From Mixia osmundae IAM 14324 (lineage: Eukaryota; Basidiomycota; Mixiomycetes; Mixiales; Mixiaceae), in the NCBI RefSeq assembly GCF_000708205.1, contig NW_014575561.1, positions 628,299-692,298 on the forward strand: a stretch of 64,000 nt of DNA, given 5' to 3'. The translations under genes were made by a program, and so were the position numbers. Positions 1 through 64,000 of the stretch are shown here, piece after piece. The notes beneath the pieces are model-generated. The model was not told where the DNA came from and searched no databases. It saw nothing but the letters and a program-made list of their open reading frames with translations. Within the stretch, counting starts at the first letter, position 1; each line of letters opens with the position of its first letter.

Positions 1-1
1 A

Positions 2-934
2 CTCAGTGCCATCTCGGCATTCGCACCGGCGAGCACGACAACAGTGAGCAATACTTTGGCAGACTCGAGCGTGACCGCTTTCTGCGCAACGAGTTCATCC
101 AGCGGCTGCTCAGATTCGGCAGTGCGATCGGCGCTCAACCAGTTCAGCACGAATTGCACGACTGAACTCAATTCGCCCTCGGGCGATAATCTGCTCGTCA
201 AGACGCTCTACGATGCTGTCTATCTCCTCAATCCTTTCCGGACCGCACTGTGCACTCTCGATTCTGCAACCGGCAAGAGCTGCGCCTTTTCGCAAACGTC
301 AGCCTCGGCAGCGACAGCCAATCTCACGCAAAGTAGCGCTGCCGTCTTGCTCGTGCAGGATCAGGCCAGCTTTGACGTCAGCACGCTCTATTACCGCGTG
401 CCTCAAGATGCAATCTCAGCAGGAAGCTGGTCGACGGTCTCGTCGAACAAGACAACGCATACAAAATCGCACGACAAGCGTTCGCATGCACACCACCACG
501 AGCTCGCCAAACGCCAAGAAGCAGCAGCAACGGACACTGCGAGCGCAGCAACGACTACTGCTACAGGCTCATTGTTACCCAATGGCACGACCTTTCGCAC
601 TCTGGCTCTACCCTTCTTGCAGCTCTCGCTGTCAACGAGCACAGGCAACGCATCGTGCACAGAATGTGCGCAGAGTGTCTTGGCATCCTACATCGCTTGG
701 GAAAAGTCACAGCCGTATGTGATTGGCTTGGGCAATTCAGACATGCTGGGAGGTCAGTCGGCGCTCTGGCGTCAAGTCAGCACATCCTGCGGAACACACT
801 TTACCACTACCATCAACAAGAACGCGGGCATCACGTCGTTCTTGACCGGCTCGGCGCCAATGGCGCCGCATGTCCATGGCGCTCTGGCATTCCTGATACT
901 CTCGTTGCTTCCGATCATATTCACGCTCGCATAG
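2..934 (+). CDS. GPI-anchored secreted protein, 3' part (DUF7729-like)
   Basis: This is the C-terminal part of a gene that begins before the window; the frame is open from base 2 without an ATG and stops with TAG at 932-934. The product is Ser/Thr/Ala-rich with paired cysteines spread over about 300 residues. It has a His/Lys-rich stretch near the middle and ends in a small-residue site followed by a hydrophobic tail (HGALAFLILSLLPIIFTLA). That tail is the typical signal for GPI anchoring to the plasma membrane or wall. The cysteine spacing and the YDAVYLLNPFRTALC segment recall the fungal family listed as DUF7729, whose function is unknown. Family assignment is by memory of the pattern, so it is tentative; the GPI-type tail is seen directly. 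Confidence 0.7.
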   Translation, partial: LSAISAFAPASTTTVSNTLADSSVTAFCATSSSSGCSDSAVRSALNQFSTNCTTELNSPSGDNLLVKTLYDAVYLLNPFRTALCTLDSATGKSCAFSQTSASAATANLTQSSAAVLLVQDQASFDVSTLYYRVPQDAISAGSWSTVSSNKTTHTKSHDKRSHAHHHELAKRQEAAATDTASAATTTATGSLLPNGTTFRTLALPFLQLSLSTSTGNASCTECAQSVLASYIAWEKSQPYVIGLGNSDMLGGQSALWRQVSTSCGTHFTTTINKNAGITSFLTGSAPMAPHVHGALAFLILSLLPIIFTLA

Positions 935-1212
935 GCTCGCCACGCATCTTGTAGAGAAGCTGTATTGCATTATCGTGCATCCGGTCGTCTTCGCCCCGGT
1001 TGCAAGGTGAACCAAGTCTGGCAGATAAAGCGCTGCGTCACCGGGCAGCGTTCGCGCGCTACACTCCTTCGAGCGTGCTCTGACAGCGTACCACTTGTGA
1101 TGTCCTTACTGCCTTTGCTCGGCTTGCTGCGTCTGATGAGCTTCTAGTGCTCGTAGAAGGAGCCCGCGTGGCACGCGAGCATGATCCGCATGAGTGAACA
1201 TTATTATCCCAG

Positions 1213-2400
1213 CTAGTAATGCCTGGACAGAACTTGCTGCGTGAAGCCTCCAAAAGAAAGGTCGTGGGTGAGAAGGTCATCGACATCAGGCTGTAAGAAG
1301 ACTGCCAGTGTCTCTCGCGTGATGACAGCTCCTTGCACAGTCTGCCACAGCGATCGATCTGCGCTCTGTTCGATGGCATGTCGTATACCAGCCGTCGCTT
1401 GGTGGGATACCTGACCTGCACGAACACAGTGCGTCGTGCCAAGCAGCTCGCCGTGACTCATGACTTGGATTGCTTCGCCGAGCTGGATCGCCACGCTATC
1501 GGGTGGTATGTTGACCTTGAGCACTCGTGAAGCGCATCCGGCTGTAGCATGCGTGCGAATGTACAGTCCTGCATCTGGATTTGGCGAGGGAATTGCTAAT
1601 GGCTCGGGTCGGGTCTGCGCATCGCTCGAATGAAGCAAATACATGGCTTGCGTAAGAACCGTCAAAATCGAGTCTATGATCGGGTCAGCATAGATTCAGA
1701 CGATATGGGCAGACGCACGATCAAGGTGCCAGCCGCATAGATCATCCTCGCTCGCTATCGCAGGCGCGGCAGGAGAGGACGTGCTACCGTCGAGTCGGAG
1801 CTCCTGACCCGGCACAGGAAAGTAGTGCAATAATCGCGCTTTGCTGCATTGCGAATGTTGGATCATCTCGGAAGCGCGCATCTTGCCTTTGGTTGTGCGA
1901 GAGTCGATGAGCTCATCGCATCGTTTGGCCAGCTGAATGCCAATATCGCGCATGAAGCTCGAAAGTGTCTTGAAATCTGTTTCATAGCTCGGACAGTCTT
2001 GTTGGCTTGGCCAGATATTGGCCGAGTAGTATGACGGGTTCGCGCGAGTGATTGCTTCCGAGCGGGCAATGGGCAGATCGGTGGATGGATTGGCGTAGAA
2101 TGATCCTTTGTGCAGATCAGGCTTGCCGTTCATCTTCTCCTTGCCATGCGACCAGCCGAACGAGTAGCTGCTCGCTGCATCTTCGTACTTTGCCTTGACT
2201 TTGTCGGGCAAGGCTGCGAAACGAGCGCTCTGCCGCAGAAGCCGGTCTCTTTGCGCGCCGTAAGCAGGCGGCAAATGGGTTATGACGAGCAGGCCCAAGC
2301 TGGACGGTCCAGCACCGAATGCCTCTTCGAGCTTGTCATAGAGAGCCGAGCTATCGTCGAACAGATCGACAAACGTGATGCTGACCGGACTCGCTGACAT
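1213..2400 (-). CDS. 2-oxoglutarate/Fe(II) dioxygenase, isopenicillin-N-synthase-like
   Basis: Two exons, 2400..1719 and 1673..1213, are joined over a 45-base GT-AG intron (1674..1718), giving 380 residues. The join creates GWHLDHSILTVL, which carries the H-x-D pair that binds iron; the third iron ligand is the His of TTHCV further on. An N-terminal DIOX_N-like part (LPPAYGAQRDRLLRQSARF) precedes the double-stranded beta-helix core. The start is the ATG at 2400; the open frame upstream has only a GTG. The family oxidises small organic substrates with 2-oxoglutarate and oxygen. Its substrate cannot be told from sequence, and no neighbouring gene suggests a biosynthetic cluster. The gene is divergent from the FHA gene, with about 220 bases between start codons. 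Confidence 0.85.
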
Positions 2401-2620
2401 GTGGCCGAGGAGCACCTGACGACGGTGGGGGACGCGACTGTTATTCAGATCAGAGCGCGTAAAACTCGTCCCTCTCTTCGCCACACTGTCGAACACAAGA
2501 TGGCGACAATGATGATGGGCGATGTGCCAGCAAGCATCAGGCGGAAGCTAGAAAAGGCGGCAAAGCGCAACGCGAGCGCGCAAGGCATGTGCCCTTTCGT
2601 TTGCGCAACGAACGGCGTTG

Positions 2621-4279
2621 ATGGGCTTGACAGGTGCCATGTCCTATCCTACGCCGCAGCCGTCTTCATCTGCAGGGCCGTCCTCATCTCCAGCCAAGCC
2701 CGAGCAGATGAGAGCAGCAGCACAAGCTTCCGATGTCTCTTCGTCGCCCATCAGGATCAAGACGAGGAACACGTCCATCAGTAGCTTGTCGAGTGTCTCT
2801 CGCAACGCTTCTTCGCTCGATGCGCTCGTCGTCGTGCTGCACGACTCTCAGCAAGCTATCATGTTCGGTCGCAAAGCACCCGACCAGCTGCCCGTGGCAA
2901 CGCAGTTCGTAACGCTGCCCAAGTCCGCTAAGCACGCCTCTCGCACCCACGCAACGCTGTCGCGCCAAGAGACCGATCAGATCAAGCTAGAGGTCCAAGG
3001 CTCCAATGGCCTCGTGTACGAGTCGGAACGCTTGCGTCAGGGCGACGTGCGCATGCTCACCTGCAAAGCCAATACGAGCGCCCAACTTGACTTCTTCGGC
3101 TGCAGGGCGACCGTGCACCTCGCGCCGAGCTCCTCAGGACCTCTCACTCCCACAACAGAGATCGATGCTCAGCTCACTCTAGCTGATGTAACGCCGCAAT
3201 CGCATGCAAGCTCGTCGACTGCTCAAATTGTCACGCCGGTCAAGGAGGCGCCTCAAGCCGCACTGTTGCTGGCAACCATGAGCTCCTCGCCATGCGTACC
3301 TCTGACAGCCAAACCTGTCGAGGCCGTCGTCAGAGCGCCAATATTGCCAGGCATCAGCGTCAAAGTCCAGACAACGACTCGACGCGTTCCTATCGTCACT
3401 GCCGTGCGTCCGCCTGTACCTGTACTTCCCGTCGTTCGAACAGTATCCCGCCCTTCCGTCAGCAACAGGGTCCACAAACTGTCAGCACCTCGAGACGTCG
3501 TGACTGCCAAAGCGGTGAAGCGAGCACGTGTCGAGCCTGCTGTTTCGTCAAAAAGTAGCGCAGACGTTCCGTCATCTGAGCTCTCGAGCCCTCGCAGCGT
3601 CGCGGCTTCCTCCTCTCTTGGCAGAGAGCAGGAGCTTTCCGCTCCATCGGACAGCAGCGAAGAATCGTCACAAGAAGACGCGGACGCCAGCTCGGCAGAA
3701 GAAGAAGCCAACATGGATGAAGATGAGCCAGATGAGTCTGCCCTATCGATCGATGCGCCCGCGAAAGACGTACCGAAGAGCAAAGCTGAGAGAGATCTGG
3801 CAAGCATGGACATTGACATGACCGGTCTTATTGCCAGCTCGCTTGTTTTCTCTGGTCGCGCCACCGTCTTCACAAGCGCAATCGTCAAGATGCTCCTCGA
3901 AGATCAGCCTCAGCTCGTTGCGGCAGCTACAGACATATCGGAAGCTGATACGTCTCGCACGCCCCTGAGAGAACTGTCGAGCAATGCAGAAGCGGCACGA
4001 CAGGAGGCTGACGTGACGCTGCAAGAGACCGCAATGGCCGCCTGGACACCCCTCGTCCTGGCCGCTCTCGAGCACGGTCCATTCGGCTGCATCGACAACA
4101 AGGGTCTCAAAGACGCAAGCGGCAGACCGCTCGAAGCGCTCTGGCATTATCTTCCGTCGCGCGATCAGGACAGAGAACGAAGAGCGAGCCTCGAGCCTTT
4201 CGTCAAACCGCTCAGACAGAGTCAGATGCGTTCGCATCAGTATGTATGGAAAAAGCCGAGCCTGAGGAGACGAAGATGA
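2621..4279 (+). CDS. FHA-domain nuclear protein (Tos4/Plm2-like)
   Basis: Single exon of 552 residues; an alternative start is the ATG at 2639. Residues about 70-170 look like a forkhead-associated domain: IMFGRKAP (beta strand plus Gly-Arg), SRTHATL with the Ser-Arg-x-His core, then an Asn-Gly turn. A long Ser/Ala/Glu-rich linker with basic patches (VKRARVEP) and an acidic run (EEEANMDEDEPDES) follows. The last 150 residues are a second folded region, including LALEHGPFGCI-like helix text and a basic tail, possibly winged-helix. FHA domains bind phosphothreonine; yeast Tos4 and Plm2 act at promoters in the DNA-damage and S-phase response. Lying just before MCM3 is suggestive only. Family placement is moderate, exact orthology uncertain. 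Confidence 0.7.
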   Translation: MGLTGAMSYPTPQPSSSAGPSSSPAKPEQMRAAAQASDVSSSPIRIKTRNTSISSLSSVSRNASSLDALVVVLHDSQQAIMFGRKAPDQLPVATQFVTLPKSAKHASRTHATLSRQETDQIKLEVQGSNGLVYESERLRQGDVRMLTCKANTSAQLDFFGCRATVHLAPSSSGPLTPTTEIDAQLTLADVTPQSHASSSTAQIVTPVKEAPQAALLLATMSSSPCVPLTAKPVEAVVRAPILPGISVKVQTTTRRVPIVTAVRPPVPVLPVVRTVSRPSVSNRVHKLSAPRDVVTAKAVKRARVEPAVSSKSSADVPSSELSSPRSVAASSSLGREQELSAPSDSSEESSQEDADASSAEEEANMDEDEPDESALSIDAPAKDVPKSKAERDLASMDIDMTGLIASSLVFSGRATVFTSAIVKMLLEDQPQLVAAATDISEADTSRTPLRELSSNAEAARQEADVTLQETAMAAWTPLVLAALEHGPFGCIDNKGLKDASGRPLEALWHYLPSRDQDRERRASLEPFVKPLRQSQMRSHQYVWKKPSLRRRR

Positions 4280-4397
4280 GCCCTTGTAGATAGCATTATT
4301 GCACGAACGGCCACGTATGGATCCGTGCGGTCGAGCTCGGCCAATTTACGCGTCTTACAAGGACGCGTCTTCCTAGCTTCAACGCCTTGCTCTCAAG

Positions 4398-7297
<2,900 letters not shown>

Positions 7298-7368
7298 GCG
7301 AGCCTTTTGTCTTGTAATGTATGTGTTCAGAGGGATGCGACGAAATAGATGCATTATTGATGCCCTGT

Positions 7369-9953
7369 CTACTCTTCGTCCCCAAATTTACCCTCTGGAA
7401 GCACGTTGAGATCATGCTCCTCTGCGTCAAGCTGCGAGCAAGGTCAGCCAAAGTTCGCTATGGCTCTTCAACGAGTACGCACATGACGGAAACAGAGCCA
7501 GAAGGCGATGCCGCCACCAGCTGCAATACCAGCTGCCGATCCATAGTTGATCTGAAGACCTATGAGCTGAGCATGCAGCGCCGATACGTGAGACTTACGA
7601 CTAGGTAAGGATCTGCTGATAACGTGACGATGGCTTCACCGATCGCGCTAGAGACAGCTGATTCGAATAGGAAGATGGCCATGACGAGAGATCGCATGCT
7701 CTTGGGAGCCTGCCGGACCAGCATCAGCCGGGAAGGTAGCCAGCACAGCACGCGTTGCATACCTTTGTAAAGGCATATTCGAGACCGGCAATGCTTGCGA
7801 AGATTTCCGAGATTGCGATTAGGATATAAGCTCTGCCTGACGATTGAGCATTGTCATACGACGCCGAAAGCAGCTTTACCCGGATTGAGCCCAGACGTTG
7901 ATAGGCGAGACGATGGGATTCTGATCCTTGTCAACGCAGGTGCTGATTGTATTGCCGCAAGACGTTGAGTTGTAGATGTACTGCTGCAGCACAGTGGCCC
8001 AGACCATCGCGAGCGCGCCGGTCATAAAGCCGGCTGTGATCTTCTTGATTGGCGTAAAGTCGACGCCGAGACGCGCAATGCCGGGGTAGATGAGCTGCAA
8101 GTCCAACGATGGTCAGCTTGGCAGATCGCATTGCTGTCCATGCTGACCTTGTCAAAGACCGGGATAAGTACGATGAGTGCAAAAGGGTCCAAGTTGCTCA
8201 GAACATCGTTCGGAATATGATGGGTGGTCATCGTGGCAGCTTGCGAGGTCAAGTTGTTGTTGAGCTGGTTGTACGAGAGCCAGTAGAGAGGGTAGAAAGT
8301 GAAGACCGCGCATGCTTTGAAACCGCGGCGAACTTCGTCGACGAAGGCATCGTCCCACTGGACGATGGCACCTCTGCAAACTCGTAAGCATGGAGTCTGG
8401 GATGATGGACTGAAGCTGACCGAGAGGGTTTCGCTGGCTCCCAGAAGCCAGGAGCGTTCCAATTCTTGATGAGCTGAACGGGGTTCCAGGAGAACTTGCC
8501 AGCGAGACTGCGGCCGAGGACACGCATGGAAGAGCCAAAGACCGAGCCAGCGGGAGGCTTCTTCGTGTATCTTGAGTTGGCGGCCCAAAGTACGAATGGG
8601 CACAGACAGAAGACGAGGGTGGGCAAGGCATAGGCGAGCCAGAAGCCGACCTGTACCTCTTCATGAGCCTGGTCGTGGCTCGTCAGTGAAGCGAGCGCAC
8701 CATCTTTTCGGCCCAGGCCATGCCGATCTGGCCGAGCAGGGCGCCGATGTTAATGGCGAGGTAAAAGTACCTGCAGCGGAGCCATCAGCAGCCATGCAGA
8801 TAGACTTGGCAGCACTCACTGATAGATGCGGGAGACGGTCAAGGCAGGATCGATGATGACGGTTTCACCGGTAGGAAGATTGCGCAAGAATGGTACAGTC
8901 GGCTTGTACTGTTCTGCCACGAGGGGCGAGATATTGGGCTGTGGGCATCGTGTGATCAGCTATGGCCTATACTTCCCTAGTAGAACGCGCCTTGAATCCA
9001 CCTGTACTGCGCATTAGCTGCCAGCTCAGTCAGCGCCAGAACAGACTAACCTGTGCCAAGGCCCATGAAGAGCAAGGCGACGATGAAGACCGGCAGGGCT
9101 TTGCCAAGCTCGCCAATGACACCGGGGAGGGCGGAGACGATAAGGAGAGCGTGACCGACGAGAGCGATAACGAGAGAATAGACGATGGTCTTGTACCGTC
9201 CAAAGTAGCTGTCTGCTACGTAGCCACCGAGGAGCGGACAGAGATAAGCATAGAATGAAAAGGCAGTCGTGATGCCCGTCGAAGCCTGTTGGCCCATGCC
9301 TGACCGCCGCGTCGCGTTAGCTCACTGTGAAAGACCGAGTGAGGAAGTTACACACCAAGAGCGCCTGACTGGCCATTGAAGCCACCTGCGCCAGTAGGAC
9401 TGGGCAGCTTTTGCTGAATGAAGTTGGTGAAGACGACTGCAGGAGGCTCAGCGAAGGCTCGTGGCTGTGGCTCGATAGACTTACCCGTGCAGCCATACCA
9501 CGAGAAACGCTAGCGCGCAATGTCAGTCACCAAGCAAATGGGTGGCAAGGGGATGTACCTCTGCAGGCAACGTGATTAGCTCTAGCCTGGGCAGCACAGC
9601 AGAAACGTACCAGCGAGTTCGACAAAGGCGATCAAGCTACAACGAGCCCAAGCGATCAGACACAAGAGAACGATCGCCGAGGAAGACGACTGACTAGGCA
9701 GGCCACGGCAGATTGTCTGAGATGCGACGGAGATTGGCCATATCCTCGAGTGTAGGCAAAGGGTTGCCGAACTCATCGTGGGAGGCCGATTGTGTGATGA
9801 TGTCGTAATGCTTGTCCTTCTTCTCATCGGTAAAGGTCAAGACTTCGTTTGCACCTGATTGATGCGTTGTCATGAGCTATCGGGGTGGCGCACTTATCGG
9901 CGAACAGTGAGCTTACTGACGGGCGACTCATGTTCATGCAGCAGTCCAGACAT
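7369..9953 (-). CDS. PTR2: Proton-coupled oligopeptide transporter (POT/PTR family)
   Basis: Seventeen exons add up to 1,764 bases, 587 residues: 9953..9917, 9854..9695, 9636..9611, 9560..9559, 9509..9485, 9436..9356, 9299..9051, 9001..8991, 8938..8820, 8770..8701, 8650..8421, 8373..8148, 8094..7880, 7832..7763, 7709..7599, 7551..7483, 7431..7369. Family motifs include FVELAERFSWYG in the first membrane helix, GGYVADSYFGRYKT, GGFKPNISPLVAEQ, FYLAINIGALLGQ and the late APKSMRSLVMA/LEYAFTK region. Members import di- and tripeptides with protons through 12 helices in the plasma membrane. Two oddities stand out: an apparent 2-nt exon (AG at 9559-9560) and an 11-nt exon followed by a GC-AG intron. 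Frame, length and motifs all agree with this model. Confidence 0.93.
9559..9560 (-). other. PTR2: Apparent 2-nucleotide coding exon of PTR2
   Basis: The two bases AG lie between a 50-base intron (9561..9610, GTACGT...CTGCAG, branch-like GCTAATC) and a 49-base intron (9510..9558, GTACAT...GCTAG, branch-like CTGAC). Joined with the flanking exons they complete the Glu codon in ELAERF, an invariant part of the POT family motif. Skipping both bases shifts the frame, and retaining the first intron meets a stop. A 23-nt exon using an upstream TAG acceptor would keep frame but needs a 29-base intron and inserts seven residues in the motif. Confidence 0.75.
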
Positions 9954-11327
9954 ATCGCTGATGAAGGGCTCTGTCGAGAGAGAAGGAAGCGATGCCTAGA
10001 ACAGAACAGGTCAGATCGCACGCTTGTCCCTGGCCAAGAGTTGCTGAGAGCACCGCCAGACGCTCTGGATCAGGAGACTAGACGCTGATGACGAGTCGCA
10101 GATTGTGCTCTCGTTTCAGCCATGATAGTTGCTGAGAGATGGTCAGGATAACGCTGATACGAGGCACAGACCGCCAAGCGAGACTCGCTCGGCTCTGTCG
10201 CGCGAAAACGCGTTCACTTGTCGACGAAACGCCGCGCAACGGCACAGCACTGCAGAGACGAGGGCTCAGCGACAGAGCTATCGAGCTCATATGGAGGATG
10301 TAGTCGCAGCGTGCTGTGGAAGCATCTGCTCTGGCATCGTGCGTGCATCCCGAGAGCTCGCCACTAAAGCGAGGAGTTGACGAGTTTATCGTTTGGCATT
10401 CATAGGCGTATAGCTGGGGGATCAGCGTCAGATCACTGCCGTGCTGTAGCTCGTGCGAAGCCTGCTGTGGTCAGTCATGCTGCAACTGTGGCTGGGATGC
10501 TCCTACAGAAAAACAAGAGGACAACGAAGTTCTGAGGCGGATGAGCATCGCACAGCCACCCTCGAACGAGGCACGAGACGCTGCAATCAATCAACCGCCG
10601 CCGACTTATCGGGCGAATGATACGATGGCAGAATGGCGAGCAGCACATGCCCCAGCGCAGCCAGCGACAGCGCATCAACACTAACTTGTCCCTGGCGATG
10701 ACCACGCTTGGCCTTTCCGATGAGACCTTTGCGGTCTTCTAGAGCTCTCGACGCTATCCTATACTGCATGACAGCACTGTACAATGCAAGCCCGCACACT
10801 TGTTGTTGCATTTTGTCCACATGGACGACGTCATTGCTGGGCAACAAGCCAAATTTCGCTGCCCCTCTAGCACGCGCGCAGACTTCGCCCCTTCCGCTGA
10901 CATACATGACACGAAAACAGCAATGCCCCTTAGCTATTCATACATAGCGCAGCCCCTGCCGCTTGGTCTGATCAGCAGGGATTCCTCTTGACTCGATCAC
11001 TTCAACAGATACTTGACGCGACGCGTCTTTGCCACCGCCAAAAGCAGGTGTGGAAGTATTATCTACCCTGCGCTAAGCTTGGCGAGCACTGCCTGAGCCC
11101 AGGCGTGGCTGACGCGTGGGCATACAAAAGCCGACGTGCTTCAATCCTTCGCTCCCACTGCATCGTTAGCAAGCTAGCGGCAGTCTTTTGCGAGGCGTTC
11201 ATTCGTCTTTCGCACACAGAGCTTCTCACGCCCAGGCGCACTACACAAAAAGGCACCAACGTAGATCCCATCTCTCCAGACAAGCCCATCGTCGTTACTT
11301 TTGCTAGTCAACGACGATCGAGCCAGG
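9954..11327. other. Largest intergenic gap, no gene supported
   Basis: About 1.37 kb lies between the PTR2 start and the PriA-like start. Several ORFs of 60-170 codons exist on both strands, such as an ATG-initiated minus ORF at 10907..10587, but none shows a recognisable domain, plausible splice structure or start context. I see no tRNA B box, repeat or terminal inverted repeat. It must hold the promoters of both flanking genes, which read away from each other. Confidence 0.5.
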
Positions 11328-12414
11328 ATGTCATCTCGTTCGTCAAACCTCGGAAAGAGTGCATTTCACTATCGCTACTCGAATCTCGCCTTCTTTGTCG
11401 TTGCAGCCCTGCTTGCGGCACCTGGGCTCGTACGAGCTCAGGGAGACTATCCCTGTACCAAGACAGCGGATTGCGCAACCTTTGCGTCAAGCAATCCCAT
11501 CTCTAACAATTCAGTCTGTGTAGCAGGCGAGTTTGTATCTGATCATATCTCAGCTTACTTGGGCTAACGTCAGCGAGCAGACCCCGCTAATCCTCAGTAT
11601 GGCTTCTGTGGCTACGTAGGCGCTACCTGTTCGACTTCGGACGATTGCGACTACGGTGTCTGCAACAGCGGCAAATGCGGCGGCTACATGGGAGACACTT
11701 GCTCCAGTGATCTCGACTGCATGGCCTTCTTCAATTGCTCGCCCACCGACGGCACCTGCGGCGGTGCTGGCGCAACATGCGCAAATGGAAACCAAGATTG
11801 TACATCTGACTCTTGCGATACGTCTGGCAAATGTGCAGCGCCTCCCTCTGCAGGCATGGCCGATGGAAGTCCCTGTGGCTCCGATACAGGTACGCTCGTC
11901 GCCTTGTAACCGCGCATGACTGACGTACGATTCAATGTACAGTGTGCAGCAGTGGCTCTTGTGGCTCTTCTTATCAATGCGCCAGCTCAACAAGTCTGAC
12001 TGCCTCTCAAAAAGCGCGACTACGCCACAAGCGTCGATCGACCGGACCCGGCAAACTCACTCACGGCGGCGAAGTCGTCTACCGGGAGGACATCCGTTGT
12101 CCACGCGGCCAGACAGCTTGCGCTCTCGGCTTGTCGAGCGAAAACGTAGGATACGAATGCGTCGACACAACAGTCACGCTCGAATCTTGCGGTGGTTGCA
12201 TCCCGCTCGGTCTGAACGAGACGATGGCATCCAATGAGGCATGGGGCACAGATTGCACCACTCTACCCAATGTCGACATTGTCTCTTGCTCTTCGGGCGC
12301 CTGCAAGATCTGTAAGTAGCGTGCTGCATGTATATAGCGCTCAGGCTGACTTGCAATATAGCCTCATGTCTTCCCGGTTTTAACAGAGATCCCGACAGCT
12401 TGGGCTGTTTCTGA
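11328..12414 (+). CDS. Cysteine-rich secreted protein, PriA-like
   Basis: Starts at ATG 11328 with an N-terminal hydrophobic signal (NLAFFVVAALLAAPGLVRAQ). A cysteine-dense region follows with repeating C-x(5,6)-C units (GATCSTSDDCDYGVC, GDTCSSDLDC, GATCANGNQDC), like a run of small disulfide knots. After a dibasic HKRRS site, the C-terminal 100 residues carry CPRGQTACALGL, ESCGGCIPLG, GTDCTTLPNV and SSCLPGF. That C-terminal layout is the one I know from basidiomycete PriA proteins, linked to fruiting in Lentinula. Exons used: 11328..11534, 11598..11889, 11943..12311, 12362..12414, 306 residues. The first junction is uncertain because several acceptors lie close together; the last two are firm. 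Role is probably at the cell surface; no enzyme motif is visible. Confidence 0.75.
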
Positions 12415-12818
12415 TTATTTCGGCGGTCACGACACGGTCTTGCTTGTTGTTCTGTTGCATTGCTTTCGGGTTCATGAATCTCGGCGCCATATATCATACG
12501 TCATGCAGTCATGCGCGTCGAGCGTGTCAGAAGAGAGACGAATTCAAGCAGTCCATGCTATGCTATACTGTCCTGCTTTATTCATTCTAGTCCAATCTTG
12601 ATCTCTCAGCAACATTTGTGCAGCATAGCAGTCCGAATGCTGCCATGCGGATAACGCTTCGTACGCCTTCGACGCGCGATCGTTGACGACGTCGAGTACC
12701 GGCCTCGGGCATACACCATGATAGGTTCTTCGTCGTGCGCTTTCGATTCATCCACAAGTGACACTCAAGGACAGCTCTCGTGCACCTTGTTCATCTTGCC
12801 TTCGTCAGAAGCCGGGAG
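12415..12818. other. Intergenic, PriA-like terminator side and ABC transporter promoter
   Basis: About 400 bases between two genes on the same strand. No ORF, RNA gene or repeat is supported. The T-rich stretch near 12560-12610 may lie in the 3' end region of the upstream gene. Confidence 0.4.
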
Positions 12819-15800
12819 ATGACTCTCAAAAGCGGCGATCAAGGTACAACGGACAATGATCGAGCTCGGGTCCGACGGCCCTCGGCAAGCTCAACCAGAA
12901 CAAGCAGCCTGAGTGGCATGGAGCAGCAAGCAAGCGACTACTTGCAAACAGCCGGATACGTATCTGTGCCATCCTCGCCCGCTCTCTCTAACTCACCCGC
13001 ATCGTTACATACGCCCATTGGTAAGTCATTGCAGCTGCCTAGCGTGGCTTGATCTGATGCGTCACAGGCGAAGAGCAGGAAACGCTCAGTTGTATGGGAC
13101 GTAGAGCTTCGCAACTCGTCGATACACTTGGGGATGAACATCCTCTGGCTGCCCTACCGCGACGCGTAGCCCCAATTCGGTCACTGTCGAGAGGAAGCTC
13201 CCTGGCGGGCACACCGCTCGCGTCGCCATGCTACCCAGTAGAGACGCCTTTGCTCGTGAATGCGCGCTCAAGCAGCACCGATCGCTTGAGGCGCCATCGA
13301 TCGACTTGGTCTGCAAGCGCAGTCGATTCTGTCATCCTGGACGAGCTGCGTCAGTCACAAGTTGGCCTCGCATTTTCCTCGCCACCTGCAGCACTCGATC
13401 ATCTGGCAGACGTCTCCATCACAGCCGCGGATGACGGCAATACGTCGACTGATCAATTGATCTACCCTGTGCCCCGCCCGGCAAATGCGGTCAGAGTGCA
13501 CACGAGCAGTCTGCCGTACGTCCACACGATCAGTCCCTCACCAAAAAAGAGCGCACTCAGCCGCTCTGCATCACTGGCCCAGACGGGCGTCACGCGAGGT
13601 GCGAATCTGCTGCGGAGCATCAGTCAGCGCAGTGCCCGCACTGGCTATTGGTCAAGTAACAACGGACTCGTCGACTCCCAAGAAGACCGCATATCCTCAC
13701 AGTCGCAGCTTCAATCGTCTTTCATTGGACCTGAGACCGAGGTCTGGCAGCCTCCGGCGGAAACTGCAGCCACTTCGCTAGATCGACCTATCTCTCTCGT
13801 TCTTCCGAGCTACAATGAGGGTGACGACACAAACAGTTCAGAAGGACACTGGGGGTCAAACAGTGGCCCTCGTACCTCATATTCTGCCCAGCGGCACCTC
13901 GCTGGCTCGACCTCGCCATCCCACGTGGAAGTTGTGCAATCTGCCATGGCGTCCCTAACGCGTACGGCAGACCGCATAGGCTGGGCACCATCGACCAACA
14001 TGTTCGGCGCGCCTTTGACGCCCGACGCACGTAGCAGGCTCTCTTTGGTTGAGTCTGAATGGATTCAGCGCCACTCAATGTGCTCACCGGACGAGTCGGG
14101 GATACTTTGCGATACAGTCTCCAGCGAGGCAGGCGATAAGGATGAGAAATTTGCGGCCCCGTCGCAAGCGCCCACAGCATCCGCTAGATCAAGACAAGCC
14201 GCATGGGATCAAGGCTCGCCATGGGCATTGCTGCAATTCCTGACATACAAGGACATGGCGCTAATGTTCGTTGGGTGCATCGCAGCATTGGGCGCCGGCT
14301 TAGTAAGGCCTCTGACATCCATAGTATTGGGCAGCTTCACGAATGCCTTCACGTCATACGGATCAAACCCGAGCTTCGAAAGCCGGACGATCTTGCTTTC
14401 GACGGCCAATCGACTGAGTCTCGATGTCACCATGCTCGGTCTCGTCACCCTTGCCTGTGGCTTCGTCCTCGCATCGACATATCAGATAGTCGCAGAACGC
14501 GTCGCTCAACGTTTGCGCGTCTGCACCTTCCAGCGCGCCTTGTCGCAAGAAATTGCCTATCACGAGGTTCACGGCTCAGCAGAGCTTGTCGGCGTTATCA
14601 AGACGGATATCTCACTCATACAAGAGGCACTAGGCGAGAAGCTGCCTTACTTTATCCTCTACACGTCAACATTTGTGTCCGGATTCGTCGTAGCACTTGT
14701 TAAGTCGTGGCAGCTAGGTGTGCTCCTGGGAATGACAGTCTTGCCAGCCATTCTCATCTCCGGCTGGTTCATTCAGACCCTGACAGCTAAATTTGCTCGG
14801 AAAGCATCGCGCTCATATTCGGCTGCGTCTCTCGCAAGCGAAGAGATCGTGTCCTCGATACGAACTGTGCTTGCCTTCAACGCTCAGCATGCACTACGCG
14901 ACCTCTATCAGTCGCGGCTGAAAACTTCGATGCAGTACTCGCATCGCAAGTCACTCTTTCGCGCGATTACTATTGCGACTGCCGTCTGGATTATCTTTTC
15001 TGCATATGCCTTGGCTTTCTACTACGGTACGACTTTGCTACTTCAAGGCAAAGCCACCCCTGGCTCCGTCATCTCCGTCTTCTTTGCAATTCTCGTCAGC
15101 TGCCTTGGCCTCACATCAGCAGCACCGATCTTAGAAAGCTTTGCGCGAGCTTCCGCTGCTGCCGCTGTCATTGCCGGCATCATTCAGCGAGTGCCGAGAC
15201 TTGTCCGATCCGGCGTAAAGGCTCCCGACTACGTCGGCGGTAGGCTGACCCTTGAAAATCTCGTTTTCGCTTATCCCTCGCGAGACAACGTCAGGGCGCT
15301 CGATGGCGCTTCACTCATCATGGAGGCTGGCGAAACAACAGCGCTTGTGGGCGAAAGCGGAAGCGGCAAGAGTACCGTGCTGCAACTTTTGCTTCGATTC
15401 TATGTCCCTGCCAGTGGCGCGATCACATTGGACGATCAGGAGCTCGACGAGTACAGCTTGGAATGGCTGCGTGATCAGATCGGCTACCTTCCTCAGGAGC
15501 CCAATCTCTTCTCGGTCTCCGTCAGAGATAATGTGGTCCTCGGCATTCCTACGGCTATGGTGAAGGGCAGGAGCGAGGAAGAATTGACAGATCTGGTCAT
15601 TATTGCCTGCAAACGTGCGAATGCGCACGATTTCATCGTTGGTCTTACCGAGGGGTATGAGACCAATGTTGGCGAGCGGGGCTCTCTTCTGTCTGGTGGA
15701 CAGCGGCAACGTGTTGCCCTTGCGCGCGCCATTGTTTCGGATCCGCCCATCCTCATCTTCGATGAACCGACGTCCGCGCTAGATGCCGAATCGGAGCGCA

Positions 15801-18260
15801 TCGTGCAGGCTGCTTTGGATGAAGCATGTCTGGGCAAGACGACGATCATAGTAGCGCATCGTCTAGCGACTATTCGAAATGCGCACAAGATTGTCGTCAT
15901 GCAAAGCGGTCGCCCTGTTGAAGAGGGCACGCACGACAGCCTGCTCGAAGAGGAGGGCATCTATTCGAGACTCGTAGCAGCACAACAGATTCACGAGAGC
16001 GCAACAGCAAACCCCGGCACGCTGTCGATAAGTCAAGGTACAGCCAGTCCGGATGCAGAGGGTAGCCGAAGCTTCACATCGAGTGCCGCATATGCCGCCC
16101 TCTACACGAATGCAATGCATCCACCGAACCAGAGCGTGCAGGGCAAGCCGCGCGCTTCGTCTCTGGCGCATCTCAGCACAGTAACGTATGACTCGGTCGC
16201 TTCGTTGCCTTCATCTGCAATGAGCTCGTTCACGCTGCATGACCAGGCTTTCCTCACAACGATGCAAGCACGAGCCACGCCGAGCACAGTCACCACGTGG
16301 CAAGCCTTGCTCACCATTCTCAACCTTGCCAAAGGCTTCAAACGATATCTCGTACTTGCCGCGATCGCAACCTTGATCTCAGGTTGCCTATATCCTGCAT
16401 TATCCATCATTCTGGGCGCTACCATCACTGGCTACGAGAACTCGCTCGTCACGATGGACAGGGAAGAGCTCAGATCTGACGGCAATCGCTATCCATCATA
16501 TTTTTTTATCCTGGCTGTCGTGGGTCTCTTCTCGCTCACAGCCGAATGGTTCTGCTTCGGATCGACTGCAGACCGTTTGGCTGTCGCCATCCGCGCAAAA
16601 GTGCTGGATACTTTGCTCAGTATGCCCGTCGCATTTTACGACGAGCGGGGGAACTCCTCGACTGAGCTCGTCGCATTCATCGACTCCAGTGCGCAGAATA
16701 TCATCGGCCTTGCCGGCAGCACAATGGGTGCAATCATGGAGAGCGCCGTCACTTTGGCGGCGGGCGCGACCGTGGCGCTTATATCAGGCTGGAAGCTTGC
16801 CTTGCTCACAATCGTATGTTCTCTTGAATCCACGCGATACGCGCTGACTTCTCGAGCAGTCTCTCGTACCTATCGTGATTATTCTTGGCCTGATGCGGAT
16901 CTGGTTGCTCAGCATCAAAGACCAGCAGACGCGCAGCTTATTCGGCCAAGTCATTGTCCGTATTGGCGAGAGCTTCACCAGCATTCGCATTACCAGCGCA
17001 TACCCAAGCATATCGGAGGCAATGAACACTGCCGTCGTCAAAGGTCTCGAGGAGCCATATAAAACTTCTGCCAGATGGGTCCCACGCGAGTCATTGGCTT
17101 ACGCTGTCACGCAAATGTTCCTTATTTGGATCATCGCCGTTGCCTTCTGGTTCGGTAGCCGACTGATTGCGCAAGGCATGTTCACCGTTGGCGGCTTCTA
17201 CACGGTCTTTATATCTGTCGTCTTTGGCGCGATGCACGCGGGAACGATGCTTCTCTACGCAGGCGACATCTCAAAGGCCTCATCGTCAGCCAAGGCGGTC
17301 ACAGCGCTCATCAGAAGGGCAGATGCAGAAAATCTTCAGGACAACAGCAAGGCGATGCCTGTCCTCCAAGGCAACATCCTGTTCGAGAATGTCTCATTTG
17401 CTTACCCTTCACGTCCCAATCTCGTCATACTCTCCTCCCTCAGTTTCTCGATTCAGCCCGGCCAATTTGTGGCGTAGGTCGCATGCGGCTGAGCGTGACT
17501 GACAGTTGACATCGCACATAGATTTGTTGGCGAAAGTGGGAGCGGTAAGAGCACAATAACACAGCTACTCTTTCGATTTTACGATCCGGCATCTGGGCGG
17601 ATCTCTGTTGATGGCAACGATATACGGCATTACGATACGGAGAGCTATCGCGCTCAGCTGTCATTTGTGCCGCAAGAGCCAGTGATGTACGATGGCACCA
17701 TCAAATTCAACGTTCAGCTCGGCAACAAGGGCAGGCCTTGTACAACTGCAGCAATAGAGCAAGCCTGCAAAGAGGCGGGTATATGGACGTTCATCACTGG
17801 GTTGCCGCAAGGGCTTGACACCGAGCTCGGTGGCAAAGGCGTTGCGTTGTCGGGGGGGTCAGTTCGGATGCTAGCTGCGCTTGTCCATGCTGATATGCTT
17901 GACAGGCAAAAGCAAAGGTTAGCGATTGCGCGCGCATTGATCAGTAAGCCAAAGCTGCTTATTCTCGACGAAGCGACCTCTGCACTTGATGCTGGCAGCG
18001 AGCGTAAGGTGCAGGACGCGCTCGATCGCGCGGCGGCAGAGAATGGGAGGACCACTGTCGCAATCGCGCATCGGCTCGCCACCATACAAAAGGCAGACGT
18101 CATGTCAGCTCACTTACGAGCGTGTTCGCTTGCGATGCTGATAAGCTAATGCAGATTTGTGCTTTCCGAAGGCAAAATCATCGAGGCGGGCACGCATAGC
18201 TCGCTGTTGGCATTTGGTGGACTGTACGCTCAGCTAGCGAGCAAGCAAGCTCTGAGGTAA
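12819..18260 (+). CDS. Full-length ABCB-type transporter, Ste6/Mdr-like
   Basis: Six exons (12819..13020, 13068..16813, 16860..17473, 17522..17857, 17906..18103, 18155..18260) give 1,733 residues in TMD-NBD-TMD-NBD order. NBD1 has Walker A GESGSGKST, signature LLSGGQRQR and Walker B ILIFDEPTSALD. NBD2 has GESGSGKST, the signature LSGGQKQR restored only by splicing 17858..17905, and LLILDEATSALD. Both half-transporters carry about six membrane helices. Yeast Ste6 exports farnesylated a-factor; related Mdr pumps export drugs and lipids. An unusual N-terminal extension of about 430 residues, rich in Ser and Arg and apparently disordered, precedes the first helix (FVGCIAALGAGLVRPL). Substrate is not deducible. 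A Ste23-like protease gene lies 26 kb downstream, but I infer no operon-like link. Confidence 0.92.
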
Positions 18261-18356
18261 ACAGGATCATGACATGCAAACAATTGATGACAACAACCAA
18301 AACTGAGAGTGCAAGTGGCGTGTTCTGTATATGATGTATTTGCCTTAATTTTCAGC

Positions 18357-19328
18357 CTAGGCGCGCGTGCTTGCCGGATCGCCAGCGAGAGGCAGGTTGC
18401 TCTGCCGCGCAAGACACGCAGCCGAGACGCAAGGATCAATTTCCATGCAGAAGAATCGCTTGACAGCATGACTTCGTTGAGCCTTTGTCGGCAGCAGAGC
18501 TCTGATTTTCTGACTGGCGCCCGTACTCTTGCTGCTAGCCGAAGACACAAATGACTGCCAGATAATCAAAATCAGTACAATTTGGTAGTAGCTATGATGG
18601 ACATGACGCACTACATTGCTGTCAACGCTCAGCTGACGACTGTCTCTTCGCGTGTCCGCTAGTACTTGGCTCCTTGACTTTCGGGGACCCTTCGCGCCAA
18701 GCGAAAGCAGACTGGCACGGTGTGATAGTGAGCGGGTATGGATGGCGTCAGAATTGATATCCTTTGAGCTGAAGACGACCGCTGGCAATGATCCGCGTCG
18801 GTCTGGCACGATAGCTGGCTCGAACATGGGCACAGATGCCAAGGGCATCGTGAGAGGAGCCTCCCACGAGCTGTCCGCCGCAGGCGCGAGCTCTCCCTCG
18901 CCGGGAGTCGCCGGCGAAGCCTCCTCAGACGAGGTAGATTCGGCAACGTCGTCAAAGATGCGTAGCCTCGCAGTGCCTGCTCCAGCTTGTTTGGGCGTTG
19001 CAAACGGATTGGAGAAGCTGATTGGCGTGTGTGCTCGAGGCGTGCCTGCCTCTGCGATGGGTTGTAAAGCCAGACCAGCGAATGCGCCCGGAAGCCCGTC
19101 CTGGTCTGACTTGACGGTGAGAGGTAGTTCCTCTAGCGACGACTGAGCATCAACGCGCTCACGCCAGGCCTTGACCTGCTCCAATTTGGCCATGTCCTGA
19201 CCCTCTGCTGCCTCGGTCGGCTCCATCGTGCTCGTCAGTACGTGAAGAAGCGCACAGACCAGGCCTGACGTCTGCGCCTTCTCGCCGCTCTGAGCCAGAA
19301 ATGAATCCGTTCGCGGATGATCGACGAT
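18357..19328 (-). CDS. Unknown protein with one C-terminal membrane segment, 5' end unresolved
   Basis: The frame is open from an acceptor-like CTAG at 19329-19332 to TAG at 18357. The first in-frame ATG is 19226, but coding-like sequence (SGLVCALLHVLTSTMEP) continues upstream of it, so an earlier exon is likely; the minus-strand ATG near 19507 could supply eight residues over a long intron. Most of the protein is Ser/Pro/Ala-rich with short motifs such as ISFSNPFATP. Near the C-terminus a hydrophobic run (YYQIVLILIIWQSFV) looks like a single membrane anchor. A basic tail follows. I do not recognise a family. It is convergent with the ABC transporter, with stops about 100 bases apart. Confidence 0.55.
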   Translation of the reverse strand: MVDHPRTDSFLAQSGEKAQTSGLVCALLHVLTSTMEPTEAAEGQDMAKLEQVKAWRERVDAQSSLEELPLTVKSDQDGLPGAFAGLALQPIAEAGTPRAHTPISFSNPFATPKQAGAGTARLRIFDDVAESTSSEEASPATPGEGELAPAADSSWEAPLTMPLASVPMFEPAIVPDRRGSLPAVVFSSKDINSDAIHTRSLSHRASLLSLGAKGPRKSRSQVLADTRRDSRQLSVDSNVVRHVHHSYYQIVLILIIWQSFVSSASSKSTGASQKIRALLPTKAQRSHAVKRFFCMEIDPCVSAACLARQSNLPLAGDPASTRA

Positions 19329-19759
19329 CTAGACCGGGCTGCACCGCGGCTGATGATCGGTTAGTAACGGGGAGGAAACGTAGACGTGGCAAATTGCGCG
19401 CCACGTCCAAGTTCACGTCGAAGGGCGCCCTGCCTTCGCTGTTCACCGCACCGAACAGACTCTCCTTACCCTTCTTACTGCCGCAAGGTCACATGCGAGC
19501 ATCGAGGGCGACTTGCGGACTGCGCGCCCTCGAGGTCTCGCGCCTGACGCGTCCGGTACGAGCGGGGGATTTTCCTCTCTCTTACGCACTCCACATTTTG
19601 TGCAAGACGACCTTTGTATCAGCAGGGCGTCCTACAGTAACATCACAGCATTAGTACGATTACTTGCATCCGATCCACCAAACCTGATGGACTCACATCG
19701 CTGCAGGACTCGCATACACCACATTCGCTATAGTTCACCACACTCATTAGCCTTTTCAG

Positions 19760-21058
19760 ATCAGGACCCGGTCGTCCGTTCGTCAGGCACACGTCGTCTG
19801 CCTGCTCGCAAGCATATCATCATCGAGCAGTACCAGCACTTCTGCCTCATCGCACAGCGTTGGAACTGGCGATTGTACCCTAGTCCTCACGTCATCGAAA
19901 GAAAGATCTTACTTTTTCGGTCACAGCGAACAAGGGCCGTCAAAGCTGCTCGTCGAGATGCTGTTCAGCGATTGGAGCAAGATCATGACCTTTCTGATGA
20001 TTCATGTCGTCGTTGTGCCGTTCATTCAGCATGAAATGCTGCACCTTACCTCGCTGCCCGCTATCTTTGTCTACCATCTCGTTGCTCAGCTCCTCTTCCA
20101 TCGGAATATCAACAAGATTCTCGCTAGCGATTTCAGAGTGCGATATGGCTACCTCAAGAAGGACAGCCCGAGGACAAAGCTGCCGGCGGTCGAGCTCAAG
20201 TGGACAAAGATGGGCGGCCTTCTCGGAGCGTTCTTCAGGATAGCGACTCGCAAGTGTCTGATGACAGCGACTGTGGTCGAGCTTATTGGTGCCATTTGCA
20301 GTTTTTATCGCAGATGGCCAGGGCTCAAGGGCGAGCTTCGGCATCTCGCCAACCTGGATTGTGCACTACTCGGCTTATGTTCTTCTTCTAGACTTTGTGT
20401 TCTACTGGTGCGTCCACAGAATCTAGCGCAGTCAGCTGCTGAGCCCCACAATCTACAATCAGGGCGCATCGTACGCAGCACGAACATCCCTTCCTGTACA
20501 AATATGTACACGGCAAGCATCACCGCGCTCACCTGCCTAATGTACTCATGACAGTCCACGATACCATCTTTGAGAAGTTTTTCAATACCTTCATCCAGAT
20601 GTGTCTCATCAACTGGATCATCCCCATGTCCTTCTGGGACCTTCACACGACCGTCGGTGAGCCCTCTGCCTACCTACGTCTCGGGCTGAGTCTTCGACAG
20701 TACTATGCAATCCATCTCATCGAAGCATTAGGCCATTCCGGCATCAAGTGTCATCTGACGAACCCACTAATGCCCTGGCTTGTCTTTTGCAAAACCGAAT
20801 TGAGCATAGAAGGCACGCCTCTGCGCATCTGCGTGAGCGTAAAGCTGATATTCTCGCACAGATCATGATGTAAGTGCATTCTGGGCTACGTCTTGTCCGA
20901 AGCTGACACCCTCCAAAGCTGCATCATCGCAAGCTTCGCGGAAATTACGGCAAGCAGACGCTCGTGTGAGTATGCACGACGTTGCCCTTCAGCTTGCTGA
21001 CTCGACGGCCAGCTGGGATGTGCTCTTCGGCACAAATCTGCCCCGCATCGAGACATAA
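19760..21058 (+). CDS. Fatty acid hydroxylase/sterol desaturase superfamily enzyme, 5' exon unresolved
   Basis: Resolved exons: 19760..20255, 20302..20407, 20463..20812, 20862..20869, 20919..20965, 21013..21058, together 351 codons. The di-iron histidine boxes are HRTQH in YWAHRTQHEHPF, HGKHH in YKYVHGKHHRAHL, and DHDLHHRK near the end. Several membrane helices surround them (IMTFLMIHVVVVPFI; SAYVLLLDFVFYW). Family members oxidise sterols, sphingoid bases or fatty acids in the ER; C-4 sterol oxidase, Sur2 and CER1-like enzymes share the boxes, and I cannot choose among them. The third box exists only if a GC-AG intron (20813..20861) and an 8-nt exon are accepted. The frame is closed just upstream of 19760, so a first exon lies further 5'; the ATG at 19491 is one candidate, over an intron of about 120 bases. 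Confidence 0.8.
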
Positions 21059-21600
21059 TGGACAACGACGTGGAGCCAGCGATTATAAGCCAGGCATACG
21101 GTGGTCATGGAAATTAAATGCAGGTATAGTCCGCTGAGAATGGAGGCAAATTGATGCAACGAGAAAAGGGCTACAACGAAGCCTCGTGAGTCCTGAGTTG
21201 CTACAGGCGCGGGGTGAGCGATTGATCGTATTCGACATGCTGAATGATGACTCATAAGCATGTCCTATGCGTGTCTATTTCTGTTTGCTGCCGGCAAGTC
21301 GTTGCCTGCGGGAAGTGAAGGGATCGTTGTCTTTGATTTTACTGTATGACATCGCAGAGGATCCGCGGTGGTGCTTGGTGATCGCTGGATACTGCTCGGT
21401 GTTGTTACAACGACAGAGACGCATGTAATTCGCAAAGGGGGAAGTTTGCTCATGCTTGTAATGATTGTGAGCTGGTATTTATACGTACATGCCGCCGACG
21501 CAAATCAGGTCGACTGCGCGTCCAGATCAAATGCGTGCTAGTGCCTGATCACACTCGTCTGGACTCGAAGGATCAGGCTTTAATTTTGCGACGCGCCGCC
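21059..21600. other. Intergenic between convergent genes
   Basis: About 540 bases separate the hydroxylase stop from the stop of the small minus-strand gene. No convincing ORF, repeat or RNA gene is visible; it should contain both 3' untranslated regions. Confidence 0.4.
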
Positions 21601-21861
21601 TTATGCAGACATTTCGTCCGCGTGTTGAGCCGCCTGTTCTCTTCTTAGGCGCTTCTTTTCGGTGACTTGCCATTGTTCGTGCGTGTATTTGAACAAATTG
21701 TCTGGACAGGTACTGATCAGTATGACGAAGAAGCGGGAACGCAAAGACGCACCATGATATCGCTTTGCCATCGTCTCGAGGTCGGTCGAGGGTACATTCA
21801 TTGGTGGCGAGCCCGCGTCGCTTGAGCTCGAAGAGCCAGAGGAGTACGAAGCGCCGTCCAT
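21601..21861 (-). CDS. Small charged protein, 69 residues, unknown
   Basis: Two exons, 21861..21753 and 21701..21601, are joined over a 51-base GT-AG intron with a CTGATC branch-like site. The product starts with a Ser/Gly-rich stretch and continues into a helical, strongly charged C-terminal half (YHDNLFKYTHEQW, then EKKRLRREQ). The splice restores a smooth helix and removes an out-of-place hydrophobic stretch, which supports the model. Length and composition recall small mitochondrial assembly factors, but I do not recognise a family and see no cysteine pairs. It is a real-looking gene on structure alone. Confidence 0.55.
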   Translation of the reverse strand: MDGASYSSGSSSSSDAGSPPMNVPSTDLETMAKRYHGASLRSRFFVILISTCPDNLFKYTHEQWQVTEKKRLRREQAAQHADEMSA

Positions 21862-22295
21862 TGCTGACTGTAGACGCAAGCAGGAAGTGTCAGTGTCATG
21901 TCCGGCATGCTTGCTACTCGTCTCGGAAGCTGGAAATGAGAGGAGGGGTGCGTGCAGACACGTCCGACGAGAGTGGCAAGACCACTGAAAGGACGTGGAC
22001 TGACATCAAGTGTAAGCAACTTAAGCGACAGATTCGATTGCGAGTGTCAAGGCGAGTAGAGGGCTTGTCAAAAGTCCTCGTCGGCGTCTGTATGTGCGTA
22101 GTCTCGCTGGGGAGAAGAGGAAACAGCGCGAGGTTTGATAATATTTCATTCCAGGCGTTCCCGTTGACGATCACTATACCGAACGTTTGCCCACGGGCCA
22201 CTCGATCAACAGTCGAGAAGAGAGATCGACGTTCTCGAACAATACAGCATGTCTGGACTGTCTTACACATGGCACACAGCCCGAAGTAACGTTTA
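21862..22295. other. Intergenic region
   Basis: About 430 bases hold the promoter of the 69-residue gene and the 3' end of the AMP-binding ligase gene. ORFs here are short and without family likeness. Confidence 0.4.
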
Positions 22296-24459
22296 TCAAT
22301 GACGAACGTAGAGCGTGTCGATGACGTGGGTGAGGTCCAACTCTGTCTTGGCCCGGCTGATCACATCTTTGATCGTGCGTGTGAACCGTACTCCACAAGG
22401 GAGAAAGGCGAGTCTGGTCACCGAGAGCGGGAAGAAAGCCGGCAAAGCTGAGTTGATGATCGGCATTGCTTGCTCAATCGATTGCGTCACGCGAAGCTGG
22501 TCCGCTGCCTCATGCACGCCTTCGATGAGGATGCATGGCAGAGGTCGAGAAGTTCCACAGAGAAGAACTTCGATATTGCCAAAGCCGCATGTTCGGATGG
22601 CGATTGCCCGAAGTTCGGCATCGATAGAGAGGGGTGATATGATTTCGCCTGTGGCACATAGCGCTATATCAGTCTCGTGGAGGTTCCCCACGAGTGCGAA
22701 TAAGCGTACCATTGCCGAGCATGAGCAGCTCGTCTTTGCGCATCTCATACACAAAGAGCTCATCGATCTGACCGTTCGCGTCGACATGGACGATTTTGCG
22801 GAAGAGATCTCGCGTGCGCCACTTGTGGCCATCGTTAGCGATAGCCTGGCTTGAAACCGCGATGTCTTCCGCATCCAGAACAAGCTCGTAAAGCTGCTCC
22901 GGCTCGGTCTGACCATACGCTGGCGTGTGCTCCGAGTCAACGGGCTCAAAGAAGACTGGCACGTCCGGAAACGCTTTCATGCCAAGGGCCAAGTCGAGAA
23001 TCTCGTCCGACGGTTCATCGTTGTTGCCCCATTCCTTTGCAATGCAAGCTGGTCGACTGGCCATGAAGAAGCCCGCCTCCGTGGTTCCCAAAGTGACCTG
23101 CCCGAGTGTCAGAGATTGATGATTGGCATGGCGTTAACACTTGCCTGGACCTGAATGCCGAGCTTGATCGCTTTGGCCATCGTCGAACGCTCGACGCGAG
23201 ATCCACCACAAGGAAGGGGCCCAAGACTGCGCAGATGGGACAGCCAGACACATTTGCGCTCTTCTTCCTCAGGCGTTTGAGTGGGGCCATGGAGGTAGTT
23301 GACAATGGCGGTCAGATCAGCCGAGTAGATAGAGTATTCCTGCGTGCCGACGCGCGTGAGATTGCCGAGCAATGCAGTCGGAGTGCATTCGATTGACTTG
23401 AAGAGCGGTAGGGCGATAGGCCAACCGCTACCGAGGAACATGATCTTGAGCACGATGCCAATGGGCGCGATCGCAAAGGGCTCCTTGTTGACGAAGACGA
23501 TCCAACCCGGTGCCTTGCTTGTAAAAGTAGGCAAAGCAGCATCGCCATCTTCGTCAGAGGCAAGGCCCATACGACCCCGACGAGTCGGATTCATGAACCC
23601 TTCGAGGATCACATTGCGACGGATCTGAGCAAAGATTGCCTTATTGTGCCAAGGAATGACCTTTGGTGTCGAAGTAGAGCCCCTGCTAGCTTCGGTCAGT
23701 GATCATACTGTCTGCACGAGTGAAGCTCACGTCGAATGGAGGAGATAGGCAGGATCAGAAACGACCTTGTGCTTCATGACATATTTGATCTGATCGAGTC
23801 TCTCGCGACGGTCGGATCCGTCAATGATATTACCTGCCTCTCCGAAGGTACGCATGCTCATGTACTCTTGACGAGTAAGCTCGTGCAGGCAAATCGACGG
23901 GCGCAGTCCCGAGACGCAGTGACCTGCAGAGGCGACCGTGCCGCCGCAGACGAGTACAGAGACAGCAGCACGATCGCAAATCTCTGCGATCGTCTCGGCA
24001 GAGAGATAGGGATTGATTGGCATGGCCGTGAAACCGATCGACGAGAGCGCAAAGAACGGGCCTGCATGGATGATTCAGCGGGACGACAGGGCAGGTCTCA
24101 GAGACCGGACCGAAGAAGTCCTCAGCAGGACTGATCAGCACGCCTGCGACGGGCGCCTTCATCTGTGCAGCCGAGCCGGCGACCCCTGAGGATGAAGGCG
24201 TCGAGTTCATTTGTTGAGCGAATTTGGCTGACCAGGTCAGAGTGAGCTCGGCGAGGAAGTCAGAGTAGAACTGCCAGGTGACGGGCAGCCAATCTGTGCG
24301 CGCTTGATCTGGGATGAGGAAGACGATATCATCCGGTGTTGAGGCAGCGTGATCGTGGATGATGGACGCGATGTTAGGCAACGACTGCTCGTCTGATTTT
24401 GCCGTATAGATCGCGATGGGCTTTCGAGCACGAGCGGGAGATTCAATGCTTGTCGGCAT
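22296..24459 (-). CDS. AMP-dependent synthetase/ligase (ANL superfamily), stand-alone adenylation enzyme
   Basis: Five exons (24459..24111, 24061..23731, 23682..23145, 23097..22710, 22648..22296) give 652 residues. ANL core motifs: HSTGSTSTPKVI (phosphate loop, formed across intron 23683..23730), VQVTLGTTEAGFF (A5-like), and KWRTRDLFRK (A7/A8 hinge region). The C-terminal subdomain follows, with a catalytic-type Lys in RTIKDVI. The enzyme activates a carboxylic acid as acyl-adenylate, usually passing it to CoA or a carrier. No carrier protein or reductase domain follows, so it is not a complete NRPS-like reductase. The substrate is unknown. The fourth junction uses a GC-AG intron (23098..23144, donor GCAAGT); a GT donor six bases upstream also keeps frame but shortens the motif spacing by two residues. 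It is divergent from VPS4. Confidence 0.88.
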
Positions 24460-24955
24460 GATGATAAGTCGAATGCGCTTGCGGTGCTGCGGATGAAGCT
24501 GAGCAAAGGCAAGCGCTTGACAAATTGGTCAGCCATTGAGCCATGTCCGCCGCGCGTCGAAGGCAGGCCAGAGCTACGGCAAGGTCACAGCGCCCTCGAG
24601 CCGATGGATTCCCGTCCGAGCATCGAGATGCGATCGAAGGTGTTTCGACCAGATGCTCTAAGCAGATTTCGGCATGGGACCTGAGCAGAATGCTCCATCG
24701 GAGGGAGTCGGGCCATGCATCTTGTCATTCGGATTATGAAAGCTACCCAGATGGTGTGCATCCGCATGAGAGGATGAGAGCCCTTTGAAGTCTCTGAGCG
24801 GGCTAGAAGGGGATGAGGGTTGAGAGCGTGCGCTAAGCTTGGGTGGGCATGATCGGCAGGCGCGTGCGATTGAGCGAATTGACATCACCGCATCACCGGC
24901 AGGAAGCTAGCGACGGCTCGGGCCGGACACAGATCATCCTTCAACCCTCGCAGGG

Positions 24956-26929
<1,974 letters not shown>

Positions 26930-26985
26930 AGGCGCTAATGGTGCATGATATAGCAACAGACATGTAACAATCTATTGGGTTATTG

Positions 26986-29446
26986 TCAAGAGGGAGTAGC
27001 CACGCCAAGGGACTTTGCGACCGAGGCTGCCTTAAGACAGGCTTCCTGCCACTCTGCCTCGCGATCCGAGAGCCAAGTGATTGCGCCGCCGGCCCCGATG
27101 GACATGTGAAGCTGATCCGAGTCGAAAGCTCGTGACTCGACGTTATCATGCTCTGGTGTGGCAATTGTGAGCGTACGGATCACGACGCTCAAGTCGACGC
27201 GATCGTCGATTGAGATGAAGCCAAGTGCACCAGAATAGATGCCTCGAGGTTTGTAGTCCTCCAAGTCCTCGAGCAACTGCATCGTTCGAAGCTTGGGAGC
27301 GCCCGTCATCGAACCGGGAGGAAAGCATCGCTTAATCGCTTCGAAAGGACCGACCTGAGCTTTGAGCGTGCCGGAGATAGTCGATACAAGCTGGTGAACG
27401 GTCTCGAAAGACTCTATTGCCCAGAGCTTATCCACTTCAATACTCGACGGATGACAGAAACTGGCCATCTCTGCTCGAATGAGATCGACGATCATGAGAC
27501 CTTCTGCGCGTTCTTTAGGGTCACGCTGGAGCGTCTTTGCGATTTGCGCATCTTTGAGTGCATCGAGCTTATTGCGCTGAGCTGTACCCTTGATGGGCTT
27601 CATCTGGATTCGTCGCTCCTCGAAATTGTCCCGTGTCGGCCAGATCTGTAGCAATCGCTCGGGCGATGAGCAAAGAACGCGCAAGCCCGGCAGCGCAAGA
27701 TAAGCAGCAAAGGGAGCCGGATTGTTTGCGCGAAGCTGAAGGTACGTCGCGAAAGGGTCAATCTTTGTCGCTTGATGCGGCACCAAGTCAAATTTGTTCG
27801 TCAGATTGAGTTCGTAAGATTCGCCTGCTTGGATGTACGAGCGAGTCTGATCGATCTTGCGCCGATACTGCGAGCCTTGAATGACAGGAACACAGCTCGT
27901 TGCAGCAGGCAGGGCAGCAGCTTGGATCGCCTGCGTAGTATCGCCGCTGTTGAGGAAGTGTTCGACCGTCTTTAGCCATTCGGCCGCCGCTGCTTCATCG
28001 ACAGCGAACTGGATACCATGTAACTCAGCTCGACCGGTGAGCACACGAGCATGCCAGGTCCGAAGCTCGTGGTCGTAGGCGAGAACGCGAGGACAGAAGA
28101 GTAGCTGAGCGTCGGCTTGTCGGGCAGGATCTGCATGATACTCGGCAGGCAGCGATTCACGCTTGAGCTCGTAGCCGAGGTAGCCATACCAGCCTACGGG
28201 TATGTCGCACTCGCTCGATACATCCGTGACGTCTGCAAGATGACGATGGAGATCAGAGGCGTACGACCAGAATGATTGATCGTTGCTGAGGAGCGTTTCC
28301 TCGATCTGGCCAGAGATTGATTTGAGCGTGCAGACACGTTCCTGGAGTCGATACGAGAGAGCGGCGCTAGGTATGCCCAGATATGACCAACGAGAATGAG
28401 CAGTCGGACGGGCACTGTCGAGCCAGATCTCGCCCAGCCCAGGTGCGATGCCTTGGCACATGGTTTGGAAGACTTGAGCCGGCTCCTTTGGGTTTGCTGC
28501 TTGGAACTGATGAGCAGCCATGGAAGCCGTCTTGACGTTTGCCAAGAGAGGCTTGACCGTGTCGCGACAATGAGTAGCCGAGCTGACCTGCAGCTTGTGG
28601 CTCAGAGCGCGATCTTCTTGCAAATCTAGATGACGAGTCGCCATGTCGAGGAAGTTGCTCAATATATTGGCGCCGTAGGTCGAAGCGACACTCTCTGGAT
28701 GGAATTGCACGCCCCATATCGGTTTGCTCGTGTGCTGGAGACCCATAATGCTTGGGCGGCCATCTGGCGACGTCGAGTAAGCCGTTATTTGTAGCTCATG
28801 TGGCAAATCTGCAGAGCCATGAGCTCGGCCTGCTGCCACCTTGCGAAAGACTGACCTGGCTCGGACACGGTCAGAGAGTTGTAGCGGACAGCATCGAAGA
28901 CGGGCGGAAGATCTTTGAAGAGCCCTTGCGATGACTCGATTTGGATCTGGCAGACTTGACCATGGACAAGATCAGGCTCAGAGTCGATCAGGCCGCCAAA
29001 GGCGGTGGCCATGCCTTGATGACCGAGACAGATACCGAAGATGGGCTTATCGCATTCTCTGAGCAAACGATGCGCGAGGCCAAAGTCCTGCAAGATAGAC
29101 ATCGGCCATGAACGCGATCACGCGTCAGGACACAAGTCACACACCTCGAGCCGATCTGGTCGACCTGGACCGGGCGAAAGGATGACAATGTCAATTTCTG
29201 GCAGTATATCATGACTGAGCTGATCCCTGTTCATCGTGCGGCGCATCATTCAGCTACAAGCCTGAACATGACGAGGGCTCACACGAACCAAGTGAGCGTA
29301 TCATGGTGTCGCACGAGGATTCTGCGCTCTAGCTCCGCATCGGTATAGTTGAGAGGATGCCGGGTGAGCAAGTGGAGCAAATTGTTGGTGTACGAGTCAT
29401 GGTGGTCGAGGATGAGGATCCGTGCCTGGAGTGGCTTGGAATCCAT
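26986..29446 (-). CDS. ABZ1: Bifunctional para-aminobenzoate (ADC) synthase, PabA-PabB fusion
   Basis: Four exons (29446..29289, 29226..29145, 29087..28856, 28808..26986) give 764 residues. The N-terminal third is a type-1 glutamine amidotransferase: ILDHHDSYTNNL, SPGPGRP, the active Cys in GICLGHQGMA, and GVQFHPES with the catalytic His/Glu. The C-terminal two thirds are the chorismate-binding enzyme, with MKPIKGTAQRN, IVDLIRAEM and PPGSMTGAPK. Together they convert chorismate and glutamine to 4-amino-4-deoxychorismate, the precursor of PABA and folate. Fungi and plants carry this fusion; yeast calls it ABZ1. The start is the ATG at 29446, just before ARILILDHHD. Stop codons of this gene and VPS4 face each other about 56 bases apart. 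Confidence 0.96.
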
Positions 29447-29726
29447 GACGACGGGCGAGTCGTGCGCTCGACGCTTGCTCGTCTTAAGCGTCGGCGAGGT
29501 TGCAGGGGCATGACTAGCTACTCTGTGAGTAGATCAGATCGTCGACTGGGCGGTCCATCTGGGCGCACAGACTGATCGACGCCGAGTTCTGTTGACGGTG
29601 TCTGCTCGAGTCGCGTGCCGGCACTGAAATTTTGAGAGGCAGCAATCGAGTGTGGTGAGGAGGAGATGACAGGGTCGATATGAGTTTGAGTGACCTGCAA
29701 GAGGCGTAGACAGAGCTCAGGACACA

Positions 29727-30800
29727 ATGTGGAAGAAGGAGAACCCCTACTCGATCGCTAAAGGTCTCCCTCGCATGGCAAGTGAGACCGTCAGGTCATC
29801 GCACCTCACAGCTCATGGCTGACCTTCCTTGCAGTCATGGCATCCCAAAAACCTCTTCAATCTCTACCAGAGGACATATGGCGAGCTTGCGAGGGAGCTC
29901 AAGTTCACCCAACCCCGGTTGACGCTCTTTCAGCAAAAGTGGCTCTCCAGACGGGTCGTGCGAGCCTACCATGGCGACTGGATCCAAGAGAAGAAGTTCT
30001 CAAAGCACTACGTTCCCAACTCCCTGCCCGCCATTCTCGCAGAATCGGGTAAATCCGTCAGAGAACACAGCTCGAGATCGCCCGCCGCGACAGCCACCAA
30101 TGAGGATAAAGCGAGACAAGCCGTCCCGCTTACTTCGCTCATGTTCAGAGAGGTCGAACGAAGGCTCGACGTCCTCGTCTTCCGTGCTTGTCTCGCCAGC
30201 AGCGTCTACAAAGCCAGAAGGATGGTCATCCATGGCAAAGTGAGAGTGAACGGCGACGTGCAACGCGCTGCTGGCTATCTCGTCCAACCCGGCGATCTCT
30301 TCACTGTCGATCCTGCAGCAGTTGAATTGCTCAGACGCCCCGGTCAAGATATCGTTGATGCTCTCGAATCAGCGACCGAGTCAGAGTCCGATGAGACAGA
30401 CGAAGTAGTCGAAGAGACCGACGAAGAGATTGCCGCCCAGCCTGACCCAAGCCCAAGTACGAGCTCATTAGCTCCAGAGACGGAGCCACGCGAGTTCCAT
30501 CTGCCAGACTATGCCGCACCTTTTCTCTTCATTCCCACCTACTTAGAAGTCGACTTTGAGACTTGCTCCGCCGTCTACGTTCGCCATCCTACCGCCCGAT
30601 CGGGCTACAGCGAGATACCGAGTCCCTACTCTGCCGATGGCGAAGTCATGGCGCTCGTATGGGTGCGTCTAGTCCACATCACTAAGATATACGCATGAAC
30701 TGACAGATCAACGCAGGAGCACTACAATCAAGTCGGACGACGGAGAAGGGCCAGAACGCCAAATTCGCTCGGCGGCCGCATAGAGCCTCTGTATCTCTGA
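29727..30800 (+). CDS. NAM9: Mitochondrial small-subunit ribosomal protein uS4m (Nam9-like)
   Basis: Three exons (29727..29777, 29835..30662, 30717..30800) give 320 residues. The first intron (29778..29834) is GC-AG with donor GCAAGT; the overlapping GT would shift the frame away from WHPKNLFNLYQR. An S4 RNA-binding domain sits near residues 130-185 (LDVLVFRACLASSVYKARRM, then GKVRVNG and VQPGDLF). An acidic insertion and a C-terminal region ending in basic RRRRARTP follow, typical of fungal mitochondrial S4. The protein binds 16S-like rRNA early in assembly of the mitoribosomal small subunit. The N-terminus is short, with no long presequence, as in yeast Nam9. Confidence 0.9.
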
Positions 30801-30895
30801 GCTCGCATGCATGCAATCGCATTCTTGTTGTAATGTTACTTTCAAAAAGAGGCACATCTCATGCATAGTAATGTCAACAAACACGTCTCGGAATA

Positions 30896-33800
30896 CTACC
30901 AGTAGTAGTCTGTGCGCGAAGGTACCACGTCCGGCTCGCCCACTTCTTTCCGTCGCTTCTTCTCTGTCGCCCACCGTTCCGTCCACTGCTTCATCTTGGC
31001 TCTGAAATATATGTTCTCGTCAGCAGAGAAGAGGGTACAAACATGAGTCAACATGCCTTGAAGTCGCATTGTGAACGTTGACGGTGGCAATGATGCGGGT
31101 ATAATTGAGAGAAAGTGCGAAACAGGTCAGCTCGTAGAAGCTTGAATGCTCGCTGTAAGGCACGCCATAAGCCTGGTAACGTTCCGTCGAATCGCGTTGC
31201 GGATAGAGGTATGCCGGTGTAAAGGGCATCGAGCCTTTCGCGACGACCCGCGCGACGGAAGGCATCTTTTCTTCCGTCGCATCAGGCCTGAATGTCCATC
31301 CTGTGCCGCGAATACCAATGACTGCAGAGCATGAGTAACTCATTGGTACTACTTGACTGTTGCGCTCACTCTTGGTGAAGTAGCGACTGAATTGCTCTAG
31401 ATATTCCTCGAGTGTTTCGCGCTTGATGGCAAACAGGTTCGTCACGTGAACTTGCGCCTCGAAAGGGTCTTTTGTGAGCATCGCATGGAGCTCAGGATCA
31501 TCCATGCACGAGAAGAGCTTGTGCTTCTGTTCGTTTGCGTAGACCTTGGAGCCGAGGGCCTGTGCAATACCTTTGAAAATTTTCTCTTTCCCCACGGAGT
31601 ATGTGCCGACTAGCACGAGGATATGCTCTCGTTTCGATGGCTTGACGTCCGGATCGGTCTTCATCGCCTGTTTGTCGTCTACTTTGCTATCTTCGTCATG
31701 ATCCCGGACGGAATTGATTACCTCTGAAGTTATCGTGGATGGCTCGAGCTCTTCCTTGACCGTTGGCAGGTCTGGCAAGGTCTCATGGCCAGGACTATGA
31801 CTGATAAAGTCCGCCCGCGCATTGACAGAAGGACTATCGACCAGAGTATCTGCTTCCTCGTCCTCTTCTTCGTCTATTTGCGGCGCTTGCGAGTCTTCGC
31901 GATCGAACATAGAGTCTTCGTCAGGATCGCGCATCGAATCTTCCATCTCCTCTTCGTCATCGAATGCATTACCACCGAGCAGATCGGCAGCACTCTCGTT
32001 TTTGATCTCTTCCTTGACTTCATCCTTCACTTCCGTCTTGACGCCAGTCACACCCAGCCAGTCCTTAAACTTGACCTCTTGCTTTGCTCGCTGCTGACCA
32101 CCCTGATAGCCTTTGCGCAGCGCCGTCGTATCTCCATCAATGCGTTGCTTGATGAGGGCAGCGCAAGCATCGACAACTTGCTCTTGTGCTGGAAACGTAT
32201 AGCGTGGATTGAGGTATGTCGTGTCAAGGTAGCAGATATCTATCCGCTTGCCAGCCAGCGCAGGATGACGAATGTGAACCGGACTCGCTCGGAAATCACC
32301 ACAATGCAGATAACGGAAGATACGTGATGGCGTCTTGCTATACGGCGATTTGGGATCGGTATGAGGCGCCTCAAAGAGGAACAAGCATGAGCCGGGGCAG
32401 TGATTGGCATCGATGAGAGTGACCGTGACTCCTGCTATGACAGTGGGCGTATCGAAAGGCAGTGGGTGGACGTATTCGGGCTTGACGCCAAGATTAGCAA
32501 CAATCAAGTTACAAGTCGTCTTCGAAGCGTAGACCGGCCCATGATTCCAAGAGCCGGATAGATTGGTGTAGTGATCAGCATGAGCATGAGACAGAAAGTA
32601 AGCCTTGATGCCTTTGATGCCTCCGTAACGAAACGCGTCGACTGCAATCGGCATGCCTTCCATGACTTTGTAGAATGGACATGGTCGAGGAGCCGATTTG
32701 CGCCAGGGCATCTTCTCTGCTATAGCTGCCTTCTTCCATGCTTTGTCTTCCGCATGACCAAGCATGAGCGCCGTGAAAGCATTTGGCTTGCCTGTGCCTG
32801 GTCTTGCGATCCCGTTCGACACACTTGGCGCAGGTTGTGCATTCGTCATCTGCGGCTGATCATTTTCATGCTTTGGAGCTTTTGAAGTCGACCGAAGCTG
32901 GTGTCGAAAATCGCTAAGCTTGGTCATTGGACGCGCTTTGCCCTTTGATCTGGATGCCACAATGCGCGGCTCGAGCGACCGAGACTTTGAGCGCCTCGCA
33001 GGCACTGTGGATACGGAGCGCGATCTTTCGCGCATGCTCGCTCTGTCCACGCACGAGTTGACGTGTAGCTGAAGTGCCTGTTTAGACTCAGAATCAGGTC
33101 GGCTTTACGTAACTGCGTAGGTAATCTGACCTCTTCGCTCGCATTTTCGAATAGCTGGCTGCACACTGGACAGGCAGGCTTTGGCGCACTCCTGACTGCT
33201 GGCGGCGGGCCTTGCTCATCGTCGCTGTCATCGAGTACAATGACCTCTTGTCGTTGTAGCTCGCGTAACAGTCCAGCATGCTGCTGGTCCTGGGACATGA
33301 CGTGGATTCCTTCCTCCCGAAAATCATCGCCAGATTCGTAGTCCCATGCTTCGTCCTCTGTCGCGGTCGCGCTGCCGGTTTCGCTTTGTTCATCATCAGA
33401 TTCGATTGCCTTGCCGCCATTGAGCATAGTCTCTTCATCCCATAGCATGCTGAAGCCATCCATATCGAATGTAGACGTGCCGGCCGATGCGCCTACTGCG
33501 TCTGGCTGCTTCGGGGGCACCTTGCTTTTCTTACTCGAGGCTTGCATCGAATTGCTCGACGAGGTTCTTTGTAAAATCGCAGGTCTGCTCGCGCCAGCGA
33601 CGGGTGTATCATCAATGCACATGAGGCCATCTTCTTCCAGTGTGACCGAGCTCTTCCTCTTCAGCTTGATCGGTTCGGGAACATCGCCGTTCGTCGCAGG
33701 AGTGACTGAGACAATCTCAACGCGCTCTGGGTCGGTAGCTCTGAGCTCGCCTGCAGGCTTCTTGGATGCCGCACGACTCGTACGAGTAGCACTAGCAGAA

Positions 33801-33991
33801 AGGCTGTGCTCACGAGCCTCCCTGGTCTTGGACGCAGGCGTAGCAGGCTGCTTGAAGTAATCTAAGATCGTGGCCGGATTGCCCGACAGTGCAGCGGTCT
33901 CTGAGCCTGATCGCTTCCTGGCTGGTGTCTTCCTAGGCGTAGACGATTCAGATCTACTGTTCGCCGACTTTGAGCTCTTCTTAGGCGGCAT
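30896..33991 (-). CDS. PSO2: SNM1/PSO2 DNA interstrand crosslink repair nuclease
   Basis: Exons 33991..33131, 33077..31370, 31321..31057 and 31001..30896 sum to 979 residues. The N-terminal part is disordered and basic, with a possible PCNA-binding motif (ILDYFKQ). The first splice builds a UBZ-type finger, CPVC...HVNSCVD. The metallo-beta-lactamase core has SHAHADHY (H-x-H-x-D-H), DANHCPGS and YLHCGDFR; the beta-CASP part has LVGTYSVGKEK and TGWTF, and the end has VPYSEHSSF and TVNVHN. The enzyme is a 5'-3' exonuclease acting on crosslinked DNA in the nucleus. About 190 acidic residues are inserted inside the catalytic region. Intron 31322..31369 is in phase and could be retained; 31002..31056 is GC-AG. 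Human paralogues are DCLRE1A-C. Confidence 0.95.
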
Positions 33992-34559
33992 GTTGCATGC
34001 ACCATCCGGTCCTCGATGTCGGTGCAATGCTCCACGACGTGGCAATTCGCGCGATTCGCGACGAGTCTCGACAAAATCTTTGATTAGTGAGGCTGCCAAA
34101 AGAAGCTCGGCAAGGGCTGCTCATTGTTGTCCTCAGCTACTGCGACGCGAAGAGACGACAGGTGGACATCTATAGGATGGAGGTCACGCTGTCCAGCTCT
34201 CGTCTTTTCGCTTCATGATAGCTCAGTCAACATCCTTCCTAATGCTCCTTTCCCATTCCCGCTCTTTCCTGTCCTCAGTACGCAGTCAATTCAGACGGCT
34301 GCGACGTCTCTCGGAAATTTATGCTCGCGGATCCTGGTCGTCTGACGACGGTGTATGGCCGGGATGCTTCCATGTTCGAGAAGAACGATCGAGGCTTTAA
34401 ATTTAGCCGCTTGCATGCACACTGTGTGCCTAGTCATTGCAATGTGGCTATTGTACGAGTCGAACAAAATCAGCATCGCACATCTGCAAGCTCTCAATGT
34501 GACTTGATGCCATACAGATCAATCCGCACGTTGTATACGCCTCTATGCGAAAAGAGCTA
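33992..34559. other. Intergenic region
   Basis: About 570 bases contain the SNM1 promoter and the 3' end of the F-box-like gene. Pyrimidine-rich tracts near 34235-34280 are compatible with a promoter. I see no supported gene or RNA. Confidence 0.4.
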
Positions 34560-36073
34560 TCAATGCATTGAAGTCGAAGGAGTTTCTCTATTTCTTGGAT
34601 CTAGCTCTGGATTGGTGTATTTGTTGAGCGACATCACCATCGGGTGCGCTTTGCATTTCCCTCTCACGCGTAGATAGCTGCGGTCTGTCTGGGTGCAGTG
34701 AGTGGGACACAGACACGATCTGCACCCTGGCGTTGCCGATGTGGAGCAATGCATGCGTAGACAACTGAGCTCGTCGTCTGCATACTCGACAGTCTCTGCG
34801 ATCCAGACGGGCACTTTGTCGAGCTGATCTTTGAGGGGTATGCTTTCGTCATGATGCAACAGCACGATCGGATGAACGGTGTACGCATACGCAGAGAGGC
34901 CTGGCTTTGACAGTCTGCCAATCTCGCGTCCAAGGAGCTGGACCTCACGTCTGGCCAGATGGAGACCGATCGACTTGAGATCGAGAAAGCCTTTGAGTTT
35001 CTCTACTTTCGCATGTCGCTGCCAGATCATATGCGCAGTAAGCTCTCGTTCGAGGCGTGCAAGTACTGCTGCGTGGCTGATTTGCCATGCTGTATACTGC
35101 TTGTATCGTTTGTCAATGACTGCAGACAAACATCAGCGACATGTGTAACATAGCAGGAGACAGAACGGACGTCGTGCAGCTTTTGCCACTTCATCAAGCG
35201 GTATCTGTACCTCTCCGCAGTGAAAGACGTACTGACGGCAGAGATCCATGAGCTCGTCTGTGACAAATTCGGGCAGATCGGGTGCCCAAATCTCTTCGCC
35301 GCTGAGGCCAAAGAGACGCTTGTCGACCATCCAGAGACTGATCTGCCTTTGCCAGGCGTCTTGCATGATTTCCACGGGATCATAGTTCTCAGGCGGATGT
35401 CTCTGCGCCGCTGCATAGGACCAGTAGGCGACAGAATGGTCTCTGAGTGTTCTCTCCCACCTGTGCATATCGATGCCGCGTAGGTAGCATTTGCGACAGA
35501 AGCTGTAGTACCGTCCATTGTTGACGATGGCTCGATGTGGGTAACGCTCGTAATGGTTACACGCAACACAGATAAAGTTGTACTGCCTTGCAGCAGCCTC
35601 TCTCGCACGCTTGCCGGCTTGGCCAACGTCGTTACCCATCGGGATGTCCATTACTTGACACCAGATGACATCTTGCCTCATAACGTAGCGAAGTGTGCGA
35701 CATACTTGCTGGAGCACGAAGAGATCGCCCGTGTTATCGTGACCGGTTTCGGTCACTATACTAGTGAGCACTTCGACGGGCAATCCGAGCAAGCCCGATG
35801 GTCGATCCGAGGCGTGCGAACTCGGATAGTCCTCAGAAGGGACTGCATGGTGGCTGTACGTGATAGATTGGCGCTTTTGTCCTTGCAAATGTCGACGCGC
35901 AAGCTGGTAAGGGTTGTAAGGGTCTGCATGCCGGCTTTGCTCCGTATACTCAGTCACCAGATTGTCGTCCTCATCTGACAGGGCTTCTGCTGAGCCTGTA
36001 TCTGTGCGAGCCGATGAGCGGTAGGGTCGGAATTGCAGGTCATCCCACCTGAGAGCTGCTCTTCGTCGTCCAT
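34560..36073 (-). CDS. F-box-like protein with a Cys-pair region
   Basis: Three exons (36073..36049, 36001..35163, 35120..34560) give 474 residues; the first intron is 47 and the second 42 bases. After an acidic N-terminus, residues about 65-110 resemble an F-box: GLLGLPVEVLTSIV, then LFVLQQVCRTLRYV and VIWCQVM. A possible zinc-binding stretch follows (CVACNHYERYPH, SFCRKCYLRG), then a long helical part. F-box proteins link substrates to SCF ubiquitin ligases through Skp1. The C-terminal 60 residues look less protein-like, so a further intron near 34700-34740 is possible. No known family beyond the F-box-like segment. Confidence 0.65.
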
Positions 36074-36388
36074 TCTGACAGTGTCCGCGGTCAACCGTGC
36101 TGAGCTGAGAAGTGGTCGGAGAATCTCAAGCCATGTGCCGATCTCGCAAAGTGTGTGAAGAGATGTGCGCTCACAATCAAAGCTGATCAAACCAAGATAA
36201 GCCGAGATATGGCGTACGCTGACGCTCGCTGCGCTCAGATGGGAAATGGATGCAGCCAGCAAACGCAGCTTTCACCTAGCGCGCGACAACAGCGACGTCG
36301 ACGCGTCACGCGGCACCGGTTGCACCGGACCGGAGGTGGAGAAATTAACGAGGTCGCGTCGCAGCAATCTGGCAATCAATCTGCAGCA
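36074..36388. promoter_or_regulatory. Bidirectional promoter region, F-box-like gene and sideroflexin
   Basis: The 315 bases lie between two divergent start codons and must drive both genes. No clear TATA box is seen; a GC-rich core (GTCGACGCGTCACGCGGCAC, 36297-36316) lies near the middle. Confidence 0.4.
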
Positions 36389-37771
36389 ATGACGACAAAG
36401 CAGGCACCGCCGATAGACATCTGTGCGAAGACTGCATGTCAGAATGTGCATAGACTGATCAGAGTGACACAGCGAAATCTCGATATGATCAGTCCAAGTT
36501 CAGCGGGCGTTTGCGACATTTCATAGAGATCACTTCGCCCCTTACGCTCTTTTACTCCTCTCAAGATCTCATAAACGCTCAGAAGCTCGTACAAGACTAC
36601 AAAGATGGCAAGCGATCAGATCTGTACAATCAGCAGGGCGAGCAGAGGATTTGGAAAGCAAAGCAGCGTGAGCTTGTCCCGCATTTCCTGTGCCCCCGAC
36701 TCTGACGTCAAAGCCAGTCGTCGACAGCTCGATACATCCAGGTGATCCTGATAGCTCTCGATGCTCCAGTAGAGCCTAAGCTCCTCGGCAGATACCGGGT
36801 TGCCAGTGCCTCTACCATTTCGGCTAAGCGCGTTCGTGCCGACCAACCTTTTCGTCGTCGGCGGCATGCTCATGCCCAATCCATCTGTGAGTAGGCCTCT
36901 AACACTCACGCGTACATAGTGCTCATCATTCTGCAGATGCGCGCAATCATGTCAGTCTGCGTCGAATCTGCTCGCTGAGCAATTCCCTCAAGCCTGAACT
37001 CGCAGCTTTTGGCAATGGGCAAATCAGACCCTGAACGTCTGTGTGAACTATGCCAATGCGAACAAGAGTATCGAAATGTCGACTGCCGAGATCGGTACAG
37101 CATATGCGACCGCCACGAGCGTGTCCGTCGCCATTGCGGTCGGCCTGAACCAGCTTGTACCACGATTAAAAGTCGCTGCTTCGACGAAGGCGTTACTCGG
37201 CAGGCTCGTTCCTTTTGTTGCAGTAGCAACTGCAGGCTGTGCCAACATCGGTCTCATGCGATGGAAAGAGATAAGAGACGGCATCGATGTCTTTGCACCT
37301 GGATCGGAAGACGAAGAAGAGAAACCGAAAAGTCTGGGCAAGAGTAGCGTTGCAGGCTCACTCGCCATATCGCAGACTGCTGCCAGTCGTGTGTTGACGA
37401 ATATGTGCGTCTCTCTTTACTCCCCGGAACAGACGCTCACGGTGAACTGGCAGACCCACATTGATCATACCCCCGGTCACTATGACTTTCCTGCTCAGCA
37501 AGGGCTTCTTCCAAGGTCCTCGAGGAAAACGAGTCGAATCAGTAGTGCATCTGGGCAAGCCACACTTTCTGCCAATCAGAGTACCTGTAGCTCATACGTG
37601 TCCACAGGCTTGATCGGTACAAGCTTACTGCTCTTCTTGCCTCCTGCGATCGCAGTCTTTCCCCAACGAGCAACAGTCTCAACGTCAACGCTAGAAGAAA
37701 AGTATAGAGATCTCAAGGATCCGAAAACTGGCAAACCACTGAGCACGGTCGAATTCAACAAAGGCCTTTGA
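36389..37771 (+). CDS. FSF1: Sideroflexin, mitochondrial amino-acid carrier
   Basis: Eight exons (36389..36422, 36473..36667, 36718..36741, 36792..36886, 36937..36950, 37006..37404, 37454..37554, 37608..37771) give 341 residues, the usual size. Family text: FSGRLRHFIEITSP, SSIHPDTG, PLPFRLSAFVP, GGMLMPNPS, NQTLNVCVNYANAN, GLNQLVP, PPVTMTFL and a late FPQRAT. The HPDTG signature appears only after splicing two 50-base introns. Four or five membrane helices are expected in the mitochondrial inner membrane; human SFXN1 carries serine for one-carbon metabolism and yeast Fsf1 belongs to the same family. Exon 36937..36950 is 14 nt. Intron 37555..37607 starts with GCAAGC, and no GT donor nearby has the right phase. 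Confidence 0.95.
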
Positions 37772-37892
37772 TCGGCTGCCGGGAAACCAAAGCATGGACT
37801 GAGGATGCATGTGCAGGAAATGGATACATTGTTATACTAGCGGCATGCAGTACAAGCGCAGGAGTGGCAACGACAGTAGAAGGCGGTTGAAG

Positions 37893-39272
37893 TCAGATGA
37901 CAAGACGATTGAGCACCGACAGTTTAGCGTGCGAGTGTACGAATGAGCTGTGCGGCCACATGAGCGGGTCACCCCATACTCGTAAACGCTCATACCGAGA
38001 CAGACTGAAGCCAACGATGGAGCCGGTGACAAAGACGAGGCTGATAACGCCAATGGCTTGCCAGGAGATGCAAGAGACTGCCTCGATCCAGATAGACGGC
38101 TTGAGCCAATCTGACCACTTTGCTGCAGGCTCATGAGGCGGATGACTTGGCTGTTGCTTGCCCGTGCGACTGGCTCGTTGGCGTGGTCGAGCTTGACGCG
38201 TGCGAGAAGGATTGCGACGGCGTTCCTGGCCCGAGTCTGAAGACGAGGGCGATGTCGTATCATCGACAAGAGGTAAGGCTTGTGAGCCCGTGTGTGGCGT
38301 TGCGACATCCCCGTTCGTTCCTGTCGATGGCCGAGGCGTGATGGCTGAGCTACGCAAGGATTGACTAGGAACGATGGCGCTAGAACGTAGCGTGTCGTTG
38401 CGGATCAGCCACGGCCGCATGGGCAAGTCATCATGAGCAAAGAGCGTCGAGCGTTCTGCATTGTCATCGGAGGGCTGCTCGTGAAGTGGAGATGAGACAG
38501 TAGTAGATTTCGACATCGTGAGCAAGGTCGAAAGAGATGCCTTGATGACTTCTTCGAGCCTGCCCTGCTCTGCCTGTGCTTCGCCTCTGAAGGCAGGTTC
38601 GGCCCGATCGACAGAGGTACGCTCAGCCAAAGAGCTTGCAAACCGATCGGCCCTTGCCCAGCCAGATGCTCCGAGCAGTGTCGAATTGGTATCGCTGTCG
38701 AACGCACTCGAGTCGTCATCGGCCGCTCTAGACGACGAAGAAGATCGTGCAGATGCGTGGCTCGAGCTACGAGCTTGCGTCTGACTTGTAGGTGACAGAG
38801 CAGGGTAGGCCGACAGCATGAGTGATTGCACGTTGCCATGTTCTGCTTCTGACCGACTGGGGATTCGCTGGCTGATAACGCGACCTCTGTAGCCAATACG
38901 TGTGCCGAGCTCGGTCTCGCTGGAAGAGTCGACGAGATCGACCGCTTCGAAATCAGAAGAAGCGGCAGAGGATGACTCTGAAGGTGTGTCTGCGCCAGCT
39001 TGAGTCCAGGGGGATGTCAACTCTGCGAGCGCTTGTGAGCACGGATCGCTGCGGCACAGTGCATCATACTGACCGTCTTCCTCCTCGCTGGGCAGGGCTT
39101 GACGCGCAGCCCTCCTCGCAGCGATGCTCGCCATTCGACTGGGACCACCTGACCTTTGGGTGTACTCATTGGACGACTGCGGGTCTGACTTTTGGTTTCG
39201 TGCAGGCACATAGTCGGGGCTCGCTGGTCGTCTGGACGTGACTCGTCGTTGGCGATCTGGTAAGAAGTTCAT
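37893..39272 (-). CDS. Low-complexity protein with one C-terminal membrane helix, unknown
   Basis: Single exon, ATG at 39272, 459 residues. The first 380 residues are Ser/Arg/Asp/Glu-rich and apparently disordered, with serine runs (SSSHASARSSSSS) and many SP/TP sites. A conserved-looking patch KWSDWLKPSIW precedes a hydrophobic helix (WQAIGVISLVFVTGSIVGF), followed by a short tail of about 35 residues. That is a type II or tail-anchored layout. I do not recognise a family. Codon usage looks like neighbouring genes, and the frame is uninterrupted over 1.38 kb, so it is very likely real. Confidence 0.75.
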   Translation of the reverse strand: MNFLPDRQRRVTSRRPASPDYVPARNQKSDPQSSNEYTQRSGGPSRMASIAARRAARQALPSEEEDGQYDALCRSDPCSQALAELTSPWTQAGADTPSESSSAASSDFEAVDLVDSSSETELGTRIGYRGRVISQRIPSRSEAEHGNVQSLMLSAYPALSPTSQTQARSSSHASARSSSSSRAADDDSSAFDSDTNSTLLGASGWARADRFASSLAERTSVDRAEPAFRGEAQAEQGRLEEVIKASLSTLLTMSKSTTVSSPLHEQPSDDNAERSTLFAHDDLPMRPWLIRNDTLRSSAIVPSQSLRSSAITPRPSTGTNGDVATPHTGSQALPLVDDTTSPSSSDSGQERRRNPSRTRQARPRQRASRTGKQQPSHPPHEPAAKWSDWLKPSIWIEAVSCISWQAIGVISLVFVTGSIVGFSLSRYERLRVWGDPLMWPHSSFVHSHAKLSVLNRLVI

Positions 39273-39780
39273 CTCGATAGCTTATCGCGAGCTACCTCAA
39301 CGAAAGCCTGAGCTGAGGGCGATCAGAGGGTGCGTTGTCAGCTGACTCGCATGCAGCGACGGCCAGGCGATGTCGGGGCTGCTCAAGTCGGTGATAAGCT
39401 GTTGACCTTACCTCTGATCGACGAGGATGACGATCTTCGGCTTGGACTGCCTGATATTGACCAGGCGGTCAGATTGCGACTACTTTAGCCGGCCGGCAAA
39501 GCGATGGCGACGCCTTGCCACTTTCGCGACGCGTTGGCTTGTCCATGCCGAGCTTGTAACCTCTTCAGCATCATCATGTTACGGAGCAGTCTGGGATGGA
39601 GGTCACGCTCATCGACGTCAGCATGGCACAGCAGAGATTGCATTCCGGCGCCCAAGCAAGAGTTTCGCAAAGTAGCTCTCTGAGGACTCGATACACGTAG
39701 GGCATGGCAGGAAGGAGCATGATCAGCATGATCTCGGCATGCACAGACCGCGCAGCCCGTTGCAGGACTTGTCTGATGCT
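39273..39780. other. Intergenic region, no gene supported
   Basis: About 500 bases. A plus ORF at 39427..39675 and a minus reading frame across 39485..40036 have no family likeness, and the latter overlaps the well-supported NTF2 exons in a different frame. A short hydrophobic minus-strand peptide (MLLPAMPYVYRVL, near 39690-39740) was seen but no complete gene could be built. Confidence 0.4.
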
Positions 39781-40413
39781 CTAACCCTGTGAAAGCTCCT
39801 CTGTCAGCCTCGCGCCGGTGTGAGGGATCAGGGGCGCGCACGTAGACCAGCCTAAACACATCATTGTAGCTATATACCGCGCTCAGGATCAGAAGAGCAC
39901 CGTCTACGACGACTGGCGGGTACTGACACGTAGTAAGAGCTGCCCTCTGGGTTGAGGACAAAGGCCTGGCTGAATTGCAACGGATTCGCGCCATCATCAA
40001 CCTGTTAGCCATTGCCATAGTCAGCCTTCGAGTCACAAGGCAGACAAGGACCTTGACTCACGACAAGCTGTCCGGTGACTTGGACAAGGATCGATCTATG
40101 GTCTGGCCCTGTCGGCTGGGCGTCGAGCGTAGAGACGTTGTGCTGGACCTTTTGGAACGGCAGACCCTTTAGCTTCTCCGTGATGGCCGTCGTGCCTTGC
40201 GTGGAGGCTGACTCGAACGTGAGCATGCTCTGATCGCGCTATGGATCAGATGAAGGCACAAGGAAGCAAGCGGCCAAAAAGAGGTCAGCCCGCCAGTCCA
40301 GCCCGTGACGAGCTGGAAGAGCATACGTAGAGAGCGCTGAGATTTGAGCGGTCTGCATCAAAGACTTGATAGTAGTACGTCACAAACTGCTGTGCTACCT
40401 CTGCGAACGACAT
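39781..40413 (-). CDS. NTF2: NTF2, nuclear transport factor that imports Ran-GDP
   Basis: Five exons (40413..40327, 40238..40062, 40001..39928, 39869..39842, 39786..39781) encode 123 residues, the normal NTF2 size. Matches to the family include FAEVAQQFVTYYYQVFD, SMLTFESASTQG, LPFQKVQHNVSTLDAQP, VTGQLV and YNDVFRLVYG. The protein is a homodimer with a cone fold that binds FxFG nucleoporins and returns Ran-GDP to the nucleus. The last exon is only six bases, one Gly codon and the stop, after a 55-base intron; this reproduces the usual FRLxYG C-terminus. Without that splice the frame runs on into unrelated sequence. The start codon lies 168 bases from the divergent UPF1 start. Confidence 0.95.
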
Positions 40414-40581
40414 CCCGACTGGCCGGCTAGCCTGGCAAGCGCACACCTCGACGGCAAGAGAGAGGGAACCAATTCCGCCGCGTCGTGTCACCGCCGTCAC
40501 GAGCTGGCTGGCTGTTCGTCGTTCGCTGGCTTTGTAGGGCAGGAGCGCCAGATCGTCGAGGAGTGCTCCCCAAGGCTCGGC
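40414..40581. promoter_or_regulatory. Divergent promoter, NTF2 and UPF1
   Basis: Only 168 bases separate the two start codons. It is GC-rich with no obvious TATA box; regulation by a shared nucleosome-free region is an inference. Confidence 0.4.
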
Positions 40582-43500
40582 ATGGATGGTGCCTCGAACC
40601 GTTTGCAGGCGGACAGAGACTATTCGTATCGAGATGATCATTCGTCGGCGCTCTCAGTGATTTCACAGGCACAGAGAAATGGCCACCAGGGCGATCAGGA
40701 TGAGGAGGATGCACAGTCACAGCTAGACAGTCGGCTGGACGGCCTGTCCGTCTACGATGATACGCAGACCGAGTCGGGAGAACCGGCTGACTTGCTCGAT
40801 GACGGAGCACATTCACACGCCAATGGAAAGCACAACGGCAGAGACGATGCTGATTTTGCAGACGGCATCCTCGACGATCTCTCGAGGGATCTGCCTCCTC
40901 ATGCATGCTCGTACGTCCCGCCGTCACCCCGCTGTTGAGGCTGCCAGATAACGTCTGACGCGTGCATGACACAGCTACTGTGGCATCCATAATGCTGCTT
41001 GTGTGATCGAGTGCCTCACTTGCCACCGCTGGTTCTGCAACTCTCGCGGCTCCACCTCGGGCTCACACATTGTCAATCATCTCGTTCGTGCCAAGCACAA
41101 GGAAGTCAAACTCCACCAGGATGGTCCTCTTGGCGACACCGTGCCCGAATGTTACAACTGTGGCGCAAAGAACGTCTTCATTCTTGGCTTCATACCCGCC
41201 AAATCAGACACCGTCGTCGTGCTCCTGTGCAGGTGAGCATCGGCCTCTGTTGCACGCTCGAGCGCCTTTGTCTCATTGCAGGACAGACAACCTTGCGCGG
41301 CGGTACAGACGTCCAAGGACATCATCTGGGATACAGCTCAGTGGTCACCCCTCATCGAAGACCGCAGCTTCCTGTCCTGGCTCGTCAAGGTTCCAACAGA
41401 GCAAGAGCAGCTGCGTGCTCGCCAGATCACCTTTCAGCAGATCAACAAACTCGAGGAGCTCTGGAAAGACAATGCAGCTGCTACCGTCGAGGATCTCGAG
41501 AAGCCAGGCATTGACGACGAGCCTCAGCCCATCTTGCTCAAGTACGAAGATGCGTACCAGTATCAGAACATATTCGGTCCTCTCGTCAAGATCGAAGCAG
41601 ACTACGACAAGAAGCTCAAGGAAGCTCAAACGCAGGACGATCTCATCGTCAGATGGGATATGGGTCTCAATCAGAAGCGCGTGGCCTGGTTCCGTTTGCC
41701 CAAGCTAGAATCGGGCGAGGTCAGACTCGCTGTCGGCGACGAGCTCAAGCTGCGATACGACGGCACACTCCACAAGCATTGGGATGGCCTTGGCCACGTC
41801 ATCAAAGTACCCAACAGTCAGTTTGCTGTCCTTGCACAACGACTCAAGCTCACGAGTCCTGATCAGATATCTCGGACGAAGTTGCTCTGGAGCTCCGCAA
41901 GAACGATGGCGTACCTCACGATTGCACTCACAACTTCTCTGCCGATTTCATCTGGAAATCTACCAGCTTCGATCGCATGCAATTGGCCATGAAGACCTTT
42001 GCCGTCGACGAGCAGTCTGTCAGCGGCTACATCTACCACAAGCTCATGGGTCACGAGGCCGCTGTACCCACCGTCTTGCGCACGCCTATGCCCAAAAGAG
42101 TCTCTGCGCCCAATCTGCCAGATCTCAATCATTCCCAAGTCTATGCTGTCAAGAGCGTGCTCCAGAAGCCTCTCAGTCTCATCCAGGGACCGCCCGGAAC
42201 GGGCAAGACGGTCACTTCAGCTTCGATCGTCTACCACCTGGCAACGATGAGCCAGGGCCAAGTGCTCGTCACTGCACCCTCGAACGTTGCAGTCGATCAG
42301 CTGACTGAGAAGATCCACACAACTGGTTTGAAGGTCGTCAGAATCACTGCCAAGTCTCGAGAAGCGCTCGAGTCGTCCATCAGTCATCTGACGCTTCACG
42401 AGCAAGTCGCCAACAACGATACGCATGTTGAGCTCCAGAAGCTCATCCAGCTCAAGACGGAGCAAGGCGAGTTGAGCAGCAGTGACGAACGCAAATTCAA
42501 GAGCCTCACCAGAGCATGCGAGCGAGAGATTCTTACCAATGCCGATGTCATCTGCTGCACCTGCGTTGGCTGTGGCGATCCTCGCTTGTCAAAGATCAAG
42601 TTCCGCACAGTGCTCATCGATGAAGCGACGCAAGCTGTATGTCTGACTATCTCGTGAACGACATGCGCTGAACTCGCATGCAGACCGAGCCAGAGTGCAT
42701 GATTCCCCTGACCTTTGGCGTCAAGCAGCTCGTTATGGTCGGCGATCATTCCCAGCTCGGTCCGACGATCATGAGCAAGAAAGCTGCCCGCGCTGGCTTG
42801 ACGCAATCGCTATTCGAGCGTCTCGTTCTGCTTGGTAATAGGCCCATCCGCTTACAGGTCCAGTATCGCATGCACCCGTGCTTATCGGAATTCCCTTCCA
42901 ACATGTTCTACGAAGGATCACTACAGAATGGAGTCACTGCTCCCGAACGTATCAAGAAGAATGTCGACTTCCCATGGCCACAGCCTACAACGCCGATGTA
43001 CTTCCATCAGAACCTCGGTCAGGAAGAGATCTCATCAAGCGGTACATCCTTCCTCAATCGTACAGAGGCAGCCAACGTCGAGAAAGTCGTCACACGACTG
43101 TTCAAATCGGGCGTCATGCCTCATCAAATTGGCATCGTCACGCCCTATGAGGGACAGCGAGCTTACATTGCCAATTACATGCTGTTCAACGGCTCGCTCA
43201 AGAAGGAGCTTTACAAGGACATTGAAGTTGCCAGTGTCGATGCGTTCCAAGGCCGAGAGAAGGACTACATCTTACTCAGCTGCGTCAGAAGCAATGAACA
43301 CCAGGGCATCGGCTTCTTGAACGATCCTCGACGACTCAACGTCGCTCTGACCCGTGCAAAGTATGGTCTTGTCATCCTGGGCAATCCCAAAGTACTCAGC
43401 AAACATGCGCTCTGGCACTACTTGCTTACACACTACAAAGAAAAGGGTTGCCTCGTCGAAGGGCCGCTAAGCAACCTGCAGCCGAGTCTCATCCAGCTGT

Positions 43501-43930
43501 CGAAGCCGCGTCGCCCTTACAATCGCTCCGAGACGGCCAATCGGTTTGAGGCTACCATACAAGATGCAGCTCATGACAACCTCCCAGAAGGTACGTCTCT
43601 GTCCTTCTGTGTGGTTTCCCCGCTGACATTCAAGATAGCTGTGAGAGGCAATACGCCTGCTCGCTTCGAGCCGGGCTTCTTTGCCAATCACGACCGGGCC
43701 GGCTACATCCCATCTGACGTCCAATCTCTTCGAGTAAGCCTGACCAGCGAAGCAATCAGTGATCGTGCTGACGCTCATTTTCTCAGAGCCAAGCCACCTA
43801 TTCCTCTGGCCTACCCTCATTCTCCTCGAGGCGCAGCTACGCTTCGTCGACAATCTCTCAAGACCTTGCAAGCCAAGACGCCAATAGCATCAAAGACGAT
43901 GATGATGAGAGTGCAATCACCGACTTTTGA
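40582..43930 (+). CDS. UPF1: UPF1/NAM7, RNA helicase of nonsense-mediated decay
   Basis: Seven exons (40582..40910, 40975..41232, 41287..41816, 41867..42636, 42684..43590, 43639..43733, 43787..43930) give 1,010 residues. The N-terminal CH domain contains [25 protein letters not shown] and [11 protein letters not shown], the zinc ligands that bind UPF2. The SF1 helicase core follows: [21 protein letters not shown] (motif II across intron 42637..42683), [22 protein letters not shown], and [13 protein letters not shown]. The tail has SQ dipeptides ([17 protein letters not shown]) that suit phosphorylation by an SMG1-type kinase. UPF1 marks premature stops and triggers mRNA decay in the cytoplasm. 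The 48-base intron 43591..43638 is in phase and stop-free, so retention would not break the protein. Confidence 0.97.
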
Positions 43931-44198
43931 TCGATTTGACTCGGCTTCGATCAGACGAAGGCGCTTTCGATGAGCGCAGATGTGCTCAATGCGCCCTAGC
44001 GGCGCCAGGCAGAGCACGATGGAGCGAAGCGTTCTACGCTCGCTCGGTGCTGGTCAGGCAGCCTGATGTCTGTCAACGCTACTAGAGCGCCTTATTGCAG
44101 ACAAGCATCTGCGCCATAAGAGACATCTTGGTATGTCTGCGCCGAATGTGCAGAACAACATGCTGCAGGGTGGTATCATGCAATGCTAACGAGACAAT

Positions 44199-47100
44199 TT
44201 ACAGATGACTTTGCAGTTTTGGCTCCTCTACAGGTGTCGCGAGCGGACCTCTCTCTATCTTTGCGCGGAAAGCCTCCTCGTCTTCGATCAGTATGATACC
44301 CTCTCGTACAGGCTCCTGCTTGAGCTCGTTGAGTGCTGCGTCCAACTTGCTGCGGACGTCTCCCGGAAGCTTAGTGTCCCCGATCAACGCTGCGACCTTG
44401 CTTTCCAATTCTGCAAGAGTCGGTCGGCTTTGAGCGAATTCGCTGCTGACTTCGGCGTCCGAAAGCAGAGTGAGAATAGGTTCTACGGAATCCGCTTGTA
44501 GTCTTTGCGAGTTGATATGAATGGACAGCTGTGCTCGTGTCGACGATGAAGGATGCACATGAGTCATGAAGAACTCGAGCGCTTCCCGCTTCGTCAGGGT
44601 CGCCAGTAGCTCTGCATCTCGTGCCTTGCGGCTGAAGTCGTAGTAACCAGAGTGTATGTGTGCCCAGTATTCGCTGGTCTCAGAGTTGAGGTTCTTGTGA
44701 TCCTCCAGGTACTTGTTTTGTAGACTTGTTCGCTGTTTCTCGAAGTCGCCCTCCGACATGCTCTCCAGGTGCTGCTTGAAGGTGTCCAGGAAGTGTTCGA
44801 TCCTGCCTTCAACGTACGGCGCGGAGCGCTCGCTCTGAACTAAGAAGCTGAGGCCGCACATGCCGATCGAAGCGCGTGGCATCGAAAAGACTATATAGCC
44901 CAGCTGCTCCTGTGTTCGCAGCTGATTGAAGCATGGCTCGCTGACGAGCTGACCCAGCAACCGTAGATTGACCCTCAAGCGTTGATCGGCATCGTCGCCG
45001 AAGTAACAGTGGTATTCAATCGCAGAATTGAGCTGCGCAGGATCGGGTGCTTGGAGTCTCAACAGATGCTGTGTTGCTACAGTGACAATCCAGAGATCAG
45101 TTCAGCCAGCTCGGAGAGCACAAGGAATCACCTTTAGGCAAGAGCAGGCAGCGCATCTTGGGTATATCGGCGGGCGCAAGCGCTTTTGGCGCGAGCATGT
45201 TTTCGACCATGCGCGTCATATCCAAGGCAGTAGATTTGAGAACATTGCCATGGACAAGGCCCTCGAGAGCAAAAGACTCGTATAAGACCGGAATGAATGA
45301 TTGCACGTCGTCACGTGTGATGTTCGGCAGAACGCGCAGTAGATCTTCTGCCAGATGGTTCGTTTCGGTCGTGACGTGACGCATGTGCACTTGCGCATGC
45401 TCCCATGGCTGCCTCAATCGGGCGTTGACGTAATTGCGTCTGAGCTGATCTTTGATCAAATCAAAGCGCTGCTGGTCAATTTCAAGGGTCTTCATACGTT
45501 CGAGGAGAACTTTGAGAAGCACCGGCAATTTGTCATTGTAGCCGCCGATAGTGATCATCAAGCCGTTGTCGGCCCTGCTGAGGTCGTACGATAGACCAGC
45601 GAGATCAGCATCGTAAGAATACTCCGTCAGACTATCGGTGATCAGGCGAACATAGAGGTTGGTCTTCAGCACAGCTTCGTTCCCAGTCAGCATTGCCGGC
45701 GTCTTGAGGACGAAGAGGACTGTCGCACGCGGTACCCACCATCTGTCGTCCTTTTTGTGCCAGACCTGCGAGATTGGTGATTGATGAATAAGGGTTGGCC
45801 GTCTCACGATCGCCTTGCCTTTCTGTTGCTCGAAGATGTCTAGATTTGCCGGTATGAAAGAGTTGGGCTCTGGTAGAGCAAGGTCATCGCCTGGTTCTTC
45901 ATTCACAGATCGTTGCGATTGTGAAATAAGAGATTGCGAAAGCGGTGTGATCTTATATTCTGTGCCGTACCACTGCTCCTTGCTGTCCCAATCGAGACCG
46001 GGCAATGGATCATGACAGGCAATCGAGACACGACAATTTTCGACTGCCAGCGAAGCCATAGACTCGGCGATAAGTTTCGGGTCAAACACCTTTGGCAGCC
46101 AAGGCGAGGATAGCACCCATTCGCGAGGAACCGGTTGCTGCATCTGTCCGCAGATTGTCGTGACTTCTCGCTGCGGAGGCGGCTTCTCCATGAATCTGAA
46201 CGCGATCTCCGAAAGCTGCTGTACTTCCTTCCATGCCCATTCTTGCGGTGGAGTTGCCTTGAGCAGATTGAGATACTTGAAGATAGCCAAGGCGACTTCT
46301 TGGTGATGGGCAAGGCCCTGCTCAGTGAGTGCAAGAGAGACCTTGAAAAGCTCGAAGCCAGTTGCGCCTTGGCCTTGACCAGCAGAGAGTGAGTCAGCCC
46401 AGCCTTTCGCTTTGAGGTGCGACAAGATCGAGCCCTTGCCCTCATGTCCCACGTAATGACCCAAGAGCTGGGCTGGCTTGGTCGCGTAAAGCGTCGTCTG
46501 ATCGGGAAACGGGAAAGTCAAATCGAGAGAGCGAGTATCTTTGACTGTTTTTGCGGCCACAAGCGTCTGGAGCTCCTTGCTGGTCAAAGGCGAGCCGAAG
46601 AAGGTGGGTGGCGCAAGGCTTGTGTTCTTTGCTTGGGAGAAGCATTCGTGCGTCATCTCAGATAATTCGTCCAAGGAGCCTACGATGCACATTAGCTCCT
46701 GACGACAAGATGTGTGCAAGATCTTACCCCTGCCAATAATGCAGAGCTTCATTAGGTTCGCAGAGTAATGTCTCTTGTGGAACTTGAGCAGCTCGTCCCT
46801 GATGTCTATTCCCCGCTTCCTTGGCTGTGTCCACAGCGTGTCTAGATTGCCCGTACCGAAACGCCAATACCAATGCTCTCGAGAGCTGAGCGATTTCTCC
46901 AGCTGGAACAGTCGCCACATGTCAGATTGCAAGTTCTTCTTGTTCTCCGAGTCGACGGCTTGAATCTCCCTCTCGGTACAGGAAGCATCGAATAGAGGCG
47001 CAATGAAGAATTGAGCAAATCTATCTAGCGCTCCAGTCAACGCTTCAGGGTGCACATCGAAATGGTAGACTGTCTCTTCTAGACCAGTGGACGCATTCGA

Positions 47101-47646
47101 TCGTCCAGCATTGGCAGCCAGATAGGCGGCGTACTCGTTCTCTTTGGGATACTTCTCGGTGCCCATGAAGAGCAAGTGTTCGCAGAAGTGAGCCAAGCCA
47201 GGGAGATCGGCAGGATCAGAGAGATGTCCAACGCGGACAGATATGGATGCAGCTGCTTTGTCCGTCTGAGGATCTGAGATGAGCATGACTTCGAGGCCAT
47301 TGGCTAGCCTGATCAAGCGATAATCTCTATCGTCATTGGGCGATTTCTCGATCTCGCCCCCAAAGACGGCCCACTTGTTTCGCTGTACGTAACCCGGCGG
47401 CAGCGTATCCGGATTCAGATGACTGTAAGATGGTCGAAGATGAGCAGGCAAGTCGACAGAAGGTGTCAGAGCAGGCGTAGCTGCTTGCTCGAGTACGCTG
47501 ACGAGATCGGTCATCTTGCTAGAACTGGCTTGTGTTGCGAAAGAGGCAAGGGGTATCCTACTCCGCAAGGCAGCTCTGTTGATAGTGCAGCTTGCCAGTG
47601 GCCTCCGGAGCTGTCTCGAATGCGAAGCAAGCCTCCTTGTGAGCAT
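44199..47646 (-). CDS. STE23: Insulysin family zinc metalloprotease (Ste23/IDE)
   Basis: Exons 47646..46728, 46679..45132 and 45076..44199 give 1,114 residues. The inverted zinc motif is HFCEHLLFMGTEKYP (H-x-x-E-H), followed by NAGRSNASTG and the downstream Glu region REIQAVDSENKKN. The four-domain layout of M16A proteases is complete, ending in text like QLGYIVFSMPR and YLEDHKNLN. These enzymes degrade short peptides in a closed chamber; yeast Ste23 also helps process a-factor. The N-terminus (MLTRRLASHSRQLRRPLAS) is Arg-rich and amphipathic, like a mitochondrial presequence, with a second Met at residue 45 (SSSKMTDLVSV) where cytosolic forms would begin. Intron 46680..46727 is 48 bases, in phase and stop-free. 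Confidence 0.95.
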
Positions 47647-48036
47647 CTATTGTGCGAAACCGTTGCCCTGGCGCTTTCGATCGTACGAATTAGATGAACG
47701 CGCGGCAAGGTGACCCAAAACAAGATAACGTGTCAATACTAATCGAGTAGTGCAGCGACGGCTTCAATGCAGGCTTGATCGCTCAAATGACTTCCGGAGC
47801 AGCTATGCAGTATACACGAGAGCCAATATCGTCTCTATGCGTACGGCACATGCTAGTCTACATGCGCCCTTCTATCATGCTGCGTCGTCATAGGTAGCCC
47901 GCGTTCAGAGCATAGTGCCGAGCCTGTAGACGAAAGGGCGCCAACCGATTCAGCATCCGGTTCGACGAGCGCAACGGGAAAGGGCGAAAGAGGGGAGTAG
48001 AGCGCCTCACCGACGAGGCGCTCGTTGCAAAGGGGA
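47647..48036. other. Intergenic region
   Basis: About 390 bases hold the STE23 promoter and the 3' end of the AHA1 gene. The GC-rich short-repeat-like stretch at 47990-48020 (GAGCGCCTCACCGACGAGGC) can form a hairpin but is not clearly a functional element. Confidence 0.4.
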
Positions 48037-49282
48037 CTACGACTGGAACGTCGGGCCGCGATAGATGGCGTAGAGCGCCACGAGGATGAGGCTGATACTG
48101 ATCAGCGAAGGCCCAAACGCCGCCAGTCGTAGTCCCCAGATAGACGTGTAGAGTGGAATGAAATCGAAATCTTCTAACCCTATAGCTTTGAGCGAGCGCA
48201 TGTAGAAGCCTTCTAGATTGTGCTTCGTCTCGTCCTCTTTGCCCACTGGACAGCCTGTCAAGCGCAAGGAGAGGTTTGTCGTATCTGAGCCTTGCTGGAG
48301 CTTGATCTCCAATTCGCCATAGTGATCTGCCAGGGGGACAGATTAGCTACACGGACAAAGGAGACGGATTCAGCGGACCATCTGGCCAAGTGGGCGCTCG
48401 CCAAGTCTGCACGAAACGCTCTGGCTTGTCTACTGCTAGGACTTTGCCGACGATATTGCCACCAAAGAGCGAGACCGGTGCACCGACGACGGGCTCGATC
48501 TGAGCTACATTTCTTGTCCATTGTGGCACTTTCGTCGGGTCGGTGAGGAGCTCAAAGAGTTCGACCGCCTGTATTCGCAGATCTTCTTGGAGAGTCACGA
48601 CGGCAGTGTTGATGGATTTGCTAGAGGTAGCGGGTTTGGCAGCGGCAGCAGCGGTAGTAAGCTTGGGCGCAGGCGCGGCGGGCTGACCCTTGCTCTTTGC
48701 GTCTTCATCCTCTGCAGCCTGCAGCAGATCCTTGCCGTGTACGTCTATCATGCTCTGGTTGAACATGCAATGAGCGTCGGAAGCAACTCGGTCGTGATAC
48801 TGCTGACCTTGGGAAATTGCTGGAATTGGGGACGACAGAGATCTGCGAGTTTGGTCTTTGCGATAGTGTGCAGCTTGTCTGCACGCTTGCTGTCCTCTTC
48901 CGATTGATCGAGGGTCGACTCAAAGGTGTACTCCTCTTCTGACATGTCGTGGCATACTTCGAGCGCCGTCAAAGTGCCGCTCACTTCGTCCTCATCTGGG
49001 CCTCCTGGCACCGAGATCCAGCGGCAGACGATGTTGAGGTCGTAGATAGTGACCAGTTTGCTCTTTCTGTCCATGCCACTGCCATTTGAGCTTCGTTCGA
49101 CGTTCAGAAAGCGTCACGGACCTCATGCCAATGTCAGAATCGCCAGTGATCTCCCTGATCGATTCAATCTTGACTCCCTCGCTCTCGAGCCCGACGAGAT
49201 GTTGTTCGAACCATGTCTGCGCCCAGCTCTTGGTGTTCTTTGACCGCCAGTGCCAGTTCTTGAGGCCTGCAGACAGCGTCAT
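48037..49282 (-). CDS. AHA1: AHA1-type Hsp90 co-chaperone with a C-terminal membrane segment
   Basis: Four exons (49282..49122, 49066..48808, 48754..48379, 48326..48037) encode 361 residues. The Aha1 N-domain starts with GLKNWHWRSKN and continues through SKLVTIYDLNIVCRW and VHGKDLL. After an Ala/Pro linker, the AHSA1 (START-like) domain has LFELLTDPTKVPQWTRN, FGGNIVGKV, RAPTWPD and NLSLRLTGCPVGKEDET. AHA1 stimulates the Hsp90 ATPase in the cytosol. Unlike the usual soluble form, this one continues into a hydrophobic run (FGPSLISISLILVALYAIY) and a short RGPTFQS tail, which reads as a tail anchor. The start ATG (49282) is chosen because the frame upstream has only a GTG. It shares a 108-base divergent promoter with FBP1. 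Confidence 0.9.
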
Positions 49283-49390
49283 TGGGTCGGTGAAGTGTGG
49301 CTCGCTCGAAAGTTCCACGTGTCAACGTCGATAGCGCGTTCCGGCGAAAGCCGTTTCGAGCAAGTCGCTCGTCTCGCCTCTTGCACTGTC
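49283..49390. promoter_or_regulatory. Very short divergent promoter, AHA1 and FBP1
   Basis: The start codons of AHA1 (minus) and FBP1 (plus) are 108 bases apart, so both promoters and both 5' UTRs overlap here, or transcription starts inside the opposite gene. No TATA box is evident. Confidence 0.5.
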
Positions 49391-50662
49391 ATGGCGGGAA
49401 TAGCAAAGGAGATCGTCACGCTAACGACGTGAGGACCTACATGCGAGGTGCTGTAGCAGTGGCTGACGGACTGGCTGCATAGACATACACTCAATGATCA
49501 AGCGGCGCTCGGGGCACAGGCAAGAGGTGACCTGACCATCTTGCTCATGGCCATCCAGACGACATGCAAGTACCTCAGCACCAACGTCCGACGTGCCCGA
49601 CTGCTCAATCTGTTCGTGCATCCTCTCGTGCTTGGGTTGAGCGCTGACGCCTCGGACGGATGAACAGCGTCGGCGTAGCCGGAACGGCGAATGTGCAAGG
49701 CGAGGATCAGAAGAAGCTAGACATTATCTCCAACGACATCATGTGCAGCTCATTGAAAGCGAGTGGCAAATGTGCAGTGCTCGTCTCAGAGGTGCGCCAA
49801 TACACTCGTACAGACTGAGTTGCGCTCACGCGAGTGTGGACATGTAGGAGATTGACGAGGCCATTATGATCGACGACGAGCGACTCAAGGGAAAGTACTG
49901 CGTCGTCTTTGATCCGCTCGACGGTTCGTCTAATATTGATGCTGGCGTCAACATGTCCGTTTCTCATCTGCCATGCTCTTGGCATGTGCTGACACTCGCG
50001 AACAAGTGGAACGATCTTTGGCATCTATCGCGTCGCAGAAGGTTCGAAAGGTGCAGTATCGGATGTGCTACGTCCAGGAAGAGAGATGGTCGCGGCGGGC
50101 TACTGCATGTACGGCTCCTCCGCCAATTTGGTCATCTCGACGGGCAATGGCGTCAATGGCTACACGCTCGATCAAGGCATTGGCGAGTTCATCCTCACCC
50201 ACCCTGACATCAAGATTCCAGAACGCGGCAAGATCTACTCATTCAACGAGGGCAATACGCTCTACTTCCATGAACCCGTCACAAAGTATCTCGAATCTAT
50301 CAAATGTACGTCCGCCTCTGCGCTCTGGTGAACATGCTTGACGTGGCAGAGCAGTTCCATCGAATGGCAAGCCATACAGTGCGCGATATATCGGCTCGAT
50401 GGTCGCAGATGTACACCGTACGCTGCTCTATGGCGGCATCTTTGGCTATCCAGATGACAAAAAGTCGAAATCGGGCAAACTGCGTCTCCTCTACGAAGGT
50501 TTCCCCATGGCCTTTCTCGTCGAGCAAGCAGGCGGTCTGGCCACAACAGGCACTACTCGTATTCTCGATATCGAACCCACTAGCATCCATCAGAGAGTGC
50601 CCGTCTTCCTCGGCTCGAGGGACGATGTAAACGATCTCATGTCGTTCTACAAGTCTGAATAG
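49391..50662 (+). CDS. FBP1: Fructose-1,6-bisphosphatase
   Basis: Six exons (49391..49428, 49483..49611, 49668..49791, 49848..49954, 50007..50305, 50355..50662) give 334 residues, the normal length. Motifs: [13 protein letters not shown] start, [23 protein letters not shown], the metal site [22 protein letters not shown], and the substrate loop [14 protein letters not shown]. The enzyme hydrolyses fructose-1,6-bisphosphate in the cytosol, the committed step of gluconeogenesis, and is normally inhibited by AMP and fructose-2,6-bisphosphate. The first 38-base exon and the [11 protein letters not shown] junction (intron 50306..50354) were placed by family alignment. Glucose repression is expected from known biology, but no Mig1-type site was confirmed. 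Confidence 0.97.
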
Positions 50663-50733
50663 GCGAAAGTATACACCAATGCATAGCATCTCACTAGATA
50701 TCTATTGACCATTGCCTAGCCGAGATGCGCATC

Positions 50734-51555
50734 TCAGAGCTGCAGGAGAGACATGAGCTGCTGACGATAGGCATAATCGTTCTTGGATGGCTTCGCTTCC
50801 TGCGTGAGACGCTTCTCGATCGATTGAGCATCTTTGACATGTCTCTGAGCTAGCTCCTCGATCTCAGTGCTGAATCGAATCGCTAGAGGCAGAGGTCGAT
50901 CAGCTTCTCGGTATACGAGAAGATCGTGTGCTCACTTTCGACGTCCAGCTTCTGGCTGAAGTCTGCGCGAAGAGCTCTTTTACGCTCCATGAGATCGTCG
51001 TACTGTTTGAGAAGTTTCGTACGTCTGTCCTATTGACGTACACTTGATGTGTGAGCTAGCCGACACATAGAGCAGCCCGCCCCACCTTCTCAAGGCTCAA
51101 ATTATGTTTGATCTTCTCGAGTGCTTCACGCGTCTTCTTAACTACATCAGTATGCTCTTCGAGCATGTGCTCAATGATCTCGCTGTACTCTCGATGAGTC
51201 CCCTAGCCTTCGCAAGGAACAAGTCTCGATTGACCGAAGATTGCGCGATATCGTACTCAGAGAGCCTTTGTCGCTGAGCTCGTCGATATCCTTGCGCGTG
51301 GCACAAATTGTAGTCTCGTCGGCTTCGAACGCTGGCTTGTACAGCTCGAGAAGCAGCGCTGCGGAGACATCAGACGATGGTCGGCTTGCATGCAAAGACG
51401 AGAATACCGGGAACTGAGGAGAGGATTCGCTTGCGAAGGTGCGAAGTGCCCGATGACAAGTTGGGCTCATTGGTCCGATGAGGTGCGCGTGAGGCGGCGT
51501 CTGAGCTCTGCGATGAATCGAGTGAAGAGGTGCTGCACGAGCTGGATGCGGACAT
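50734..51555 (-). CDS. Coiled-coil protein, unknown
   Basis: Five exons (51555..51408, 51358..51257, 51189..51086, 51029..50936, 50882..50734) give 198 residues. The first 45 are Ser-rich; the rest is almost wholly helical and charged: LLELYKPAFEADE, YSEIIEHMLEEHTDVVKKT, LLKQYDDLMERKRALRADF, then STEIEELAQRHVKDAQSI. The frame and the heptad pattern continue across each splice, which supports the model. The third junction (intron 51190..51256) is the weakest. The in-frame sequence upstream of 51555 is also open, so the N-terminus could be longer. Helical proteins of this size occur in BLOC, kinetochore and SNARE-tether complexes; I cannot assign one. Confidence 0.6.
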
Positions 51556-51806
51556 GTCGATGTGAGGAGCAAGGAGAGGGCTTGCAGCCCCGCGCGACAA
51601 TGATAAAGGGGAAGAACAGGAGTGACGAAGCAGACTGATAGACCCAGGCAGATCCTTCGGAGAGCTCTTCGCCCGCAAGGCCGCAAGTCGCGTGTTTATG
51701 TCATCGACGGTTTCGCTCGTCCTTGGCAAAATAAAGGCGTGACCGAGGCGACGACAGAGTACATAGTACCGACATCACCGACTGCGTGGGGAGGTGGGGT
51801 GTTACC

Positions 51807-54579
51807 ATGTCGACGGGGGAGATGCTCGAGAGCTACTATGCCCCCTCGAGCTCAAATTTTCAGCCGCCGCCACGACAGTCCTCAACCACCTCTCTGCCCC
51901 AAGGCGCTCGACCAGCAGCATCAACGAGCACACCTCCTGTGACTCCACCTACGATCAGTGTATCACACAGCGGCATGGGAACGCGTCGTTTCTCGAATGA
52001 GACGAGTACATCTGGCTCGACGGCAGTCCATGGCACGCCGGCAAAAGCGCAATACGCCTATCAACCGCAGCCCAACTTTGCCTCCTTCTATACACCGGAT
52101 GCGGAACAGCGAGGCAGATCTCGAGAGAGAAAGAACGAGGATTCCATTCTGATGGAACAGCTCAGTCCGCCTAGCTCCTCAGGCGCACACGCCCACTTCG
52201 GCTCACAACTGGGATACATCAAAGATCACGAGAGCGAGAAGCAGCCATCTCGTGCGGAGTCTCGTGCTTCCTACAGACAGAATGCAGAGAGCAAGGCGTA
52301 TGGATACAGAACCCCTCCGCCCCTGTCGAGAGCCAATACCAATGTCGATCCCGCTATGCCTGGCGGTGCAGCTCTCTACAGCACCCTCGCCAATGGATCG
52401 ACGAATCAGCTCGAGTTCGCAGAGGGTGACTTTGGCAGCTCGCCACGCTCAAGACAATGCTTCCAATTCCTATCTAGGCACATCATCGTGCGATGGACAA
52501 TCTTCATTCTGCCCGTGCTCTGCCTGCTCTGGATACCGGGCATCATTGGCTTGACCGCCGCGAAAGATGCAACAGTCTGGGGCGTACCGCTCGTCTGGTG
52601 GTCATCCTGGCTCTCCATCGTCTGGGTCGGTTGGTGGGGCGGAGTCGCCTTTGCGACTCTGTTGCCCGTCGTGCTGCGAATGACAATCGCCGTCGTCGCG
52701 CCGGAGACGCGAATGTATATCGACTACCTCTGCGCTCTACCGCGATCGATAGCTATCTTTGTCTGGGCGCTGCTCAACTGGATCCTCTTCCAGGTCTTCG
52801 TCACGAGCCATCAGTCTCATTCGGCGACGCACATCCTCCATCAATTTACCCAAGCTCTGTCTGGCATCTTCATTGCTTCCATCTTGCTGTTGATCGAGAA
52901 GATCATCGTGCAAGCTATCGCACACGCTTTCCACAAGAAGAGCTACGAAGACAGACTGTCGTCTCAAAAGTTTCAGATCGCGGCTCTCACCGTACTCTAC
53001 GTCAATTCGCACGACATTGGCCGTACGTCTCTACTGCTCTGCTTTGCCCCAACAGCTGATGGAGTATCGACAGGCTCTGATACGCTCGATGGAGCGTTTG
53101 CGAAAACACAGAAGGACTCTGCTCGCCGTGTGCTCAAGCGAGCTGCTCAACATGTCAAAGCGATAGCTCAGACAAGCGCGACTGTACTAGGTACAGTGGC
53201 TTCCGAAGTTGCCGGCGAACGTGTCTTGCAGCCCAATTCACCGCTATCGAGGGTCACGTCTGCCCTTGCCTCGCGCAATAAGACCCGTCAGCTCGCCAGA
53301 CGTATCTACTTCTCCTTCGTCCCATCAAAGCGCCACGCACTCTTCCAGTCCGATATCGAACGGTACTTCAGCTCGCCCGAAGACGCCGCAAACGCTTTCT
53401 ATACGTTCGACAGAGATGGAAATGGCGACGTCTCGCTTGAAGAGCTCGAGATGGCATGCCTCGAGCTGCACAGAGAACGTCTCTCGCTCGCGTCGAGTAT
53501 GCGCGATCTCGACAGCGCAGTCGCTCGAGTGGATTCAATCCTCATGACGCTGTGGTACATTGTCTCAATCCTCATCATTGTCGGCTTGCTCGATGTGTCA
53601 TTCAATACGATGATTGCCTCCGCCGGTACACTCATCCTCGGTCTTTCCTGGCTCATCGGAACGACGGCTCAAGAGATCCTGGCTAGCATTATCTTCTTGC
53701 TCATCAAGCATCCCTATGATGTCGGGTTAGTCACCTTTCGTTTGCAGATGCTCAATGCTGACGTACGAGGCGATCGGCAGGGATGTTGTTCGAATTGGAG
53801 ACGACAAACTGGTGGTGAAGGAGATGCACCTGCTCAGCACGATCTTCAAGAAGCTCGATGGTACGATCTCTCAGATGCCTCACACCCTCCTCAATACCAA
53901 AGCCGTTGAGAACATCCGTCGGTCTGGTCCGATATCGGAAACGTTCACGTTCGATGTCGATGTAGGCACATCCTTTGAATCGATCGAGGCTTTGACAGAG
54001 AAGATGTCGAATTGGGTCGAAAGCGAGAGGAGAGATTATCTGCCGGGCATCAATGTCCAGATCAAGGATTTCGATGCTCAGACGAAGCTCACGCTCGCTG
54101 CCGATATCAAGTATAGATCGAACTGGCAGAATGGCGCTCTACACGCGCAGAGACGCAACAAGTGGATTTGCGCTCTCAAGATATCACTGAACGAACTCAG
54201 AATCTTTGGGCCTGCCGGTGATCCAGATGCGGCTGCGGATCCGACGCTCATCAAGCTTCTTTCCAACGAACCCAGTCCGACTTATGACAGCGGCTCTGTC
54301 TCTTCGTCTGGAAAAGAAAAGGCGCCTATGTCACCTCTTGGCCAGACGCGCTCAAATGAGAGCAACGCAAGCAAGGCGACTCTGGGCGACATCCGCACGC
54401 TCAACTTCAATCAGCGCGACGTCGCCGCTCGTGATCCACTGAGCGACATCTTTGACGGCGCAGACGGCCGTGCGCCGCTCGAATCGGATACCGAAGCTCG
54501 AGGTCTTTCGCCTAGAGGCACCCAGCATCCCGGTCTTACCGCTCGCGATTTTGCTGTGCAGCAAAGCAAGAGCGTTTAG
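51807..54579 (+). CDS. MscS-type mechanosensitive channel with EF-hand
   Basis: Three exons (51807..53022, 53074..53725, 53781..54579) give 888 residues. The first 220 residues are disordered and Ser/Pro/Gln-rich. Membrane helices follow (IVRWTIFILPVLCLLWIPGI; ILFQVFVTSHQS; IFIASILLLIEKIIVQAIA). Next comes an EF-hand (FDRDGNGDVSLEELE), then the pore-lining MscS helix region (ASAGTLILGLSWLIGTTAQE, FLLIKHPYDVGDVV) and the cytosolic vestibule. This order matches the fungal Msy1/Msy2 type, which sit in the ER and control calcium release on hypo-osmotic shock. The 51-base intron 53023..53073 is in phase and stop-free; removing it restores SHDIGRSDTLD. The start is the ATG at 51807, as the frame upstream begins with GTG. 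Confidence 0.93.
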
Positions 54580-54762
54580 AAAGTACCGAGAATGAACCAT
54601 TGACCGCTCAACACGCATTTTCGCAGATCATACAGCTGCTGGTCAGCTCACGTTGTACTACTACTCTCATTAGACCGCAATTGCACGCACGCTCCTCTGA
54701 AATTCAAACGCGCTTCGTTTTGCCGCGCGACTTGGAACGCACCGGCCAGCAGAAGCGTCGAG

Positions 54763-56161
54763 ATGGCCGTACAGGAACCGACCAGACTGCAGAGCTAGTG
54801 CGTACGAAGTGGCTGACCGGCTCCAGCTGATTGCGCATCTCATCGCTCGCAGTGTTGGCTTCGATACGATCACACGCCAGATTGAGCAAAAGCTACTCAA
54901 GCGAGGTTTCCAGGTGAGCGACCCCTCGGCCGGCTTGCTGACAGTGCTAACGGCAGCCCTCGTCACAGTTCAATGTAAGTAGCGTGCATGAAATGTGCTA
55001 TCCTGCCAGCGACTGATGTGGCTCGTGCAACGACGGCAGGTCATACTCGTCGGCCAAACAGGCTTAGGCAAGTCAACGCTGCTCAACACGCTCTTTGCAA
55101 GCCAGTCAGTCTCGTCTTGCTGCATTTCATGTGCAGCGCTCAATCAATGCGCAGTCTGCTCGACTCGAAAGCTCGACTCGAGGTGGACGAGCCTATCCGT
55201 CAGACGACAGAGATCCAATCTGTCTCGCACAGCGAGTTGTGGGACGTGATCAGCTCTGCGGGCGCTGATCACTGGCTTGCTGTCCAGTCGTTCAAGAAAA
55301 CAATGTCACATTAAGACTGAACATTGTCGACACGCCCGGTTTCGGCGACCTTGTCAACAATGAAGGCTGGTCAGTCGAGGGCTGGTTAGCTACCCACGCG
55401 ATTCTGTGCCTAACGTCAGCTTCTTGAACAGCTGGGACAGCATCATCAAGTACATCAAGGATCAGCACTCGTCCTACCTCCGCAAAGAGCTCACGGCCAT
55501 GCGCGACCGCCATATCCAGGACACGCGAATCCATGCCTGTCTCTACTTCATCGCGCCCACCGGTCACGCTCTCAAACCGATTGATACGATCGTCATGAAG
55601 CGATTGAGCGAGATTGTCAATGTCATTCCGGTCATTGCCAAGTCGGACTCGCTTACGCTCGAAGAACGCGAAGTGTTCAAGCAACGCATCAGAGCCGAGC
55701 TGGCTCATCACAAGATCAGACTGTATCCTTTTGACTCTGAAGATCTTGACGAGTCAGAAGTCCAGCTGAATGAATACATCAGGGTGAGCCCACTTCACCT
55801 TGTCCTGCGGCACTCATCGCTCACCCCGACTGTCAGAACATGGCGCCCTTTGCCGTCGTCGGCTCAGAGCGCAGTGTGATCATCAACGGCAAGACTGTTC
55901 GAGGTCGCAAGAACAGATGGGGCATCGTCAACGTCGAAGACGAAGCGCATTGCGAATTCAATTATCTGCGCAACTTTCTTACGAGGTCAGGCCAGTCGGA
56001 TCCGAGCTTTTCAGTCTCTGATGCCTTTGTCACTGGACAGGACGCATCTACAGGATCTCATCGAGACAACAGCACAGATCCATTACGAGGCATTCAGGAG
56101 CAAACAGCTTCTCGCGCTCAAGGAGTCGAGCGCGAACAAGCAACAAGCTCAGAACGCATAG
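54763..56161 (+). CDS. CDC10: Septin CDC10
   Basis: Nine exons (54763..54797, 54853..54913, 54969..54974, 55040..55104, 55155..55231, 55288..55369, 55432..55783, 55837..55985, 56041..56161) give 315 residues, close to yeast Cdc10. The start MAVQEPTRLQSYVGFDTIT and absence of a C-terminal coiled coil are typical. GTPase motifs: P-loop GQTGLGKST, switch II DTPGFGD, AKSD for guanine binding; the septin unique element includes GRKNRWGIVNVED. Cdc10 pairs form the centre of septin rods at the bud neck or septum. Exon 54969..54974 is six bases and encodes the Phe-Asn in GFQFNVILVG. Intron 55232..55287 is GC-AG (GCGAGT); GT donors nearby are out of phase. Confidence 0.96.
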
Positions 56162-56316
56162 ACGGGAAAGTGTGCACTCCCTTTCATGATGATGTTCGTG
56201 TCATGCATCTGTATGTAGACTTGCAACCCACGTGGATAGCGGCGTCCGCGCAATTCGCCACGACTGTCTTTGGCCGCGTCGCGTAAGGCTGACATCTCGC
56301 CAAGGCCTGAGGACGG

Positions 56317-59300
56317 ATGGTCAGCTCGGTCGAGCAGGCCACATGTCCTCGGATTGCCATCTTTGCTACAGAGAGCGTCCACCAGATCTGTCAGCGCAAT
56401 GGCCTGCCTAACCTGTCCACACTACTCAGACCTTGGGAGCATAGCGTCGAAAGAGGCACGAGCTCCATCAGGTCATCAGCTGCTCAATGCTGATACCCCA
56501 TCGAGGTCGTGCAGTCGCTGTGAGGATCTCGACCTACGACTCTCAGCAGCACGCTGTCTTCCCGCTGCTGCTCAATGAGATTGAGGATATCCTCCAAGAC
56601 GACCTCGAGGTGACCGGCGAAGTGGAGGCGGCGGGCGACTTGCTCGATGCCTTGGGGACTCGTATATCTCGTCAGTCAGATGCTTGGCTTGCGCAAGGCC
56701 TCGACGAAGCTCAAGAGCGACCATGGTATCGCATCTTCAAGGAAGCCGTCATTGCGCGACGACCTATCACAAGCTACGACACGTTTGGTCATCCCGTAGC
56801 AGGCAAGCTTCCTCGTACGTCCATGAGCCACGCTCAAGTACGTTCTCAGCCTGGCTCTGCGTATCTGCATCCGAGCCTTCGCCGCTCGAATCGCTCGCGC
56901 GTCTCTATGCGGCGACGTCTCGCGAGACCTTGTTTGCTGACAAGAAGTACATCGACCCCTCCATGTTCCGGTACTATGTCATCCTCCACGACAACTTACA
57001 CGATGATTCCAATGCGACGAAAGAGTTGCTCGAGCAAGTCAAGCGAGCTTACGGCGTTCACTGCGCTGTTCTGCCCATATGTGCCTTCGCGGCTGCCAAC
57101 CGAGGCATAGCAGGACCACTCTCTGAACGGTGGTCAGCAGAATCAGAGATACCCAACACGCGCTCAGACGGGTTTGCAACGCTATGGAATGCCTGTCTGC
57201 CTTCTCAGCAAGACACAGCATTGACAACACGACATGACGAGCTCCAACATGCGCGAACAGCATCGCGGGAGTCCAACGCTGCTCAGAGCCTCGTTGAGCC
57301 CGGTGCAATGCTCGGAGATCGAGATGCGGTCGTCATCAAGCTCTTCCTACGAGAATTTGTGGTGCAGTCGCTTGTGCCGCACATGGAAAGGTGCCTTGTC
57401 CAATGGAATGAATCGGTCCGCCATGCTTCCCTTTAGCATCTTCCGATGCTGAGTGTGATGCTTCCGGACAGCTTGCAGCTTCTCGGCGTGGTCTCACCTC
57501 CCGACTCTTCAGCGCCGGGCGTAAATTTCTCGGCTCAGGCTCTGCTGCCCCCTCCCGCGCCGGTTCACCAGCTATACCTGCCAGCGTGGGGTATGATCCG
57601 ATAAAAGACATGTGTGTCGACTTTGGTCTGAAGTATCGGCAGTCTGACCAGAATCTCAGATATTCGCACATCAGCACCGAGGCACAGACGCGCAGGCTCG
57701 CAGATTACGCTTTCATGATGCAAGACTACAAGCTGGCCAGTCACACTTACGACCAACATAGACGCGATGTCCAGCCTAGCAAAGCATACAGATGTTTTGC
57801 AAGCTCATCTGTATGCTCATCGAATCAACCTCTGGACTTGCTGAATTAGCCAAACAGAGAATGGCCGGCATGTCGCTGCTCTGCTCGATGCTGCAATCGA
57901 CTGCAGTACAACCCGCCTTGGTCTCTGAAGCTCTACAATTCGCCGAAGACGCCATTCGTACGAAGGAGAACAAGACGGCGCTCGATGGGCTGCGCGCAAT
58001 ATGCCTTTATGCCGAAATACTGACGAGCCTTCGAGAGTACGCACGAGCTTCTTTGCTTCTCATTTCTGCTGCTGGACAGATCGACGAGATATCAAGCGCT
58101 CTGTGGCTCGAGCAAGCTGCATTGGCGCTTCGACAAGCCGGTGCTCGATCAAGTCGACGTCAGGCACGCACCATGCTCATGGCGGCTCATCGTTACGAAC
58201 AAGCCGGTCATCGTCCACAATCTACGCACTGCCTCGAGGTGATCATCGATGCAAGCAATGGCTTACAATGGCCTGGCATTGAGAAGCAGACAATGCGCAG
58301 TCTCATCCGGCAAGCTTGCGCAACGGGACATCCTCTCAAGGCAATCGAGTCTATAGTATTGCTTCTTCGCAAGTCGACTCCTTCGGCTTTCAGTGGTGCT
58401 CAGGAAGACTCGGAAATGCTACAGGAACTATCGACTGCGTGGAAGGTGCGCGAGTCTGCTCACATACAGCCTTTTAAAATGACTGACGTAAGCCGACACA
58501 GCTGCTGGACGATTCGAGCAAGACTGCGCTTGCTTCTAGAGACGTATGTGTGCAGAACGCGTTTGCTGAGCCGGTGTATACCCGGTTGGACTTGCCGCAT
58601 CAGCAAGTCACGGCCAGAACGCACTGCGCTTTGCTACCTGAAGACTATATCCAGAGACTCTTTCGAGATCGGTCAAGACCCGAGCGTATCATACGACAAG
58701 GTGGCAATCGTACAGCAGGCTTAGGAGGTCAGTTGCCTGGGTTGCAGCATTTCTGAAATGGCTCACATCAGACCGAACGCAGATAAGCTGCGCTTGACTG
58801 TTCGGTTGCGCAACCCTCTGTACACGACTGTTTCGCTGACGAAGATTCGCATCGTCTGTCAAGACGTGAGAGAGCCCAACCACATCCTTGAGGATGACTC
58901 GCTGTCTTTCGTGTGCCCTGATCGAGTCGAGCTCCTGGCGGCCGAAGTCTCAGAGGTTTGCTATGGCGATTTCTGGCGATCAGAAGCTGAAATCCACGCA
59001 GATTGAGGTCTCTGTGACAGCGCGGAAAGCGCTGCAGTTTACAGTCGATCACATCGAGTTCTTGCTCAACGACATGCTGCAATGTCGGGACAGCCTGAGA
59101 CGAAAGGGCTCGCGACTGCAGAAGACGCTCGAGCAGCGTGTTCAGGCTTCATATGCAGAAGATACATCACTCTCTGTGCTCGTGCTGGACGAGCTGCCCT
59201 CGCTCAAGATGGAGCTGCAACTGCCGGAGCGGTCGTTGGCGGGCGAAAGGTCACGGGCATGTCTCGTACTCAGTAACCCGGGACAGGTACCTCTGACGAG

Positions 59301-60787
59301 CTTGCGCTTGCATTCCAGCCATCCGCATATCCTCTCGATGGTGCAAATGGGACAGCAAGATGACGGGACAAGCATCAGATATGATGCTGCTTGCGATACG
59401 CGGCATGTTGCAAACAATATCGAGACCGATCGGCTGTCGGCGAACGTCCTTTTACAGCCGCTCCAAGCGAATGCAAGCATATCGCTCGATGTTTGGATAT
59501 ACGGAAGCTCTACAGAGGATATCACTGTCCTGGCGGCCTACGAAACAAAGGTGGGCTATGTACTGTGCGCCCTCTAGCTCATCTGAAGTGGTGCATGACA
59601 GGAGCAAGGGACGGTGTATATTGCTCAAGCGAGTCATCGGCTCACTGTCGACCCATCTATTGCCTTGCGTGTGCTGGATTGGTGGCACGATGTTGGACGT
59701 GACGAGCGAAATCTCTTGATCGAAGTATCTAATAGCCATCTCGAGCTCCCCTTTGTCTTGACGACGCTATTCGCTGCTGGTCCAGGATGGCAGCTCTCAT
59801 CTTCGCCTGCGTTCGAGACAGCACGACTCGCGCCGCGTCAGAACCTTGTTTGCTCGGTCGTGTTCAAGCAGCTGCCCTCCACCGATCAGGGGAGCCTGTC
59901 TGCTCAGACTTCTGACTTCACAGCGCAACAAATCAAGAAGCTATTGAATAACGAGTCAGTCCTGGCCGATGCACCGGGACCGATTTCGGTTACCGTCTCT
60001 ACAACAGCGGATCACTTGCCGAGCGGCGTATACGAACATCTCGTCAGCTTGCGCGCCGCTCATCGCCGCAAGTCTCTTTCTGCAGCCTTCTCAATGGTCC
60101 CTGTCGACTTCTTGCCCCATTCCTTCACAAGTCAAACGGAAGGCACGATCGATCTCGCAGTCGGCTGGTGTCTTGCAGATGCCGATCGAAGCGGCTACAT
60201 CTACCAGGCCGAGCTTCAGGTTGAGCCGGCCAAGGATGTGCTGAGCGAGATCCTACAAGCCGCTGAGAGCACTGCGGGAGGCTTGTACGAAGAATCGCAA
60301 GTGGAGAAAACGGCTTTGATTGCGAGCCTGCGGCGGTCGCACCTCGTGAGCAACGACTGTCCGCTACGTGTCTCCCTCGTTGCGCCAGGCTCAGTCGATA
60401 TGCCCCCGTCGCGAAGAGCTAAGACTGTTCCGTTCTCAATACGGTGCATCAACGTGTCTACCACCTCGAATCTAGCCATTACAGCACATCTGAACGTCAA
60501 GACCAGCACAAACAGAACTGAGACAACGTAAGCCCAGGGCGGTACTTGCGGGACCTATGCTGATAGATGGATCCAGTGCGATGCTCGTGGGAAAGACGCG
60601 TCTCGAGGCGTCAGTCAGCCCATTGGAGCAGATTGAGCTTGCAACGACTGCCTGGCTGCCGAGAGCAGGCATCTACGATCTGTCCAATTGGCGACTTAGC
60701 GTCCGAGAGCAGAGCGAGCAACAGAGCGTCAAGCGTGACTGGATCATCAATGGCATACAACAACATTTACGTGCTGTACAGCCCTAG
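56317..60787 (+). CDS. TRS85: TRS85/TRAPPC8, TRAPPIII subunit
   Basis: Ten exons give about 1,327 residues: 56317..56455, 56515..56802, 56850..57415, 57472..57810, 57858..58445, 58502..58671, 58748..58955, 59002..59550, 59602..60527, 60577..60787. N-terminal family text: NGLPNLSTLLRPWEHSVE and HPVAAWLCVSASEPSPLESL. Then FVVQSLVPHMERCLVQWNE and the SRRGLTSRLFSAGRKFLG patch, followed by alpha-solenoid repeats. The C-terminal half has Ig-like beta segments (NPLYTTVSLTKIRIVCQDV; SNPGQVPLTSLRLHSSHP). TRAPPC8 recruits the Rab1/Ypt1 exchange complex TRAPPIII to membranes for autophagy. The first two introns are GC-AG (56456..56514 and 56803..56849). The join 58672..58747 is tentative and rests on frame only. 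Confidence 0.9.
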
Positions 60788-60839
60788 CGCCCTGAAGATA
60801 TGCTGCGATTGTTGTTGACACTTTTCACTTTGCAAGACT

Positions 60840-62118
60840 CTAGAAAAGATGCTGAAGCGTGCGCGAGTCGCTGACGAGTTCCACGGCGTTCGTTGCCCAG
60901 AGTTGCTTGTAGACGTTATCGGTCTCATCATGCTATTCACCAATGCATCATCAGTAAATTGACCAGTGGTCGAACACGCTCGCTGACCATTTGATCGTAG
61001 TAAGCGAGCTCCTCCCAGTCTTCGGCTTCTGCCGCCCGGAGTGGCGCGAACAGGGAAGGATTGGAACGGGTAGGCGCGACGAATCCGCGAGGACCAGTAG
61101 GCGCAGCGTTCTCATCTGCCACGACGCTCATCTGAACCGCTCTGGGCTGCTCTTGCGCTCTTTCCTTTCCATTTGCTTTCGGCCGGCTGGTCAGATCGTC
61201 CTCTTCTGATGACTCGCCGTCTGTATCGGCCCGCTTCTTGCCTCTCCGTGTGCGATCGTCGTCGTGAGGTTCTATGTAGGCAGGATTGACGCGCATCTGG
61301 AGGGTAGAGCAAAGGGGCGTCAGATGGATCTCATCTGTCGCAAGGCAGCAGCCATCAGTTTGATCTGGGCAGGCTGATGTTGGCGCTCCTGACCATTGGT
61401 GATAGCTGCGACGAAGTACTGAGTCTGATCTGGGTTGATATCACCCTTCATGCTCGTTCGCTGGAGGAGATGCTGATCGGGCTCATCGGCAGCCTGAGCA
61501 GCCATGAAGCGATCTTTGCTGTTCTCCTCACCCTTTGCATACTTTTCCGCCTTTTCCCGATCGAACCTCTCGTATTTCTGGCCATTCTTGCCCTCGAGCG
61601 GTATGGACAACTCCAATTGACCCGACCGTGGCTTGTAGCGCGCATAGGTCTTGGGTACATCGGTGAGCTCTCGGTAGCAAGGCGGGAGAAGCGGCTGCTT
61701 GTGGGCTGGTTTGCCGCCTACTCGGGCAGGCTTGTGAGGATATTGTAGTAAGGCCAATTTGCTTGCCAAGTTGGGCACAAGATAGACTGGCAGACTCTGC
61801 ACGACTGCTTCAGCTTGCGGAGCTGAACTCTGACGAAGAAGAGAGCTTCACTTTGACGATAGGATCATGATCCAAGTCTGTGTGGATCTGAGCAGCCGGC
61901 AGAGCAGGTGCATCCTCGCTCCCGTCGACGCCATGCATTGCAGTGTCCGGCACTTCCGCCACATCGAGCGGCGTGCGATCATTGCCGTCGGCGTCGATTG
62001 CCGACCGTGGTGCGAGCTTACTCGGGCTGGTCTTGCTGGCTCGAGTCGCTCGTGACATCTTCGAGCGGTCAAGAGCAAAGAAAGACTCGGTCGATTGACG
62101 TTTCTCGACGCGTGTCAT
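60840..62118 (-). CDS. RPC37: RNA polymerase III subunit RPC5/RPC37
   Basis: Four exons (62118..61835, 61794..61394, 61334..60964, 60923..60840) give 379 residues. Core text is SLPVYLVPNLASKLALLQYP, then KPARV, an ELSIPLE strand, DEIHLTPLCSTLQMR and WEELAYYDQMVSE. These match the Sin/RPC5 family. The subunit dimerises with RPC53 to form the TFIIF-like Pol III subcomplex that supports initiation, termination and reinitiation at tRNA and 5S genes. The first and last introns are only 40 bases, shorter than most here, so those two joins are less sure; the exon sum is a multiple of three. If the last intron is not used, the protein ends 52 bases later at 60937 with another C-terminus. Its stop lies 53 bases from the TRS85 stop. 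Confidence 0.85.
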
Positions 62119-62126
62119 GTTGCGCT

Positions 62127-63043
62127 ACGAGGGCGATTGCATAGACTGACATCATGGGCCAAGGGCCGAGCGATCGAGAGCAGACTCACCCAAGCAGTTT
62201 CATAAGGAGCAACGGCGCGAGATAGAGTGAAAACAGTGTACAACTCCAAGACTTGAGAGCAGGATCGCAGCGATGGCAACCAGCAGGATGGCACCATTTC
62301 TACAAACCTCAGTCAGAGCGGCAGTAGAATCAATACCATTTTGGAAGCGGCATCATGTCAGACATGGTGAGGTCCTTCACGTACATCGAAGGTCGAGCCC
62401 TGCATCATCTTGCGAATATAGCATTGTCGTAGTTCGCTGGGCCAGATACATGACACTCCCCATTTCTTACACTTGAGTATGGGCTCGAAGATATTGGGGT
62501 CGCTCGCAAGCCAAGTCGATTGCCCAAGACTGATGTCCAAGGTGATATTGGCGGTCTTTGAGCAACAACGGCTTCCCCACTTGTCGATCGTCTCTGCAGC
62601 TAGCCTGACCCAAGTCACGCTGAGCAGGCGCGTGCTGGGAATGGCAAAGACTGACTCGAGTCGCATCTGCCATGCAAAGAGCGGAGGGAACATGAGGAGC
62701 TGATTGACCTTGCTCGAGCGAACGTTGTGCGAGAAGACGTCTGTAGACGGTCGTTCGAGGTGTTCGGGGACAGTGACTTCCATGCTGAACTCGCCCGAGT
62801 CGAGTCGAGCGATCTTTGTATTGGCATTCTTCGAGTAGCAGTCCGCTTTCTCGCGCGCGTGTCAGCACCAGCGCCAGCATCTCTCGCGGTGGAGTGCGCA
62901 GACCTTTGATGCGACCTGCAGCACGGTCAGTGTACCGTCATGGCGAGCGGTGCGGCCGTACCTGTGATGAAGTAGTGTCGAGGATAGTATTGATGAGCTT
63001 CGATCGCAAGGCCGAGCGCGAGCATCAGGACGAGCACCCGCAT
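62127..63043 (-). CDS. Unknown protein with N- and C-terminal hydrophobic segments, model incomplete
   Basis: Coding evidence exists but the exon chain is unresolved. At 63043 an ATG starts a signal-like stretch (MRVLVLMLALGLAIEAHQYY) that runs into a donor near 62964. A central frame (about 62790..62350) reads GEFSMEVTVPEHLERPSTD and KVNQLLMFPPLFAW. Near 62300..62210 another frame has a membrane-like run (NGAILLVAIAAILLSSLGVV). A luminal domain between two membrane helices would be like seipin in topology, but I see no firm seipin motif. The region likely contains five or more short introns. It is divergent from the DUF2256 gene. The coordinates are an outline, not exact ends. Confidence 0.4.
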
Positions 63044-63210
63044 ATCTTCTCAGCCGATGCAAAACGTGGAGCGCTGAGCATGATGAGCAGGCAAGACGGT
63101 GGCGGAAAGAGGGCTTGGCACGGAGTTGATGCTCGAGCTCGAGCGCGACTTGACACCCCTTGTCGGTGCGACGGAGGCTTTTGCGAACGTTGTAGAGACA
63201 CAATGACTTG

Positions 63211-63677
63211 ATGGAGGAGCAGAAGCTATGTCGCAACTGCGGACGGATCATCTCGCCTCGAGCGAAGTGGGCGGTCAGTCTGGACATGGGCCTGTCAAGA
63301 CGCGCGGAGTAGCTGAAGGCTTGAGTACCTTTGGCTGCTGACAGGACGATTGGGCGACGATCAGGTACTGCTCAAAATCGTGCAAGGCTCACAAGCAAGC
63401 GCTCAACAGACCAGACTCGCTCGAGCGAAGCATCGAGCTCGAGATCATGACGATGCTCGCTTCACAGGCCAAAGAGCGCAAAGAGGGTCGAAGTAAGGAG
63501 ACGACGGTGACTTGCGAGCAGGTGGAGGCCAGGATGGACGAGAAGCCAGATCGAGAGCTCGTGAGGCAAGCTGCTCGACGCTTGGTCGCTCAGGGAAAGA
63601 TCGAGATCACGCAACAAGGTGGCCAGGTGGTGGAGCCATCCTTTGCCAGAGGCGTCATGCATCTCAGACTCAGATGA
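63211..63677 (+). CDS. DUF2256-DUF3253 fusion protein
   Basis: Two exons (63211..63273 and 63345..63677) over a 71-base intron encode 131 residues. The first 45 residues match DUF2256: KLCRNCGRIISPRAKWA, then after the splice DDWATIRYCSKSCK, giving the C-x2-C...C-x3-C zinc ribbon and its WxxxRYCS core. The rest matches DUF3253, a winged-helix-like unit: ETTVTCEQVEARM, ELVRQAARRLVAQGKIEITQ, then GGQVVEP and GVMHLRLR. In bacteria the two domains are often encoded next to each other or fused, and neither has an established function. A zinc finger plus winged helix suggests nucleic-acid binding, which is inference. The ATG at 63211 is the only start that keeps both zinc cysteines. Confidence 0.85.
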
Positions 63678-63699
63678 GAAGCCTGCATGATCATCATCA

Positions 63700-64000
63700 T
63701 CATCGTCGCTTGCTGGTCTTCTTGCTCTGGGGTGCCAGCTTGGCCAGTCTGCCCGTCTTGGCAATATCGTCCGCTGTTGCCTCTGTGAAAGCTTGATCGT
63801 ACTCGTCCGTTGGCGTGTCCTGTGCTGCACCGAACCTGGCGGCAAACTTGGCCAGCCGACCGGACTCGTCCTGGACCTGTCCATCTCGTAGCCTGCTCTG
63901 AGTCGTGAAGCCCCAGAGCGGATGGGTGACCGTCGACTTGGTGAGCGGCAGTACATTTCTCGGACAAGTCGACTGGATCATGAGCGTTGACGCATCGGGC
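63700..64000 (-). CDS. Mitochondrial ribosomal protein bL31m, 3' part
   Basis: The frame is open from the window edge to the stop at 63700; an ATG at 63981 is internal in the alignment, since DASTL precedes it as in the family's DGS-T strand. Key text: CPRNVLPLTKSTVTHPLWGF (the family has LTKD-x-NHPLWNP), DESGRLAKFAARFG, and a basic Lys/Arg tail ending KTSKRR, which recalls the end of yeast Mrpl36. bL31m bridges the subunits of the mitochondrial ribosome. The assignment rests on this short match, so it is moderate. The 5' end and any presequence lie beyond the window. Its stop is about 20 bases from the stop of the DUF2256-DUF3253 gene. Confidence 0.6.
   Translation of the reverse strand, partial: PDASTLMIQSTCPRNVLPLTKSTVTHPLWGFTTQSRLRDGQVQDESGRLAKFAARFGAAQDTPTDEYDQAFTEATADDIAKTGRLAKLAPQSKKTSKRR

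Follow-up and report, generated by a model that had tools for sequence, protein, structure and literature searches.

The dinucleotide AG at positions 9560-9559, read on the minus strand, is very probably a real, constitutive 2-nt coding exon of a PTR2/POT gene of Mixia osmundae IAM 14324, and this reading of the genomic sequence is strongly supported by splice signals, reading frame and homology. The window, i.e. the whole stretch of DNA that was analysed, comprised 64,000 nucleotides of contig NW_014575561.1. Within it, a first-pass annotation had placed AG between introns of 50 and 49 nt; these coordinates were found to be exact, and the gene was assigned to the minus strand, which the annotation had not given. 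The two bases complete Glu75, the second glutamate of the helix-1 motif EXXERFXYY. If confirmed, a 2-nt exon would lie precisely within a codon that is critical for function in a well-studied family of transporters.

Gene structure and the surroundings of the fourth exon

Joining of the 17 exons from 9953 down to 7369 resulted in a stop-free translation of 587 residues, with introns of 47-62 nt throughout the gene (Table 1). Both the protein length and the maintenance of the frame over the 13 exons that follow the 2-nt exon are as had been proposed. The protein was matched by the Pfam PTR2/POT model PF00854 with 265.4 bits (E 1e-78) at a gathering cut-off of 27, and additionally by NCBIfam oligopeptide:H+ symporter models with scores below their curated cut-offs. 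The predicted gene product is a fungal proton-coupled oligopeptide transporter of the PTR2/POT family. Scans of the viral and prokaryote collections yielded no fungal relative.

Table 1. Coordinates of the PTR2/POT gene and of the modelled exons and introns discussed in the text (exon boundaries in donors are marked by ^).
Feature	Position	Strand	Description
PTR2/POT gene, whole coding region	7369..9953	minus	17 coding exons, 587 aa
Upstream exon	9611..9636	minus	26 nt, CTTGATCGCCTTTGTCGAACTCGCTG; encodes (Y)LIAFVELA and the G of the Glu75 codon
Upstream intron	9561..9610	minus	50 nt, phase 1; donor CTG^GTACGT, branch AGCTAAT, acceptor CTGCAG
2-nt exon (fourth exon)	9559..9560	minus	AG; bases 2 and 3 of the GAG codon, Glu75
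Downstream intron	9510..9558	minus	49 nt, phase 0; donor GAG^GTACAT, branch GACTGAC, acceptor CGCTAG
Downstream exon	9485..9509	minus	25 nt, CGTTTCTCGTGGTATGGCTGCACGG; encodes RFSWYGCT
Second micro-exon	8991..9001	minus	11 nt, GTGGATTCAAG; encodes GGFK of helix 4; based on homology
Intron after the second micro-exon	8990-8939	minus	GC-AG

The two introns flank one single codon, and both are complete and of normal length. For comparison, 123 introns were modelled in the window, including these two; their median length is 52 nt with a 5-95% range of 44-74 nt (95th percentile 73.7) and a minimum of 41 nt, and a CTRAY-like branch site is located 11-23 nt from the acceptor. The claims that the introns are of ordinary size and that each possesses its own donor, branch-like site and AG acceptor were therefore borne out: the distance from the branch A to the acceptor is 15 nt in the upstream intron and 13 nt in the downstream intron, where the CTGAC branch site is found near 9522. 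The total splice score of the upstream intron corresponds to the 81st percentile of window introns and that of the downstream intron, which has the weaker acceptor CGCTAG^C, to the 20th percentile. Complete signals in two introns of normal length and a need for the exon in both the frame and the conserved protein sequence are among the features expected of an ultra-small constitutive exon, and these were found here.

We infer that the RNA is spliced as modelled with the 2-nt exon. The exon joined to the downstream exon begins AGCGTTTC, and the whole join in the predicted mRNA is GCTGAGCGTTTC. Half-spliced RNA that has lost the upstream intron and kept the downstream one is predicted to read GCTGAGgtacat (GCTGAG, then gtacatcccc), while the opposite intermediate would read CTGCAGAG followed by CGTTTC. 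Retention of either flanking intron leads to a stop within a few codons. If the 2-nt exon is skipped, everything past residue 74 of the 587 is read in a shifted frame, and a stop is met at codon 221, within exon 8 of 16.

EXXERFXYY is a conserved helix-1 motif of POT proteins that is tied to proton coupling (PMC6338836). The local sequence ELAERFSWY carries it with Trp replacing the first Tyr, so that the POT motif of the first-pass annotation is present, whereas its description as invariant was slightly overstated (ERFSWYG here versus the consensus ERFxYYG). Due to the fact that the Pfam PTR2 model starts after helix 1 and does not discriminate between splice readings, this region was assessed with bacterial relatives and a search of the PDB. 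The equivalent position reads CERFSFYG in PepTSo and CERFSYYG in SLC15A1 and SLC15A2, and a glutamate equivalent to Glu75 was present in all 13 of the bacterial POTs in which the motif could be recognised.

The same gene contains the 11-nt micro-exon listed in Table 1, which is followed by the GC-AG intron. An all-GT-AG alternative at this site, with a 5-nt exon TACAG (9006-9002, minus strand), is in frame and obtained the top score among all 5-nt sites, but would replace GGFK by VQ.

Alternative splice readings and statistical tests

A small gene finder trained on the window, with the 123 modelled introns mentioned above, placed the 2-nt exon unprompted. Because the same gene finder produced spurious 1-, 2- and 5-nt exons elsewhere in the window, this choice is weak evidence if taken alone. 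Stricter tests were therefore applied, with scores from a small splice model whose training set contained the two flanking introns (2 of 123). The first was the enumeration of all one- and two-intron solutions between fixed flanks (GT or GC donors, AG acceptors, in frame and stop-free), which gave 31 solutions. The 2-nt exon ranked first among these with a score of 15.4, the next one reaching 6.1 (a lead of 9 nats), and it alone restored FVELAERFSWYG, the ELAERFSWYG motif, as had been claimed for the inclusion of AG. All single-intron solutions were rejected, as was a reading that combines a GC donor with a 14-nt exon.

Two of the other readings deserve description. A 23-nt exon at 9581-9559, with its acceptor at the upstream CTAG, had been named in the first-pass annotation as an outcome that would refute the 2-nt exon; it would be in frame and stop-free, would add the residues ELITLPA and would be recognisable in reads by AGCTAATCACGTTGCCTGCAGAG. 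It is scarcely credible, since its score is 1.1 and the upstream intron would shrink to 29 nt, compared to the shortest modelled intron of 41 nt, and would end ahead of its only good branch site. Moreover, the seven residues would be inserted into helix 1 between ELA and ERF, an insertion that is absent from every POT compared (PDB and bacterial), and the PepTSo match drops from 39.8 to 36.1 bits. A negligible probability is likewise left to one conventional intron that starts at another donor. The best of this kind, a GC-AG intron of 105 nt at 9614-9510, maintains an open frame and yields FVELRFSWYG, but it scores -8.5 and removes Ala-Glu, including the coupling glutamate, from EXXERFXYY.

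The signals of the 2-nt exon were compared with chance expectation by permuting the interior of the 101-nt interval 20,000 times with the outer splice signals (donor, branch site, acceptor) held fixed. The observed score was reached in none of the shuffles, and any AG^A(A/G)^GT in the allowed range occurred in 0.45% of them. Among the 473 AG^NN^GT sites counted over the two strands of the window, the 2-nt exon ranked first by splice signals alone, without homology. These results also bear on the reading that a sequencing or assembly error, or a pseudogene allele with a broken frame, is present and that the 2-nt exon restores the frame by accident. One wrong base could indeed alter the frame; still, an acceptor with branch site together with a donor that gives exactly the conserved residue would not be expected from an error, as the shuffles indicate, and the remaining 16 exons keep an open frame and the correct phase up to a normal C-terminus. 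An error or a pseudogene is accordingly held to be highly improbable.

A different kind of alternative is a single non-canonical GT...CT intron of 99 nt (9610-9512), after which the next exon starts with AGCGTTTC. AG also directly precedes CGTTTC, so that the junction is ambiguous and the resulting mRNA would not differ from the one with the 2-nt exon. Consequently, cDNA reading GCTG-AG-CGTTTC, which had been suggested as a check, is no proof of the 2-nt exon and cDNA alone cannot separate the two readings. The long intron would have to end at a CT although a usable TAG finishes two bases further on, would exceed the 95th percentile of intron length, and would offer no explanation for the complete acceptor and branch site inside it, nor for the complete donor there. 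A CT end is not known as an accepted spliceosomal acceptor. The chance of such an intron is accordingly judged to be remote, and the 2-nt exon remains the preferred reading.

Two further candidates concerned the nature and origin of the intron pair. The arrangement is not a stwintron, as removal of the whole 101 nt would cause a frameshift. Descent of the pair from one tandemly duplicated intron was unsupported, 13% of unrelated intron pairs of the window aligning as well as these two.

Probable intron definition and probable order of intron removal

Intron definition at the 2-nt exon can soundly be inferred, because the window holds further tiny exons in conserved domains, one of 6 nt in a septin gene and one of 12 nt in a VPS4 gene. 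Each intron of about 50 nt would be recognised as a whole unit, one at a time, and the length of the exon would be irrelevant; introns of this size with a CTRAY-like branch near the acceptor would suit recognition across the intron. The footprint of U1 at the second donor would cover part of the first acceptor, and the introns are probably removed in turn because two complexes cannot easily flank two bases. Judged by splice scores (81st versus 20th percentile), the upstream intron would probably be removed first. Its removal would leave GCTGAG^GTACAT, in which the second donor is intact and the last three exon bases are GAG both before and after, in the manner of recursive splicing. With introns of 50 and 49 nt, the gene would, if the exon is confirmed, offer a compact substrate on which two spliceosomes sharing a 2-nt exon could be distinguished from spliceosomes acting in turn.

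Because the exon itself reads AG, it forms a tandem CAG^AG^ with the first acceptor. Inclusion of the exon would require use of the first AG, which is preceded by the favoured C and lies closer to the branch point; use of the second AG would shift the frame and lead to the stop at codon 221. On this basis the 2-nt exon might act as a splicing switch, where keeping AG gives the transporter and use of the second AG, as a recursive site of zero length, gives a frameshifted, degraded mRNA, so that peptide uptake would be tuned by acceptor choice. Such a switch is considered very unlikely. A confirmed 2-nt exon would show the reach of pure intron definition. For a fungus, intron definition was argued from S. 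pombe by Romfo et al. 2000, as cited in PMC11121469.

Known ultra-small exons and other tiny exons of the window

The 2-nt exon adds to a class of exons of one to a few bases that is rare but has been documented before. Exons of 1 nt have been described in Arabidopsis APC11 (PMC4674806), plant VPS55 (PMC8831610) and Fusarium CYP621A (PMC12940212), exons of 2-5 nt in Arabidopsis, Drosophila and human are cited in PMC12940212, and two 3-nt exons in lipS of Dactylellina haptotyla are mentioned in passing (PMC5639578). Exons of a few bases are thus better documented than the first-pass annotation implied in calling them very rarely documented. A literature search on '2-nt exon' wordings gave one paper, on primate HLA-F.

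The closest likeness is found in Fusarium CYP621A, also a fungal gene, in which the ultra-small exon contributes to a codon of the strictly conserved PKG motif and its omission breaks the phase; that exon was inferred from homology and later confirmed by RNA reads. It differs in having one base instead of two and in belonging to an ascomycete P450 gene, and it is backed by about 20 orthologues and RNA support, whereas the exon described here is predicted from genomic sequence. If confirmed, the latter would represent a different fungus and gene from this one published fungal 1-nt case. In APC11 and VPS55, too, a constitutive ultra-small exon has an ordinary GT-AG intron on either side and the frame depends on it; however, they are plant genes whose exons were demonstrated by mutated minigenes or RT-PCR, and the APC11 exon lies 333 nt into 422 nt of intronic sequence instead of between two introns of about 50 nt. 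The lipS gene is likewise fungal and intron-rich with tiny exons, but these have three bases and are in frame. Stwintrons also consist of two adjacent fungal introns removed in consecutive reactions, but there one intron breaks up a splice element of the other and no bases remain between them, whereas here two bases have to be kept in the mRNA. In RS-exon recursive splicing (PMC6224609) the first removal similarly puts a short piece beside a reusable 5' splice site, but mostly long introns or longer exons are involved, in contrast to the introns of about 50 nt predicted here. Exon callers with a minimum exon length would mis-annotate genes of this type.

Tolerance of tiny exons looks general in the window, as judged from the 6-nt septin, 12-nt VPS4 and 11-nt PTR2/POT exons. 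On the plus strand, a possible 8-nt exon was noted at 20862-20869 in a gene resembling fatty-acid hydroxylases (YHDLHH...GNYG), for which the structure further upstream is uncertain. A 2-nt exon predicted ab initio at 25491-25492 in VPS4 (plus strand) proved to be an artefact, reading by hand giving one continuous exon that ends in GGGMGQK, and it warns against trusting ab initio predictions of tiny exons. The 12-nt exon ATTCGAGAAGAG of a VPS4 gene is located at 26321-26332 on the plus strand, within the AAA domain (RRFEKRIYIP). The 6-nt exon TTCAAT (Phe-Asn) is located at 54969-54974 on the plus strand in the septin domain PF00735; it is flanked by introns of 55 and 65 nt and is the top-scoring 6-nt site of the window.
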